From a virus, in IMG/VR virus record IMGVR_UViG_3300044629_000661, positions 1 to 51,931 of that record: DNA of 51,931 bases; one strand, 5' to 3'. The position numbers and the translations under genes were made by a program. How positions within the stretch are numbered: position 1 is the stretch's first letter; the number at the start of each line of letters is the position of its first letter. Under the pieces are notes generated by a model. It made no database searches and was not told where the DNA came from. It worked only from the letters and a program-made list of their open reading frames with translations. This document shows positions 1-51,931 of the stretch, in pieces.

Positions 1-79
1 CTAAATATCTGCTAAAATACTGGCATATGACATAGAGGTGGCTGCTTTCTTATAGCGCCCCTCGCGAATTGTCTCCGGA

Positions 80-139
80 CCCAGCCCCCCACGCACGCGA
101 CGAACACCCGTGTGCGTGGGTGCGGCTGGGTTTTCTTTT
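80..139 (+). terminator. Strong intrinsic terminator with nested stem
   Basis: The outer stem CCCAGCC (80-86) pairs with GGCTGGG (124-130). The inner stem CCCACGCAC (88-96) pairs perfectly with GTGCGTGGG (112-120). A T-rich tail (131-139) follows directly. This is a classic rho-independent terminator and should end a transcription unit entering from the left of the window. It isolates the small secreted-protein gene that follows. Confidence 0.9.
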
Positions 140-147
140 GCTATCAG
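131..147 (+). repeat. 17-bp direct repeat, copy 1
   Basis: TTTTCTTTTGCTATCAG occurs here, directly after a terminator stem, and again at 703-719, also directly after a terminator stem. The two copies bracket the small secreted-protein gene. Both are followed by AT-rich promoter-like sequence. Confidence 0.85.
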
Positions 148-178
148 GGCTAAATAGCTAAATATCGGCCCTATACCC

Positions 179-194
179 GGCATATGAAATAAGG
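179..194 (+). promoter_or_regulatory. Repeated GGCATATGA box in leader region
   Basis: GGCATATGAAATAAGG here closely matches GGCATATGACATAGAGG at 22-38. Each copy lies a short distance after AT-rich CTAAATA sequence. The repeat could be a promoter or regulator site, or a leader element. There is no direct evidence for which, and no good -35/-10 pair is visible. Confidence 0.35.
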
Positions 195-275
195 AAGATT
201 ATGGTGTTCCCCGGCATACGTCGGGCCGTATTCTTCCCCGGGTTAATGGCACCCAAAGCTATAGGAGTTCTTACC

Positions 276-647
276 ATGTCCAAGTTCATCTACTGCGTCG
301 CCGTCCTGTTCTGCCTGTGCTCCGTGGTGCGTGCCGCTGAGCCGGTGAACGTCGAGCAGGCGGCGCAGGAGGCCGGCGAGAAGGCGGCCCAGTCGGTGCG
401 GGACGCCCAGGCCAAGGCCCAGCAGAGGGCCGCCGATGCTGCCCGCCGCGCCAGCCGGACCTGGACTGAGTGCGCCAAGGAGAACGGCTCCTATGCGTAC
501 TCGGTCGGCAAGTACGGCGTCATGATGGCCGGTGCCGGTGTGGCGAACGCGGACGGCTATGTGGCCGCCGCTGTCGCGATCCCCAGCACCTACGTCGGCA
601 CCCAGGCGTTTGGTCTGGGCGCATCGATGAGCGCCGCGGCCAAGTAG
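276..647 (+). CDS. Small secreted Ala-rich protein (moron-like)
   Basis: Encodes 123 residues. The start at 276 is chosen because AGGAG (263-267) lies 8 bases upstream and the N-terminus MSKFIYCVAVLFCLCSVVRA is a clear signal peptide. The mature part begins AEPV, then has an Ala/Gln/Arg-rich helical stretch (about residues 30-65) and a Gly/Ala-rich C-terminal half. No family is recognised. Codon use is unlike most of the window: in the first 61 codons only four end in A or T. With its own upstream leader and flanking terminators it looks like an independently acquired, separately transcribed cargo gene. An in-frame extension upstream to 201 is possible but lacks a better ribosome site. Confidence 0.75.
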   Translation: MSKFIYCVAVLFCLCSVVRAAEPVNVEQAAQEAGEKAAQSVRDAQAKAQQRAADAARRASRTWTECAKENGSYAYSVGKYGVMMAGAGVANADGYVAAAVAIPSTYVGTQAFGLGASMSAAAK

Positions 648-680
648 TCCGCCCCACCGATAGGGTCATCATGGAAAGAA

Positions 681-711
681 GCGCACGGGGAAACCTGTGC
701 GCTTTTCTTTT
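681..711 (+). terminator. Intrinsic terminator after secreted-protein gene
   Basis: GCGCACGGG (681-689) pairs with CCTGTGCGC (694-702), with one G-T pair and a GAAA tetraloop-like turn. TTTTCTTTT follows. It lies 34 bp after the stop of the small secreted-protein gene and closes that unit. Confidence 0.88.
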
Positions 712-719
712 GCTATCAG
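703..719 (+). repeat. 17-bp direct repeat, copy 2
   Basis: Exact second copy of TTTTCTTTTGCTATCAG (first at 131-147). It overlaps the terminator T-run and leads into the promoter of the next gene. Confidence 0.85.
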
Positions 720-738
720 CGCTTTATAGGCTTTCGGC

Positions 739-744
739 TATAAT
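739..744 (+). promoter_or_regulatory. TATAAT -10 box
   Basis: A consensus TATAAT within GGCTATAAT sits 23 bp before the ATG at 767 and just after a terminator. The same nine bases occur upstream of the gene at 10204. No convincing -35 at 16-18 bp is present, so recognition may depend on an activator or on the phage polymerase. Confidence 0.5.
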
Positions 745-766
745 CTGCTTAACTCTCAAAGGCGCT

Positions 767-1744
767 ATGTCTATGCCAAAAACACTGCCATATTTATTCG
801 GCGAAAAGCTGGCGCAAGAAACCAGCCCCGGTATGTCCGCGCCAAAACCCCCTGCGCCCAAGCTAGCGCCGTCTGCGCAATACAAGGCACAGCAGTCGTC
901 TCTTTTGGGGCGCACGCAAAATGCTCTTGGTTCGGCAGGCAATGCGGTGACCAATAAAGCCCGGCAGTTTGGCGCTAATGCCGCGGGCCTGTATAACGCC
1001 ACGCTCGCCCCGACGGTAAATACAGTCGCGCAGAATTCGCTCTCCGCCGCGGCAAATACGCTGCGGCCTATCGGAGCTGCCTATGAGCGCAATTTTTCTC
1101 CAGGGGCTCGGCAGTTGTTTAATGACATGTCGGCGAACTCTTCCCGGACAGCCACAGGAATGATTAACACACTGGCCGGCGGAGTGGGCACTGTCGGCAC
1201 GGGTGCAATTGCTGGCGCGACAAATGCCTGGAATGCGGTCACGCCAAAGAGCATGAATACTTCGCAGGGCTGGGCTCAGGGCGCGAACGACGCATTAAAT
1301 CGCTCTGTGAATCTTGTGAATAACGGTGTGCGGGATACCATTGGGAGCCTAGGCGGCGACCAGGATTACAACACCCAGCATTCGTGGAATCAAATCGAGC
1401 AGGGCTATAACGACCCGAGTGTCGATCCTACGACCAGGGCTATTTCGGCGACTGGTGCGTGGACTGGTTCGATTGCTGGAAACAGTGCAATTGCGCTTGC
1501 GAATCCTGGACAAATGGCTGCGCGTTTATTTCCGGCTGGTGCTAATGCCTCGCGGACGGCTCAGAATCTCACGCGTGCCGGCAGACTGGCTAACACAGCG
1601 GATACGGCGTCTGGATTCGGAGAGCTTACAAATGCCGTCGGGAATGTGGGCGTAGGTGTAAATAACGCAATGACCGCGAATGAGCAGGCCGGCGCAGAAA
1701 TGCCCGAAGAGCTGCCACCGCCTGAAACGCTCGTGGCGCGGTAG
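767..1744 (+). CDS. Ala/Asn-rich virion-like protein with N-terminal FGEKLA motif
   Basis: Encodes 325 residues. ATG at 767 (MSMPKT) follows AAAGG; ATG at 773 is an alternative start. The N-terminus carries FGEKLAQE (F11), a short motif that recurs in several otherwise unrelated proteins of this window. The rest is low-complexity Ala/Asn/Gly/Thr-rich sequence with repeated helix-like segments and little charge, and it ends Pro/Glu-rich (EELPPPETLVAR). No enzymatic motif is seen. The composition resembles internal virion or tail-associated proteins of large phages. Its stop lies 12 bp from the end of the convergent sulfotransferase-like gene, leaving no room for a separate terminator. Function is unknown. 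Confidence 0.75.
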   Translation: MSMPKTLPYLFGEKLAQETSPGMSAPKPPAPKLAPSAQYKAQQSSLLGRTQNALGSAGNAVTNKARQFGANAAGLYNATLAPTVNTVAQNSLSAAANTLRPIGAAYERNFSPGARQLFNDMSANSSRTATGMINTLAGGVGTVGTGAIAGATNAWNAVTPKSMNTSQGWAQGANDALNRSVNLVNNGVRDTIGSLGGDQDYNTQHSWNQIEQGYNDPSVDPTTRAISATGAWTGSIAGNSAIALANPGQMAARLFPAGANASRTAQNLTRAGRLANTADTASGFGELTNAVGNVGVGVNNAMTANEQAGAEMPEELPPPETLVAR

Positions 1745-1756
1745 GCTCCGCCCGCG

Positions 1757-2371
1757 CTAGCTTTTTGGATTGAAGTCCAGATCGACATTGGTCTGCTTCA
1801 CAATCGGTTCAGCCGCGCAGAACTCCTCGAGAATCTTCTGATCCTTAGTGTGATCTGCCTCGGGAAGCAGATGCCGGAAAACAGGGAGAAATTTCTCGGG
1901 CCTGGCCAGCCACGAATCGTACTCTAGTTTGAAGACATTCTCGTTGGCGCACATAACCCATTTTTTAATGAAGCCCAGATAGTACTGGTCTCTGGTTTTC
2001 CCATCCCGCCAATCTTTTTCCATGAATGCAATCAGGGCGGCTTTTTTCTCGGGGTAGTCGTAATTGGCTGTGCCGGGATTGTGTTTCAGCCCCCAGTTGA
2101 GTTCAATGTCGAATCTGAACCAGGCGTCGAGTTGTGCTATCATATTACTGCGGTACAAAACAAGGTATTTATCTGTGGGCTTGATCGGCAGCTGCAAATC
2201 CAGGTCGTGGTTCTTTTGAAAAAGCCAGCCTGCGGCGCACGGGATTTGGTTGCAGTGAGAATAGAGGCCACAATAGGAGAATTCGATTCCCTGGTTCTCG
2301 CAATAAAAGCGCAGCAGTCTCGTCACAAGATGCTGGCCGCTTCTTGGAAATGAAACTAGATTCAGTTGCAT
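1757..2371 (-). CDS. Sulfotransferase-like protein
   Basis: Encodes 204 residues on the minus strand, the only convincing minus-strand gene here. The N-terminus MQLNLVSFPRSGQHLVTRLL matches the 5'-phosphosulfate-binding loop of PAPS-dependent sulfotransferases (SFPRSG followed by a helix). A later stretch around YRSNMIAQLDAWFRFD (about residues 73-88) is placed like the 3'-phosphate-binding Arg/Ser region. Sulfotransferases move sulfate from PAPS to a sugar or other hydroxyl or amine. With the many glycosyl- and methyltransferases in the window, glycan sulfation is the likeliest role, but that is inference. The length is short for the family (usually 250-300 residues), so this may be a minimal form. 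Confidence 0.7.
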   Translation of the reverse strand: MQLNLVSFPRSGQHLVTRLLRFYCENQGIEFSYCGLYSHCNQIPCAAGWLFQKNHDLDLQLPIKPTDKYLVLYRSNMIAQLDAWFRFDIELNWGLKHNPGTANYDYPEKKAALIAFMEKDWRDGKTRDQYYLGFIKKWVMCANENVFKLEYDSWLARPEKFLPVFRHLLPEADHTKDQKILEEFCAAEPIVKQTNVDLDFNPKS

Positions 2372-2442
2372 AAATCACTAAGCTCTTTTGCAACGGGTGG
2401 GTTAGCAAAGGAAACAAACAATAGGGTAAAAGGAACTATAGC

Positions 2443-2985
2443 ATGAACGCGAATCAATCAGGCAAAGACGCTTTAAATCGGCTGATAAAGCAGTCTGCCG
2501 GCGTAGGCGGATTTGGCAAAATGGTGGGCAATACTGTCGGTGCCGCGGCTAGCTCTGTAAAGAAACCAACTGTTGTAGTCGGTAGGCAATTGCCGCCTCC
2601 GAAGATGCCCCCGCCCCCGCCCAAGCCGCCGGCCCGCGGTGGCATGGGTCAGGGTACGTTCGACGGCACTCCGCGTAATGGCGCCGGGCAGCCGATTCCC
2701 ACCGGTCCAGCGCCTGTACCTCCCGCGCCCCGCCCGGCGGCTGAGATAAAAAAACTCGATGATGCCATGCACAACGCTGAACTGCGCCGCGCTGCCGCGA
2801 ATCCCGTTCCGCTTCCTGATTCGCCTCCGGGCAAGCCACCGGTTGAACTGACACCTGAACAAATCAAATGGCATGTACCGGCCGCTCGAGAGCCCGGTTG
2901 GCAAATTCCCGGATTGCGCAAAGAAAGCTCGGCTAAATTGTTCGGCGCCAAGATCGCTGCGGCAATCATGTTTGGTCGGCAATAA
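2443..2985 (+). CDS. Pro-rich virion-like protein with C-terminal FGAKIA motif
   Basis: Encodes 180 residues. The ATG is preceded by AAAAGGA (2429-2435). After a short Gly/Lys-rich N-terminus comes a long Pro-rich linker (about residues 48-90), a charged helical patch (KKLDDAMHNAELRRAAAN), a second Pro-rich stretch, and a C-terminal SAKLFGAKIAAAI (F167). That tail resembles the FGEKLA motif at the N-terminus of the gene at 767. The gene is divergent from the sulfotransferase-like gene across a 71-bp gap that must hold both promoters, though no clear consensus is visible there. A structural or scaffold-like role is possible; no family is recognised. Confidence 0.7.
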   Translation: MNANQSGKDALNRLIKQSAGVGGFGKMVGNTVGAAASSVKKPTVVVGRQLPPPKMPPPPPKPPARGGMGQGTFDGTPRNGAGQPIPTGPAPVPPAPRPAAEIKKLDDAMHNAELRRAAANPVPLPDSPPGKPPVELTPEQIKWHVPAAREPGWQIPGLRKESSAKLFGAKIAAAIMFGRQ

Positions 2986-3026
2986 AATCAGTATTTGCTA
3001 GCGTTTATTCAGAGGTGCTTTATTCT

Positions 3027-3320
3027 ATGTCTGATTTGCCCATTCAGATATCCCGAGGCACAGGACGCGCGTGGCAATCGCACTTTGGCCCTGGCGCAAT
3101 CAAGCCAGATCAGGGCGCAGATCCTGTTGTTTTAGCGGATGATATCAAAAGCGCCATTGAGACCATTGGCCACACCAAGGTGAATAACTCCCCCGGCGCC
3201 TTGGATAATCTCACCAATGTAGCCATAATAGATCCACAGACGGGCGACGTTTTGCGCTACGAGAATAACAAATGGCGCAACACATCTGAGAAAATAATCA
3301 CAGATGGCGGAAATTTTTAG
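3027..3320 (+). CDS. Small tail-fibre-associated protein
   Basis: Encodes 97 residues. ATG at 3027 is preferred over 3015 because AGAGGTG (3011-3017) is correctly spaced. The C-terminal part contains DPQTGDVLRYENNKWRNTS, typical of short phage fibre segments in which a value is linked to N-K-W-x-N. It lies 9 bp ahead of the large fibre gene. It may be a fibre base or connector protein. The assignment rests on motif style and position only. Confidence 0.6.
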   Translation: MSDLPIQISRGTGRAWQSHFGPGAIKPDQGADPVVLADDIKSAIETIGHTKVNNSPGALDNLTNVAIIDPQTGDVLRYENNKWRNTSEKIITDGGNF

Positions 3321-3329
3321 GAGCTTTCA

Positions 3330-4880
3330 ATGGCCAATGTTATTCGCATAAAACGGACTACGACGTCGAGTCGCCCGGACAGCCTGGCCAACGCTGAGCT
3401 GGCGTTTATCGAAGGCAGCCAGAAGCTGGTGTACGGGACGGGAACTGGCGGGGCTGGCGGTTCTGCGACCAGTATTATCGACATCGGTGGCGTTGGCGCA
3501 TTTCTAGGCCTGAGCAACAGCCTCACGCAGACAGCCGCGGGGACATACACATTCTCCGGCACCGTGTCGTTTTCTGGCTCGCCAACAGCCGCGACACCCG
3601 ACAGCTCTGACAGCTCCACGAAGGTTGCGACCACGGCGTATGTAAAGGCTCAAGGGTATCTGACGTCTGAGACATATCTTGGCACGGTCACAAGCGTCGC
3701 TATTTCACTTCCCGGTATTTTCTCTGTCTCTGGCTCGCCGATTACGAGCTCGGGCACGCTCTCGGCCAGCTTGGTATCCCAGACAGCGAATTACGTCTGG
3801 GCTGGTCCGACAACTGGTTCGTCTGCTGCCCCTACGTTCCGCGCTCTTGTAGCCGGCGATATTCCCACGCTCACAGCCAGCAAGATCTCCGATTTTGCTA
3901 CGACAGCGCAGGGATACCGTTTAGATCAGTTTGCCGTGCCCACAGCTGACGTCTCTTTGAATAGCCAGAAGATCACAAATCTGGCGGATCCTGTGAGCGC
4001 CCAAGACGCAGCCACCAAGGCGTATGTAGATGCCGCGCGTTCTGGCCTGGACGTAAAAGCCAGCGTTCGGGCAGCCACAACGGCGAATATTACGCTCTCC
4101 GGTACGCAGACAATTGACGGCGTGAGCCTGAATGTGGGCGACAGGGTGCTTGTTAAGAACCAGAGCGCATCCAGCCAAAACGGTATTTACGTCGTAGCGG
4201 CCGGAAGCTGGGCGCGCGCTACAGACGCGGACTCTGACGCCGAAGTCACGCCGGGCATGTTTGCGTTTATCGAAGAAGGCACGGCGAACGGCGATTCGGG
4301 TTGGGTGCTTTCTACGAATTCCCCGACAACGCTGGGCACGACTGCTTTAACGTTTGCCCAGTTTAGCGGAACGGGCCAGATCACAGCCGGCGACGGTTTA
4401 ACCAAGACGAGCAATACGCTGGATATCGTCACGGCCAGCTCGAGCCGGATTGTAGTCAACGCCGACAGCATTGACTTGGCTAGCAATGTGATTTCAGCCA
4501 CTGGCACCTATCAGTCTGTCACGGTGGATACCTATGGCCGCGTCACAGCTGGCACGAATCCCGCAACGCTTTCGGGCTACGGGATTACAGACGCGCAGAG
4601 CCAGATTTCGGCTACGGGAATTCTGAAAGGCGCGGGCTCTGGTTCGGTATCTGCCGCAACAGCCGGGACAGATTACCAGGCAGCGATTAGCGCGACCGGT
4701 GTTCTTAAGGGCACTGGCGGCGGGAGCGTTTCTGCGGCCACGGCGGGCACTGATTATCAAGCCGCGATCACAGCCACTGGATTGCTTAAAGGCGCCGGGA
4801 GCGGAAGTGTATCAGCTGCCGTTGCTGGGACTGATTATCTTTCGCCCAGCTCGGATATAGACGGCGGCAGCTACCCGTGA
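3330..4880 (+). CDS. Large tail-fibre protein
   Basis: Encodes 516 residues after TAGGAGC. The N-terminus (MANVIRIKRTTTSSRPDSLA, then NAELAFIEGSQKLVYGTG) is the short repeat type found at the base of phage fibres. Further on are two KAYV segments (TTAYVKAQGYL, ATKAYVDAA), and a domain with VLVKNQSASSQNGIY near the middle, known from many phage fibre and collar proteins. The C-terminus contains three tandem 27-residue repeats (ATG-x-LKG-x-G-x-GSVSAA). The protein ends with no chaperone-like domain. It is expected to form a trimeric receptor-binding or adaptor fibre. It opens a run of closely packed fibre genes. Confidence 0.85.
   Translation: MANVIRIKRTTTSSRPDSLANAELAFIEGSQKLVYGTGTGGAGGSATSIIDIGGVGAFLGLSNSLTQTAAGTYTFSGTVSFSGSPTAATPDSSDSSTKVATTAYVKAQGYLTSETYLGTVTSVAISLPGIFSVSGSPITSSGTLSASLVSQTANYVWAGPTTGSSAAPTFRALVAGDIPTLTASKISDFATTAQGYRLDQFAVPTADVSLNSQKITNLADPVSAQDAATKAYVDAARSGLDVKASVRAATTANITLSGTQTIDGVSLNVGDRVLVKNQSASSQNGIYVVAAGSWARATDADSDAEVTPGMFAFIEEGTANGDSGWVLSTNSPTTLGTTALTFAQFSGTGQITAGDGLTKTSNTLDIVTASSSRIVVNADSIDLASNVISATGTYQSVTVDTYGRVTAGTNPATLSGYGITDAQSQISATGILKGAGSGSVSAATAGTDYQAAISATGVLKGTGGGSVSAATAGTDYQAAITATGLLKGAGSGSVSAAVAGTDYLSPSSDIDGGSYP
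4605..4847 (+). repeat. Three tandem 81-bp coding repeats in fibre gene
   Basis: Units start at 4605, 4686 and 4767. Each encodes a 27-residue unit beginning I-[ST]-ATG-x-LKG and ending GTDY. The units are diverged at the DNA level but nearly constant in protein, which argues for selection on a repeated structural element, probably a fibre shaft or stalk. Confidence 0.85.
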
Positions 4881-4894
4881 CATAATCGGCCGTT

Positions 4895-5833
4895 ATGCCA
4901 CGCACGAATAAAATACTCATTCGTTCCGGGACGGTTGCACCCACGGCGAGTGATTTCGCTGTAGGTGAGCCGGCGTTTGATAAAAGCGCGGGTAAGTTCT
5001 ACGTTAAAAACGCCGCCGGGACGATGACTGAAATCGGCGCTGGGGGTGGTGGCGGGAGCGGAATCTCCGACCCGTACGACCTTGGCACTTATCCGTTGAT
5101 TACGATTACGGGCCAGCCGGCCGCCACGTCCGTTTCTTCTGGTAGTACAGCTACGTTTTCTGTGACGGCTGCGGCAACAAGCCCGACGGCGACAATTTCG
5201 TATCAGTGGCAGTCCAGTACAGATAACTCCACGTGGTCGAATGTCAGCGGCGCAACATCGTCTACGCTGACATTAACAAATGTGCAGGTAGCGTCTAGTG
5301 GGACGTATTATCGGTGTGCGTTGACGGCAAACTTGTCAAATATTAATTCGTCGTCCGCGCAAATCACGGTTATTGCGCCTACGGCAGCACCAACTCCCAC
5401 GCCTACAGCGACGCCCACACCAGCGCCGCCTACCGCTACACCTACGCCTACACCTACACCTACCGCTACACCTACGCCTACACCTACACCTACAGCTACA
5501 CCTACGCCAACGCCTACAGCTACACCTACTCCAAGCGGCGGAGGCGTGGCGGGATTTGCGGTGAGCGGCGCGGGCACTGCCGCCGCAAACGGCACGTACT
5601 GCGAGAGCGGAACGCTCAACGGGCGACCGAGATATGTCAAGGGCAGCTACACCATAGAGTATACGAGTGATTGGATCCTAAATGACGAGGGCAACGGCCC
5701 GAATTGGTTGATTCGCTCTAGTGGCACTGACTTGTATTACGCATCCGTGACTAACGCGACCCCGCCGCTGAGTGGCTGGGGGGTCTATTTTGGCGGCTCG
5801 CCCGCACCAACGCTATCCTCCACCACCTGTTGA
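4895..5833 (+). CDS. Tail-fibre/adhesin with Ig-like domain and Pro-Thr linker
   Basis: Encodes 312 residues in four parts. Residues 1-48 are a fibre-base repeat (MPRTNKILIRSG, AVGEPAFDKSAGKFYVKN). About residues 66-158 form an Ig-like domain (ATFSVTAAA, YQWQSSTDNSTW, SGTYYRCAL) ending in a beta-strand run. About residues 161-212 are an almost pure Pro-Thr/Ala linker. The C-terminal 100 residues form a compact, Cys-containing domain (GTYCESGTLNGRPRY to LSSTTC) that may be the receptor-contacting tip. Ig-like domains on phage surface proteins often bind glycans weakly. The gene starts 14 bp after the fibre gene and is followed at once by another fibre-base gene. Confidence 0.8.
   Translation: MPRTNKILIRSGTVAPTASDFAVGEPAFDKSAGKFYVKNAAGTMTEIGAGGGGGSGISDPYDLGTYPLITITGQPAATSVSSGSTATFSVTAAATSPTATISYQWQSSTDNSTWSNVSGATSSTLTLTNVQVASSGTYYRCALTANLSNINSSSAQITVIAPTAAPTPTPTATPTPAPPTATPTPTPTPTATPTPTPTPTATPTPTPTATPTPSGGGVAGFAVSGAGTAAANGTYCESGTLNGRPRYVKGSYTIEYTSDWILNDEGNGPNWLIRSSGTDLYYASVTNATPPLSGWGVYFGGSPAPTLSSTTC
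5429..5518 (+). repeat. 30-bp tandem repeat encoding Pro-Thr linker
   Basis: Two identical 30-bp units (5429-5458, 5459-5488) and a third diverged copy (5489-5518) lie in a longer Pro/Thr/Ala-coding stretch (about 5377-5532). Such DNA can expand or contract by slippage, which would change the linker length of the adhesin. Confidence 0.85.
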
Positions 5834-5841
5834 CAGAGATT

Positions 5842-6666
5842 ATGCCAAGCATTCAGCACAAGCGCGGTACTGCCGCAGCGCTCACCGCCGCGAACCCAAC
5901 GATTGCCAGCGGCGAGATCGTAGTCGAAACGGATACGTTGAGGCTCAAGGTTGGCGACGGCACCACCGCATGGACCTCGCTTTCGTATGCGACCCCGGCG
6001 GCCTCTCACACGCACACCGTCTCGCAGATAAGCGATTACGCGACTGAGGTTTACGAATACGCCACCGAGGCCAGTTTCCCGGCCACAGGCGCTGCAGCCA
6101 CGTTGTATATCGCCAAAGACTACGGGCGCATTTATCGTTGGGATACGTCCGTGTACGTTGAAATCGGCGCGCCGGCGTCGGGCTCCTCGCCGTCGAGGAC
6201 GCTTCAGTTATTCACGCCGCGAGACAATCAGCCCCCAGCAACTAACTTTGCGACTCTTGATACTCGCAACAGTATTCTCGTCCTTGAGTTCGATGCCAGC
6301 ACTGAAGAGAGCGCTTATTTTGCCGGCGTCATTAATGAGTCAATGACGCTGACGGGCGGCCTCACAGTCCGAATCTGGTGGATGGGCGACACTGCGACGA
6401 GCGGCAACGTCCGCTGGGGCGTGCAGTTTGAAAAAACCGGTACGGACGTGGATGCTGATTCGTTCGATACAAACGCCCAATCGACGAGCGCAGCGAACGG
6501 CACTAGCGGCATTGAGTCGGTGGCGTCTATCACCATCGCGACCATCGACTCGCTGGCGGCAGGCGACCGCTACAGACTGCGGGTCTACCGTGTTGCAGCC
6601 GACGCCACGAATGACACGATGACAGGCGATGCGCAGCTAGTGGCTGTAGAAGTGAGGGCAGCGTAA
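5842..6666 (+). CDS. Tail-fibre protein with hyaluronidase-type N-terminal repeat
   Basis: Encodes 274 residues from ATG 5842; a TTG at 5830 overlapping the previous stop is an alternative. MPSIQHKRGTAAAL, then ASGEIVVETDTLRLKVGDG with TTAWTSL is the widespread fibre-base repeat of phages (also seen in phage hyaluronidase-like fibres). The C-terminal half (about residues 130-274, from LFTPRDNQPPATNFATLDTR) is beta-rich with GDRYRLRVYR near the end, like a jelly-roll fibre head. Codons are more G/C-ending than in the upstream fibre genes. The ATG of the next gene overlaps the TAA stop by one base, so translation is coupled. Confidence 0.8.
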   Translation: MPSIQHKRGTAAALTAANPTIASGEIVVETDTLRLKVGDGTTAWTSLSYATPAASHTHTVSQISDYATEVYEYATEASFPATGAAATLYIAKDYGRIYRWDTSVYVEIGAPASGSSPSRTLQLFTPRDNQPPATNFATLDTRNSILVLEFDASTEESAYFAGVINESMTLTGGLTVRIWWMGDTATSGNVRWGVQFEKTGTDVDADSFDTNAQSTSAANGTSGIESVASITIATIDSLAAGDRYRLRVYRVAADATNDTMTGDAQLVAVEVRAA

Positions 6667-7310
6667 TGGCCCGTAACTTCAACGGCACCAATCAATATCT
6701 GCACGCCTCCTCCGCGCCTGCGACCGGATTTCCGATGACGCTCGCTGCGTGGTGCAGGCCGACATCCATGACAGGGACGCGAACGATAATCGCTTTAGGG
6801 CAGGCGCCGGCGTTAACGAGACACAGAAATCAGATTGTGATGCTGTCGACCGGCGCATTCCGGCTCGGCACTATCACGTCGTCGCAGTCGCCAGCCGAAA
6901 CCACAGCGACCTCGGCTAACAATCAGTGGGTCCACGCGGCTGGGGTTGTGACATCGCTCAGTTCGCGAACCATCTTTATGAACGGCGGAAATGCTGTCAC
7001 CAGCACGGGCTCCATTGGCGCGTACAACACGTTCACCGAAATGGGCATCGGAGCGCAGCAAGGCTCCGGCGGCGGCGCCTACGAAAACTTTTGGGCAGGC
7101 GATCTGGCGGAGGTCGGCGTGTGGAATGTTGCCCTTACAGCCGACGAGGTTGCCAGCCTCGGCAAAGGCGTGACGTGCGACCAAGTGCGCCCGCAGTCGC
7201 TCGTTTTTTACGCGCCGCTGATCCGAAACATCGGCGACATGGCGCGGGGCATCGCGCTCACCAACGTCAACGCGGCCACCGTATCCGATCACCCGAGGGT
7301 CTACGCATGA
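6666..7310 (+). CDS. LamG/concanavalin-like fibre protein
   Basis: Encodes 214 residues. The sequence begins MARNFNGTNQYLHASSAPAT and continues with MTLAAWCRP, FRLGT, NNQWVHAAGVV and FMNGG, then a LAEVGVWN-VALTADEV strand. This is the pattern of LamG/concanavalin-A-like lectin domains in phage and secreted bacterial proteins. A single domain fills the protein. It likely forms a sugar-binding fibre component. Start and stop overlap neighbours on both sides (TAATG upstream, ATGA downstream), placing it in a tightly coupled fibre operon. Confidence 0.8.
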   Translation: MARNFNGTNQYLHASSAPATGFPMTLAAWCRPTSMTGTRTIIALGQAPALTRHRNQIVMLSTGAFRLGTITSSQSPAETTATSANNQWVHAAGVVTSLSSRTIFMNGGNAVTSTGSIGAYNTFTEMGIGAQQGSGGGAYENFWAGDLAEVGVWNVALTADEVASLGKGVTCDQVRPQSLVFYAPLIRNIGDMARGIALTNVNAATVSDHPRVYA

Positions 7311-7723
7311 GCTTGTACATCGGCACGGACGGCGAAATCCGAGACTTGCCCGACGACCTCGTATCCGCATGGGCGGCCGCCGGCAATCCCAAGTCCGCCG
7401 CGTGGACGCTGCTACCTGCGCGGCCCTCGGACGCCCACCAGTGGATTGGCGGCGAGTGGTCGTTGCCGACACAGCCTGTACCTGAGTCGGTGACGGCACG
7501 GCAGATTCGCCTATATCTGGTCAGGCACGGGATTCAGCTCTCTCAGGTCGAAGCAGCCATCGAAGCGATCCAAGACCCGCAAACCCGCGAGGAGTGCAGG
7601 GTGGAGTGGCATCACGCTCCGTATGTGGATCGGACTCATCCGATGCTTATCCCCATTGCTGCGGTACTGGGGCTGTCAGAGGCGCAGGTGGACGATGCGT
7701 TTCGTGAGGCGGCGGCGATCTAG
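7307..7723 (+). CDS. Fibre-assembly-like protein, paralog 1
   Basis: Encodes 138 residues from ATG 7307, which overlaps the previous stop. The N-terminal 55 residues hold W-rich segments (SAAWTLLPARPSDAHQWIGG). The C-terminal 80 residues (VTARQIRLYLVRHGI, then VEAAIEAI, REECRVEWHHAPYVDRTHP and LGLSEAQVDDAFREAA) match a domain often encoded beside fibre genes in proteobacterial phages, related in style to Tfa fibre-assembly chaperones. The same domain ends the protein at 9597-10100. The two genes close successive fibre sub-operons, suggesting that each fibre type has its own chaperone. Confidence 0.7.
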   Translation: MSLYIGTDGEIRDLPDDLVSAWAAAGNPKSAAWTLLPARPSDAHQWIGGEWSLPTQPVPESVTARQIRLYLVRHGIQLSQVEAAIEAIQDPQTREECRVEWHHAPYVDRTHPMLIPIAAVLGLSEAQVDDAFREAAAI

Positions 7724-7738
7724 GATATAGGTAAACTA

Positions 7739-7993
7739 ATGGCTCTCTCATTCCCATCATCTCCCAGCGTCGGCCAGACAAGCACCCAGAACGGGCGTGT
7801 GTATACATGGTCTGGCTACGTATGGAATTTGTCATCAAACGTGGCTGGGCACGCCAGCACCCACGTGAGTTCGGGCTCAGACCCGGTATCACTCGCAGCA
7901 AATCAGATCACTAGCGGCACGCTCGAAGATTCGCGGCTCTCGACAAAAGCAGCGGCAGCGATGAACCTGTATCTCTGGCAGACATTCAGATAG
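7739..7993 (+). CDS. Small fibre-associated protein
   Basis: Encodes 84 residues. The opening MALSFPSSPSVGQTSTQNGR, followed by VYTWSGYVWNL, is the short fibre motif in which S-x-G-x-x-x-x-x-x-G-x-x-Y-x-W is followed by a W residue. It is common at the base of phage fibres and in cyanophage and marine phage structural proteins. The C-terminal half (HVSSGSDPVSLAANQITSGT) resembles fibre shaft sequence. It probably forms a short connector or the N-terminal piece of a split fibre. It sits 15 bp after the fibre-assembly-like gene. Confidence 0.7.
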   Translation: MALSFPSSPSVGQTSTQNGRVYTWSGYVWNLSSNVAGHASTHVSSGSDPVSLAANQITSGTLEDSRLSTKAAAAMNLYLWQTFR

Positions 7994-8002
7994 GAGCTTT
8001 CT

Positions 8003-8386
8003 ATGGCAACGTCCCCAGCCTTCGCAGTCACGCCGCGCATCGCGAGCGTCAACATCGCAACCGCAAACACCAACCGCGACGGCAGTGGAACTGTCGCGAC
8101 GCTCATCACTGGAGCGGCCACAGGGACACGCATCGCCGAAATTGTCATCAAGGCGCGCGTCACCACCACGGCTGGTCAGGTGCGTGTGTTCTTGCACGAT
8201 GGTTCGTCGTTTTTTGCGCTAGACGAGATCGCCGTGGCGGCTGCGACAGTGTCGGCAAGTGTGCAGTCGACCAGAGTCTCAGTCGTCTACAACAATCTCA
8301 TCCTGCCGTCTGCGTCATGGTCGATTCGCGTGTCCACTCACAACGCGGAAAGCATCGACGTCACGGCTCTCGGCGCGGACCTGTGA
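8003..8386 (+). CDS. Beta-rich virion-like protein in fibre operon
   Basis: Encodes 127 residues after TAGGAGC (7991-7997). It is dominated by alternating Val/Thr/Ala strands (NTNRDGSGTVATLITGAATG, RIAEIVIKARVTTTAGQVRV, FLHDGSSFFALDEIAV). The pattern resembles phage jelly-roll head-decoration or fibre-tip folds with no enzymatic motif. Its TGA overlaps the GTG start of the beta-propeller gene, so the two are translationally coupled. No named family is recognised. Confidence 0.65.
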   Translation: MATSPAFAVTPRIASVNIATANTNRDGSGTVATLITGAATGTRIAEIVIKARVTTTAGQVRVFLHDGSSFFALDEIAVAAATVSASVQSTRVSVVYNNLILPSASWSIRVSTHNAESIDVTALGADL

Positions 8387-9600
8387 ACGCTGGAATCTAT
8401 CCGCCGTCGCCGCAGTCTGTAGCCATGCCTCTCGGCCTCGGCGGCGCTCCCGCCTCGCCTGTTTCGACGCCGGGGAGGATCGACGGCGCGCTGGATTGGC
8501 GGCGCGATCTTCGCACGCAGTGGCCGGCAATGCGAGAGTCGATGCTGGCGACGATACGTGGCAACACGTTTACGTGGCGCAAATACACATCCCGCGCGAC
8601 GTTCCCAACAGGTACGTCATTGGCCGGCGGCGTCCTCATGGCGGACGGCCGGGTGTATCTGCCGCCTGTCCTCGGGACAACAGCGAGAATTTACGACCCG
8701 CGCAACGACACGGTGTCGACCCCGGGCGGCACGTTTCCGGGGTCGCTCGCTTACTTCGGAGGCGCGCTATTGCCAGACGGGCGGATATACATCATTCCGT
8801 ATAACGGAACAACCGCGCGCATATACGATCCTGTCACGGACAGCCTATCGACTCCAGCCGGCACGTTCCCCGGCGGATTTCAACATTTTGGCGGCTGCGT
8901 TATGGCAGACGGCCGCGTGTATATACCGCCCGGCGGCCCGCCGACGGCAGCCAATGCAAGAATCTATGACCCGCGATCTAATACGCTGAGTATTGCGGGC
9001 GGCAATTTCAATACCGCTATCGCCTATCGCGCGGGCATGCTGCTGCCGAGTGGGGACATTCTTGTGGTGCCGTTTACGGGCACTCCAAACACGCCGGTCT
9101 ACATCTATCGTCCGCAGACAGACTCATTGGTTACGTCGGCAGGCGTGATGAATACGGTGCAGGCTCCGAATAATGGCAGTGTGGCGTATGGCGGCGTCCT
9201 CATGGCTGACGAACGGGTTTTCATTACGCCGTCGCACACCACCACGGCGCTTATTTACGATTGGAAAAATGATCGGATGACGATCCCGTCGGGAACATAT
9301 GCCACTGCGTCAAACACCGTACACATTGGCGGCGCTCTCCTGCCCGATGGGACTATTGCACTGGCTCCAGCGTTTTCATTGGTTGTGCGATGCTACGACC
9401 CGCGCACGGATACGCTGACAAACCCAGACCCTGCGACCACATATAGCGGCAGCAACGATTACAACAATGCGTGCGTACTCGCAGACGGGCGACTCTTTAT
9501 GATGCCGCGCAACGTGGCGAACCCAGTGATCTACGGCGTGGCGGGCAGCCGGACGTTTGACACAAACCTTACCACATCATCTTTCTGGAATCACAAATGA
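8383..9600 (+). CDS. Beta-propeller (Kelch-like) fibre protein
   Basis: Encodes 405 residues from GTG 8383, which overlaps the previous stop; ATG at 8425 is an alternative. From about residue 75 it is built of repeats of roughly 48 residues with the pattern GG-x-L-[ML]-x-DGR-[VI]-Y, then ARIYDPR-x-[ND]-x-x-[ST]-x-PAG-x-F. At least six repeats are visible, as in Kelch or related beta-propellers. The N-terminal part (WRRDLRTQWPAMRESMLATI) may attach it to a fibre. A receptor-binding or sugar-binding head is likely. Its stop overlaps the start of the second fibre-assembly-like gene. Confidence 0.8.
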   Translation: MNAGIYPPSPQSVAMPLGLGGAPASPVSTPGRIDGALDWRRDLRTQWPAMRESMLATIRGNTFTWRKYTSRATFPTGTSLAGGVLMADGRVYLPPVLGTTARIYDPRNDTVSTPGGTFPGSLAYFGGALLPDGRIYIIPYNGTTARIYDPVTDSLSTPAGTFPGGFQHFGGCVMADGRVYIPPGGPPTAANARIYDPRSNTLSIAGGNFNTAIAYRAGMLLPSGDILVVPFTGTPNTPVYIYRPQTDSLVTSAGVMNTVQAPNNGSVAYGGVLMADERVFITPSHTTTALIYDWKNDRMTIPSGTYATASNTVHIGGALLPDGTIALAPAFSLVVRCYDPRTDTLTNPDPATTYSGSNDYNNACVLADGRLFMMPRNVANPVIYGVAGSRTFDTNLTTSSFWNHK

Positions 9601-10100
9601 TCAGCTACACGGACGGCAGCGACAGGGAGGCTATTATCACTAGTGCGGGCGACGGTGCGTGGACGGTCGGCGTGTGGCCGTCGTTTGCTGCGTTTCGCGC
9701 ATGCGAGCCTGCGGAGGAGACGCGGACGTTCCCCGGCACGCCCAACCGGCGGGCAATGCTCTCGGCCTGGCCCGGTTGGATGCCGCGAGTTCGCAATGAC
9801 AGCGATTGGGCGCTCATGCCCGATTCGTCAGACGATTTGCCTGAACTAACAGCGATACCGATTAGCGTGACAGCGCGCCAAATAAGACTGTGGCTCGTTC
9901 AAAACGGTATTGCGCTTTCAGCTATTGAAACAGCCATTGACGCTATTCCAGACCAGCAAACCCGCGAAATTGTGCGGGTAGAGTGGGAATACGCGCCCTA
10001 TGTAGAGCGCACCCATCCGTGGCTCGTACCTTTAGCGCAAGCACTTGGTTTAAACGAAGAACAGGTCGATCAAGCTTTCCGCGAGGCGTCCCAGATTTAA
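9597..10100 (+). CDS. Fibre-assembly-like protein, paralog 2
   Basis: Encodes 167 residues; ATG 9597 overlaps the previous TGA. The C-terminal 80 residues (VTARQIRLWLVQNGIALSAI, DQQTREIVRVEWEYAPYVER, LGLNEEQVDQAFREAS) are clearly homologous to the end of the protein at 7307-7723. The N-terminal parts differ, consistent with chaperones specialised for different fibres. Its codons end in A/T more often than those of the preceding genes, so the paralogs probably have different histories. It is the last gene of the fibre cassette and is followed by a terminator-like hairpin. Confidence 0.7.
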   Translation: MISYTDGSDREAIITSAGDGAWTVGVWPSFAAFRACEPAEETRTFPGTPNRRAMLSAWPGWMPRVRNDSDWALMPDSSDDLPELTAIPISVTARQIRLWLVQNGIALSAIETAIDAIPDQQTREIVRVEWEYAPYVERTHPWLVPLAQALGLNEEQVDQAFREASQI

Positions 10101-10123
10101 CGCGTAATTATTTCGTATTACGT

Positions 10124-10156
10124 AAAACGCCGGGCTTTTCAGCTGCGCGTTTTTTA
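10124..10156 (+). terminator. Probable terminator after fibre cassette
   Basis: AAAACGC (10124-10130) pairs with GCGTTTT (10147-10153) and is followed by more T residues. It lies in the 103-bp gap between the fibre cassette and the gene at 10204. The inner loop is only weakly paired. Confidence 0.55.
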
Positions 10157-10180
10157 TTACAGAAAACCGCCGTGTTTGGC

Positions 10181-10186
10181 TATAAT
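10181..10186 (+). promoter_or_regulatory. TATAAT -10 box
   Basis: TATAAT in the context GGCTATAAT, identical in nine bases to the box at 736-744. A weak TTACAG lies 18 bp upstream. AGAGGAGG and the ATG of the next gene follow. Confidence 0.5.
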
Positions 10187-10203
10187 TCCTCAGAGGAGGC
10201 TTT

Positions 10204-11925
10204 ATGGCTATTCACAAATCTTCTGCGTTTTCGTTTGGCGAAAAGCTTGCTACGAGCCATACGCCCTGTTCCTGTGGCTGCGGCGACACGGTCAAAACGT
10301 GTAAGTGCGGCCCGGATTGCGCATGCCGGAAGCCTGGCGGGTCGTGTTATAAGGCTGAAAAGACCGCTGGCTCTCCCGCATGGCAGCGCAGCGCCGGTAA
10401 GAACGAAGAAGGCGGATTAAACGCCAAAGGTCGCGCTAGCTATAACAAAGCTACGGGCGGCAATTTAAAAGCTCCCGTGACAGAGTCCAAGCCAACAGGC
10501 GACCGGGCCAAGCGCCAGAATTCTTTCTGCTCGCGGATGTGCGGCATGAAGAAGCACGAGACTGGATCCGACACCAAGAAAGATCCAGACTCGCGTATTA
10601 ACAAATCACTGCGGAAGTGGAACTGCAAGTGCAGCGCTGAAGACGCGCCCGAGAACAAAACGCCGATGCATGTCACAGCGGCCGGCGATAAAGTCCCGCA
10701 GCCGGTGTTTCGGCGCTTGGACAACGAGCCCGAAGCGCTGCCGAAGAAAGAAGACTGCGAGCAGAAAAAAGAGGCGGTGCTTGGGACAACAGTTGGTATT
10801 TTAGGTGGCGCGCTCACGGGCCGTAAAGGTAAACGAGTATTAGCTGCCGGCCGAGGCGCTTTAAAAGGTCTTGGCTGGGATCTTGGTTCTGCTCCTGGCG
10901 CTGCGTTAGGCGTTGGCGTCGGCATGCTCGGCGGCCCTGTGGGTATGGGCCTGGGTGGCGCGCTGGGGTATGGCGCAGGTGGCATGCTCGGCAAAGGCAT
11001 CGTCGATACCGCGATCGGGCCGTATGAGTCTGAAGACGAAATGGTTGAGCGCGTTCTCGCTGAGCGCGATGCCCGCAAAGAAAATAAAGAAGAAAAAGAA
11101 GCCATGAGCCTTATTGCATTCGGCGCCAAAATTGCCGCGTCATCGTGCTCATACCAAGACATGCCGAATGGCCCGACGAATAAAAAGCACACGACTAGTG
11201 CTAGCCCTGCCGTGCTCGAGGCCGACGAAAAGTCCGAAGAAATCGGCAAGCCCGAAACGGACGAGACAGAGCACTCCGAAAGCGTGATTACAGACAAGCA
11301 GGCGTTTGCGTTTGGCGAAAAACTTGGATTCGATCTAGATAACTTAACTGGCAACGCACCGCCCTTGTCCGAACGAGCAATGAATTTGCCCGTTGGACTG
11401 CCGCCGTACGATCCGGCCGCAGCGCTAAACCCGCGAGATGTTCCGGCAACAAAATCTGCGCCTGTTGTTTCTTCTAGCCGTATTCCGGTACCGCCGAAAC
11501 CATTTCAAGCGAACTCGGGCCTTCCTGGGAACCGCCCGGATTGGTTGCCGGTTCCTAGAAAACCCATAGCGCCAAATGCGTTGCCGCCAAAAGCAAAAGA
11601 AGATCGCGTACAGAGCGGAGGTCCAAAGCGCACGCTGCCACGATCCTCGCAGCCCGCCGCTAATAAACCGAATCCGGCAGATTTAGTAAACGCCGCGTTT
11701 GGTCCCGTTGACGCAGAGGCGGCCGCTAGTGCTGGTAAAGGCCAAGCTAATCCCGGCGGTGGCGGGGGCGATAAGGGCGGTAAAGGCGGCATTTACGATG
11801 CCCTGATGAAGTACGGCCCCGCTGGTTTGGCGTTGGGGCTTGGCGGTGCGGGGCTTTATGGCCTGTACAACCACATGAACCAGCAGCCGAAGAAAAAGCG
11901 GCGCGACAAAGAAGAAGACGCCTGA
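10204..11925 (+). CDS. Large modular virion-like protein with Cys-rich, DUF6321-like and repeated FG-x-K-L segments
   Basis: Encodes 573 residues with a strong AGAGGAGG site. Order of parts: FGEKLA at F11; a Cys-rich segment (residues 22-49, CSCGCG ... CKCGPDCACRK); a conserved phage module with WQRSAGKNEEGGLNAKGRAS, SFCSRMCGMKKHETG and KDPDSRINKSLRKWNCKC, which I associate with DUF6321; a Gly/Ala-rich hydrophobic stretch (about 210-260) that may enter a membrane; a second FGAKIAAS (F306); a third FGEKLG (F370); a long Pro-rich region; and a C-terminal hydrophobic Gly segment with a KKKRRDKEEDA tail. Spacing of the FG motifs suggests fused units. It is probably an internal virion or ejected protein. 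Function is unknown. Confidence 0.75.
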   Translation: MAIHKSSAFSFGEKLATSHTPCSCGCGDTVKTCKCGPDCACRKPGGSCYKAEKTAGSPAWQRSAGKNEEGGLNAKGRASYNKATGGNLKAPVTESKPTGDRAKRQNSFCSRMCGMKKHETGSDTKKDPDSRINKSLRKWNCKCSAEDAPENKTPMHVTAAGDKVPQPVFRRLDNEPEALPKKEDCEQKKEAVLGTTVGILGGALTGRKGKRVLAAGRGALKGLGWDLGSAPGAALGVGVGMLGGPVGMGLGGALGYGAGGMLGKGIVDTAIGPYESEDEMVERVLAERDARKENKEEKEAMSLIAFGAKIAASSCSYQDMPNGPTNKKHTTSASPAVLEADEKSEEIGKPETDETEHSESVITDKQAFAFGEKLGFDLDNLTGNAPPLSERAMNLPVGLPPYDPAAALNPRDVPATKSAPVVSSSRIPVPPKPFQANSGLPGNRPDWLPVPRKPIAPNALPPKAKEDRVQSGGPKRTLPRSSQPAANKPNPADLVNAAFGPVDAEAAASAGKGQANPGGGGGDKGGKGGIYDALMKYGPAGLALGLGGAGLYGLYNHMNQQPKKKRRDKEEDA

Positions 11926-11942
11926 AATCGCGCGGGGACATT

Positions 11943-13358
11943 ATGAGCGCACAACTCCCCCCGCTGACGCCGGACGTCGCGAGCCAGCTGGCCAAAGCCG
12001 ATCCTGTTTTGCGGCAGAATCAAGAGCCTGGCTTTACAAATACGTACGGCCCCGGGGCAAATAAACCGGAAGGCAGTCTGGCGTATATGCTCCCTGTAGC
12101 GGGCATGAGCGCATTAAGCATGTACTTGCTGTACCAGAAGTACAAGCAGGACAAGGAAGAGCGCGAAAAGCTTTCAGCTGTAAGTCTAAATGACATTCGC
12201 GCGCAGCTGCCCAATCTTCATGCGCCTGATTTGCTTTTAGGTGGTGCGGCTGGTGCCGGGGCCGGCGCGCTGTATGACTACATCCGCGGCGCGCCAAAGG
12301 GCAAACGCTTAGCCAGCGCGCTCAAGCGTATTTTAGGCGGAGCAGTTATTGGCGCTGGTGTGTCAAACTTTGCCGGCGACAGGGCGCGCAGATATATCAC
12401 AAACTCTATGCTGCCGTTTGGCTACGACTCCGGCAGCACGCTTAAAGAGTTAATGCCGCGATCGTTAGCGCACGTTCGTGATGCGCTGATACACGACAAG
12501 CCGAGCTATGACCCTGCTGCTATTGACAAGAAAACACCGTATTTCAGAAACAAAGACACGTTTGATAGGGCGCTGGCTGCCCGTCGCGAGCTCAATCGCA
12601 TTTCTATGGGCGTCGATTCTCACGATCCGACCAAGAGTGTTTGGCAGCGTAATCCCGGCCAAAAAGGCCCGGCGTATTACTCGCTCAATGAGAAATCGCC
12701 TGAGTACCTGCAGAACCTCTCGGCGCTCATGCTTCCCACGAGATTGCCGCCGACTGCTGCGATACCGTACGAAGACGCGCTGCCGTATCTTCCGCCAGGC
12801 ACGTCCAAAGAGGACTACTTTAGAGCCGAGGACAAACAAAACGGAATAGATATCACCGGATTTTTCAAAAACCCGCTGGCGGCTTTTCGGGCGTTTAATG
12901 CCGCTGAGCGCAAGCCAACTATTGATCTACTCGGCACGGATTCATTAGTCGGCGGCCAGCAGTTCGCGGTCAGAGAAAACGGGCAGAATGTCGAGGGCAC
13001 AGCGCTGGATCGTTTTGATATTACGCCGTCTCGCCCAGAATATCGCGGATTTCTCGACGCTATTCGAACTGGCAATATTTTCAAGCCCAGTTGGCGCAAT
13101 CAGACACAACCGAATACCGGCGATTACACCTCAAATCAGACAAATGCTGATGCGTGGCGCGGTGTCTTAGCTCGTTCTGTGTGGGACAACGTTCTGACAA
13201 AAGAGCACCCGTGGATTGCGCAGCCGTTTAGGTTTACGCCCGACGCTGGTGGTAGATACGCGCTTGAGCTTCTCCGGCAAAACGGCCAACCAGCCATGCC
13301 TGCAATTACGCAACCTGACATGTACGACCGGCTCGACGGCTTAGCGACGGGTCAATAA
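11943..13358 (+). CDS. Membrane-associated virion-like protein of unknown function
   Basis: Encodes 471 residues. Hydrophobic segments lie near residues 47-63 (AYMLPVAGMSALSMYLLYQ), 95-112 (LLLGGAAGAGAGALYDYI) and 125-143. The remaining 330 residues are soluble, charged and free of recognisable catalytic motifs. It follows the modular protein at 10204 by 17 bp and precedes a glycosyltransferase fusion by 2 bp. Gly/Ala-rich membrane segments recur in several proteins of this phage and could serve in membrane penetration or virion-internal packing. No family is recognised. Confidence 0.7.
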   Translation: MSAQLPPLTPDVASQLAKADPVLRQNQEPGFTNTYGPGANKPEGSLAYMLPVAGMSALSMYLLYQKYKQDKEEREKLSAVSLNDIRAQLPNLHAPDLLLGGAAGAGAGALYDYIRGAPKGKRLASALKRILGGAVIGAGVSNFAGDRARRYITNSMLPFGYDSGSTLKELMPRSLAHVRDALIHDKPSYDPAAIDKKTPYFRNKDTFDRALAARRELNRISMGVDSHDPTKSVWQRNPGQKGPAYYSLNEKSPEYLQNLSALMLPTRLPPTAAIPYEDALPYLPPGTSKEDYFRAEDKQNGIDITGFFKNPLAAFRAFNAAERKPTIDLLGTDSLVGGQQFAVRENGQNVEGTALDRFDITPSRPEYRGFLDAIRTGNIFKPSWRNQTQPNTGDYTSNQTNADAWRGVLARSVWDNVLTKEHPWIAQPFRFTPDAGGRYALELLRQNGQPAMPAITQPDMYDRLDGLATGQ

Positions 13359-13360
13359 CC

Positions 13361-14671
13361 ATGTCAGAGCTATTACAACAACCGGAAGCGCAGCCAAAAA
13401 TTGCTGATTTGATTGCGGTTACGTCGCTTAATCCAAACAGCGGCATAGACCGCCAGCGCGCAGCACTAGCGACATGGAAACAATTTGGCCTTGTTGTTCA
13501 CGCAGTTCAGTTTAGCGATGAATTCGACGCCATGTGGCAGGCTTACGGAGATTTGGTGGACGTTATTCACTTCACACCAAACGTAGGACATAAATCGCCA
13601 AGCATTAATCGGCTTATAGACGTGGCAAAACTATTAGACGTCTCAATAATGCTGATCAATTCTGATATTGAGATCATCGGCGAGCGCAGTCAATTATTTG
13701 ACCAAGTAGACGCGTCAAAGTTAACGGTCGGGATTAGACACAACTACAAAACAACCCCGCTAAGTTACGCGCGAGAAGTGTGGGGATTGGATATTTTTGT
13801 AATCTCTCCGCAGATCGCCGAACTGGTCGACGAGTTGCCAGAATTTCGCATGGGTAGGCCTATGTGGGATTATTGGCTTCCTTGGCACCTTGGTCAGAAA
13901 GGCGTCGAGATGAATTGGCTCGGCGAGCCTTTCTTTTTTCACCGGACGCACACGCTGAACTGGAACCAAGCAGATTGGATGGTCGGTCGCGACACGTTTC
14001 TAAACAGGTACAAACTAGCTGAACCGAACTGGGTTAATTTTCGGCAGCAGTGGCCTTACGGCTCGGGGCAGTATCGTAAAAATTACGCCGTTAAAGCGCG
14101 CGACGATGCGCCTGCTGCGAAACGCACCAAAAGACAACTTACGAAAGAGTCCGCGCTCAAAGTTCTTGCCCCGCTCAATATTAAGACAATTATTGACGTG
14201 GGCGTGTCAGATTGTACCGAGTTCTTAATAGCTGCATTTCCAAATGCGCAGCACCACCTCATCGAGACCGATCCTAAATGGATCTCCACGTATGCAGAAA
14301 CGTACAAAGATATCGATTACGTTGCATACTGTTTTCGAGCAAACTCTACTGACAATCGAGTCGATGAGCGCGTTAAAGACGTGCAGCCAGACGTATTGCT
14401 TAAAGTTGACGTAGACGGCCCAGAAGCTGATGTACTACTGGGTTGCACAAATCTTTTACCTCTTGTCGCCGCAGTCATTGTTGAAGTGACACCGATCAAC
14501 TTTGCAAATGTTATAACCTATCTCATCAAACACGAATTTGACTTGTTTGACATTGTTGATATGCACTACTGCGGCGACAGTTGGCATCAGTGCGACATGG
14601 TTTTTGTCCGCAACGATTTAGTCCCGGAAGTAAAGACTCCTTGGGACATTAATCTGTTTTACGCTGTATAG
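13361..14671 (+). CDS. Glycosyltransferase-FkbM methyltransferase fusion
   Basis: Encodes 436 residues. About residues 1-230 look like a GT-A-type glycosyltransferase: DLIAVTSLNPNSGIDRQRAA at the start, INSDIEIIG as the metal-binding-like acidic site, and FFFHRTHTLNW later. About residues 255-420 are an FkbM-like SAM methyltransferase: IIDVGVSDCTEFLIAAFPNA (motif I), HHLIETDP, LLKVDVDGPEADVLLG (motif typical of FkbM) and VIVEVTP. A single polypeptide could add and then methylate a sugar. The gene sits directly after the membrane protein and before a secreted protease, away from the main glycan operon at 19811. Confidence 0.8.
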   Translation: MSELLQQPEAQPKIADLIAVTSLNPNSGIDRQRAALATWKQFGLVVHAVQFSDEFDAMWQAYGDLVDVIHFTPNVGHKSPSINRLIDVAKLLDVSIMLINSDIEIIGERSQLFDQVDASKLTVGIRHNYKTTPLSYAREVWGLDIFVISPQIAELVDELPEFRMGRPMWDYWLPWHLGQKGVEMNWLGEPFFFHRTHTLNWNQADWMVGRDTFLNRYKLAEPNWVNFRQQWPYGSGQYRKNYAVKARDDAPAAKRTKRQLTKESALKVLAPLNIKTIIDVGVSDCTEFLIAAFPNAQHHLIETDPKWISTYAETYKDIDYVAYCFRANSTDNRVDERVKDVQPDVLLKVDVDGPEADVLLGCTNLLPLVAAVIVEVTPINFANVITYLIKHEFDLFDIVDMHYCGDSWHQCDMVFVRNDLVPEVKTPWDINLFYAV

Positions 14672-14688
14672 CGCCGCAGGAGGCGAAC

Positions 14689-15486
14689 ATGCGACCTTTC
14701 ACAATTATTTTGGCCGTCGTCATTTTCTTTTTGACAGCAAACACAGCGCGATCTGGTACGCGCGACCCCGACACACCTGACAGCAGATACGTTGAATTTG
14801 GCCGGCAGTTTCCGTTTGTCATGCGCATCCGGGCAGTTGTGCGGAAAGAACACAAACCTGACCCTGAAGAACTAGACACGGTGCATTACGCTAGCGCCGT
14901 TGTCATCCGCCCGCATTGGGTTCTGACAGCGGCGCACGTAGTAGCCCATACGCGCGATCAATCTATTCTGCGCGACTCTGGCGATCATGCGCTGACAAAG
15001 ATTATCCCGCATCCGGATTATTTGGATGAGCTTTACGGATATCACGATCTCGCGCTGTGCTATTCGCCAAAAGACTTCGAGCTCGAGTTTTACACGCCGC
15101 TTTATACAGATAACGACGAGCTGAACAGGCCAGCCACGATCGCCGGCTTTGGCTGGTATGGCACGTTTCACACAGGCGGCACACAGTACGACAAGCAGCG
15201 CAGGGCCGGTAGCAACGTTATTACGGGAATGGAGCGTAATATCCTCGTTGTGGACGCCAGCCAGGCCAATAAGACGGCGCTGGAGTATTTAATCTGCCCG
15301 GGAGACTCTGGCGGCGGCTTGTTTATTGGCAACAAATTAGCCGGAATTAACTCGTTTTTGATGGCGCTGGACAAAAAACCGGACGGGACGTATACGGACG
15401 AAGCGGCGTTTACGCGTGTGAGTTTATACGCGGATTGGGTAGAATCGGAGATAATCAAAGCTGAGGCTGCCCAAGAGTTGAAATAA
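14689..15486 (+). CDS. Secreted trypsin-like (S1) serine protease
   Basis: Encodes 265 residues with AGGAGG before ATG 14689. Residues 1-22 form a signal peptide (MRPFTIILAVVIFFLTANTA). The catalytic triad is intact: His83 in LTAAHVV, Asp120 in GYHDLALC, and Ser207 in PGDSGGGLF. The length is that of one trypsin domain. S1 proteases are common in animals and some bacteria but uncommon in phages. Export suggests action on periplasmic or cell-surface proteins, or on neighbouring cells after release; the target is unknown. The next gene starts on the last base of the stop codon. Confidence 0.9.
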   Translation: MRPFTIILAVVIFFLTANTARSGTRDPDTPDSRYVEFGRQFPFVMRIRAVVRKEHKPDPEELDTVHYASAVVIRPHWVLTAAHVVAHTRDQSILRDSGDHALTKIIPHPDYLDELYGYHDLALCYSPKDFELEFYTPLYTDNDELNRPATIAGFGWYGTFHTGGTQYDKQRRAGSNVITGMERNILVVDASQANKTALEYLICPGDSGGGLFIGNKLAGINSFLMALDKKPDGTYTDEAAFTRVSLYADWVESEIIKAEAAQELK

Positions 15487-18400
15487 TGCCTGAAAGCGCC
15501 CCGCAATCCGAAGATGACCTGTCCGCCAGGTTTCAGCCGGACTACACCCCAGAGCAGCTTGAGAATCTGGGTGTGTACGACGCGCTGTACCGTGGCCAGG
15601 GTCCGCGTCTAGCCAGCCTGGGCGAATGGAAGCCCGAGTGGATCAGCGAGCACGACCCGAAGGGCTGGGCGCAGTGGTATAAGCGCTACACCGCAGGTCG
15701 CCGTATTCCAGACGAAGACGAGCGGCAGATGAAACGCTGGCTGAGCTTTAAAGCGCGGCATGGCGGGCCTTTTGCCAGTAATCCCACTCCAAGACGGGGC
15801 TGGGCGCTGCGGAACTGGGGAATCGACCCTGCGAAATTGGTCCCTAACGAGGCGCGAAATGGTGTAGTAGAGATGATGGACGAGTATCAGCGAAAAGCCA
15901 TGCAGCGGTACGTGAAAGAGAAAGTGGCGGCAGAAAATGGCGCCGCGTCGTCCGGGGGCGGGAGCCCACCGGCGCCGTCTGCTCCTAGCATTGGCGCAAG
16001 TTCGCCGCCATCGATCAAGCCGCCAGCGGCATCAACAAATTCGTTTACGAATAGTTACGCCCGAAATGGCGGTAAACCGATATTTGCGCAAACTGAAAAC
16101 TGGGGGCATCTGCAGCAAGCAAAACTTCCGGAAGCGACATTTGATAAAGCACAGGGCGGTAATTTTGGAGCCAATGCTTGGACGCATAACAACTACAGCA
16201 CTGGACTGCAGTTTGGGCCGAACCGGGCGCAGTTTTACTCAAATATCGACGCGCACCTGAACCAGCACCCCGGCGCGCACCAAACATACACGCAAAACCT
16301 GAACGATAAAGCAAACCGCGAACTCGCTACAAACTTTGTGCCGTCTCAAAAACCAGAAATTGATCGCAACACGTATTGGAGTTATGTCGACGCACAACAG
16401 AGGGAAGTTGACCCGAATGCGCGGTTTGCAGAGCGTCAAAAAAAATTCAAACAGGAAGCTTTAGATCGTGCGGCACACGGCGCGGACACACCGTACGGCA
16501 AAATCGCGCCGTTATCGCGCGTGACACCAGCCGATCTTGGCGACACATCTGCTGCAAATGCCGGCAAATCTCGGTTTAGAATTCCAGTGCGCGTCGACGA
16601 ATCAACTGGTTCTTTGGACAAATCAGTTTTTTCGCCCCGTGGCGTAATAACACTACCAAAAGGGCAAGAGTATATCGGGCAGGGTCAGGGGCCCAATGGT
16701 CAAGACGAGTATGCGTGGGGGCGTGCCATGCCGCGGTCACTCGTCTTGCTACATGAATTGACGGGGCACGCCCCGCAGATTCAAGCTGGCACCGAGGAAG
16801 AGCGGCGATTTTTTGAAAGCCAGCCCGCCTACGGCATACATTTTAATCCCGCAGGCGCGTCGGGTGCTTTCCACGAACCGGCGGCCGTCCTAGCCGAACA
16901 AATGCATGCCGTTGAAGCCGCTGGGAAAGCGACCGGACAAACGCCAAACTTCAACGTGCAGCTCTCGCCGAACTACGCCCCTAGCGCCCGTTGGATGGCG
17001 GAGCAGGCCAAACAACACGGGTTCACGTCTGGCCACCGCACGATGCAAGACCTGTTAAACACGCCAGAAGGTCAGGCGTTTTTACAGCACCAGCATCGCG
17101 ACTACTACGATTCGAATTTAAAAAAATTGCGTGAAACCGATCCAACAGCAGCAGCGCGGTTGTTATCGTCTAACGCGCCTAAAGACCCTAAAGACGCCGA
17201 CAGAGAGGCTCGCCAATTCGTGCAAAGTTTTTCAGATGAAGAAATTGAATACGAAGTAGCGCACAACGGCAGCGGACCGTATGGTCCGGCAAAGCTGCCG
17301 TATTTTAAAGAAGAGCTTGCACGCAGGCAGCAGCAGCGCAATCAGCCGCAGTCGCAGGAAACGCTAGAAAAACAAAATAACAGCAAGCAAGCCGACCTGC
17401 TCCCTGAGGTCAATCTCCAGCCGCACCAAGAACGCATTCAGGAGACTGTTACGGAAGAAAGCCCGCGAATGATTGTGTATCACGGGCTGGGCAGTGGTAA
17501 ATCTCTGTCTGCACTGGCTGCTGCTGAGGCTGCTAAGAAGAAATACGACGAAGACTACGGTATTGTGGCCCCGGCGAGTCTGCGCGGGAACTTTCAAAAA
17601 GAGGTCGAGAAGTTTACCGAGGGTAGCAATCCGGAGATTCTGAGCTATACGGGGCTGGGCTTGGGTAAGAAATTCTCCAAGCCGCCTGAGACCGTGATCA
17701 TGGACGAGGCTCACCGGCTGCGAAATCCAGGGGGCGCAGCAGCTCAGGCAGCCGCAGACGTAGCCAATCAGGCCAAGCGCGTTTTACTGCTCACCGGTAG
17801 CCCGATCACGAATTCCCCGAGCGACTTGGCCAATCTTATCTCGATTGTGGCGCGGAAGAACATCTCGCCGCAGGAATTCGAGAAGAAGTACATCGGCTAC
17901 AAGACCGTCCACCCGGGGCTTATTAACTGGGCCATGGGTATTAAGCCGGGCGTAAAACCAGTTGTGAAGAACGAAGGCGAGCTGCGCAGTCTTCTTCAGG
18001 GGCACGTGGATTATCAGCCGAGTAAAACTCCTGAAGGCGTGAACGTCAACGAAGAGAAAATTGAAGTTCCGCTGACGGCTGCCCAGAAAAGAATTCAAAC
18101 GGCGTTGCGCACGAAGATTCCGCCGGGCTTTTTATGGAAACTTGACCAGGAGTTTCCGCTGAGCAAGGACGAGCTGTCGAAGTTAAATAGCTTTTTGACC
18201 GGTCTGCGGCAAAACTCGGTTAGTACTCGGCCGTTTCGTGTAGACAATGACGCATTCAAGTCTTTCCAGCAGTCGGGCAAGCTCCAGGAAGCCTATAAGC
18301 GCCTCCGCGAGCTCTTGGACTCTGACCCGCGCAAGAAAGCGATTATCTACTCGAATCATATCGGAGCTGGCGTAGAGCCGTATGCGGCCGCGTTAGCGAA

Positions 18401-19733
18401 TTACAACATTCCTCACGGCGTTTTTCACGGCGGCGTCCCTACAAAGCAGCGGCAAAAAGCTCTGGCGGACTATAACGCCGGCAAGCTTCGCGCGCTTTTA
18501 ATCGGCCCGGCTGGCGCTGAAGGTCTGTCTACGAAGGGCACTAACCTTATTCAGCTTTTGGACCCGCACTGGCACGAATCCAGGACGCAGCAAGCCCGCG
18601 GCCGTGGTTTACGTTTTGACTCGCACGACGACCTGCCGGAAGAGCTGAAAAACGTACATGTTCAGCGGTTTATTTCAAAGTCGGAAGACCCGAGCTTTTG
18701 GGGTAAAATGCTGGGATATCGCAGAGAGCGCACGGGAGACGAAATCTTGGAACGGCTATCAAACGAAAAAGAGCGGATTAACGAGCGCTTCCGCGAGCTG
18801 CTCCGCGAAGTCGGCACGCCCAAAGAAAAGACAGCGGCATTTGAATTTGGCCAGCAGTTATTTAAAGAGTCGGCGGACCGGACATTTGCTGGTGACTACG
18901 CGCACAACTTCAATAAATTTTACAACCCGTGGTCGAGGGCGTGGCAAGAGCCGTCGACCGATTTGACTGAGTTTGGGTTGAAAACTTTAGGCCGCATTGC
19001 CGGCGGCGCTGGTGCGGTCGCTGGCGCGGCTGCCCCGGCAGTTGCTTTAGGCGCACCAACTATTGCGGCCGCACCTGCGGTAACGACAGTGGCTGGTGCG
19101 CTGGGCGCCGCCGGCACCGCTGCGTTACCTTTTGCAAAAAAATTACTGCCGGCCGGTAAGGTTCTTGCGACGGGCGCTGGTTTTGCGGCTGGTGCTGACG
19201 CGTACGGCAAGTTGACGAGCGGCAATCAGGGAACAGCTGGGCTATCGCCAGAACAGCTTAAAGCCTTGGAGACAGCGCTGCGCGACCAGCAGGGTTCTGG
19301 GCAAAGCTTTTTTACGCCTGGTAATATTGCCATGGGCGGCCTGGCAGTCGGCGCGCCTATTGCGGCGTATTATGCGTACAAAAATTGGGTTGACCGGAAA
19401 AAAAAAGAGAAGCGAGCCGGGTTTAGGTGGTACAAGCGCTTTCCGATAAATGACAACCTCGCGGTAAACATGAGCCTGGGCGGACCTAGTTTAACCGTCA
19501 AAAAACTCATCCCAGGCACGAGCATGACGTTTGGGAACAGGGCGCCGCGCTTTTACATGGGCACGCCGATTCCGGGCCTGGCCTATCAGCAATACATATC
19601 GCCGAAAAAGCACAAGATTAAAGCCGAGAAGGACTTCAAGGAAGATCCGGCAAACGCGGATGACAAGCGCACGACGTTTGAAAAAATCAAGGACTTCCTG
19701 TTCGGTTCTAATATCAGCGACGACAACGACTGA
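15486..19733 (+). CDS. Giant SNF2-type helicase fusion with virion modules and DUF4236-like C-terminus
   Basis: Encodes 1415 residues. Residues about 15-120 are a module (YTPEQLENLGVYDALYRGQG, GWAQWYKRYTAGRR, DEDERQMKRW) found in phage and giant-virus proteins. A Pro-rich and soluble region follows, with HELTGH at His423 that is not a true HExxH site. From about 640 comes a superfamily-2 SNF2-like helicase: GLGSGKS (K672), MDEAH (D740), LTGSPITN, and QQARGRGLRF near 1036-1045. After it come FEFGQQLFKE (F1121), hydrophobic Ala/Gly stretches, and a DUF4236-like tail (FRWYKRFPI, LGGPSLTVK, GTPIPGLAY). This arrangement suggests a membrane-attached DNA translocase carried in the virion; that is inference. 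Confidence 0.82.
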   Translation: MPESAPQSEDDLSARFQPDYTPEQLENLGVYDALYRGQGPRLASLGEWKPEWISEHDPKGWAQWYKRYTAGRRIPDEDERQMKRWLSFKARHGGPFASNPTPRRGWALRNWGIDPAKLVPNEARNGVVEMMDEYQRKAMQRYVKEKVAAENGAASSGGGSPPAPSAPSIGASSPPSIKPPAASTNSFTNSYARNGGKPIFAQTENWGHLQQAKLPEATFDKAQGGNFGANAWTHNNYSTGLQFGPNRAQFYSNIDAHLNQHPGAHQTYTQNLNDKANRELATNFVPSQKPEIDRNTYWSYVDAQQREVDPNARFAERQKKFKQEALDRAAHGADTPYGKIAPLSRVTPADLGDTSAANAGKSRFRIPVRVDESTGSLDKSVFSPRGVITLPKGQEYIGQGQGPNGQDEYAWGRAMPRSLVLLHELTGHAPQIQAGTEEERRFFESQPAYGIHFNPAGASGAFHEPAAVLAEQMHAVEAAGKATGQTPNFNVQLSPNYAPSARWMAEQAKQHGFTSGHRTMQDLLNTPEGQAFLQHQHRDYYDSNLKKLRETDPTAAARLLSSNAPKDPKDADREARQFVQSFSDEEIEYEVAHNGSGPYGPAKLPYFKEELARRQQQRNQPQSQETLEKQNNSKQADLLPEVNLQPHQERIQETVTEESPRMIVYHGLGSGKSLSALAAAEAAKKKYDEDYGIVAPASLRGNFQKEVEKFTEGSNPEILSYTGLGLGKKFSKPPETVIMDEAHRLRNPGGAAAQAAADVANQAKRVLLLTGSPITNSPSDLANLISIVARKNISPQEFEKKYIGYKTVHPGLINWAMGIKPGVKPVVKNEGELRSLLQGHVDYQPSKTPEGVNVNEEKIEVPLTAAQKRIQTALRTKIPPGFLWKLDQEFPLSKDELSKLNSFLTGLRQNSVSTRPFRVDNDAFKSFQQSGKLQEAYKRLRELLDSDPRKKAIIYSNHIGAGVEPYAAALANYNIPHGVFHGGVPTKQRQKALADYNAGKLRALLIGPAGAEGLSTKGTNLIQLLDPHWHESRTQQARGRGLRFDSHDDLPEELKNVHVQRFISKSEDPSFWGKMLGYRRERTGDEILERLSNEKERINERFRELLREVGTPKEKTAAFEFGQQLFKESADRTFAGDYAHNFNKFYNPWSRAWQEPSTDLTEFGLKTLGRIAGGAGAVAGAAAPAVALGAPTIAAAPAVTTVAGALGAAGTAALPFAKKLLPAGKVLATGAGFAAGADAYGKLTSGNQGTAGLSPEQLKALETALRDQQGSGQSFFTPGNIAMGGLAVGAPIAAYYAYKNWVDRKKKEKRAGFRWYKRFPINDNLAVNMSLGGPSLTVKKLIPGTSMTFGNRAPRFYMGTPIPGLAYQQYISPKKHKIKAEKDFKEDPANADDKRTTFEKIKDFLFGSNISDDND

Positions 19734-19768
19734 AAATCACATTGCCGAAAAATGCCGCGTAGGGTATA

Positions 19769-19791
19769 GGTATAACCGGACAAGTTATACC
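19769..19791. promoter_or_regulatory. Inverted repeat GGTATAAC/GTTATACC before glycan operon
   Basis: Perfect 8-bp arms (19769-19776 and 19784-19791) flank a 7-base centre. The left arm contains a TATAAC -10-like sequence, so a dimeric regulator binding here would overlap the promoter. The repeat ends 19 bp before the GTG that opens the glycan operon. It could also form an RNA hairpin in the leader. Confidence 0.55.
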
Positions 19792-19810
19792 CGTACTTGA
19801 GGGCTTATCT

Positions 19811-21067
19811 GTGTCGGCAAAACTGAAGATTTTCGTAGCGCTGGCTTCTTACCGTGACCCGCAGCTTCCGGTCACAATCGCTGACATGCTGGCAAAAGCC
19901 AAGTATCCCGGCATGTTTAATTTTGGTATTTGCTGGCAGTACGACGAGACTGAGGATATTAACCAGTACGACCAGCAGCCCAATTTCCGAGTCAGTAAGC
20001 ATCACTATTCAGAGAGCCAGGGATTAGGCTGGGCGCGCGATATCACGTTCTCGCTATACAACGGCGAGCCCCTGTTCCTGCAGTTAGACAGCCATCATCG
20101 GTTTGCGCAGGACTGGGACCAGATGATGCTCGAGGACTATTATCAGTCCAAAGAAATGTCAAAGAAGCCCGTCCTGTCTACGTATCTGACGCCATTTGAA
20201 AACGGGCAGGATCCGGCGCAGTATGAGCAGTTGCCATGCCTGATGAGTCAGTACGAGTTCAGCTCAGACAAGCTGCTGATGAGCCGGCCGTATCACATCA
20301 TGGACTACAAGACGCGCACTAAGGTAATTCGCGCGCGTACCGTGAGCGGGCACTTCTTGTTTGCAGCCGGCCGGTTTATTGCAGACGTGCCGTATGATCC
20401 CGATATCTATTTCGGCGGCTATACGGAAGAAACGACAATGAGCGTCAGGGCATGGACGAGCGGATACGACTTTTTCAGCCCGTACCGGCAATACATCTGG
20501 CACGAGTACACACGCCATGGCCGCCCTAAGCACTGGGAAGACCACGGCACGGAATCACAGACCAAGAAGACCAGCGGCGAACGGGATGTCTACGCGCGCA
20601 AAAAAACGCGGCAGCTTTTCGGGCAGGAATCTCACGGCATCGATATGGGGCGCCACGGGCTTGGATCTGCCCGCACGCTTCGGGAGTACGAGGTGTTCGG
20701 CGGCTTTGATTTCAAGAACTGTCGTATTCAGGACTATACGCTGCAGGTTAAAGAGCCACCCAATCCTGAAGACTACGACAATCAGTTCATTTCGCATAAA
20801 CGCGAACTAACAGTGCATTGGGACACTGAATTTTTCCGCGCGCTGAATTTTGACAAGCCAAAGGTGCTGACTCTTGGCATTTTGAACGAATCTGGCTCAG
20901 AGCTCTACCGCAAAGATTTTACGGCCGCAGTTGGCGTGGCTGAGCTGCAATTACAGGTTGCGGCGCACACGGCTACATTTTATTCAGAGAGCGAGCCGCG
21001 CAAGATCTTGATGTACCTGCTCGACGAAGAAAAGTCTTGGAGCCCGCCGTACGAAAAGAGGATTTGA
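19811..21067 (+). CDS. GlcNAc-transferase-like glycosyltransferase (Skp1 type)
   Basis: Encodes 418 residues from GTG. The start KIFVALASYRDPQLPVTIAD, the GWARDI segment, and LFLQLDSHHRFAQDWD with D93-S-H95 match the family called glycosyltransferase (GlcNAc), related to eukaryotic Skp1 hydroxyproline GlcNAc-transferase. D-x-H binds metal and nucleotide sugar. A later FGGYTEETTMSVRAWTSGYD is the acceptor-site region. It would transfer GlcNAc or a similar sugar. It opens a five-gene operon (19811-24468) with spacings of 14 bp or less and lies just behind a palindromic regulatory candidate. The last 100 residues are a beta-rich extension. Confidence 0.85.
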   Translation: MSAKLKIFVALASYRDPQLPVTIADMLAKAKYPGMFNFGICWQYDETEDINQYDQQPNFRVSKHHYSESQGLGWARDITFSLYNGEPLFLQLDSHHRFAQDWDQMMLEDYYQSKEMSKKPVLSTYLTPFENGQDPAQYEQLPCLMSQYEFSSDKLLMSRPYHIMDYKTRTKVIRARTVSGHFLFAAGRFIADVPYDPDIYFGGYTEETTMSVRAWTSGYDFFSPYRQYIWHEYTRHGRPKHWEDHGTESQTKKTSGERDVYARKKTRQLFGQESHGIDMGRHGLGSARTLREYEVFGGFDFKNCRIQDYTLQVKEPPNPEDYDNQFISHKRELTVHWDTEFFRALNFDKPKVLTLGILNESGSELYRKDFTAAVGVAELQLQVAAHTATFYSESEPRKILMYLLDEEKSWSPPYEKRI

Positions 21068-21068
21068 C

Positions 21069-22253
21069 ATGCGCATTCTTTTCGTAATCATCGGAAACTC
21101 TCGGCGCAGTATGTATCTAGACGGGCAAAGCCTTCGATATGGCGGCGCGGGCGGCTCCGGCACCGACACCAGCACGATTCTGGTGGCCGAGCATTTAGCA
21201 GCGCACGGACACGACGTAACGATCGTGTCAGACAAGTTCGAGCCGCCGTTGGCCGAAAAGCTGGCTCAAGCCGGGCAGACGTTTAATTCTGGCCGCGTCG
21301 TAAACGGCGTACAGTACTGCGACTCTGACTTAGCGGGCATTCGACACAGCGAATACGAAATTCTTGTATCGTCGCTTTGGTACCAAGATTACGCCAATCT
21401 GCCGGTAAAGATCACAAAGGCGCTGATCTACTGGTGTCATATGCAGTGGATCTACGGCGTCGACGAAATGATCGTGTTTGCGCAGCAGAACAACTTAAAA
21501 CTCGGGTTCGTGCACATCTCCGACTGGGAGCGCAGCATGAACTACGGCATCGTCGCGTCGGCAAATGACCGCTACGCCTGCCTTACTGCACAGATACCCA
21601 ATCCAGTACCCGATGACGTGCTAAATCAGGTACGCGCCGAAAATATTGTAAGAAAACCGCACAAGTTTATCTTTCACGCCTCGTGGCCTCGCGGCGGCGA
21701 CGTTGCGCTTGAGGTCGTCCGCCGGCTGCCGTATCCGGACAAAGAGTTTCACGCGTTTGATTATCTCATGGTTATTCATCAGCACACTGACAATTTTTTC
21801 AACATGCATGGCGGCGTTGACAAAGTTACGCTGTTTCGAGAATTGGCGAGCTCTGAATACTTTGTGTATCCGCTTTATACTCCGTATCAGGATGTGCATA
21901 AGGACACATTCTCGTGCGTTGTCGCCGAGGCTATCGCGATGGGCTGCGTACCGATTACGTATCCGCTCGGCGCCTTGCCTGAAAATTTTGACGGCTACTG
22001 CCACTGGGTCCCGTTCCCCGCGGGCGCCGATCCGGCAGTCATGCAGGCTGAACCGCTAAGCAAAGACATCCCCGGATTGTTTAAAAGTGAAGAAGCCGTG
22101 GATAATCTCATAGCGGCCGTAAACCATCTCGACGGCAACCCGGAGCTTAAGCTAAAGATTAGAACTAGCGGCGCGCAATTTATATTAGACCGCTTATCCG
22201 TCGCAATGGTCGGCCAGCGCTGGATGGCATTTATTGAAGAACTGGCGGGTTGA
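21069..22253 (+). CDS. GT-B glycosyltransferase (GT4-like)
   Basis: Encodes 394 residues, 1 bp after the previous stop. MRILFVIIGNSRRSMY, then RYGGAGGSGTDTSTILVAEH with LAAHGHDVTIVSD is the N-terminal Rossmann half of a GT-B enzyme. The C-terminal half has KFIFHASWPRGGDVALEVVR, then SEYFVYPLYTPYQDVHKDTF and VVAEAIAMGCVPI (the E-x-x-x-x-G-x-P sugar-nucleotide site). GT4-like enzymes retain stereochemistry and use UDP- or GDP-sugars. Donor and acceptor are unknown. It is the second gene of the glycan operon. Confidence 0.85.
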   Translation: MRILFVIIGNSRRSMYLDGQSLRYGGAGGSGTDTSTILVAEHLAAHGHDVTIVSDKFEPPLAEKLAQAGQTFNSGRVVNGVQYCDSDLAGIRHSEYEILVSSLWYQDYANLPVKITKALIYWCHMQWIYGVDEMIVFAQQNNLKLGFVHISDWERSMNYGIVASANDRYACLTAQIPNPVPDDVLNQVRAENIVRKPHKFIFHASWPRGGDVALEVVRRLPYPDKEFHAFDYLMVIHQHTDNFFNMHGGVDKVTLFRELASSEYFVYPLYTPYQDVHKDTFSCVVAEAIAMGCVPITYPLGALPENFDGYCHWVPFPAGADPAVMQAEPLSKDIPGLFKSEEAVDNLIAAVNHLDGNPELKLKIRTSGAQFILDRLSVAMVGQRWMAFIEELAG

Positions 22254-22254
22254 A

Positions 22255-22959
22255 ATGCATAATCACACGCCGGAAGAGCTGCTTGCGTACTACACCAATT
22301 TTCACAAAGACGCCAACATACCAGAGCAGCATATCGCGTATTTGCGGCACATGCGCGACGCGCTCAACATATCGCCAAAAGTAATTTACGACATTGGTGC
22401 GGGTGTTTTGCATTGGTACAAAAACGCGCGAGAAATTTGGCCGGATGCGCAGATCATCGCATTTGAGGCCGTACGCGAGTTTGAGCCGTTTTACAAGCAA
22501 TACGGCGTGCAATACCACATCGGCGTGTTTAGCGACTTGGCCGACCGAGAGCTGACTTTTTATAATCACCCTGTTTGTTTTAGCGGCAATTCTTACTACA
22601 AAGAAAACCCGCAACACTCGGCCGCCGCTTCGCATCTTTATCCGGAAAGCGCGGGTGAGCAGCGCACATCTACGACGATTGACGTTGTTGCGGCAGCGCA
22701 CGGCATTCCCGCGCCAGATTTGATCAAAATAGACGTGCAGGGCGCTGAGTTAGACATTCTTCTCGGTATGCCGGATACCCTGCGCAGTGTGCAGCACATT
22801 ATTGTTGAAATGCAACACATCCAGTACAACATTGGCGCAAAACTTGTAGCTGACACAATTCCGCTTATTGAAGCTATGGGCTTTAAACTCGTGCACCAGG
22901 CTGCGACGCCAGACTTTTGCGGCAACGGCCCTGACGCCGATTATCATTTTTCGCGGTAG
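22255..22959 (+). CDS. FkbM-family methyltransferase
   Basis: Encodes 234 residues from ATG 22255; an in-frame ATG at 22234 would overlap the previous gene. VIYDIGAGVLHWYKNAREIW (SAM motif I), IIAFEAVREFEPFYKQYG, PDLIKIDVQGAELDILLG and HIIVEMQHIQYN are the FkbM signature. These enzymes O-methylate sugars or polyketides; in this operon a sugar hydroxyl is the likely target. The stop overlaps the GTG of the next glycosyltransferase. Confidence 0.88.
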   Translation: MHNHTPEELLAYYTNFHKDANIPEQHIAYLRHMRDALNISPKVIYDIGAGVLHWYKNAREIWPDAQIIAFEAVREFEPFYKQYGVQYHIGVFSDLADRELTFYNHPVCFSGNSYYKENPQHSAAASHLYPESAGEQRTSTTIDVVAAAHGIPAPDLIKIDVQGAELDILLGMPDTLRSVQHIIVEMQHIQYNIGAKLVADTIPLIEAMGFKLVHQAATPDFCGNGPDADYHFSR

Positions 22960-23804
22960 TGCCGTTTATGCGTATTGGCTTGTTCTATCAGTCTGGCTAC
23001 CGCATCGAAGCGTGTTATCACGCATTAGCGCAATTTCGTAAGCATTATCCGACTGAGCCCGTTGCGCTCTACGAGGACAACACAGATATCCTCCGACCTG
23101 TCGCACAAAAATTTGGTTGCGTTTACAAAAAAACAGACAAGCAAGGACGGAACGACTCAAACAGCGGCCGACCGGCTTTTGACCTGGAAACAATATCAGC
23201 GTGGCTCCGCCGCGTACGCGAAGCGTGCGAAACAACATTAAAACACGCTGACTGGATCGTTCATTTCGAGGACGATGTCTGGGTGAAGGCGCCGCTGATT
23301 GGGCCCCCGCCGTTTGATTTATCCAGTCTTGGCGGCCGCGCGATGCATGAAAATTTTTATAGGTATGCCGGCTTTACTGGGCCGCGCGGTATATACGGCT
23401 GTGGCGGCTCGGTTTTTAATCGCGTAAAATTCATTTACGCGCATGACATCGCCAAAAAAGCCGATTGGCATATGCTCGACGATCTTGCAACCGGCGGTAA
23501 TATCCACGGCGGCGAGTATCCAGCGCCGTCGATGTGGACTGACGCCGCACTCACAACTGTTTTTATGCTCGCAAAATGTAGTGTTGGTCTGTGGGATCAG
23601 CTGGGGCAGTACACTCATTCAAACATACCGCACATGGGTGATCGAGCTGGTTGGCCCGGCAGTATGGTGGAACTAGAAGCGCAGCAGCCGGCAGGTATAA
23701 ACGTTATTCACTGCTGGAAGCCATACTATTATCCGACCGATGCCGAACGGCAGTTTGTGCTAAATGAGTTAAAAACCATACAGGTGCCCGATGACACTAC
23801 TTGA
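22959..23804 (+). CDS. GT-A-like glycosyltransferase
   Basis: Encodes 281 residues from GTG 22959; ATG 22968 (MRIGLFYQSGYRIE) is an alternative. A nucleotide-sugar fold is indicated by YPTEPVALYEDN, then WIVHFEDDVWVK where EDD is the metal-binding site, and YGCGGSVFNRVKFIYAHD as the acceptor loop. NVIHCWKPYYYP closes the domain, with a conserved His near the C-terminus as in many GT-A enzymes. The family number cannot be given. The end overlaps the next gene by 14 bp, which is strong coupling. Confidence 0.75.
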   Translation: MPFMRIGLFYQSGYRIEACYHALAQFRKHYPTEPVALYEDNTDILRPVAQKFGCVYKKTDKQGRNDSNSGRPAFDLETISAWLRRVREACETTLKHADWIVHFEDDVWVKAPLIGPPPFDLSSLGGRAMHENFYRYAGFTGPRGIYGCGGSVFNRVKFIYAHDIAKKADWHMLDDLATGGNIHGGEYPAPSMWTDAALTTVFMLAKCSVGLWDQLGQYTHSNIPHMGDRAGWPGSMVELEAQQPAGINVIHCWKPYYYPTDAERQFVLNELKTIQVPDDTT

Positions 23805-24468
23805 TTTCGTTGACGCTATTTTTTACATCAATCTAGCGGCCAGGACGGATAAAAACGACGCAATCATTGCGCACTTCGCCGACCTGGGGCTCAGCTCTAA
23901 GGTTGTGCGCGTCCCGGGGCGAGCACCCGCGGAACTTGGGCACTCGCGCCTGCCGACCGGCAAGTATGAGCTTTACGCGTATAGCGAAGGCAATGCAGCC
24001 GCGCATAGGGACATTTTGCAGCGCGCCGCATCTGCAGGAATGCAAAACATTCTTGTTTTTGAAGACGACGGGCGCATCTACGCAGACGAGGGCGATCCCG
24101 TAGCTCTAACTGAGCTAGCAATTGCACAAATTACGAAAATACCGGATTGGGAGATTCTTTTTCTTGGCGCCACGGTCGGCGGTGACCGGCTGCAGCTTGT
24201 CGCCCCCAATGTCGCGAAAGTCGAGAGTGCGGTTTGCTCGCACGCGTTTATTTTAAATGAGCGCGCGTTCGGACCTATGCTACGCGCCAATCCAAGCCGA
24301 GAATATGACTGCTGCCTGGCCAGGACGTTAATGCAAAAATACGTGGTATATCCGCTAAACGCTATACAGGTGTTCATAAACAAAACGGACATCGGCGAAA
24401 CTGATTACACGCCAAATGTTGGATTTTGGCGGGATCAGCTGAATAAACCCGTAGACCGACTTTACTAG
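23791..24468 (+). CDS. GT25-family-like glycosyltransferase
   Basis: Encodes 225 residues. DAIFYINLAARTDKNDAIIA, then GNAAAHRDILQRAASAGMQN, ILVFEDDGRIYAD and EILFLGATVGG are the landmarks of GT25 (LPS beta-1,4-galactosyltransferase type): INL-x-x-R-x-D at the start, a long helix, then the EDD metal site. A later SHAFILNERAF fits the acceptor loop. The length is normal for the family. It is the last gene of the operon and overlaps the preceding one. A galactose-like donor is suggested by the family but not shown. Confidence 0.85.
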   Translation: MTLLDFVDAIFYINLAARTDKNDAIIAHFADLGLSSKVVRVPGRAPAELGHSRLPTGKYELYAYSEGNAAAHRDILQRAASAGMQNILVFEDDGRIYADEGDPVALTELAIAQITKIPDWEILFLGATVGGDRLQLVAPNVAKVESAVCSHAFILNERAFGPMLRANPSREYDCCLARTLMQKYVVYPLNAIQVFINKTDIGETDYTPNVGFWRDQLNKPVDRLY

Positions 24469-24490
24469 TAACGCTGTAAAACTCGCTATG

Positions 24491-24499
24491 TGGTATCAT
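24491..24499 (+). promoter_or_regulatory. Extended -10 promoter candidate
   Basis: TGGTATCAT is an extended -10 (TGn plus TATCAT) 47 bp before the zinc-peptidase gene. No good -35 is visible. It lies in the only gap of notable length (77 bp) between the glycan operon and the following small-gene operon. Confidence 0.45.
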
Positions 24500-24545
24500 G
24501 CCGGTAGTTCCCGGGCAAGGACGCCCAATCGCGTAGGAGCCAAGG

Positions 24546-24896
24546 ATGGCCAGTTCATTCAAAAATTATCGCGCGCTCATCAAAGCTCTCAGAAAACACG
24601 TTCCACCCGCCTACCCCATTAACGTTCGACGCAGAAAACTCGGTAAAAAGCTCGAGGGGCGCTGCTGGAAACACGGCAAGAAGTTCATTATCGAGATAGA
24701 CCAGAATCTCGATGAGGCCCGGTCTATCGACGTTTTACTGCATGAGTGGGCGCACGCTCGGGCCTGGAACCACATGCTGGACATGGCCCCGACCGACGAA
24801 CTATTTAACAAGCTCGCCCACGATCCGGCCTGGGGTGTGGCGTATAGCGAAGTCTACTCTGCGTATGAGAGGAACTTTACGGCCGGGGTGCTGTGA
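24546..24896 (+). CDS. Small zinc metallopeptidase-like protein
   Basis: Encodes 116 residues with GTAGGAG upstream. LLHEWAHARAW contains H66-E-x-x-H70, the zinc site of gluzincin-like peptidases (SprT or ImmA-like). An acidic Y-S-E-V-Y-S-A-Y-E segment near residues 100-108 may supply the third ligand. Proteins of this size with HEWAHA are frequent in phages and plasmids. The substrate is unknown. The stop overlaps the ATG of the next gene, the first of three such couplings in this small operon. Confidence 0.75.
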   Translation: MASSFKNYRALIKALRKHVPPAYPINVRRRKLGKKLEGRCWKHGKKFIIEIDQNLDEARSIDVLLHEWAHARAWNHMLDMAPTDELFNKLAHDPAWGVAYSEVYSAYERNFTAGVL

Positions 24897-25144
24897 TGCC
24901 GGACTTCAGTTGGGTTGTTGCCGCCACAGTTTTTGTGACGTACTTCTTAATTGATATCCTGTATGCGTTCTACGTGATTTACGTCGGGAAGCGGGCAGCG
25001 GTCAGGGCAGCGATATCCAGCTCGCTTTTGTACAGCCTTGCGGCCTATGGCGTGATCACGTACTCGCAGAACATCATTTACGTGATTCCGCTGGCTATCG
25101 GCGCTTTTTTGGGCACGTATGTCGTGGTGAAGTACATGAAATGA
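24896..25144 (+). CDS. Small integral membrane protein
   Basis: Encodes 82 residues from ATG 24896, which overlaps the previous stop. Three hydrophobic helices are visible: about residues 5-28 (WVVAATVFVTYFLIDILYAF), 39-57 (SSSLLYSLAAYGVITYS) and 61-79 (IIYVIPLAIGAFLGTYVVV). The pattern, including the conserved end I-P-x-x-x-G-A-F-x-G-T-Y, occurs in small membrane proteins of many phages. No function can be given; holin or superinfection roles are possible but unsupported. Confidence 0.75.
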   Translation: MPDFSWVVAATVFVTYFLIDILYAFYVIYVGKRAAVRAAISSSLLYSLAAYGVITYSQNIIYVIPLAIGAFLGTYVVVKYMK

Positions 25145-25365
25145 CCGCTTTGTCCAGAGAAAAGCTTCTAGCGCACGGATTCTGCTGCGGAAACAAATGT
25201 CGAAATTGCCCGTACATCCCAAGGCACGTAGGCGGCAGCAAACAAGTTCAGCCGGTGTGTTTTGCCTGCCAGGGCGAACTTGAGGATATCCGCGGCAAAT
25301 TAATCTGTAAGCAGTGTCACATGATCAACGAAACCTGCTGTGACGGCGGACAATGCTCTAGGTGA
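25141..25365 (+). CDS. Small Cys-rich zinc-binding protein (DUF5522-like N-terminus)
   Basis: Encodes 74 residues; the ATG overlaps the previous stop by 4 bp. The N-terminus LLAHGFCCGNKCRNCPY matches the short domain I know as DUF5522 (G-[FY]-C-C-G-N-x-C-R-x-C-P-Y). Two further CxxC knuckles follow (CFACQ, CKQCH), and a CCDGGQC end. It probably binds one or two zinc ions. Its role is unknown. Confidence 0.7.
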   Translation: MTALSREKLLAHGFCCGNKCRNCPYIPRHVGGSKQVQPVCFACQGELEDIRGKLICKQCHMINETCCDGGQCSR

Positions 25366-25368
25366 CGC

Positions 25369-25725
25369 ATGCTCGACTTTCTGTTCCAGCTACTGCCTGT
25401 CTGGCTTCGGCCGCGCAAAATCCTTGAGATGCGGCAGCGGGCAGGGGAATGGCGCAGAATACGGGCAGAGCACCTAGCCAAAGAACCCGCGTGCGTCGCT
25501 TGTGGCAGGACAAACAGGGCGACAGTGCACCACATTATTCCTGTAAGCGTTTCGCCCGTTTTGGAGTTAGATCCGCACAATTTGGTTACTTTGTGCGACT
25601 ATCCATGCCATTTTGTTTTTGGCCATTTCATGAACTACCATTGCTATAACAACGAAGTCCGGAAAATGGCCAAGGAATACAACAAAGCACTCCACCGGCG
25701 AAAATGCCGTTTAAACAAGCCGTAA
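25369..25725 (+). CDS. HNH endonuclease
   Basis: Encodes 118 residues. CVACGR and the later CDYPCHF supply two pairs of Cys for the structural zinc. VHHIIPVSVSP carries the catalytic HH, NLVTLCDYPCH the N and H of the HNH motif. This is a small stand-alone HNH nuclease of the phage type; such enzymes can be homing endonucleases or help terminase in packaging. Location far from any terminase in this window makes the first more likely, but this is not proven. The basic N-terminal helix (RPRKILEMRQRAGEWRRIRA) may bind DNA. Confidence 0.85.
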   Translation: MLDFLFQLLPVWLRPRKILEMRQRAGEWRRIRAEHLAKEPACVACGRTNRATVHHIIPVSVSPVLELDPHNLVTLCDYPCHFVFGHFMNYHCYNNEVRKMAKEYNKALHRRKCRLNKP

Positions 25726-25730
25726 TATCG

Positions 25731-25760
25731 TTGTGCGACTTATTTGCCGTTTGATACAAT
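25731..25760 (+). promoter_or_regulatory. Sigma70-like promoter
   Basis: TTGTGC (25731-25736) and TACAAT (25755-25760) are separated by 18 bp. They lie in the 68-bp gap after the HNH gene and 34 bp before the next start. This is one of the better bacterial-type promoters in the window. Confidence 0.6.
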
Positions 25761-25793
25761 ACCGTTTACTCGCACAAACTGGAGCTCAAACAT

Positions 25794-26444
25794 ATGTACG
25801 TATCCACTGCGCACGTTTTGCGTCGTTTTGCTCAGAAGATGGCACAATCGCCGGTAAATCTTGACGACCCGATGCATATGTCTCCGGAGGCTCGTGCAAA
25901 ATTTGACGCTTCTGGCGCAGCAGGCGGAGCTGGCGGCGCTGTGCCGGTTGCCCCGACAGAACTTCCTGACGGCACAGCCAACGGCGGTTTTCCGTCGCTG
26001 TCTGCCAAGCCGTCGACCGCCACTCGCATCGAGCAAGCCCGGCAAAGCGGTTTAGCGACGCAGAAAACGCCCTATAGCCAAATTGTGCGTGGCGGGCGGC
26101 AGGCGCTGGAGGCTGGCCGCGACGCTGCTGGACGACTAGGTAACACGCTTTACGACAACGCTGACGTTGTTGGCGGTGGCGTTTTAGGCGCTGGCGCGCT
26201 TTACGCGCTGGCCCGTGCGATGCAATCTGAAGAAGACCGCAAGAAGCGCACACCAATGCTAATGCCGGCTCTCGGCGCAATTGGCGGCGGTGTCGGTCTT
26301 CCCATGCTCATGTCGATGCTCGCGCACAACACTGCGACTGGAAATATCAATAACACGTCGCAGGCCCCCGCGCAGGCTGGTGGTGGCTTGAACCCCAGCA
26401 ATATGGGCCCTTCCGGCCCGCGATCGCCAGTTATGCCGGCGTAA
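25794..26444 (+). CDS. Gly/Ala-rich virion-like protein with RRFAQKMA start
   Basis: Encodes 216 residues. The N-terminus MYVSTAHVLRRFAQKMAQSP places F12-A-Q-K-M-A as in the FGEKLA motif of other genes here. A low-complexity Ala/Gly/Pro region is followed by a helical Arg/Ala segment (RQALEAGRDAAGRLGNTLYD) and two hydrophobic Gly-rich segments (about 123-140 and 157-178). The end is Asn/Gly/Pro-rich. This is the same architecture as the proteins at 767, 2443 and 10204. A virion or ejected-protein role is inferred from that similarity only. Confidence 0.7.
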   Translation: MYVSTAHVLRRFAQKMAQSPVNLDDPMHMSPEARAKFDASGAAGGAGGAVPVAPTELPDGTANGGFPSLSAKPSTATRIEQARQSGLATQKTPYSQIVRGGRQALEAGRDAAGRLGNTLYDNADVVGGGVLGAGALYALARAMQSEEDRKKRTPMLMPALGAIGGGVGLPMLMSMLAHNTATGNINNTSQAPAQAGGGLNPSNMGPSGPRSPVMPA

Positions 26445-26467
26445 TTAATTAAATACAACGGCGGCAA

Positions 26468-26746
26468 ATGCTTAAGACGGAGTCAATCCGGTCCTTTATC
26501 GCATTGCTGCTTTTCGTATTTCTAATGACCGCGTTGGCTGACGTCATAATCGTCGTCTATACGCGAGCGCTATCAAACCGCGATGTCGTGCTGGCCGTGT
26601 CGATGGCAATGGCTATATCACTGACTCGCGGCATCAACGTCTTGTTCTTAACGCGGCAGCCGAGCGGTTGGCGCACGGGATTTGTACAATTAGCGAGTGC
26701 GCTTGGTATGGGCTGCGGCACTTGGCTGGGTCTTTTGCTGTACTAA
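26468..26746 (+). CDS. Small membrane protein
   Basis: Encodes 92 residues. Three hydrophobic segments are visible: about 10-32 (FIALLLFVFLMTALADVIIV), 39-58 (DVVLAVSMAMAISLT) and 70-90 (VQLASALGMGCGTWLGLLLY). GC content and length suit a phage membrane protein. No motif points to a function. It is the last gene before a perfect terminator hairpin. Confidence 0.7.
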   Translation: MLKTESIRSFIALLLFVFLMTALADVIIVVYTRALSNRDVVLAVSMAMAISLTRGINVLFLTRQPSGWRTGFVQLASALGMGCGTWLGLLLY

Positions 26747-26762
26747 TCAGCAGCGCATTTTT

Positions 26763-26776
26763 GACCAAAATTGGTC
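26763..26776. other. Short hairpin GACCAA/TTGGTC
   Basis: GACCAA and TTGGTC are separated by AA just upstream of the terminator. With so small a loop only four or five pairs would form. It could be a protein-binding site or part of the RNA 3' end structure. Confidence 0.35.
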
Positions 26777-26778
26777 GG

Positions 26779-26818
26779 AAAGCCGCGAAGCTAACGCTTC
26801 GCGGCTTTCTCTCTTTTC
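26779..26818 (+). terminator. Intrinsic terminator
   Basis: AAAGCCGCGAAGC (26779-26791) pairs perfectly over 13 bp with GCTTCGCGGCTTT (26796-26808), with loop TAAC. A C/T-rich tail CTCTCTTTTC follows. This is a strong rho-independent terminator and closes the unit that began near 24500 or 25760. Confidence 0.92.
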
Positions 26819-26860
26819 ATAAGTGGTTGCTCATGCTGTAATGCTGATAGCGGCTTTTTG

Positions 26861-26866
26861 TATACT
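26861..26866 (+). promoter_or_regulatory. TATACT -10 candidate
   Basis: TATACT lies 18 bp before the GTG of the cupin gene and directly follows a strong terminator, so transcription must restart here. No -35 with good spacing is visible. Confidence 0.4.
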
Positions 26867-26884
26867 TGATCGGAGGTAAAACTC

Positions 26885-27298
26885 GTGGCAGAAGTCCAGA
26901 AGCGATTCATTTTAAACGCCGAGCAGCGGACGTACGTCGAGAAGAAGTGGGGCTACGAGGACTGGATCTGGAACGGCCGATATTGCGGCAAAAAGCTGTT
27001 TATCGAAAAGAACAAGGAATGCAGTTTTCACTACCATCGGGTTAAAGACGAGGTGATGTATCTGGAGCGCGGCAAAGTCCTGCTGACGTACGGCTGGGAC
27101 GAGGACCTAGACAATGCCGCGACACTCGTTTTGACGCCCGACATGGCGTTTCACATTCCGCCAGGTATGTGGCACAAGTTTAAGGGTCTAGAAGAGTCGA
27201 TGCTGTTTGAGTTCAGCACGCACCACTCCGATAAAGACGTTGTAAGACTCGGTGACGAGGTTAATGATGCCGAAGAGCGTAGCGGGGCTGATTCTTGA
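26885..27298 (+). CDS. Cupin, mannose-6-phosphate isomerase-like
   Basis: Encodes 137 residues from GTG with CGGAGG upstream. The fold is a single cupin barrel: EKKWGYEDWIWN, then FHYHRVKDEVMYLERGKVLL (metal-binding HYH...E motif), HIPPGMWHKFKGLEESMLFE (second motif with P-P-G-M-W-H), and FSTHHSDKDVVRL, as in the type II isomerase domain of mannose-6-phosphate isomerase/GMP enzymes and related sugar epimerases. It likely binds a sugar phosphate or nucleotide sugar, in line with the glycan genes on both sides. The next gene's start lies inside its last 32 bp. Confidence 0.8.
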   Translation: MAEVQKRFILNAEQRTYVEKKWGYEDWIWNGRYCGKKLFIEKNKECSFHYHRVKDEVMYLERGKVLLTYGWDEDLDNAATLVLTPDMAFHIPPGMWHKFKGLEESMLFEFSTHHSDKDVVRLGDEVNDAEERSGADS

Positions 27299-29471
27299 GC
27301 GGGTGCGCGGGCGCGAGCTAATTAAGCGCGCCGTTGGCGAACCGCCCGCATTAGATCAATCTACGGCACAACCTCAAAAGCCGGTTTGGGATAATCCGGA
27401 CGTTACTCCCGCCGGAATGCCTAAGCTGCCAGAGCCGATACCGTCGCCAAAGCTGCAAATACCGAACGTAATTAAACCGGCTGTACGCCCCTCGCCGGCG
27501 TCTACGACTCCGCCGGCTACGCCTGTGCCGCAGCAAGCCACGGCACCGCGGGATCTGCCGCCAGCGCAAACACCGCAAATTGCGCCCGCACCCGCGCAAA
27601 CAGCGCTCGCAGCGCCCGCTTCCGCGCCGCCAACCGCGGAGCCAGCGCCGTCACCGGTTGCGGCAGAGCCGACAGCGGCGGTAGCGGAGCCTGCAGCAAA
27701 GCCTACTCCGCAGCAGACTGCGTCGCCGCCTGAAACAGACGTAGATCCTGCGCCGTATATGGCCAAGTTGCGAAATAAAAACGCTACGCCGCAGGAGCTT
27801 GAGTCAGTCAGAGCAGATTACGTTAAAAAATTCGCCGAAACGAAGGGCAATAGCATAGACCCAAAACTGCTCGCGTCTATGGACGCGTGGGCTAAAGACC
27901 CCACGTCAGCAGAAGCGCAAATGGCGAATGACAACGGGTTCAAGGCGCTGCTAGATTCAGAGCTCGCCAAAAATCCGGACGTCACACCTGACATGTTTGG
28001 TCAAATTATAGGTCAGGTGTATGACGTGTGGAACAACATGGACGGCATGAGCAAGATGGGGCTCATGATTGGCGTACCGGCGGCAATGATTGGCCTCCTC
28101 GGCGGTAATGGTATTTCAATGCTTATCGGCGCACTTGGCTTGGGCGTCGCTGGCGCTGGCAGTGGTTTGTTTGGATCAACTGCGCAGCAATTTACAAATG
28201 ACGCGGGCAGCTATTTGGGCTCGATGACGGGCATGCCGGATAATAATGCAGCTCCGGCGCAACCTGCTGCTTCAACCCCGGCCGTGCCGCCAGCGACCGC
28301 TGCGCAGGAGTCCCAAGCCCCCGCACCTGCGGCCACGGCGGCGACGCCAACATCTGCGTCCCCCGGTAATTTAATTCAGCAGTTACAACAAGATCCCGAC
28401 GGCGTGTTTTCTGCGGCCATTAAAAGTGATATTGCGACGCAAAAAGAATTATTGGGTTATCTGTTTGATTTACCAAAAGCTCAAGCAGACGCTATATACG
28501 CGCGGCTGTCTGATAAGAATAAGCGGCAATTTTTAGACGCATTACATGGTTGGTCAGGATATGGAGTGGGTAAAAGTATGAAACGTGACAATGATTTACA
28601 GCGGTTCCGGAGTTGGTTTCCAAAAAATGCAGCAATAAACATCATGCGTAAAGCCGCGCGCTGCTGGGCCGGTTACGAACCAGTGCCGGGCGCCAAAGCG
28701 TATTCTGAGGGTTCTTGCCGACCTAAGGGCAGTAAGAAGACGCAGAAAGAAGTGGCGCAGGGCAAAAAGCACGAAGAGAAAAAAGCGTACGGCCCGAAGC
28801 CGACCCCCGGCGCGAATCCGTACAACAATCCGGATTTTAATCAAAAAGGCGAGTATGTCGGCTCTTACAGTGCTGTGCCGTTTGATTCCGCCCACGCAAG
28901 ACAGTGGCTTGGCTTGCCGGCTGAAGATAAACGTACAGACATGCAGGTATGGGACTTATTGAAAAAGACGTACCGCAACCAGCATTGGCCGCACGAAGGC
29001 GTACGCGACGAATTTGCCGAGTATTACAAGCGACAGATGCCCGCGCCGCCCAGAGAGCCTGTTCGCCGCGGTCCGCGTACGGCGCAGCCCGCGCCCGTTA
29101 CTCCGGCGCAGCCGCCTGAACCGCAGCCGCAACAGGTCGCTAAACCCGCAGCGCCTGTTACGTCTCCCGCGCCTAAAACGCCGGCTGCCGCGACAGCGCC
29201 AAGGCCGCAAACTCCGGTAACATCGCCATCCGCCACGCCGCCCTCGAGCAGCTCGCCGTACTCCAGACCGACAATGTCGCAAATGCCGCCGACGTCTCAG
29301 GTCAGGCCGCGTGGACCGGCGGGAATTAACCCGCAAACCGGCAGCAGCTTACCCGGCGGTATTAAACTGCCGCAAGTAGGCGGAGCCGGAAAACCGGCCG
29401 GTCCGGCGGGTATTAATCCTAACTCCGGCAGTAAACTACCCAGCTTGCCGATTCCCGGCTTCGGCCGATAA
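27267..29471 (+). CDS. Long modular virion-like protein with Cys-Trp-Gly-Tyr module
   Basis: Encodes 734 residues from ATG 27267; adjacent ATG 27264 is also possible, both after GACGAGG. After a short basic start comes a Pro/Ala-rich linker (about 30-165), a helical part, hydrophobic Gly-rich segments (about 265-305), another Pro/Ala linker, then a module near residues 440-595: RFRSWFPKNAAINIMRKAA, RCWAGYEPVPGAKAYSEGSC and RPKGSKKTQKE, followed by W-rich sequence. The RCW-x-GYEPVPG segment occurs in many large phages and some giant viruses. The end holds a duplicated GPAGINPxxGSxLP. It resembles the 10204 protein in build. A virion role is inferred. Confidence 0.75.
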   Translation: MPKSVAGLILERVRGRELIKRAVGEPPALDQSTAQPQKPVWDNPDVTPAGMPKLPEPIPSPKLQIPNVIKPAVRPSPASTTPPATPVPQQATAPRDLPPAQTPQIAPAPAQTALAAPASAPPTAEPAPSPVAAEPTAAVAEPAAKPTPQQTASPPETDVDPAPYMAKLRNKNATPQELESVRADYVKKFAETKGNSIDPKLLASMDAWAKDPTSAEAQMANDNGFKALLDSELAKNPDVTPDMFGQIIGQVYDVWNNMDGMSKMGLMIGVPAAMIGLLGGNGISMLIGALGLGVAGAGSGLFGSTAQQFTNDAGSYLGSMTGMPDNNAAPAQPAASTPAVPPATAAQESQAPAPAATAATPTSASPGNLIQQLQQDPDGVFSAAIKSDIATQKELLGYLFDLPKAQADAIYARLSDKNKRQFLDALHGWSGYGVGKSMKRDNDLQRFRSWFPKNAAINIMRKAARCWAGYEPVPGAKAYSEGSCRPKGSKKTQKEVAQGKKHEEKKAYGPKPTPGANPYNNPDFNQKGEYVGSYSAVPFDSAHARQWLGLPAEDKRTDMQVWDLLKKTYRNQHWPHEGVRDEFAEYYKRQMPAPPREPVRRGPRTAQPAPVTPAQPPEPQPQQVAKPAAPVTSPAPKTPAAATAPRPQTPVTSPSATPPSSSSPYSRPTMSQMPPTSQVRPRGPAGINPQTGSSLPGGIKLPQVGGAGKPAGPAGINPNSGSKLPSLPIPGFGR

Positions 29472-29489
29472 TTTCAGGATGCATGCTAT

Positions 29490-30203
29490 ATGGCTAAAGC
29501 ACCTAAACGTACAGCAAACAAATCCGCTCGCCGACAAGCCCGCAAACAGGAACGAAAAGAAAAACAGGACGGTAATGTATATACGCCAGTAGAATTCTCG
29601 CCGCGCACGAAAGCGCAAAAAACAGCGTTAGAACTCATTGCCAATAACGACATCAGCTTTCTTCTTGGGTCTGCGGGTTCTGGCAAAACGTTCCTGGCTA
29701 TGGCATACGCCATTAATCAGGTTCTCACCAAGCAGGTTGAAAAGATTGTCCTCACGCGGCCGATCGTAGAGGCCGGCGAGAAGCTGGGTTTTTTGCCCGG
29801 CACATTCGGCGAGAAGGTAAATCCGTACATGCAGCCGCTGTACGACACGATGGAAATTATGCTCGGCAGGCAGGGCGCCAAGCGCGAGATCATCAACAAA
29901 TCTGTTGTGCTCGCTCCGCTGTGCTATATGCGTGGGCGTACGTTCAACGACGCTATTTGCATTTTCGATGAGGCTCAAAACGCCACGTACTCCCAGCTTA
30001 AATTGTTCCTGACGCGATTTGGCGCAAACACCAAAGTCATCGTCACAGGCGACCCGGCGCAAAGCGACCTTTACGACAAAGTTGTGGCTTTGACGCAGGT
30101 TACTCAGCGGCTACACGACATTTCCGGTATTGGCGTATTTGAATTTGCCAATAGCGACGTCGTGCGCCACCCGCTTGTCGGCAAAATACTCAATCGGCTG
30201 TAA
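29490..30203 (+). CDS. phoH: PhoH-like ATPase
   Basis: Encodes 237 residues. A basic Lys/Arg/Gln-rich N-terminus (1-30) precedes a PhoH domain: LLGSAGSGKTFLAMAYAI (Walker A, K66), IVLTRPIVEAGEKLGFLPG, CYMRGRTFNDAICIFDEAQN (Walker B), and VIVTGDPAQSDL (sensor). PhoH proteins are P-loop NTPases related to superfamily-1 helicases and are very common in marine and large phages. RNA remodelling during infection is the usual suggestion. The length is typical of phage forms. It follows the modular protein by 18 bp. Confidence 0.92.
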   Translation: MAKAPKRTANKSARRQARKQERKEKQDGNVYTPVEFSPRTKAQKTALELIANNDISFLLGSAGSGKTFLAMAYAINQVLTKQVEKIVLTRPIVEAGEKLGFLPGTFGEKVNPYMQPLYDTMEIMLGRQGAKREIINKSVVLAPLCYMRGRTFNDAICIFDEAQNATYSQLKLFLTRFGANTKVIVTGDPAQSDLYDKVVALTQVTQRLHDISGIGVFEFANSDVVRHPLVGKILNRL

Positions 30204-30209
30204 ACAGAC

Positions 30210-30238
30210 TTGCGTCCTGTTTTTGACCGGGGTATATT
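30210..30238 (+). promoter_or_regulatory. Sigma70-like promoter
   Basis: TTGCGT (30210-30215) and TATATT (30233-30238) are separated by exactly 17 bp. Transcription would start near 30245, which makes the downstream ATG at 30275, not the GTG at 30245, the likely start of the ferritin-like gene. Confidence 0.6.
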
Positions 30239-30274
30239 CGGCCAGTGCAAATCCACGCCCACGCGAGATTTAAC

Positions 30275-30718
30275 ATGCAACTGGCTGACCTGATCGCGCT
30301 GTTAAATAACGATCTGAAAAACGAGTGGAAGCATTTCAGCTTCTACCTCTATCACGCGAGTGCTATTACCGGCCTGCACGCGCACGAGTATAAGGAATTC
30401 TTACTCGAGCAGGCCGCTAGTGAGATGAAGCATGTTAGCCAGTTTTCAGACATGCTTACAGGCCTCGGCACTGTCCCGACGGTGGAGTGCAATCAATTCC
30501 CTTTACTAACCGATGCGCGCGAAATCCTCCAATACGCCTGCGACATGGAAGCGGAAGTTGTTCAGAATTACACGCAGCGCATTGCGCAGCTTGAAGAAAT
30601 TAAGAACAGCGCCGAAACGGCAGCGCACAAAAAGTGGATCGAGATTTTTCTCGAGAAGCAGATCGAGGACAGTCGGCAGGATCTTGATCACATCCGCCAA
30701 ATCCTAAAAGGAGTCTGA
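30275..30718 (+). CDS. Ferritin-like diiron protein
   Basis: Encodes 147 residues from ATG 30275. Four long helices are apparent. Probable metal ligands: Glu in LNNDLKNEWKHFSFY, Glu and His in EQAASEMKHVSQF (E-x-x-H), Glu in DMEAEVVQNY, and Glu/Asp/His in EKQIEDSRQDLDHI. This is the bacterioferritin/ferritin-like four-helix pattern. It could store or detoxify iron, or oxidise it to limit oxidative damage. It has its own promoter and is followed by a 272-bp non-coding, highly structured gap. Confidence 0.8.
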   Translation: MQLADLIALLNNDLKNEWKHFSFYLYHASAITGLHAHEYKEFLLEQAASEMKHVSQFSDMLTGLGTVPTVECNQFPLLTDAREILQYACDMEAEVVQNYTQRIAQLEEIKNSAETAAHKKWIEIFLEKQIEDSRQDLDHIRQILKGV

Positions 30719-30719
30719 A

Positions 30720-30945
30720 TTTCGCAGGAGAGTCGCACGGACGGCGGCTATGCGCGTTACTCCCTCGCGCGCTTGCTTTAGTCTCTGCGAGTTCCGGTTC
30801 TCGATCGACCGGAATTGCACCGCATCGGAACAGCCGCGGTGCCGAACGCTGGTTGCCGGGTTTTCAGCAGAATCCGACTGCCCCTTTCGCCCCTACGTAA
30901 AACGAGCACAAGTAGGCCACGAGCGGGCTTACTGCCAGCGTTCAG
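30720..30945 (+). ncRNA. Candidate structured non-coding RNA A
   Basis: The 272 bp between the ferritin-like gene and 30991 lack a credible gene but hold several helices in nested and consecutive order. TCGCAG (30722-30727) plus AGA (30729-30731) pairs with TCTCTGCGA (30782-30790), enclosing GCGCG/CGCGC (30752-30756, 30766-30770). TTCCGGT/ACCGGAA follows (30792-30798, 30808-30814). Then GCACCGC/GCGGTGC (30817-30823, 30836-30842). Then GAACGCTGG/CCAGCGTTC, 9 bp perfect (30844-30852, 30935-30943), enclosing CCTAC/GTAGG (30892-30896, 30912-30916). It could be a stand-alone RNA or a leader of the next gene. No known family is recognised. Confidence 0.45.
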
Positions 30946-30990
30946 CCTGCTGCAATTAACATCGCGGTTTTGTAACACAAGGAGATAGCC

Positions 30991-31329
30991 ATGGCCGGTT
31001 CTATGGAATACATAACAAGCCTCAAGTCAATTTTCGGGGATAGCGCTGAAATCACCGGCAACGGCCCCGACGCAGTCCTGACGTTCAAACCTGCGGAAAC
31101 AGGCCACGGCGGTTTCGCAAGCCCGGAGAGCGCGCGACCTGAAGCGTTGCTGCTGGCGCTGCTGCAGAAGGCTTACGACGTCCAGTGCATTACTCCGACG
31201 CGCGCAATGGAAGTAAACAAGTCAGTTGTCCTTGCGACAAAGACGCCTGGGCAGGTTACTGGCGAGCAATACATTATTCGAATTTTCTCGAGCAGCGCTT
31301 TTGAAGGCATCAGCCCTGACATGGTGTGA
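30991..31329 (+). CDS. Hypothetical protein
   Basis: Encodes 112 residues with ACAAGGAGATAG before the ATG. It is soluble, with mixed alpha/beta character: MEYITSLKSIFGDSAEITGN at the start, then a helix around ARPEALLLALLQKAYDVQC, then strands (NKSVVLATKTPG, EQYIIRIFSSSAF). No motif is recognised. The long structured leader in front of it may control its expression. It is followed by the broken sugar-mutase gene. Confidence 0.65.
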   Translation: MAGSMEYITSLKSIFGDSAEITGNGPDAVLTFKPAETGHGGFASPESARPEALLLALLQKAYDVQCITPTRAMEVNKSVVLATKTPGQVTGEQYIIRIFSSSAFEGISPDMV

Positions 31330-31341
31330 GCGTAGCGCGGC

Positions 31342-31647
31342 ATGTACGATTATCTGATCGTCGGCGCCGGTTTATTCGGTGCCGTGTTTGCCGAGCAGGC
31401 GATGTCTCGCGGTAAAAAGGTTCTAGTAATAGACCGCCGCGAGCACATCGCCGGCAATTGCTATACAGAGCAGCGCCACGGAATCGAGGCGCACGTCTAC
31501 GGCCCGCACATCTTTCACACCAACAGCGACAAGATCTGGAATTACGCCAGGCAGTTTGGCCGAGTACCGATATTACGACACGCATCAAGTTGTGGGCAGC
31601 GCGCTTGCAGCTGTTGCTGGCGTTGTGACGTAATTTGTAAAGAGTAA
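31342..31647 (+). pseudogene. glf: UDP-galactopyranose mutase fragment
   Basis: The first 75 residues are clearly UDP-galactopyranose mutase: MYDYLIVGAGLFGAVFAEQA is the FAD-binding Rossmann start, KKVLVIDRREHIAGNCYTEQ follows, then YGPHIFHTNSDKIWNYARQF. A full enzyme has about 370-390 residues. Here the similarity ends near base 31565 and the frame runs on into Cys-rich nonsense to a stop at 31647. The flavin- and substrate-binding remainder is absent. This is a truncated remnant, probably left when the downstream methyltransferase-GT fusion was inserted. A short FAD-binding peptide could still be made, but without activity. Confidence 0.85.
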
Positions 31648-31655
31648 AACAAAAC

Positions 31656-33791
31656 ATGGACGCAAACGTTTTAAATAACACAATCATCAACATAGACAAA
31701 CTGTTGATGATTCGGCAGTGCGCTGAAAACATACGGCGTCAAAATTTGATAGGCGCGTCCGCTGAATTGGGCGTATATCGCGGCGGTGTTTCTAAGCTAA
31801 TTGCTAACGAATTACCGAGCAGTGTGCATTATGTGTTTGACACCTTTGACGGATTAAAAGATTGTCAAGCCGGATTAGATACACATGCAAACGGCGACTT
31901 CAGCGACGTTAATTACACCAATGTTGAAATGCTGCTGAATAATTCAAACATTGTTTTTCGCGCGGGTTATTTTCCTGACACGGTTCAGGACATGCAAGAC
32001 ACGCAATACGTCTTAGTACATTTAGACGTAGACACATATAAATCAACATTAGCGGGCTTAGCGTACTTCTACCCGCGACTTGTACCTGGCGGGATTATGG
32101 CGATAGACGACTACACGTTTCATACATGTCCGGGAGTCGAAAAAGCTTGCAATGAGTATTTTTCTGATAAGCCAGACCAGCCGACAATGCTGGTCAACGG
32201 TCAAGCGCTAATTACAAAAAGCCCTAGTCAAACAAAATTTTTTCCTGTTTGGTTTGATCACGGTCTCGGCGATTGCGCGCATTTTACGCAAATTTTACAG
32301 CTGTATCGCCGGCGAAATTATCTTGTGGCTGTTCATTTTGAACACAACAAGCAAGATATTTGGCGCTCAGCCGGTTTTCCGTTTGCTGAATTGCACGGAT
32401 CGCCGTATCACCCTTTTATTTATGACGCCGACTTTAATCGCCCAAATGCAGAAGCTGATCACTCTGGCAATAAAACGGCCGCAAATTTGTTGCTATCACC
32501 GCTCCCGCCGCTTGACGAGCCAATCGACGCGTTATGGGACGAACTAGCGCGCGTAGATGAACGAAAACGTATTCGAGCACATCTTGGTACGCAATACTTT
32601 GAAGCAGTTGACCGCTGGTTAGCGGGCCTCCCCGGCCCAATAATTCTTCTGCATCCGCAGGGCACTAATTGGGCGGAACAAAAAAATCTACCCATTGAAA
32701 CTGTGCAAAAGCTATACCGGCTGTTGCTTGAAAACTCAGACGCCAGTCTGGTGCTTCTGGATTGGGATTGCCGCGTGCCAGAACCGCCCGCAAGTTGCCG
32801 CGTAAGGCATGTTAAACGAGATTTTGGGCACATCTCAACCGGCGAAATGCTTACATTAATGCAGCGCGCCGATTTACTAATTGGCGTGGATTCTGGCCCC
32901 ATGCATTCAGCATTGTTTACAGATATTCCTGTTTTAGGGGTACTGCATCATCTATATCCTTCGTGCATCACGTTGCCGAATCCGCGCGCGGCCTTTATGA
33001 CACGCAACTCACCGAGTTATAAACCAATTAATCAGTCGCGCCGCGGCCGGTGGTCTATTTTAGAGTACAGCGGCCAGCTACCGACTGCCGATGAAATTGC
33101 GCATCACGCGCTGCGCATGTTGCAGGGACCGCGTTATTTAACTAAAGACCGCATAGGTCGCGACGTGTTATTGCAACAACTTGTGCGGGACTGGTTGCGC
33201 TGCGCGCCGCCCGGCGTTGCGTACGCTGATCGCGATCGCACATTTGATTGGTTGTTTAAGGAAATGACAGCCAGATTTCCCGCGGCGAATGTGGTTGAAA
33301 CCGGCTGTCAACGTTCAAACGAAGACTGGACGGCCGGTTGTTCAACTTATTTGTTCGGGTGTTATTTAGACGGGATCAGCGCTGGTCGTCTTAATTCTGT
33401 AGACATATCAGCGCACAATCTCGCGACAGCCGCGCAGTGTTGTCAATCTTGGAATAACTGTATCACATACAATGTTTGCGACAGCGTAAAATGGTTGGAA
33501 GACTACCGCCAACAAATTGATGTGCTGTATTTAGACTCTCTAGACGCTGATCACGCGGAAACAGCGGCGCACGGCTTAAAAGAATTTCAAGCGGCGCTTC
33601 CAAAACTTCACGAGCGTTCAATAGTAGTGATTGACGATACAGTTTGGCGCGGCGATTACACTGCGCCGCAAAGTGGCAGTTATTCCGGCAAAGCGGCTGC
33701 AATTATGCCGGTTGCATTAGCAACCGGTTGGCGCGTCGCTCTATGTGGTTATCAAGTTGTGTTAATTCGTAGCCCGCAAGAACAGACATAA
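31656..33791 (+). CDS. Methyltransferase-glycosyltransferase-methyltransferase fusion
   Basis: Encodes 711 residues in three parts. About 1-190 are a TylF/macrocin-O-methyltransferase-like domain: GASAELGVYRGGVSKLIA, HYVFDTFDGL, LVHLDVDTYKSTLAGLAYF, GGIMAIDDYTF. About 195-460 resemble a GT9-type GT-B glycosyltransferase: FDHGLGDCAHFTQIL at the start, IILLHPQGTNWAEQKNLP, and LLIGVDSGPMHSALFTDIPV (donor site). About 510-711 form a second SAM-methyltransferase-like domain: NVVETGCQRS, LNSVDISAHNL, IDVLYLDSLDADH, SIVVIDDTVWRGDY. Such a polypeptide could elongate a glycan and cap it by methylation. Codons are more A/T-ending than in neighbours, suggesting separate acquisition. Confidence 0.82.
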   Translation: MDANVLNNTIINIDKLLMIRQCAENIRRQNLIGASAELGVYRGGVSKLIANELPSSVHYVFDTFDGLKDCQAGLDTHANGDFSDVNYTNVEMLLNNSNIVFRAGYFPDTVQDMQDTQYVLVHLDVDTYKSTLAGLAYFYPRLVPGGIMAIDDYTFHTCPGVEKACNEYFSDKPDQPTMLVNGQALITKSPSQTKFFPVWFDHGLGDCAHFTQILQLYRRRNYLVAVHFEHNKQDIWRSAGFPFAELHGSPYHPFIYDADFNRPNAEADHSGNKTAANLLLSPLPPLDEPIDALWDELARVDERKRIRAHLGTQYFEAVDRWLAGLPGPIILLHPQGTNWAEQKNLPIETVQKLYRLLLENSDASLVLLDWDCRVPEPPASCRVRHVKRDFGHISTGEMLTLMQRADLLIGVDSGPMHSALFTDIPVLGVLHHLYPSCITLPNPRAAFMTRNSPSYKPINQSRRGRWSILEYSGQLPTADEIAHHALRMLQGPRYLTKDRIGRDVLLQQLVRDWLRCAPPGVAYADRDRTFDWLFKEMTARFPAANVVETGCQRSNEDWTAGCSTYLFGCYLDGISAGRLNSVDISAHNLATAAQCCQSWNNCITYNVCDSVKWLEDYRQQIDVLYLDSLDADHAETAAHGLKEFQAALPKLHERSIVVIDDTVWRGDYTAPQSGSYSGKAAAIMPVALATGWRVALCGYQVVLIRSPQEQT

Positions 33792-33794
33792 AAC

Positions 33795-34781
33795 ATGAGC
33801 GCTGTACTGCGCAAACTCATCCTCGACAACCATCAAAGCCCAGGCGACCTCGTGATGTTGCTGTACGCAATTACGAGTTTGCATGAGACGTATCCGGACG
33901 AGTATCTCACAGATGTGCGCGTATCTGTTCCGGATATTTTTGCGCGCAATCCGCTGATTACGAAGATCGCGGATGCCGATCCTGATGCGAAGCTTATTCG
34001 CATGGAGTATCCGCAGGTTCACGACAGCAACGCAAAGCCGTTTCGGTTTGTTACTGCGTTTACGGCTTACTTGTCGGAACAGCTTAACCGGCCAATTAAG
34101 CCGACAAAATTCGCTGGAATACTCCCGATCTCTTCGGACGAGCGTGGGTGGTATTCCGGAGTGCATGAGAAACTTGGCCGCGATGTGCCGTACTGGGTTC
34201 TTAACGCCGGACACAAATACGATTTCACTGCGAAGACGTGGTCGTTTCAGCGATATCAGGAACTAATCGCGTGCTTGCCGGATGTTTGGTTTGTACAGGT
34301 CGGCGCCAAAGAGCACAATCACCCGAAACTTGTGGGCGATAATGTAATTAGCTTCGTCGGGAAAACGGACACGCGGCAGCTTATCCGACTTGTGTACAAC
34401 TCTTTTGGTGTAATCAGCCCGGTAAGTTTTCCGGCGCACTTATCTTACGCTGTTCCCCCACACCCGCGATTTAATCGCCGTTCGCGTGCAAGTATTGTTA
34501 TTGCCGGCGGCCGCGAGCCTGCGCACTGGGAAGAAGGACCGAATCAGCATTTCCTGCATACGTGCGGGATGTTACCATGTTGCGATCATGGCGGGTGTTG
34601 GAAGAGCCGTGTAGTTGCGCTTAAAGACAACGATTCGCAAGATACAAGCTTGTGCGTCTCGCCTGTGCAAATGCCGGACGGCCAGTGGATTGCAAAATGC
34701 ATGGAAATGATCGAGGTTGACGACGTAGCTCGAATCATTACCCGTTACATGCAAAATCTGCAGTACGAGCCTAAAAAGTGA
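33795..34781 (+). CDS. GT9-like glycosyltransferase
   Basis: Encodes 328 residues, 3 bp after the fusion gene. LILDNHQSPGDLVMLLYAIT resembles the GT9 opening (G-D-x-V-x-x-x-x-x-I). YWVLNAGHKYDFTAKTWSFQ, RYQELIACLPDVWFVQVGAK and FGVISPVSFPAHLSYAV correspond to the nucleotide-sugar half. A Cys-rich insert (HTCGMLPCCDHGGCWKS) near residues 255-272 is seen in some bacterial relatives. Heptosyltransferase-like enzymes of this family act on lipopolysaccharide; the phage substrate is unknown. Its stop overlaps the GTG start of the HAD gene. Confidence 0.75.
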   Translation: MSAVLRKLILDNHQSPGDLVMLLYAITSLHETYPDEYLTDVRVSVPDIFARNPLITKIADADPDAKLIRMEYPQVHDSNAKPFRFVTAFTAYLSEQLNRPIKPTKFAGILPISSDERGWYSGVHEKLGRDVPYWVLNAGHKYDFTAKTWSFQRYQELIACLPDVWFVQVGAKEHNHPKLVGDNVISFVGKTDTRQLIRLVYNSFGVISPVSFPAHLSYAVPPHPRFNRRSRASIVIAGGREPAHWEEGPNQHFLHTCGMLPCCDHGGCWKSRVVALKDNDSQDTSLCVSPVQMPDGQWIAKCMEMIEVDDVARIITRYMQNLQYEPKK

Positions 34782-35191
34782 ACCCGTATCGCCGGACGCT
34801 GATCGCAATTGACTTCGATCGGACGTTCACCAGCGACATTGATTTTTGGCGCGGTTTTGTGGACATGGCCACTGCGCGCGGCCACAGAATTATTTGCGTA
34901 ACTGGTCGCACAGATTGCCCAAAAAGCCGCGCAGAGCTTGGCAAGGTATTTGGGCCGCACACGTTTAGCAAATTATTGCAGTGCGTGTTTTGCAATCACT
35001 CACCCAAACGCGCGGCTGTTTTAGCGCGGGGTTACGCAGTCGATATCTGGATTGACGATATGCCTGAGGGCATCGGCGCAAAAGACGCCGCAACTTTCCG
35101 CAATTACGAGGATCAGTTTTGCGTTTTTGAGACGTTGCCGGTTCTGGACGGCAACCCCGTTAACAACCGCTCGGTTTGGCGCGCGTTCTAG
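34778..35191 (+). CDS. HAD-superfamily phosphatase-like protein
   Basis: Encodes 137 residues from GTG, overlapping the previous stop by 4 bp. LIAIDFDRTFTSDIDFW contains the nucleophile motif D-x-D-x-T, RIICVTGRTDCPKS motif II (T), a Lys (SPKRAAV) fits motif III, and VDIWIDDMPEGIG motif IV (DD). The length is short, as for phosphatases with no cap domain. It could dephosphorylate a sugar phosphate for the glycan pathway next to it. The substrate is not evident. Confidence 0.8.
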   Translation: MNPYRRTLIAIDFDRTFTSDIDFWRGFVDMATARGHRIICVTGRTDCPKSRAELGKVFGPHTFSKLLQCVFCNHSPKRAAVLARGYAVDIWIDDMPEGIGAKDAATFRNYEDQFCVFETLPVLDGNPVNNRSVWRAF

Positions 35192-35205
35192 TAAAATAAT
35201 ACGCG

Positions 35206-35249
35206 GCAGTTAGATGGATCTGACTGCGTTGGTACTGAACGGATTCAGT
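35206..35249 (+). promoter_or_regulatory. Two hairpins in front of homing endonuclease start
   Basis: GCAGTTAGA (35206-35214) pairs with TCTGACTGC (35219-35227), with one G-T pair. ACTGAA (35234-35239) pairs with TTCAGT (35244-35249), loop CGGA. The second stem ends two bases before ATG 35252 and no free Shine-Dalgarno sequence is visible. Structures of this type repress translation of homing endonuclease genes in T4-like phages from early transcripts. Confidence 0.55.
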
Positions 35250-35251
35250 GT

Positions 35252-35950
35252 ATGCCAAAACGCTGGTACTACGTCTACGTCATCATATACCCGGAGCTTG
35301 GGCATAGGTTTTATTACGGGTCTCGTATTACGGTGAAACACCCGGCTGACGACGTTAAGTATTTCGGCTCACCTACAACGTTCAAGCGCTATAACGACAT
35401 AACCCACGAAGAATATCAACCGAATGCTCTAAAAGTTATTTTGTGGGCAAAGCAGCTGGCAAACACCAAACACAGCGCGCGCAAACTTAGCCAGCTAGAA
35501 ACGCAGTACATACGCGAAGCACTTGATAACGTAGAGCATCTTGGCCCAGATGTTTGCCTGAATCGTAGTTACGGCGGCCGGCCGGCGCTTACGCGCGAAG
35601 AGCAGCGTGAGATTGGTTTGCGCGTTGTGGCTAATGGCGGCGGCTTCTTCGGCATGTCAAAAAAGCGCCACATGCATTTTGCCAAGCTGGGCGGAATTAA
35701 GTCGCATGCTATGGGCACCGGCATTCATGGAATTTCAAAAGAAAAACTGGCCGAGTCGCAAAAACGTGGCCGCGAAACAATAGCGGCGCGGTATTCAAAA
35801 ACATACACGTTTATCGACCCAAAGGGCCAATCTGTTACATTTACAAATTTGAAGCAATTCTGCCGCGAAAATAATCTAAATCCCGCACATATGCGCGGTT
35901 TAAATACGGGCAGGCTTAAATCGCATAAAGGGTGGACAAAACCATGCTAG
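35252..35950 (+). CDS. GIY-YIG homing endonuclease
   Basis: Encodes 232 residues. WYYVYVIIYPELGHRFYYGS is the GIY-YIG core (YVYVI ... FYYG), with an Arg in SRITVKH, then KYFGSPTTFKRY as in phage free-standing GIY-YIG enzymes and a catalytic Glu in QLETQYIREAL. The middle is Gly/Lys/Arg-rich (minor-groove-binding type). The C-terminus, FIDPKGQSVTFTNLKQFCRE and MRGLNTGRLKSHKGW, is a DNA-binding repeat found in intron and homing nucleases (NUMOD-like). It is probably a mobile gene. No disrupted host gene is obvious on either side. The 3' end overlaps the next gene by 7 bp. Confidence 0.85.
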   Translation: MPKRWYYVYVIIYPELGHRFYYGSRITVKHPADDVKYFGSPTTFKRYNDITHEEYQPNALKVILWAKQLANTKHSARKLSQLETQYIREALDNVEHLGPDVCLNRSYGGRPALTREEQREIGLRVVANGGGFFGMSKKRHMHFAKLGGIKSHAMGTGIHGISKEKLAESQKRGRETIAARYSKTYTFIDPKGQSVTFTNLKQFCRENNLNPAHMRGLNTGRLKSHKGWTKPC

Positions 35951-36303
35951 ACGGTATTTATTACGCATACGCTACGGCATTATTTCTCCTATGTGTCGGT
36001 TATATCGTGGGGTACATTGTCGGGCGGCTGGACCTGATTTACAGGACGCTTTCCACTTTCCGGAAAATGGAAAATTCGCAATTCGCGAAACGCGAAAGTC
36101 GGCAAAAGAAACCGCGTGATTTCTTTTCAGAGGAACCAGCGGCGCCTAAAACCAAAATCGAAATTGACGAGCGTAAATACGTCAGCGCAATAAAAACGGA
36201 TGATTTGGCGCGTACAAACGACAAAACACTTGGCAAGATCACCACAACCGAGGATGATATTGGAGCTTCGGTTTCAAAGCTCGCGCAGCTAAAAGGAAAA
36301 TAA
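35944..36303 (+). CDS. Membrane-anchored small protein
   Basis: Encodes 119 residues from ATG 35944. One N-terminal membrane helix is visible (about 7-30, YAYATALFLLCVGYIVGYIV), followed by a basic stretch (RKMENSQFAKRESRQKKPRD) and a charged, likely unfolded cytoplasmic tail. It is 1 bp from the actin-like ATPase, so the pair may function together, for example as a membrane anchor for a filament. That is inference from adjacency. Confidence 0.65.
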   Translation: MLDGIYYAYATALFLLCVGYIVGYIVGRLDLIYRTLSTFRKMENSQFAKRESRQKKPRDFFSEEPAAPKTKIEIDERKYVSAIKTDDLARTNDKTLGKITTTEDDIGASVSKLAQLKGK

Positions 36304-36304
36304 C

Positions 36305-37306
36305 ATGGCAAAAGGACTCGACGTCGGCACATCGTTTGTCGTTATGGCCAAAGACGGCGAACACGGCAAAATCGAATACAAGGACTTCCGTGACGCTTTT
36401 TACGTCATTAAGCCGACTACGCCCGTAGCGACGAAAATGATTGAAAAGGGCCTGGCTGGCAAAGTATTCGTAAAGGACGATGCCGGCGCGTTTATTCTGC
36501 TCGGTCAGGACGCTATTGAAAAAGCCGTAGAGCGCAATGACTCCGCAAAGCGCCCGATGTACCGCGGCGTTGTCTCGCCGAAAGAAAAGGACGCTAAGCG
36601 TGTACTGGCCTACATCCTGCGAGAAGTCGCCGGTCCGGCTGTTCCCAGTGAAAAAATCGTATTTTGCATCCCGGCGCAGCCTGTTGACCAGACTGATGAG
36701 GATTTCGACGTTGGCTATCACGAAGACGTCGTAAAGCTAATACTGTCTGAAGCCGGCTACGTCCCGCGTGCCATTAACGAGGCCGAAGCGCTGTGCTACT
36801 CGGAGTTTGAAAACGACGATTATACCGGAATTGGGCTATCTTTCGGGGCGGGCATGGTAAATGTCTGCGTCATGCTTAACGGCGAGCCCACCGTCACATT
36901 TTCGACCACTAAATCCGGTGATTGGGTTGACCGCATGTCGGCTGTAGCCACGTCAGAGCCGGATTCTGTAGTGCAAGCCGAAAAAGAGCACGGGCAGTTT
37001 ACTGTCGGCGAGCCTAACGACAATCCAATTCTCGGCGCTGTGTCGTCCTATTACGACCGGCTAATCGAGTACACGGCTAAACAGCTTTCTGCCGCGCTCT
37101 CAGGGCACAAGGCGTTACCCAAATTCAAAGAACCGCTAGTTATTGCTGTAGCCGGCGGAACTTCCAAAGCCAACGGGTTTGTGCCGTTATTTGCTAAGAA
37201 GCTGGAAGAAGCCGGATTCCCGTTACCAGTTAAGGCCGTCAGACACGCGGCCGACCCACTTCATGCTGTTGCCCGCGGCTGCTTAATCGCTGCGAAAATT
37301 CTGTAA
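36305..37306 (+). CDS. Actin-like ATPase (ParM/MreB/Hsp70 fold)
   Basis: Encodes 333 residues. GLDVGTSFVVMAKDG (residues 4-18) is the phosphate-1 loop. IVFCIPAQPVDQTD and INEAEALCYSEF fit the region between domains. GIGLSFGAGMVNVCVML is the phosphate-2 loop (where actins have D-x-G-x-G; here the Asp is replaced by S-F-G, which is unusual). LVIAVAGGTSKANGFVPLFA is the adenosine loop. Size and motif order match bacterial and phage actin homologs. Filament formation for DNA or virion positioning is possible. A structured non-coding stretch follows directly. Confidence 0.8.
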   Translation: MAKGLDVGTSFVVMAKDGEHGKIEYKDFRDAFYVIKPTTPVATKMIEKGLAGKVFVKDDAGAFILLGQDAIEKAVERNDSAKRPMYRGVVSPKEKDAKRVLAYILREVAGPAVPSEKIVFCIPAQPVDQTDEDFDVGYHEDVVKLILSEAGYVPRAINEAEALCYSEFENDDYTGIGLSFGAGMVNVCVMLNGEPTVTFSTTKSGDWVDRMSAVATSEPDSVVQAEKEHGQFTVGEPNDNPILGAVSSYYDRLIEYTAKQLSAALSGHKALPKFKEPLVIAVAGGTSKANGFVPLFAKKLEEAGFPLPVKAVRHAADPLHAVARGCLIAAKIL

Positions 37307-37330
37307 GAACTTCGGTATGGTTTTTCTTAC

Positions 37331-37339
37331 TGGTAGAAT
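37331..37339 (+). promoter_or_regulatory. Extended -10 promoter candidate
   Basis: TGGTAGAAT is an extended -10 (TGn plus TAGAAT). TTCGGT lies 17 bp upstream (37311-37316) as a weak -35. A transcript starting about 37346 would begin just before the first hairpin of the structured stretch. Confidence 0.5.
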
Positions 37340-37354
37340 TGAGTACGTCGTAAG

Positions 37355-37556
37355 TTAGTCGTGGTGGCCGACTGGTTAGGGAAGCAAGGCGTCGAGCAGG
37401 GATGCGGAACGTCTTGACAGGAATCCGTGGTCAGGCTGCGGCCGCGTACACGGTAGGTGGAGCAATGAATGTCACACGAGGTTGAGTTTACACCTTAGCA
37501 AGTCATTGCGTTGCCCTGGTTCGCCGGGGTTCGGTCCTGTGGAAGGGGATCACAGG
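37355..37556 (+). ncRNA. Candidate structured non-coding RNA B
   Basis: The 289 bp between the actin-like gene and the holin-like gene hold no credible ORF but at least six helices: TTAGTCG/CGACTGG (37355-37361, 37369-37375); GTCGAG/CTTGAC (37391-37396, 37413-37418); CCGTG/CACGG (37425-37429, 37449-37453); GCAATGA/TCATTGC (37462-37468, 37503-37509) enclosing AGGT/ACCT; CCCTGG-TTCG-CCGGGG (37514-37529), a short stem with a UUCG loop; and CCTGTG/CACAGG (37536-37541, 37551-37556). An extended -10 promoter precedes it. It may be an independent RNA or a long leader of the lysis-type gene. No tRNA, tmRNA or RNase P core is visible. Confidence 0.5.
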
Positions 37557-37595
37557 GGCTTACGACAAATCGAACATAAGTTTAAGAGCGACAAC

Positions 37596-37955
37596 ATGTT
37601 AGACGAATATCTGCATTCGTTAGCTGTGTTCGCCAGCGCCTTCGGAGTATCAGCTTTTGCCGGATTAGCGACACTTTTACGGTTTGCACGGCGGCTTTCT
37701 TGGATATCTGTAAGCAGCGCAATGCTTAACGCGGGCTTTTTGGGTTTGTCGATTGCGCTGATTTGGTATCAGAATTACCTAAAATCCGAGAACGTATACG
37801 GTTTGCTAGGAATTTGCGTGCTGGCGGGAATGGGTGGTTCCACAATCACTGATTTGTTAATATCAGTGTTGTCCGGTAGCGGCATTAACGTAAAAATTAC
37901 TCATGAACGTGACCGCGATGGAGATTATCTGCATGACGACAGAAATGCGAAATAA
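37596..37955 (+). CDS. Holin-like membrane protein (LydA type)
   Basis: Encodes 119 residues from ATG 37596. The in-frame extension upstream into the structured RNA region is rejected because it is not protein-like. Three hydrophobic helices are visible: about 8-28 (AVFASAFGVSAFAGLATLL), 38-60 (SVSSAMLNAGFLGLSIALIW) and 68-95 (YGLLGICVLAGMGGSTITDL). The segment order and RFARRLSWISVSSAMLNAGF resemble holins of the LydA/phage holin 3 group. A holin would permeabilise the inner membrane at lysis. The next small gene overlaps it. Confidence 0.65.
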   Translation: MLDEYLHSLAVFASAFGVSAFAGLATLLRFARRLSWISVSSAMLNAGFLGLSIALIWYQNYLKSENVYGLLGICVLAGMGGSTITDLLISVLSGSGINVKITHERDRDGDYLHDDRNAK

Positions 37956-38085
37956 TCTGAGCTGGCTGGCGGTTTTAGCCTCCGTTGGGTGCGCTGTTTT
38001 GCTGCTGGCCTCGGCCTTTGCCGCTGCGCAGCATGCCACCGCGGCTAGTGACCACCAACCCGCTGTAATCGCGTCGGATAAGTAA
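37933..38085 (+). CDS. Small single-pass membrane or secreted peptide
   Basis: Encodes 50 residues from ATG 37933, with GGAGA about 9 bases upstream, overlapping the holin-like gene by 23 bp in another frame. MTTEMRNNLSWLAVLASVGC is followed by AVLLLASAFAAAQHATA: one hydrophobic helix or signal sequence and a short polar tail. Overlap with a holin-like gene suggests a lysis accessory (antiholin or spanin-like). It is too short to classify. Confidence 0.5.
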   Translation: MTTEMRNNLSWLAVLASVGCAVLLLASAFAAAQHATAASDHQPAVIASDK

Positions 38086-38086
38086 T

Positions 38087-38158
38087 TGCTCGATAGCACA
38101 ATGGTAGTGCACGGCACTGTTAATGCTGGGGTTGTAGGTTCGAGTCCTACTCGAGCAG
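38087..38158 (+). tRNA. tRNA-Asn (anticodon GTT)
   Basis: The full cloverleaf is visible: acceptor TGCTCGA/TCGAGCA, D arm GCAC-AATGGTA-GTGC, anticodon stem CGGCA/TGCTG with loop CTGTTAA (anticodon GTT, reads AAC/AAT), variable loop GGGTT, T arm GTAGG-TTCGAGT-CCTAC, discriminator G at 38158. CCA is not encoded. It lies 1 bp after the stop of the small membrane gene, so it is probably processed from a long transcript. Confidence 0.95.
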
Positions 38159-38171
38159 TTGTAGGTTGACT

Positions 38172-39515
38172 ATGGACGGCTTTTCGATTTTACCTACAGC
38201 CGAGCCGCCCAATTCAGCCCAGATCTACGCGCAAGGTAATGCGCATGGCTGGCTAATTAAGTCCAGCCAATCGGCTACGTCAACGCACCAGCTCTCCGGC
38301 CGGTTATATGTAGCCAAAAGCGGGTGGCTGCTGCTTTCTGTTCCAAATGCGCTTGTTCGCGGCGTATTCGACGCCTTAAACGCACCCGGCGTGGAGCTGC
38401 CGTTAGCCGGCGCTATGAATGTGCCAAATGTAGACGGCGAGCTGCTAAACGCTCACATCTCTGTCATGACTGCTGCCGAAGTAGACAAAATCGGCGCTAA
38501 GGCTATCAACGAGCGCGGACATTCTTTCCGGTATTCGCTGGGCGCCATAAAATCTGTCCCGGCCGGCGATATCGACGGGATTAGCCGGATCTGGTTTATT
38601 CAGGTCAGTAGCCCTGAGCTGTCCGCGCTTCGGAAAAGCTACGGGCTATCCGCGCTGCCAAAGGACGAGCCGTTCCACATTACCGTAGCTGTGCGCCGGG
38701 TCAACGTTTTGCGCGATAACCCGGCCAGCAAGGGGGGTTACAAAACCTCTGCCGAAGCGTCGCTTGGGCATAGCTTTAGTAACACTGCCATAAACTACGA
38801 TTGCAATTGCGCCGGCCGCTGCACATGCCCGGCTAATTGTATCTGTAAAAAATCAGGGTATTGCCGACACTCAGAAGAGAAAAAAGCGGAAGGAAAAGCA
38901 CATGAGCGAGAACACACAGACAATGATCAAGTCGCCGGCGAAATTGCCAAGGATCATCTGCAAGAAGACCCCGAGTACTACGAAAAAAGCGAAAAAGTAA
39001 GCGCCGATGTACCTGAGATTATTCTGAAGCTGCGCGAGGCTAAAGCGCATTCTGATGCCAAGCGCTACGACCGTAAGAACGCCATACTGCGCGAACTTAT
39101 GTCAAAGGCGCCAAATGAGTGGCATGTAGATGACCCGCTTCCGTATCACATGGGCATTACCCACGGGCCGACAAAGTTTAGGTTCCACGCAGATCCGGCT
39201 ATTATTCCGCCCGGAGTAAAAGTCAAAGCCGCCGAAGTAAATCCTTACTGGGCGCAGCTGATGAGTACTACGCCCGTAATTGATCGCTCAAAGTCGCTAT
39301 GGCAAAACTTTTTCAGTCACTTGCGGAACGTCAAGGACCGCGGAGATCGCACATACGAGATGCAGCAAAATAACGATGCTTGGCGTGCTGCGCTTGTTCC
39401 CGGATACCGCGATCAAATGAATATGGCAATTGCGCGCGGGCAGTATCCAAAACCTAATCTATCCGCACAAATTATTCGCAACCACGGCGATTCAGTATTA
39501 AACGCATTGGGGTAA
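38172..39515 (+). CDS. 2H-phosphoesterase-like N-terminal domain with Cys-rich module
   Basis: Encodes 447 residues from ATG 38172. About residues 45-185 carry two H-x-[ST] motifs: His95-I-Ser97 (LLNAHISVMT) and His169-I-Thr171 (FHITVAVRR), 74 residues apart, as in 2H phosphoesterases; between them is RIWFIQVSSPELSALRKSYG. Such enzymes cut cyclic phosphodiesters, and phage Acb1 of this superfamily destroys CBASS signals. A Cys-rich segment follows (CNCAGRCTCPANCICKKSGY), similar to the one in the protein at 10204, then a charged region and a soluble C-terminal half. It could be a virion-carried enzyme. Activity is not shown. Confidence 0.7.
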   Translation: MDGFSILPTAEPPNSAQIYAQGNAHGWLIKSSQSATSTHQLSGRLYVAKSGWLLLSVPNALVRGVFDALNAPGVELPLAGAMNVPNVDGELLNAHISVMTAAEVDKIGAKAINERGHSFRYSLGAIKSVPAGDIDGISRIWFIQVSSPELSALRKSYGLSALPKDEPFHITVAVRRVNVLRDNPASKGGYKTSAEASLGHSFSNTAINYDCNCAGRCTCPANCICKKSGYCRHSEEKKAEGKAHEREHTDNDQVAGEIAKDHLQEDPEYYEKSEKVSADVPEIILKLREAKAHSDAKRYDRKNAILRELMSKAPNEWHVDDPLPYHMGITHGPTKFRFHADPAIIPPGVKVKAAEVNPYWAQLMSTTPVIDRSKSLWQNFFSHLRNVKDRGDRTYEMQQNNDAWRAALVPGYRDQMNMAIARGQYPKPNLSAQIIRNHGDSVLNALG

Positions 39516-39517
39516 TT

Positions 39518-39808
39518 ATGGGACCTGTGCGCACGTGGATTAAAAGCTGGTTTGAGACAAAACCGGCACCCAACCCGCCCGAGCCTGAACCGGTTCCTGT
39601 TATACCGCCGGAACCAAAACCAGTTGAGCCGAGCAATATACAGCTTGTTAACTACATTCGCGCGCTGGTTATTTTGCGCAACACCCCGTTCAAAGAATTA
39701 CACGCTGAATTTTTCAAACTGCCGCTACAAAAAATTGCGTACGCTATCGGCTGTGTTATTTGGGTTTTCATGTCTTATACGTTTCTGAAGTATCTGCTTG
39801 GCCTGTAA
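39518..39808 (+). CDS. Pro-rich single-pass membrane protein
   Basis: Encodes 96 residues. A Pro/Glu-rich stretch (residues 15-42, PAPNPPEPEPVPVIPPEPKP) precedes a helical part and a C-terminal hydrophobic helix (about 72-94, IAYAIGCVIWVFMSYTFLKY). A Pro-rich arm with a tail anchor is reminiscent of spanin- or TonB-like spacers, but no such function can be claimed. It lies 2 bp after the previous stop. Confidence 0.65.
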   Translation: MGPVRTWIKSWFETKPAPNPPEPEPVPVIPPEPKPVEPSNIQLVNYIRALVILRNTPFKELHAEFFKLPLQKIAYAIGCVIWVFMSYTFLKYLLGL

Positions 39809-39817
39809 AATACGTAG

Positions 39818-40828
39818 ATGAACCCAAATACAGATATACCAATTGCTGAATGGCAGAAAGTGCCGGAACGCGTTCAAACGCTGTTACCGGCGGCTTATGC
39901 GCTGAAGCTGCTGCATAACAAGGTAGCCAGCGATACGGGTTTATTGCAGATCGCGTCTGTGAGCTGGTTCCCTGAGGCCGCAACGATTGTTGTCAGCACG
40001 CCGGAGCCGTTGACCACGCGCATAAAAACAGCTTACGCAAACACACTGAATGCCGGTTGCGGTATTGAATTTTCGCAAACCGTGCCGGATATTGGCGTTG
40101 CGATTGCTATCAAGCGCGCAAACGCTCACGGCGTCGGCAAAGCGTGGAACACTGCAAATAATGCAATCGGCGGGCCAACACCGCTGTCTAATGCCCTTGT
40201 TTCCGGTCTTTTGCTGGGCGGTTTAGGTTACGGCGCCGGCACTTTGGCGGAAAACGTGCTGCCGGCGCAATACTTTGAGCCTGGTCGCTTACGTAAGCCG
40301 CTTGGTGTTGCTGGTTTATTAGCCGGTCTTGGTATTGGGCATATTGGCGCAAGCGGAACCGCCAGAGCGCTTAACCAGGGCTACATGAAATCCTGGGTCA
40401 CCAGCAATAACACAGAGATACCAGAAACAGCCGCCGCAAAAGTGGCGTTCGCGCCTGGTTTGCATACAGGCCTATATGCCCCAACTATTCCTGTTGATGC
40501 GTTTAATCGCGCTGTGTGGGCAGATTCTAGTACTGGATACAATCAAACAGGTATCGTACCCGGCCATACGTCGCCGCAAATCGCCGCCGCTACTACAGGT
40601 ATTATGCGCGGCGTGGCTTCGCAAACACGTTCGCCGATTGTCAGTCCCGCGAACGTTATCAATACGCTAGCGTCTGCGGGCGTTGGTTTGGCCACTGCAA
40701 ATATAGCCGGCCGAACTCTTGGTGCGTTAGCCGGATTAACGCCAGCTGCTCAAACTAAAATTCAAGACGCTGGGTTGTGGGCGGGAATGCTGCACTCAGT
40801 TATTCCGCCGGTTTTTGGCTTAAATTGA
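39818..40828 (+). CDS. Hydrophobic Gly/Ala-rich virion-like protein
   Basis: Encodes 336 residues. The first 105 residues form a small alpha/beta domain (PERVQTLLPAAYALKLLHNK, TIVVSTPEP). Then come two hydrophobic Gly-rich hairpins (about 125-150 and 162-182, VSGLLLGGLGYGAGTLAE and VAGLLAGLGIGHIGA), and another near 283-310. Such segments recur in the proteins at 11943, 25794 and 46447 and could be membrane-penetrating parts of ejected proteins. No family is recognised. Confidence 0.65.
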   Translation: MNPNTDIPIAEWQKVPERVQTLLPAAYALKLLHNKVASDTGLLQIASVSWFPEAATIVVSTPEPLTTRIKTAYANTLNAGCGIEFSQTVPDIGVAIAIKRANAHGVGKAWNTANNAIGGPTPLSNALVSGLLLGGLGYGAGTLAENVLPAQYFEPGRLRKPLGVAGLLAGLGIGHIGASGTARALNQGYMKSWVTSNNTEIPETAAAKVAFAPGLHTGLYAPTIPVDAFNRAVWADSSTGYNQTGIVPGHTSPQIAAATTGIMRGVASQTRSPIVSPANVINTLASAGVGLATANIAGRTLGALAGLTPAAQTKIQDAGLWAGMLHSVIPPVFGLN

Positions 40829-40887
40829 GCACATGTTGTTGATTAATAACGACCGTAACGTCACAATGGGTAATTAAGGAGCATAAC

Positions 40888-41268
40888 ATGACAAAGAAAA
40901 ATCTGCCGGCGCCCTCGGTGACACCCGTTTCGACACTGCGCGAAGAGCTGCGTGTTCTTGCTGGTGAAGACGGGCAAACACAAAAAGAATGGATTACGCC
41001 GGAGTTCATCTCGATGGTGAGCTCTGTCGCGATTAATCTGATTACCGCGGCCACAGTTGTTGGCTGGGTCGATTCGGCTAGCGCGCAGGAGCTCACAAAA
41101 GCTGTAACAGCCATCGCGACAGCGGCTGGTGTGCTTGGCGCGAACGCGCTGATTGTTTGGAAGTATCTGGCTGCGCGACAGGCTGTTAAGACTGAAGCTG
41201 TCCGCGCCCGTTATCGTTATATGGAGGCGGTAGCGGTGGAGCGGTTGAGCTCCAACTCCGGCTGGTAA
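40888..41268 (+). CDS. Two-helix membrane protein, holin-like
   Basis: Encodes 126 residues with TAAGGAG before the ATG. After a 40-residue polar start, hydrophobic helices lie at about 43-62 (SMVSSVAINLITAATVVGW) and 70-90 (TKAVTAIATAAGVLGANALI), followed by a basic tail. Size and topology are holin-like, and it opens a run ending in peptidase genes. The stop overlaps the next ATG by one base. The assignment to holin is tentative. Confidence 0.6.
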   Translation: MTKKNLPAPSVTPVSTLREELRVLAGEDGQTQKEWITPEFISMVSSVAINLITAATVVGWVDSASAQELTKAVTAIATAAGVLGANALIVWKYLAARQAVKTEAVRARYRYMEAVAVERLSSNSGW

Positions 41269-41681
41269 TGACCAACGACGAACTTGTAACAAAAATCGAA
41301 TCGAGTACGGTTCTACGGCGAGCAAGTGAGAATCTGTTTTCAGAGGTCTCATTTCGCGCTGGCAAATCGTCTCGGTTCGCCATCATTACGATTCTGACGG
41401 CAATTTCGATTGTTGTTCAGATCATTGCTCTGTGCCAGAAACGCAACAGCAAGGACTCAATTGTAAGCTGGATTAAAAATGCAAGAACGCTGCCGCGTTT
41501 GCGCACAATCCGGCTGCGTAGGCGGCTAGATGCTTTATGGCAGGAGCACTGCGGCGATGACCCCGAGGAGTGCGACAAGAACGTGCTTTTTGAGGCCATG
41601 TTAGATACGGCAGAAAATGCAACAGATGAAGAGCTAAACGAGATTATGCAGCTGGCGGACGAGGTGCGTGCCGCCAAGTAA
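41268..41681 (+). CDS. Small protein with one membrane helix and acidic tail
   Basis: Encodes 137 residues, starting within the previous stop (TAATG). One hydrophobic helix is visible at about 37-55 (FAIITILTAISIVVQIIAL), then a basic stretch (RTLPRLRTIRLRRRLDALWQ) and an acidic C-terminal part (DDPEECDK, ATDEELNEIMQLADEV). No motif is known to me. The three-gene run 40888-42514 suggests work with the metallopeptidase downstream. Confidence 0.65.
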   Translation: MTNDELVTKIESSTVLRRASENLFSEVSFRAGKSSRFAIITILTAISIVVQIIALCQKRNSKDSIVSWIKNARTLPRLRTIRLRRRLDALWQEHCGDDPEECDKNVLFEAMLDTAENATDEELNEIMQLADEVRAAK

Positions 41682-41698
41682 CCGCAAGGAGGCACACA

Positions 41699-42514
41699 AT
41701 GGCAAAAGCAACTCCGCACACAAACCACGTCTTATCGGTTCAAGAAATTCTGCGCCGGCTCCAAACGCTCGGCTATTTCGGCGAGCAGAAGTGGCCGCAG
41801 GTTAAAAAGACCAGCGGCAAAGCTCTTGAAGCCGCGATTCGGCAATATCAAGAATTCAACGGCCTTGAGCCGACTGGCGTTGTCGGTCCGAGAACGGCGC
41901 ACGTAATGGCCCGCCGCCGTTGCGGCTTGCCCGACTTCAACATCTCGGGCCGCGACGGGCCGTGCAAATGGCCGATGTCGAATATTACGTATTACGCTAA
42001 CATCAAAATGCCCGGCTTGACGGCCGAGCAGGTGCAGCGCGCTTACGACGCGGCGTTTGCGCAATGGTCCGCTGTATGCAACATAGATCCTATTCGCGTT
42101 GACGGGCCCAATGTAGCAAACATTTTCGCGCGCTCTGGCAAGGGCAAGTCCGACGGCTTAGACGACCGCGGCGGCACATTAGCTTGGAGCGAGCTGCCTT
42201 GCGACGTTACAGAGCAAATGCAATTAGATCAAATGTTTGACGAAGCAGAGGACTGGTCGTTTGAGATGGCTATTGCGGTTATCTGCCACGAACTTGGTCA
42301 TGCCCTCGGTTTGGCGCATTTAGGCAAGGGCAATTTGATGGCTCCGTACTACGACCCGAATGTCAGTACGCCACAAAAGGGTGACATTGCGGCTATGGCA
42401 GAGTTGTACGGCAAACGTAAAAAACCGCTAAAGAACGCCAAAAAAGATCTAACGCAAGTGCAAGGCACCATTATGATTAATGGCCGGCCTTACATGCTGG
42501 TCCCGCAGTTCTGA
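41699..42514 (+). CDS. Matrixin (MMP-like) metallopeptidase with PG-binding-like domain and cysteine switch
   Basis: Encodes 271 residues with GCAAGGAGG upstream. Residues about 12-70 are a peptidoglycan-binding-like helical domain (VQEILRRLQTLGYFG, QYQEFNGLEPTGVVGPRT). MARRRCGLPDFN follows (Cys75), very close to the PRCGxPD cysteine switch that keeps animal matrix metalloproteinases latent. The catalytic domain contains ICHELGHALGLAHLG (His197, Glu198, His201, His207) and a Met-turn, GNLMAPYY. The same domain order is used by eukaryotic MMPs. There is no signal peptide, so export would need lysis or a virion. The substrate is unknown. Confidence 0.88.
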   Translation: MAKATPHTNHVLSVQEILRRLQTLGYFGEQKWPQVKKTSGKALEAAIRQYQEFNGLEPTGVVGPRTAHVMARRRCGLPDFNISGRDGPCKWPMSNITYYANIKMPGLTAEQVQRAYDAAFAQWSAVCNIDPIRVDGPNVANIFARSGKGKSDGLDDRGGTLAWSELPCDVTEQMQLDQMFDEAEDWSFEMAIAVICHELGHALGLAHLGKGNLMAPYYDPNVSTPQKGDIAAMAELYGKRKKPLKNAKKDLTQVQGTIMINGRPYMLVPQF

Positions 42515-42549
42515 TAAACTGGATACACCTCACACATATTGGAGAAAAC

Positions 42550-42822
42550 ATGAACAACGTACAATCTGTTTTAGCGGTTTTGTTTCTGGTCTCGGTCGTC
42601 GCGGTGTATTGGAAAAACATTGTCAATTTTATCAGCAAGCGTGCTGGCAATGTATCCGGGCAGAAAGCATCTATTGCGGTCGAGCTTGTTGACGATCTGC
42701 TCGCTGTCACGCAGTTGCGCGACCGGCTAGCGGCGGAGGGTTATCAGGAAGGTGTTGACGCCTGCACTGTGTTGCTGCGCGTTATCGTTGAGCACAATCA
42801 CGCCACAAAGGGTGCTGTATGA
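42550..42822 (+). CDS. Small membrane-anchored protein
   Basis: Encodes 90 residues after TTGGAG. One hydrophobic helix is visible at about 4-22 (VQSVLAVLFLVSVVAVYW), then a soluble helical tail (ASIAVELVDDLLAVTQLRDR, AEGYQEGVDACTVLLRVIV). The topology fits a membrane-anchored accessory. Its stop overlaps the next ATG by 4 bp. No family is recognised. Confidence 0.65.
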   Translation: MNNVQSVLAVLFLVSVVAVYWKNIVNFISKRAGNVSGQKASIAVELVDDLLAVTQLRDRLAAEGYQEGVDACTVLLRVIVEHNHATKGAV

Positions 42823-43253
42823 AAAACCTGGTTTGGCTGTTCGGCGTCTTACTGGCGCTGTCGTTTTTTGTACCAACTGGTCGTTTTGTGAAACCGCAGG
42901 TTACGCCAATCGTGCCGGGCGAGACTGATCCGGCTATTGTTGCAGTGTTAAAGCCGGCTACGGTAGAAGATCGTAACCGCGTCGCCAGTATTTATACCGG
43001 TTTGCAGACCGTGATCACGCGGGATAACGGCCAGCTTGTAAACAATACTGAGCGGTTGGCCGTACTCCAAGCAAATACGCTAAAACTCGCTGTAGACCAG
43101 GTTGGAAAATATCCCGGATTGGACAAGGCTATTGAAGCTGTGTTTGCGTCTGCTGTAGGCACTGATGACGTTGTGACCGTAACGCCCGAGATTGCAACTA
43201 AGCTGTCTGCGGCTTGTGCTGTAATTGTTAATTCTGCCAACGCAACCAAATGA
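42819..43253 (+). CDS. Secreted or membrane-anchored small protein
   Basis: Encodes 144 residues. MKNLVWLFGVLLALSFFVPT is a signal sequence or membrane anchor. The rest is soluble with helices around PATVEDRNRVASIYTGLQTV and NTERLAVLQANTLKLAVDQV. Overlaps of 4 bp on both sides place it in the same coupled unit as its neighbours. Function is unknown. Confidence 0.65.
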   Translation: MKNLVWLFGVLLALSFFVPTGRFVKPQVTPIVPGETDPAIVAVLKPATVEDRNRVASIYTGLQTVITRDNGQLVNNTERLAVLQANTLKLAVDQVGKYPGLDKAIEAVFASAVGTDDVVTVTPEIATKLSAACAVIVNSANATK

Positions 43254-43720
43254 TCATTGCTATGCTTGCTGCTGCTGCATTATTTACAGCGCTTGCGCTT
43301 GGCATACTGCTTGAACTTTTGTTTTATGTAATAATCAAGATCGCGCGGTTGACGCCGGACGTACCGGCAAATTTGAGGGTGGTGCAACTTAGGAGAGATA
43401 GTATGACGAACATTTTGACGTATAGCATTTCTGTAGCGGCGCCCGTCGATGCGGACGTCGTTTCCCGTGAGCTTGTTGTGACTGTTGACGGAGTTGCTCG
43501 GGATACAGTTGGGTTCTCCGGAACATCAACCGATCTGGGCAATATCGACGTGCCCGAGGGCGCCAGCGTGCAGCTGTCGCTTGTCGACGTTGATGACGCC
43601 GGTAACGCGTCTGAGCCGGCGTCGGTTGACTTTGTTGCCGCTGACACGTTGGCTCCCAGCCAACCGGGTTCGTTTACTGTGTCGCTGGTGGCCGAGAGGT
43701 CCGAGTCCGATAATGGCTAA
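43250..43720 (+). CDS. Membrane-anchored beta-sandwich protein with possible internal start
   Basis: Encodes 156 residues from ATG 43250: a membrane helix (about 2-30, MLAAAALFTALALGILLELL), then from residue 52 a beta-rich domain (ILTYSISVAAPVDADVVSRE, VSVQ-type strands, LAPSQPGSFTVSLVAE) like a fibronectin-III or Ig-like sandwich. An in-frame ATG at 43403 has a strong site, TTAGGAGAG, 10 bases upstream, better than that of the first ATG. Both an anchored and a soluble form could thus be made from one gene, or the first part may be a separate small gene that lost its stop. Confidence 0.6.
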   Translation: MIIAMLAAAALFTALALGILLELLFYVIIKIARLTPDVPANLRVVQLRRDSMTNILTYSISVAAPVDADVVSRELVVTVDGVARDTVGFSGTSTDLGNIDVPEGASVQLSLVDVDDAGNASEPASVDFVAADTLAPSQPGSFTVSLVAERSESDNG

Positions 43721-43739
43721 TTAACAGCCGGAGCACGCC

Positions 43740-44765
43740 ATGGCCGCTAATGAACAGTTTTTTGAGTCGGTGTTTGATGTCGCGAAGGCGTACGAAACTG
43801 GATTTGTTGGTGCGTACAGCAATCCTGAAGCCGCAGAGGCGCTTCGCGATCAGATCAAATCAGCCGGCGGTATCCCGGACGGCGCCATGGCGTGCTCGGC
43901 CTATAAGCTAGAAGAAACGGGTAAAGGTAAATTAAGCCTTCCTTTTTTTGAGATCCTGAAACTCTATCCTGATTGCCTGCCCGGCGGTGCGCAGGGCCGT
44001 GGTGACTGTGTTAGTTGGTCAACCCGTAACGCCTGTCTTGGCACTATGTGCTGCGAGATTACAAGCGGCGTGCCTGATCCGAACAGCGGGCGGCTCGAGG
44101 GTGCGCCGGAGGTTAGCAACAAGGCTCGCTTAAACGGCGTTCTAAGCACAGAGGCTATTTACAATTGGCGACGACATGGCGGTGACGGATGGAGCTGCCC
44201 GGAAGCTGCGCAAGTTGTAATGCATGAAAGCGGTCTTTGGCTGCGCAAGAAGTACGACGAGATTGATGTCGACTTCACGGAGTATAGCTCGAGAAACGCT
44301 GGTATTTACGGCTCGCGCACGCCGCCTGATTCGTGGAAAGCCATTGGTAAAGATCACCTAATCCAGACTATTACCGAAGTCGAGACGTACGAGGTGCTGC
44401 GCGACCTGCTGGCTAACGGTTATTGCGTTAGTAGCTGCGGCGGAGAGGGCTTCTCGTCAGACCGCGATATTAACGGCGTGTCAAACCGCCGCGGCTCTTG
44501 GGCGCACGCGCTTGCATACCTAGCGGTTGATGACCGGCCGGAGATTATCAAACTATATGGCGAGCCACTTGTATTAATACAAAATAGCTGGGGAAATTGG
44601 AATGACGGCGGTCGTCGTATTTTTGGCACATTCGTAGATATCCCGGTTGGTTCGTTTTGGGCACGCTGGTCTGATATCAAGAATCGCTACATGGTCGCGA
44701 TGTCCGGTGTAAACGGCTGGCCGCCCAAGAAGCTACGTAGTTATGGCGCACTTGGTAACATCTGA
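43740..44765 (+). CDS. Papain-like (C1) cysteine peptidase
   Basis: Encodes 341 residues. The catalytic residues are in the papain order: Cys90 in QGRGDCVSWSTRNACL (oxyanion Gln shortly before), His256 in SWAHALAYLAV, and Asn282 in LIQNSWGNW, where NSWG-x-x-W is the papain hallmark. The N-terminal 80 residues may act as a pro-segment. No signal peptide is present. C1 peptidases are rare in phages. It could process virion proteins or attack host proteins; no target can be named. It lies 19 bp after the beta-sandwich gene. Confidence 0.85.
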   Translation: MAANEQFFESVFDVAKAYETGFVGAYSNPEAAEALRDQIKSAGGIPDGAMACSAYKLEETGKGKLSLPFFEILKLYPDCLPGGAQGRGDCVSWSTRNACLGTMCCEITSGVPDPNSGRLEGAPEVSNKARLNGVLSTEAIYNWRRHGGDGWSCPEAAQVVMHESGLWLRKKYDEIDVDFTEYSSRNAGIYGSRTPPDSWKAIGKDHLIQTITEVETYEVLRDLLANGYCVSSCGGEGFSSDRDINGVSNRRGSWAHALAYLAVDDRPEIIKLYGEPLVLIQNSWGNWNDGGRRIFGTFVDIPVGSFWARWSDIKNRYMVAMSGVNGWPPKKLRSYGALGNI

Positions 44766-44798
44766 TAGCTGTGGCGCAAAAAACTAAAAGGACGAAAC

Positions 44799-45155
44799 AT
44801 GTTTGAGTGGTTATTCCTGTTGTTCTTTCCTTCGGTTGTGCAGCCCAATGAACCGCCCAAAAAAGACTATATCGGGGTGGTCGCTGCAGAGGCTGCTTAT
44901 ACTGCTCTACTTCCTGATAAAAAAGTAACGCCAGACAGGCCGATTGATCCGAATTGTCAGACCTGTCGCGGTACTGGCAAGGTAAAGTCCGGGGACGGTA
45001 TCAGCTGGACTAAATGCCCAACGTGTCAGCCGATCACTGGCGCAAAAACACCGGCGCCGGCGGCGGCACCGTCAATGAAATTGCAGGTTAAACCATTACC
45101 TGCACCGAGTAATAGCTCTTGCCCAACTGGCAAATGTCCGTATACTCGCAGTTAG
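44799..45155 (+). CDS. Secreted-type protein with DnaJ-like zinc finger
   Basis: Encodes 118 residues. A short hydrophobic N-terminus (MFEWLFLLFFPSVVQP) may be a signal or anchor. The middle CQTCRGTGKVKSGDGISWTK followed by CPTC is a DnaJ-type zinc finger (CxxCxGxG ... CxxC). The end is Pro/Ala-rich with a CPTGKCPY knot. It follows the cysteine peptidase by 33 bp and might act as its partner; that is speculative. Confidence 0.65.
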   Translation: MFEWLFLLFFPSVVQPNEPPKKDYIGVVAAEAAYTALLPDKKVTPDRPIDPNCQTCRGTGKVKSGDGISWTKCPTCQPITGAKTPAPAAAPSMKLQVKPLPAPSNSSCPTGKCPYTRS

Positions 45156-45183
45156 TTTTACTGGTTAATTACGCGAGGTGGTC

Positions 45184-45684
45184 ATGGGTGATCGCAAGGA
45201 TGTGATCGGTAAGTGCTATACATATCGCGGGCTAAAATTCTACGCGCAAAACGGCTTTATTTGTTTACATGACGAAGAAACCGGCGAATATTTCGTACTG
45301 ACCCGGCGCGAGTTTCTTGAGCGGGCGGCTGCGCTAAGTCGCGAAATCCAGCAGATGCGCGACATGATGGCCGAAACTCCCAGCAAAAAATGGCTGGTGC
45401 ACGACCGCATGGATTTGCAAAACGGCATCGAAATGATGCTCGCCGCCGCCCGTGAGGCAAAAGGTCAGGGCGACCGCACTGACCCAGAGGTCGATGCGTG
45501 GTTTATGCGGCACCGGCCAAACCGTAAGAGTCGTATTTCTCTCGCGTCCGGCGCTAATTTTACATTGAATACGCCGGGTGCTGTATCTCTCGGCAACGAT
45601 ACAGGCAAACACGTTAAGCCAGACTTTTCAGTTTCTCCGGGGCAATCTGGTAAAAAGAGGATTATTCTCCCCGGAGAGTTCTGA
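45184..45684 (+). CDS. Hypothetical protein
   Basis: Encodes 166 residues from ATG 45184, preferred over GTG 45178 because GAGGTGG is then correctly spaced. An N-terminal beta-rich part (GKCYTYRGLKFYAQNGFICL, TGEYFVLTRREFLERA) is followed by a helix-rich middle (REIQQMRDMMAETPSKKWLV) and an unstructured basic C-terminus. No motif is recognised. It is coupled to the next gene by overlapping stop and start. Confidence 0.65.
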   Translation: MGDRKDVIGKCYTYRGLKFYAQNGFICLHDEETGEYFVLTRREFLERAAALSREIQQMRDMMAETPSKKWLVHDRMDLQNGIEMMLAAAREAKGQGDRTDPEVDAWFMRHRPNRKSRISLASGANFTLNTPGAVSLGNDTGKHVKPDFSVSPGQSGKKRIILPGEF

Positions 45685-46100
45685 TGGATATTAATGAAAA
45701 AGACGCGTTTAAGCTCGGGTTTTTAGCTCGCTGCGCTGAAGAGCAATTAACCGGTCCGGCGCTAGATGCTCGGCTGGAGAAAGTAGCCGAGCTGAATAAG
45801 CAGGCTGCCGGCTGGACTGAGTATTCTCCGGCTAAATGGTCATTGCCCGGCATGGACATGTTAGGCGCCGGCGGCAAGGCGCTGCTTGGTTACGCGCAGG
45901 CGCTTTATGCCGTCCCGCCCGCTCTGTCTATTTTGGGCGGCAGTGCGGCCGGATATGGCGCAGCAAAGATGATGGAGCCGCAGATTTCAGACGACGAAAT
46001 ACGAGCGCAAGAACTTGCCGATACGTACAAGCTTTACGCTGAAAAAGCTAAAGCTCGCCGTAAAGTTAAGCAATACCGATTAGGACACAGCGAACTGTGA
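45684..46100 (+). CDS. Small virion-like membrane protein with FKLGFLARCAEE start
   Basis: Encodes 138 residues. The N-terminus DAFKLGFLARCAEEQLTGPA, an amphipathic helix with F-K-x-G-F, is of a type I recognise near the start of several large-phage virion proteins. Hydrophobic Gly-rich segments lie at about 55-95 (MLGAGGKALLGYAQALYAVP, ALSILGGSAAGYGAAKMM). The C-terminus is a charged helix. It overlaps its neighbours on both sides. A virion role is inferred. Confidence 0.65.
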   Translation: MDINEKDAFKLGFLARCAEEQLTGPALDARLEKVAELNKQAAGWTEYSPAKWSLPGMDMLGAGGKALLGYAQALYAVPPALSILGGSAAGYGAAKMMEPQISDDEIRAQELADTYKLYAEKAKARRKVKQYRLGHSEL

Positions 46101-46450
46101 GCACAAAAAAGTACTTCGGCGAGCTGGGCGGCGCGCGACACAATAACGAGCGGCTGCATTGGCCGGGAACAGCAGACGGTTTTCCGGTTGTAGGTAACGC
46201 GCTGCCGCACGATCTAAAAAAAGAAGAAGTAGAAAACCTAGATCTCCGGCTCGACTTCAAAAGCAAAATGTTCGAGCTTTGGGACCCCGATCAAAAAGCT
46301 GAGTTTGACGACGTAAACGATAAAATAGTCAACGGATGGTTTTTACTACAGCGCAGAAACGATAACTGGGCGCCTGAGCATAATCACTTCCGTGTTTGGC
46401 TCGAGTGGGCGCAGGTTTACGGGATGCTACCGCCAAAGGCTGGACAATGA
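46097..46450 (+). CDS. Conserved phage protein of unknown function
   Basis: Encodes 117 residues from GTG overlapping the previous stop. The sequence KSKMFELWDPDQKAEFDDVN, then IVNGWFLLQRRNDNWAPEHN and FRVWLEWAQVYGMLP resembles a small family I know from other large phages, without a function. It is acidic and Trp-rich. ATGA overlap links it to the next gene; the order 45684-46097-46447-47314 leads straight into the RNA polymerase. Confidence 0.65.
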   Translation: MSTKKYFGELGGARHNNERLHWPGTADGFPVVGNALPHDLKKEEVENLDLRLDFKSKMFELWDPDQKAEFDDVNDKIVNGWFLLQRRNDNWAPEHNHFRVWLEWAQVYGMLPPKAGQ

Positions 46451-47301
46451 GCGAAAACACAGAAAAAACCGCCGCAGACCCGCTGGGGTTTCTGGCTTCA
46501 ATCTTGCCTGGCGGGTCTGTTGAGCAAGCTCGCGCCGCAAACGCGCAAGCCCAGCTGTACGACCCTAAAGATTCGCGGGCAATGGGCGACGCTATTTGGA
46601 AGGTCACGCTCGGCGGATTAGGCGCGGGCTTAACGGGTTCTCGGCTGTACCACCTAGTAAGCGAAATGAACCGGCCAAAACCCAAGTACACAAAGTTTGG
46701 CCCCGGATCTAAAAAAATCGACGATGAAGAGAAGATTGCGGGTTTATGGAATACCGTTGTTAGCGCGCCCGGAACGCTGATTCAGAATCTTACGACAGAC
46801 CCGGTCAATCGCGAGGCGCTTAGAGACGCCGCTATGCTTTTGGGTGGCGCCGGCGCCACATATGCCGGCGCCTCGACTATGAACGCCATCGTAAACAAAA
46901 AGCGTAAAGAAGATCTGCAAGAACAAGTAGACGACGCAAAAAAAGAGTACATGCGCGCGCTGCTGGGATCAAAACGGGCCGAGGCGTTAGACGTGGCGTT
47001 TGACCGCATGCAAGAAAAGCGCGCCAGCTCGGCTACTGAGAGCGCGCTGTCTTACGCAATTAATGCGCCGTTTGAAGCATTAAAGAGTATGACGCCGGCC
47101 GCCTACAAAGCCTATCTGGTGGCGACGCTCGGTATGGCGCCGCTCGCCGGCAAGATGACATACGACTGGACCAGAGCTAGGAGCCGCGACAAGGCTATCT
47201 CTGAAGCGCAGAAGGCGCGAGCACGGCTCGCAGGTCCGCCGCCGATCCACATAGATCCTGACCAAATGGCGGCGCTTAAACAAATCGCAGTTAACGACTG
47301 A
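46447..47301 (+). CDS. Helical membrane-associated virion-like protein upstream of RNAP
   Basis: Encodes 284 residues from ATG 46447 (overlapping the previous stop). Hydrophobic Gly-rich segments lie at about 50-70 (IWKVTLGGLGAGLTGSRLYH) and 132-150 (AAMLLGGAGATYAGASTMNA), with long charged helices between (KKRKEDLQEQVDDAKKEYMR). The C-terminus is basic. The build is that of the other Gly-rich virion-like proteins. It lies 12 bp before the RNA polymerase gene. Confidence 0.65.
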   Translation: MSENTEKTAADPLGFLASILPGGSVEQARAANAQAQLYDPKDSRAMGDAIWKVTLGGLGAGLTGSRLYHLVSEMNRPKPKYTKFGPGSKKIDDEEKIAGLWNTVVSAPGTLIQNLTTDPVNREALRDAAMLLGGAGATYAGASTMNAIVNKKRKEDLQEQVDDAKKEYMRALLGSKRAEALDVAFDRMQEKRASSATESALSYAINAPFEALKSMTPAAYKAYLVATLGMAPLAGKMTYDWTRARSRDKAISEAQKARARLAGPPPIHIDPDQMAALKQIAVND

Positions 47302-47313
47302 TAGGGCGCGATC

Positions 47314-50300
47314 ATGCCGGCGCCAAATCAATCAAACTCGATCCTCGGCGATCAGATGCGCGCTTTTGGCGACGTCGGGTCGCTGCGGCAAAACATCTTT
47401 GAGCAGTCGCAACAGTCTGTAGTCGACGTTGCGCCGTTTCAGCCGCGTTTCACCCGTAAGGGTATTTTTGACGCGGTTGAAACACAGGCCAGAGAGATAA
47501 AACCCGTACAAAATGATCTGTATACGCTTGCCGTAAATGACGTCAAGTATGAGGGGCCGGAGCGCTTCACTAAAAAAGATCACAAGAACGCTGTGTTGTC
47601 TCACGGCAGCCTTACGAGAAAGCTGCGCGGCACGTGGCAGCTCCTAGACAACAAGACCGGCGACGTAATCGCTAACCGCCGCGTCACCCTGGCGAACGTT
47701 CCTTATATGACCGACGCTGGCACATTCGTGCATAACGGCGTCGAATACACGCTCGCGCATCAGCTGCGGCTTCGCCCAGGCGTCTACACGCGCGAGAAAG
47801 ACAACGGCGAGCTGGAGGCGCATGTAAACGTGCTGCCCGGTAAAGGCCGAATGCATCGGTATTTTCTAGATCCTAAAACGGGTGTGTTCAAGATTAACAT
47901 AGGCCAGGCGAACATTCCGCTTATGCCGTTGTTAAAGGCTATTGGCGTACCTGAAAAGAGTATCCGCGATGCGTGGGGTGACGAACTATCGGCAATCAAC
48001 TTGGCTAAAGGCGACGCTGGCACACTGGACAAGATCTACAACAGACTTGTTTACAAACCAGTCGCCGGCCTAGACGCCGAAGGCAAGCAAAAAGCTATTG
48101 CCGAAGAATTCGCGCGTATGGAAATGGACCCTGAGGTCACCAAGCGCACGCTAGGCGAGGCGATTAAAAATCTTTCACCAGACGCGATGCTCAAAATTAC
48201 GAAAAAGCTGATTGCAGTAAATCGCAAAGAGGCCGAAACAGACGACCGCGATAGCATGGCGTTTCAACAAGTCCTCGGACCCGAAGATCTTATCGCTGAG
48301 CGCTTTACAAAAGATCGCGCAATGGTCCGGCAGCTTCTGTGGAAAGCAACGGCCAAGAAAACGCTCGACCACGTACCTACCGGGGCTTTTAACAAAGCAA
48401 TTACGGCGGCGCTTATTGGTAGCGGTCTCGGGTCTAGCTTAGAAGAGATCAACCCCGCCGAAATTTTCGACCATCAGACTCGCGTGACCCGTCTTGGCGA
48501 GGGCGGCATCGGCAGTCTGGACGCGGTGCCGGTTGAAAGCCGCAGTGTGCAGCCTAGTCACTTCGGATTTGTCGATTATTTGCGCACACCTGAATCTGGC
48601 AAGGTAGGTGTGGACATGCGCTTTGCCCGCGGAGCTTTCAAGGGCTCTGACGGCAAGATTTACACGCAGGTTAAAAACCTGAAAACCGGCAAGCTGGAAT
48701 ACAAGTCACCGCAAGACATCGCCGACATTCCGATCGTATTCCCGGGCGAGGATCAAAGCGATCTGCCGTCTGTTGCGGCTATTGTTAACGGCAAGATGAA
48801 ATACATTCCGCGCGATCAAGCGGAATACATGCTGCCAAACATGGATGCCTCATTCTCGACGCTCGGCAACATGGTACCGCTGAAATCAATGATGAAGGGC
48901 CACCGCGTCATCATGGGTTCGCGCATGTTTACGCAGGCGCTACCGCTTGTAAACGCCGAAGCCCCCTTTATTCAATCGGCTATGTCTGATGACCCCAGTA
49001 AGTCGTACGAAGACGATATGGGTCGCAATCTAGGCGCAATAACGGCTGACGATCACGCGCAGGTTGTGTCCGTTACGCCTGATGAGATAGTGCTGCGCGA
49101 CAAGAATGGCGATAAGCGCAGTATAGATCTATATAACGACGCGCCGTTTAACCGTAAAACATTCTGGACGCAAAAACCGCTTGTACAGCCGGGCGACACT
49201 GTAAAACCCGGTCAGCTGCTTGCTAGCTCTAATTTCACAGACAACAAGGGCACGGCGGCGCTTGGTTTGAACATGCGTGTTGGTTATTTGCCGTTTCGTG
49301 GCGCTGTGTATGACGACTCAATCGCGCTGTCTGAATCTGCCGCAAAGCGTCTCACGTCAGAGCATATGTATCAGCACGAAGCAGAATCTGACGACAGTAC
49401 GCATATCGACAAGAAGAAATTCATCAGTTTGTTTCCCGGTGAGTATGACAAAAAATTGCTTGACAACTTTGACGACACTGGTGTGATTAAAAAAGGTACG
49501 GTAGTCAATTACGGCGATCCGCTTATCCTCGTCAGCAAAGCTCGTGAAACAACTTACGGCCAGGTTTTCCGCGGCAAGTCAGCCAACTTCGCTAACGACT
49601 CTGTAGCGTGGGAGCATCACGCGCCCGGTGTTGTTACGGACGTCGCTAAGACAAAAAACGGGTATAGCGTTGTAGTTAAAAATCAGGCGCAAATGGAAGT
49701 TGGCGATAAGTTAACCGGCCGATTTGGCGACAAGGGCGTCGTGGCGCAGATCATACCTGACGACGAGATGCCACAAGATGCCCAAGGCCGCCCGTTGGAA
49801 GTTTTGGTGAGTCCGCTCGGATTAGCCAGCCGTATTAATCCGTCGCAGTTAGTTGAGGCTGCTCTGGGCAAAGTGGCTGAAAAGACCGGTAAGCCGTACA
49901 AAATAAAAGACTTCGACAGCGCGGTGGATTTGCTGCAATTCGCCAAAGATGAATTGCGTAAAAACCAGCTTAATGATTTAGACGACGTCGTAGACCCGGC
50001 GACGGGCCGCAAGATTCGCGGTGTGCTCACGGGCAACCGCTTCTTCATGAAGCTTCACCACACCAGCGAAAGCAAAGCACAGGGCCGGTCTACTGGCGGG
50101 TATACGGCCGAGGGCGCGCCGGCTAAGGGCGGTGTTGAGGGCGCCAAGCGTGTAGGCATGCTTGATCTCGGCGCGCTACTGTCGCACGGCGCTGGGCAGG
50201 TTATTCGTGACGCCAAAATGGTCCGCGGCCAGGCTAATCCTGAATACTGGTCGCAATTTATGGCGGGCTATTCTGCGCCGCTGCCAAAGATACCGCATGT

Positions 50301-51762
50301 TTACACAAAGTTTGTCGAGCAGCTGCGTGGTGCCGGTATCAACACAGTGCGCGAAGGCACAAAGACGCACATCATGGCGCTCACCGACAAAGACATCGAG
50401 CAGCTCGCTGGCGACCGTGAAATTAAAAACGCAGAAACCGTTGACTGGAAGGGCGGGCTGCGGCCTAAAAGCGGTGGCCTGTTTGACGAAACATTAACGG
50501 GCGGCCACAACGGCAATCGATGGTCGAAAATAACGCTGCATGAGCCGATGCCGAATCCTGTAATGGAAGAACCTATTCGGCGCACGCTCGGACTTACCGA
50601 AAAGAAATTCCGCGACGTGCTGGCTGGCCGCGAGAAGATAAATGACGAAACGGGCCCGACGGCAATAAAAAACGCGTTAAGCCGCATAAACGTCCCGAAA
50701 GCCATCGAGCAGGCGCGGCAAGACATTCAGTCTGGCCGCAAGACGCTCCGCGATGCGGCAGTACGTCGTCTGGCGTTTTTAAAGGCGTCAGAAAAAACGG
50801 GTGTGCATCCTGAAAACTGGATGCTCAGCAAAATGCCGGTTATTCCGCCGGCATTTCGCCCTGTATCTACGATGGGTCAAAAGAAATTACCGCTCGTTGC
50901 AGACGCTAATTATCTATACAAAGAACTACTCGACGCTAATGGCGCGTTAAAAGAATCGCACGGCGTATTGGACGACGTCGGCGACGAGCGACTTGGGTTA
51001 TATGACGCGATGAAGGGTGTTACCGGCCTTGGCGACCCGGTTCAGTCTAAAAACGTAGAGCGCCGTGTTCGTGGGTTTCTGTCGCAGGTTTTCGGCAGTT
51101 CGCCCAAGTACGGTACGGTTCAGCGCAAGCTACTGAGCTCGACTGTTGACCTCGTCGGCCGGGCTGTTATTACGCCGAACGCCGATCTGGATATGGATCA
51201 TGTGGCGCTCCCGGAAGAAAAAGCTTGGGAGATCTACAAGCCGTTTATCGTGCGCGGTCTTGTGCGCCGTGGTTTGCCGCGTATGGAGGCTATTAAAGCT
51301 TTTGACGGCAAAAACAACTCGGCGCGTTCTGAGTTAATGACGCAAATGAATTCGCGGCCGATCATTATTAATCGTGCGCCTGTTCTTCACCGGTACGGCA
51401 TGATGGCGTTTTATCCGCGGCTCACAAAGAACAAAACAATGGAAGTTAGTCCGCTTGTAACAAAAGGTTTCAACGCTGACTTTGACGGCGACGCGATGCA
51501 ATTTCACGTGCCCAGCACAGATTCAGCGGCTAAAGAAGCTGTTGAAAAAATGCTACCAAGTCGCAATCTTTTCGCCGCCGCGTCGTTTAAGGCACATTTC
51601 ACACCAGTGGCGGAATTACACTCCGGTCTTTACACTGCTTCTAACCGGATTAACAAGAAAACACCTACACGCGTGTACAAAACGACCCAAGATGCCATAT
51701 CGGCGTATAGGCGAGGCGAAATAGAGGTCGACACGCCGGTGCATATTATGGAAAATGATTAG
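47314..51762 (+). CDS. RNA polymerase beta / N-terminal beta-prime fusion
   Basis: Encodes 1482 residues. Beta part: VPYMTDAGTFVHNGVEYTLA (about 130), RLGEGGIGSLDAVPVESRSV and SHFGFVDYLRTPESGKVGV (about 392-430), GDKLTGRFGDKGVVAQI (797-813), and LHHTSESKAQGRSTGGYTAE (914-933). Beta-prime part: GGLFDETLTGGHNG with no zinc-finger Cys, VIPPAFRPV (1176), STVDLVGRAVI, RAPVLHRYGMMAFYPRL (1354), and catalytic NADFDGD at 1387-1393 with all three Asp. The protein stops about 90 residues later; the bridge helix and trigger loop of beta-prime are absent and must lie elsewhere if active. No promoter is apparent in the 12-bp gap. Confidence 0.93.
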   Translation: MPAPNQSNSILGDQMRAFGDVGSLRQNIFEQSQQSVVDVAPFQPRFTRKGIFDAVETQAREIKPVQNDLYTLAVNDVKYEGPERFTKKDHKNAVLSHGSLTRKLRGTWQLLDNKTGDVIANRRVTLANVPYMTDAGTFVHNGVEYTLAHQLRLRPGVYTREKDNGELEAHVNVLPGKGRMHRYFLDPKTGVFKINIGQANIPLMPLLKAIGVPEKSIRDAWGDELSAINLAKGDAGTLDKIYNRLVYKPVAGLDAEGKQKAIAEEFARMEMDPEVTKRTLGEAIKNLSPDAMLKITKKLIAVNRKEAETDDRDSMAFQQVLGPEDLIAERFTKDRAMVRQLLWKATAKKTLDHVPTGAFNKAITAALIGSGLGSSLEEINPAEIFDHQTRVTRLGEGGIGSLDAVPVESRSVQPSHFGFVDYLRTPESGKVGVDMRFARGAFKGSDGKIYTQVKNLKTGKLEYKSPQDIADIPIVFPGEDQSDLPSVAAIVNGKMKYIPRDQAEYMLPNMDASFSTLGNMVPLKSMMKGHRVIMGSRMFTQALPLVNAEAPFIQSAMSDDPSKSYEDDMGRNLGAITADDHAQVVSVTPDEIVLRDKNGDKRSIDLYNDAPFNRKTFWTQKPLVQPGDTVKPGQLLASSNFTDNKGTAALGLNMRVGYLPFRGAVYDDSIALSESAAKRLTSEHMYQHEAESDDSTHIDKKKFISLFPGEYDKKLLDNFDDTGVIKKGTVVNYGDPLILVSKARETTYGQVFRGKSANFANDSVAWEHHAPGVVTDVAKTKNGYSVVVKNQAQMEVGDKLTGRFGDKGVVAQIIPDDEMPQDAQGRPLEVLVSPLGLASRINPSQLVEAALGKVAEKTGKPYKIKDFDSAVDLLQFAKDELRKNQLNDLDDVVDPATGRKIRGVLTGNRFFMKLHHTSESKAQGRSTGGYTAEGAPAKGGVEGAKRVGMLDLGALLSHGAGQVIRDAKMVRGQANPEYWSQFMAGYSAPLPKIPHVYTKFVEQLRGAGINTVREGTKTHIMALTDKDIEQLAGDREIKNAETVDWKGGLRPKSGGLFDETLTGGHNGNRWSKITLHEPMPNPVMEEPIRRTLGLTEKKFRDVLAGREKINDETGPTAIKNALSRINVPKAIEQARQDIQSGRKTLRDAAVRRLAFLKASEKTGVHPENWMLSKMPVIPPAFRPVSTMGQKKLPLVADANYLYKELLDANGALKESHGVLDDVGDERLGLYDAMKGVTGLGDPVQSKNVERRVRGFLSQVFGSSPKYGTVQRKLLSSTVDLVGRAVITPNADLDMDHVALPEEKAWEIYKPFIVRGLVRRGLPRMEAIKAFDGKNNSARSELMTQMNSRPIIINRAPVLHRYGMMAFYPRLTKNKTMEVSPLVTKGFNADFDGDAMQFHVPSTDSAAKEAVEKMLPSRNLFAAASFKAHFTPVAELHSGLYTASNRINKKTPTRVYKTTQDAISAYRRGEIEVDTPVHIMEND

Positions 51763-51785
51763 GCACGCGAAACAAGGAGATTTCA

Positions 51786-51931
51786 ATGGCTATTGTTAAT
51801 TCTGAGCTGCTGCGGCTGGCCCGCACGCGTTTTAATAAATCCGCTGCGGTTGTTCCCGGTGCTGGCGCGCCCCCTGCTGACCCGAGCATGGCCGGTGCCG
51901 CTCCTCCCGCCCCGCCCGTTGATCCCGCCGC
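51786..51931 (+). CDS. Pro/Ala-rich virion-like protein, 5' part only
   Basis: The ATG at 51786 follows AACAAGGAGA. The 48 visible residues begin MAIVNSELLRLARTRFNKSA, a basic amphipathic start, and then become Pro/Ala-rich, like the modular proteins at 767, 10204 and 27267. The gene runs off the right edge. It does not resemble a beta-prime C-terminal half in the visible part. Confidence 0.6.
   Translation, partial: MAIVNSELLRLARTRFNKSAAVVPGAGAPPADPSMAGAAPPAPPVDPA

Follow-up and report, generated by a model that had tools for sequence, protein, structure and literature searches.

Near the 3′ end of the window, the whole stretch of viral DNA analysed here (51,931 nucleotides; IMG/VR record IMGVR_UViG_3300044629_000661), lies a single open ORF that runs from an ATG at 47314 to a TAG at 51760-51762. 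We confirmed that this ORF encodes a bacterial-type RNA polymerase (RNAP) β subunit fused to residues ~1-567 of β′. The initial annotation had proposed a fusion of β to the N-terminal third of β′; the fusion stands, although by alignment the share of β′ is about 40%. The features of the locus are as follows.

47314..51762, + strand: RNAP β/β′N fusion gene, 1482 aa (ORF, Pfam, NCBIfam)
47314..50361, + strand: β-homologous part, residues ~1-1016, including the β double-psi barrel (DPBB), flap and fork loop (Pfam, PDB, AF2, alignment)
49708..49734, + strand: catalytic lysines of the β DPBB, residues 799 and 807, equivalent to E. coli β K1065 and K1073
50362..51759, + strand: β′-homologous part, residues ~1017-1482, equivalent to E. 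coli β′ ~1-567 (Pfam Rpb1_1/Rpb1_2, TIGR02386 143-534)
50490..50535, + strand: site of the deleted β′ N-terminal zinc finger (E. coli C70-C88), GGLFDETLTGGHNGNRW (alignment; boundaries approximate)
50902..51030, + strand: β′ clamp helices, residues ~1197-1239 (alignment; two helices there in the AF2 model)
51472..51492, + strand: NADFDGD Mg-binding motif, residues 1387-1393 (sequence)
51786..51931, + strand: beginning of the following gene, MAIVNSELLRLARTRFNKSAA..., truncated where the contig stops (closely preceded by AAGGAG, a Shine-Dalgarno-like sequence)

A Pfam search of the large chain returned Rpb2_6 (8e-49), Rpb2_3, Rpb2_2, Rpb1_2 (8e-25) and a partial Rpb1_1, with no match to Rpb1_3, Rpb1_4 or Rpb1_5, and against NCBIfam the chain aligns to rpoB and then to positions 143-534 of the 1147 in rpoC (TIGR02386). 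Relative to E. coli, β is followed by β′ almost without a linker, with the junction around residue 1016, and the chain finishes at the counterpart of β′ 567. The β part aligns to E. coli RpoB and matches β chains in the PDB (E down to 3e-70), as does an AF2 fragment of it (Z 25-32), whilst the β′ part matches PDB β′ chains with E ~1e-45. The AF2 model of the whole chain is weak (pLDDT 66, pTM 0.47); its β′ part was unranked in a fold search, the model being too weak to judge that part. The DPBB lysines 799 and 807 are kept in all aligned phage chains. NADFDGD is retained and the β′ zinc finger lost, both as first read, with C70, C72, C85 and C88 falling within the deletion when aligned to E. 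coli. Downstream of the deletion are the clamp helices, which in β′ are the usual docking site for σ region 2. The chain does end before the bridge helix and trigger loop (TL), but ~89 residues past NADFDGD and not right after the active site, as had been claimed.

The initial annotation had also predicted that the rest of β′ sits on a separate gene and suggested a search for the complementary fragment. The window's own record, a linear 51.9-kb fragment, yielded none; the contig ends 169 bases beyond the large-chain gene and therefore the missing half is invisible there. This half (β′C) was, however, recovered in every relative with a long enough contig. We found 52 IMG/VR loci with the fused large chain, and β′C lies downstream in 48 of them, the remaining four contigs stopping short of it. 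It is a separate gene of ~626 aa, 0.8-1.7 kb downstream in most relatives (about 1 kb in close ones) and up to 4.8 kb, with other genes standing between it and the large-chain gene. The cut gene at 51786 begins like L002 14473-15183; in that relative two small genes precede β′C, of which this is the first. Since its place lies beyond the contig end, the β′C of the window's own phage can be placed by synteny, and would lie just off the contig. Both chains, in the same layout, are present in Salmonella phage Arash (OQ632216; gp206 and gp216) and in Vibrio phages D69, D181 and D148.

Rpb1_5 (PF04998) matches β′C (2e-21), and 16 large contigs or genomes each have just one gene with this domain. 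Placed end to end, the two chains account for a single β′: they cover positions 143-534 and 548-1048 of the rpoC profile, and in E. coli numbering the first ends at β′ 567 and the second starts at β′ 568. For β′C the AF2 model (pLDDT 78) has structural matches in both E. coli β′ 569-1375 (Z 28.9) and cyanobacterial RpoC2 (Z 30.9). Both the bridge helix and the trigger loop were located in β′C of relatives, the model having a 35-residue helix at the position of the former and two helices at that of the latter. By alignment D460, D462, D464, K1065, K1073, R425, R678, R1106 and TL H936 are conserved; elsewhere in the TL, I/L and S/G stand in place of M932 and R933, and therefore catalysis may be altered.

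The contig end so close to the gene, and the existence of relatives with a one-chain β-β′, could point to a frameshift or misassembly that has cut a normal β-β′ or rpoC gene, or to an RNAP in the course of being lost. A sequencing frameshift, which the initial annotation had named as its own refutation, is contradicted by the 52 IMG/VR loci: the same C-terminal stop occurs wherever the 3′ end is reached, longer chains being longer only through in-frame inserts. Dozens of independent assemblies share that C-terminus, as do two-chain isolates. Moreover, purifying selection acts strongly on the last 100 codons of the large chain (dN/dS about 0.04-0.08 in comparisons with three relatives whose dS is unsaturated), the start of β′C has a dN/dS of about 0.08-0.10, β′C has its own start codon beyond the intervening genes, and the catalytic residues are retained. 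Frameshift, misassembly and decay are ruled out by this conservation, the constraint and the downstream β′C, and we assign them a negligible probability.

Several of these RNAP genes contain inserted inteins and group I introns. Together with the one-chain relatives, this could point to rejoining of the halves after expression (through a split intein, by trans-splicing or by frameshifting), giving a mature enzyme of one chain. However, the ends at 567/568 carry no extra intein halves, and split-intein rejoining was rejected because intein sequence is found at neither terminus. The genes separating the two halves also argue against rejoining, which we regard as extremely unlikely. In L077 a different ORF sits between the split RNAP genes, and an Rfam search found no intron between them.

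Relatives carry the same RNAP as one, two or three chains. The break of the three-chain relatives (L076-L091) falls at window residue ~1112, inside β′ (β′ ~179), and therefore the β-β′ fusion is still present in them; as an unfused ancestor they were rejected. One quick tree, with long branches and an SH-aLRT of 85 at the key fork, suggests that the fusion came first and was followed by two fissions.

The lineage is a family of large aquatic phages, the near-complete relatives (154-205 kb) having one RNAP and a divergent σ70-like protein. One β gene (PF00562) was found per genome (20/20), whilst α (PF01193) and ω (PF01192) were found in none of 16 genomes, with controls detected, although remote homologues may have been missed. 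Host subunits could therefore be borrowed, and the large chain might join or poison those of the host RNAP with no phage enzyme being made. Against this, the phages encode a complete β and the equivalent of a complete β′, and β′C accompanies the fused chain in every adequate contig; we consider such a role very unlikely and retain a phage-encoded RNAP.

A σ-like ORF was present in all 25 one- and two-chain genomes tested. Its product is ~280 aa long, and in the window clade Sigma70_r3 is the only σ domain above cut-off (2e-8 to 5e-10); region 4 falls below it, and region 2 has no Pfam match, with a weak TIGR02393 match over residues 94-271. In the freshwater lineage the σ was missed by a Pfam region 2 search and found by region 4 and then by protein search. 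The two-chain RNAP may be real and the σ-like protein may instead reprogramme the host RNAP, the phage enzyme finding its promoters otherwise (compare phiKZ gp68). RNAP-lacking jumbo phages use σ factors on host RNAP (PMC7598289), and the weakness of regions 2 and 4 in the window clade is consistent with such a role. However, the 25/25 co-occurrence with a phage RNAP, and the retention of the flap and clamp helices as σ docking sites, argue for a σ that serves the phage enzyme. We therefore favour the latter, and hold action on the host RNAP to be a credible but less probable alternative.

Arash, D69, D181 and D148 are about 32% identical to the window in the large chain and, like its lineage, have a single RNAP and a σ-like gene, with α and ω not found. 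Their genes carry no annotation beyond 'RNA polymerase subunit beta' or hypothetical. They have AADYDGD where the window has NADFDGD, and retain a second zinc site, which has been lost from the window clade.

The premise of the initial annotation that cells keep the bridge helix and trigger loop with NADFDGD is wrong. In cyanobacteria and plastids the split between rpoC1 and rpoC2 comes soon after the NADFDGD domain; the division of RpoC1 (γ) from RpoC2 lies ahead of the bridge helix, within the inter-domain stretch that is also cut here, and phage β′C residue 23 aligns with cyanobacterial RpoC2 residue 5. The archaeal A′/A″ split also puts the trigger loop on a different chain from NADFDGD. 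Cyanobacterial RpoC1, however, is unfused to β, is roughly 65 residues longer and belongs to a cellular enzyme with α and ω. The phiKZ-type virion and non-virion RNAPs split β′ at a site common with RpoC1/RpoC2 (PMC7598289). A comparison with phiKZ, as had been advised, is apt for the β′ split: in the phiKZ/AR9 type as in the window lineage it follows the catalytic DPBB (here 567/568), and both go without recognised α and ω. The β+β′N fusion is absent there; β is split too, giving a core of 4-5 chains, each genome encodes two enzymes, and a recognisable σ homologue is lacking, whereas the window lineage has a whole β fused to β′N, one enzyme and a σ70-like gene. A β′ cut near here is already known from cyanobacteria, plastids and phiKZ-type phages.

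Helicobacter-type RpoB-RpoC fusions (NCBIfam PRK09603, PRK14844) likewise join the β C-terminus to the β′ N-terminus, but hold the whole of β′, and so resemble the one-chain phage relatives and not the window gene. The crAss-like gp66/YonO enzymes share with the window chain the placing of both DPBBs on one polypeptide, and the marks of the two-DPBB superfamily are present here (DxDGD triad D460/462/464, lysines K1065 and K1073). Those enzymes, however, are complete in a single chain and too diverged for cellular profiles, whereas the window chain is easily aligned with bacterial RpoB/RpoC and is incomplete without a second chain.

The mReC phages are large tailed phages from metagenomes with a cell-like RNAP (Weinheimer and Aylward 2020, PMC7481178). 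They were selected by β and β′ matches that each span 800 aa or more, with NADxDGD, and they bear a PF07068 capsid protein. The window differs in layout, with β and β′N in one 1482-aa chain and a β′C of ~626 aa, and the fused chain might formally match both mReC models. PF07068 was found in 0/13 window-clade genomes, compared with 6/7 in a group with reversed β′/β order, and the clade falls on a branch apart from that PF07068-bearing group in a quick tree built without published mReC sequences. L055 and L056, deposited as 'Staphylococcus phage SA 1306 Kay' and 'Bacteriophage sp.', were rejected as mReC phages with separate β and β′; in the tree, short branches place them next to E. coli, and L055 has every canonical residue, so that both are probably contigs of bacteria submitted as phage. 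No published account of Arash, the D69 group or a β+β′N fusion was found in a search largely limited to open literature. As far as we found, the fusion with a separate β′C is undescribed, and the lineage is not of the phiKZ type and, judged by the capsid marker, not mReC either.

In summary, we consider it highly probable that these phages bear a cell-type RNAP of two polypeptides with a σ-like partner, which most likely arose by fusion and then fission. Chain 1 carries β and the first 40% of β′, with the Mg-binding NADFDGD and the β lysines, and so holds both double-psi barrels; β′C supplies the bridge helix, trigger loop, C-terminal clamp and jaw, and the two probably assemble non-covalently into one active enzyme. 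The covalent β-β′ link probably replaces the holding role of α and ω, which the phages apparently lack, and the divergent σ70-like protein probably directs the RNAP to phage promoters via the flap and clamp helices. A one-chain β-β′ fusion was most likely cut after the DPBB to give two chains, and a sister lineage would have been cut again, inside the β′ clamp, to give three. We see an even chance that these enzymes form a major, so far undescribed lineage of multisubunit phage RNAPs apart from the phiKZ type and mReC, in which fusion replaces α and ω, a σ70 of its own is used, and introns or inteins may have driven the cuts of the fusion-then-fission series.

A cyanobacterial origin has been put forward for the shared β′ split site (PMC7598289). 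Another phage lineage with β′ cut just after the DPBB bears on common descent versus a tolerant hinge, and since one-chain relatives exist, an independent cut is favoured here. With recognisable relatives that have it as one, two or three chains, these phages present a natural experiment in rewiring the most conserved multi-subunit enzyme, one apparently without α and ω and, in the window clade, without either β′ zinc site. Moreover, a two-gene RNAP with a σ-like partner could offer a simple system in which to test assembly and promoter recognition.

The ORF at 47314-51762 is uninterrupted for 1482 codons and encodes what we refer to as the large chain. Features of the window considered here are:

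47314-51762, + strand: large chain, RNA polymerase (RNAP) beta fused to the N-terminal part of beta-prime (beta'N)
51786 to the contig end: following gene, interrupted by the end of the contig
31656-33791: 711-aa protein with a methyltransferase-like N-terminus, whose C-terminal 500 aa match phrog_24975 (function unassigned; 1e-162)

Residues of the large chain up to ~1016 correspond to beta, and alignment places the remainder in beta-prime as far as E. coli residue 567. The junction is almost without linker, with beta sequence (...LRGAGINTVREG...) giving way to beta-prime (...LTDKDIEQLAGDREIKNAETVDWKGGLRPKSGGLFDE...). Pfam and NCBIfam are concordant in this assignment and, together with the E. 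coli alignment, they confirm the proposal of the initial annotation that beta and beta-prime are joined in a single polypeptide. The same alignment shows that both catalytic double-psi barrels (DPBBs) retain their catalytic residues and that a short turn stands in place of the beta-prime N-terminal zinc finger, which had correctly been described as lost. The window keeps Asn in the NADFDGD motif (N458 in E. coli, a ribose-contacting residue), while many related loci carry Ala, Ser or Gly with the three Asp unchanged. Two variants are:

AADYDGD: loci L053, L054 and L065-L090
GADFDGD: loci L002, L003, L028 and L038

The rest of beta-prime (beta'C), which the initial annotation expected to be encoded separately, is absent from the window, a whole linear IMG/VR record of 51,931 bases; a complementary gene, whole or partial, does lie downstream of the large chain in 48/52 IMG/VR relatives, and the contigs of the remaining four stop before its position. 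Spacing between the two genes in the window clade is mostly 0.83-0.98 kb, with outliers at 1.7 and 3.8-4.8 kb. At its N-terminus, the gene beginning at 51786 is similar to the first of the two small genes preceding beta'C in the relative L002. On the rpoC profile the two chains tile one beta-prime (143-534 for the large chain, 548-1048 for beta'C); the seam falls between E. coli residues 567 and 568, and bacterial chain 8i23_D is matched up to 562 by the large chain and from 577 by beta'C. When beta'C is modelled with AlphaFold2 (mean pLDDT 78), its full length can be superposed on beta-prime's C-terminal half (Z 28-32, rmsd about 7 A over ~550 residues); a long helix (182-216) occupies the expected bridge helix site, and the trigger loop corresponds to helices 319-340 and 344-361. 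Of the trigger-loop residues, His936 is conserved, and Met932 and Arg933 are substituted. Bacterial beta-prime has a second zinc site, located in the part that corresponds to beta'C; its four cysteines are all gone in the window clade and present in the clade of Salmonella phage Arash.

Since beta'C is single-copy in 16 large contigs or genomes (154-205 kb) and beta in 20 genomes, there is one RNAP per genome. Neither alpha nor omega was detected in 16 genomes in which positive controls worked. A protein of ~280 aa matches sigma70 region 3 above cut-off and region 4 weakly, and has homologues in 25/25 genomes tested, of both one- and two-chain types. Arash and the Vibrio phages D69 and D181 encode an additional protein with sigma region 2, and we infer that one or other of these proteins serves the phage RNAP.

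The cut between NADFDGD and the bridge helix is not unique: phiKZ-type polymerases (PMC7598289) and cyanobacteria divide beta-prime close by; residue 23 of beta'C corresponds to residue 5 of cyanobacterial RpoC2. The beta-beta-prime join is already present in Helicobacter-type fusions. Thus neither cut nor join is new alone, and their combination, a beta-beta'N fusion with a separate beta'C, was not found in searchable papers. The window lineage differs from the phiKZ type in having a whole beta, one RNAP and a sigma-like gene. The PF07068 capsid protein of the mReC phages, which have cell-like RNAPs, was found in 0/13 window-clade genomes and in 6/7 genomes of a group with beta-prime before beta, which is probably mReC; by this capsid marker, too, the window lineage is set apart from mReC. 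Loci L093-L171 (e.g. L118 and L149, on one contig) include large phage contigs in which beta-prime (~900 aa) precedes beta (~1000 aa), with PF07068 and, in many cases, a further, diverged set (about 1005 + 1354 aa) alongside; these probably belong to mReC phages, some of which carry two RNAPs. Separately, the records L055 and L056 (labelled Staphylococcus phage and Bacteriophage sp.) have RNAP genes that look bacterial, and are likely bacterial contigs that contaminate the phage collection.

A domain survey of loci, in which some one-chain entries are cut by contig ends, gave 57 with the two-chain layout, six or more with three chains, and ten in which a single chain has all three domains, several of these being enlarged by inteins:

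One-chain contigs, one ORF of about 2150-3012 aa where complete: L092, L094, L098, L100-L102, L139, L140, L142 and L167

No isolate with the one-chain layout was among the best matches in the phage collection. The three-chain break lies inside the beta-prime clamp, and therefore these phages still carry the beta-beta-prime fusion. A tree built from beta plus beta'N places the two- and three-chain sequences in one group (SH-aLRT 85), and six one-chain sequences form its sister (SH-aLRT 100 for all 29 sequences), with one more one-chain sequence, L092, branching outside. The simplest reading starts from a single fusion, followed by a cut after the DPBB and, in one sublineage, by another cut; because the tree is a quick one with long branches, this polarity is probable but not demonstrated. 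Genes lying between the two pieces of the three-chain type (L077:13339-15243 and L079:4678-5340) start M(M)NK(Y/F)LEKIA, a repeated leader that may be a virion-protein signal, and their ends read like a J-domain (HPDRGG).

The RNAP genes also harbour mobile elements. The large-chain gene is interrupted by a group I intron (RF00028) both in D181 (E 1e-26), where an HNH homing endonuclease follows, and in L075 (E 1e-28):

L059:7431-7711 (D181), group I intron (Rfam)
L075:11536-11817, group I intron (Rfam)

In L019 (15320-18379) an in-frame LAGLIDADG intein sits within the beta'C trigger loop, between AAQAL and SEPVTQ. L032, L035, L036, L037 and L047 (9974-15418) have an in-frame insert of about 330 aa at one shared place, the beta fork-loop region. 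That of L032 is intein-like, beginning with Cys and ending with Asn before Ser, but has only a weak LAGLIDADG match. In the one-chain L167 an intein follows soon after NADFDGD, roughly 70 residues ahead of the two-chain cut site. Phage-phage competition is known to involve an intron endonuclease located within a phage RNAP gene (PMC11620839), and mobile elements have been proposed as the source of gene cuts in jumbo-phage RNAPs (PMC7598289). We conjecture that inteins and introns may likewise explain the cuts in this RNAP family.
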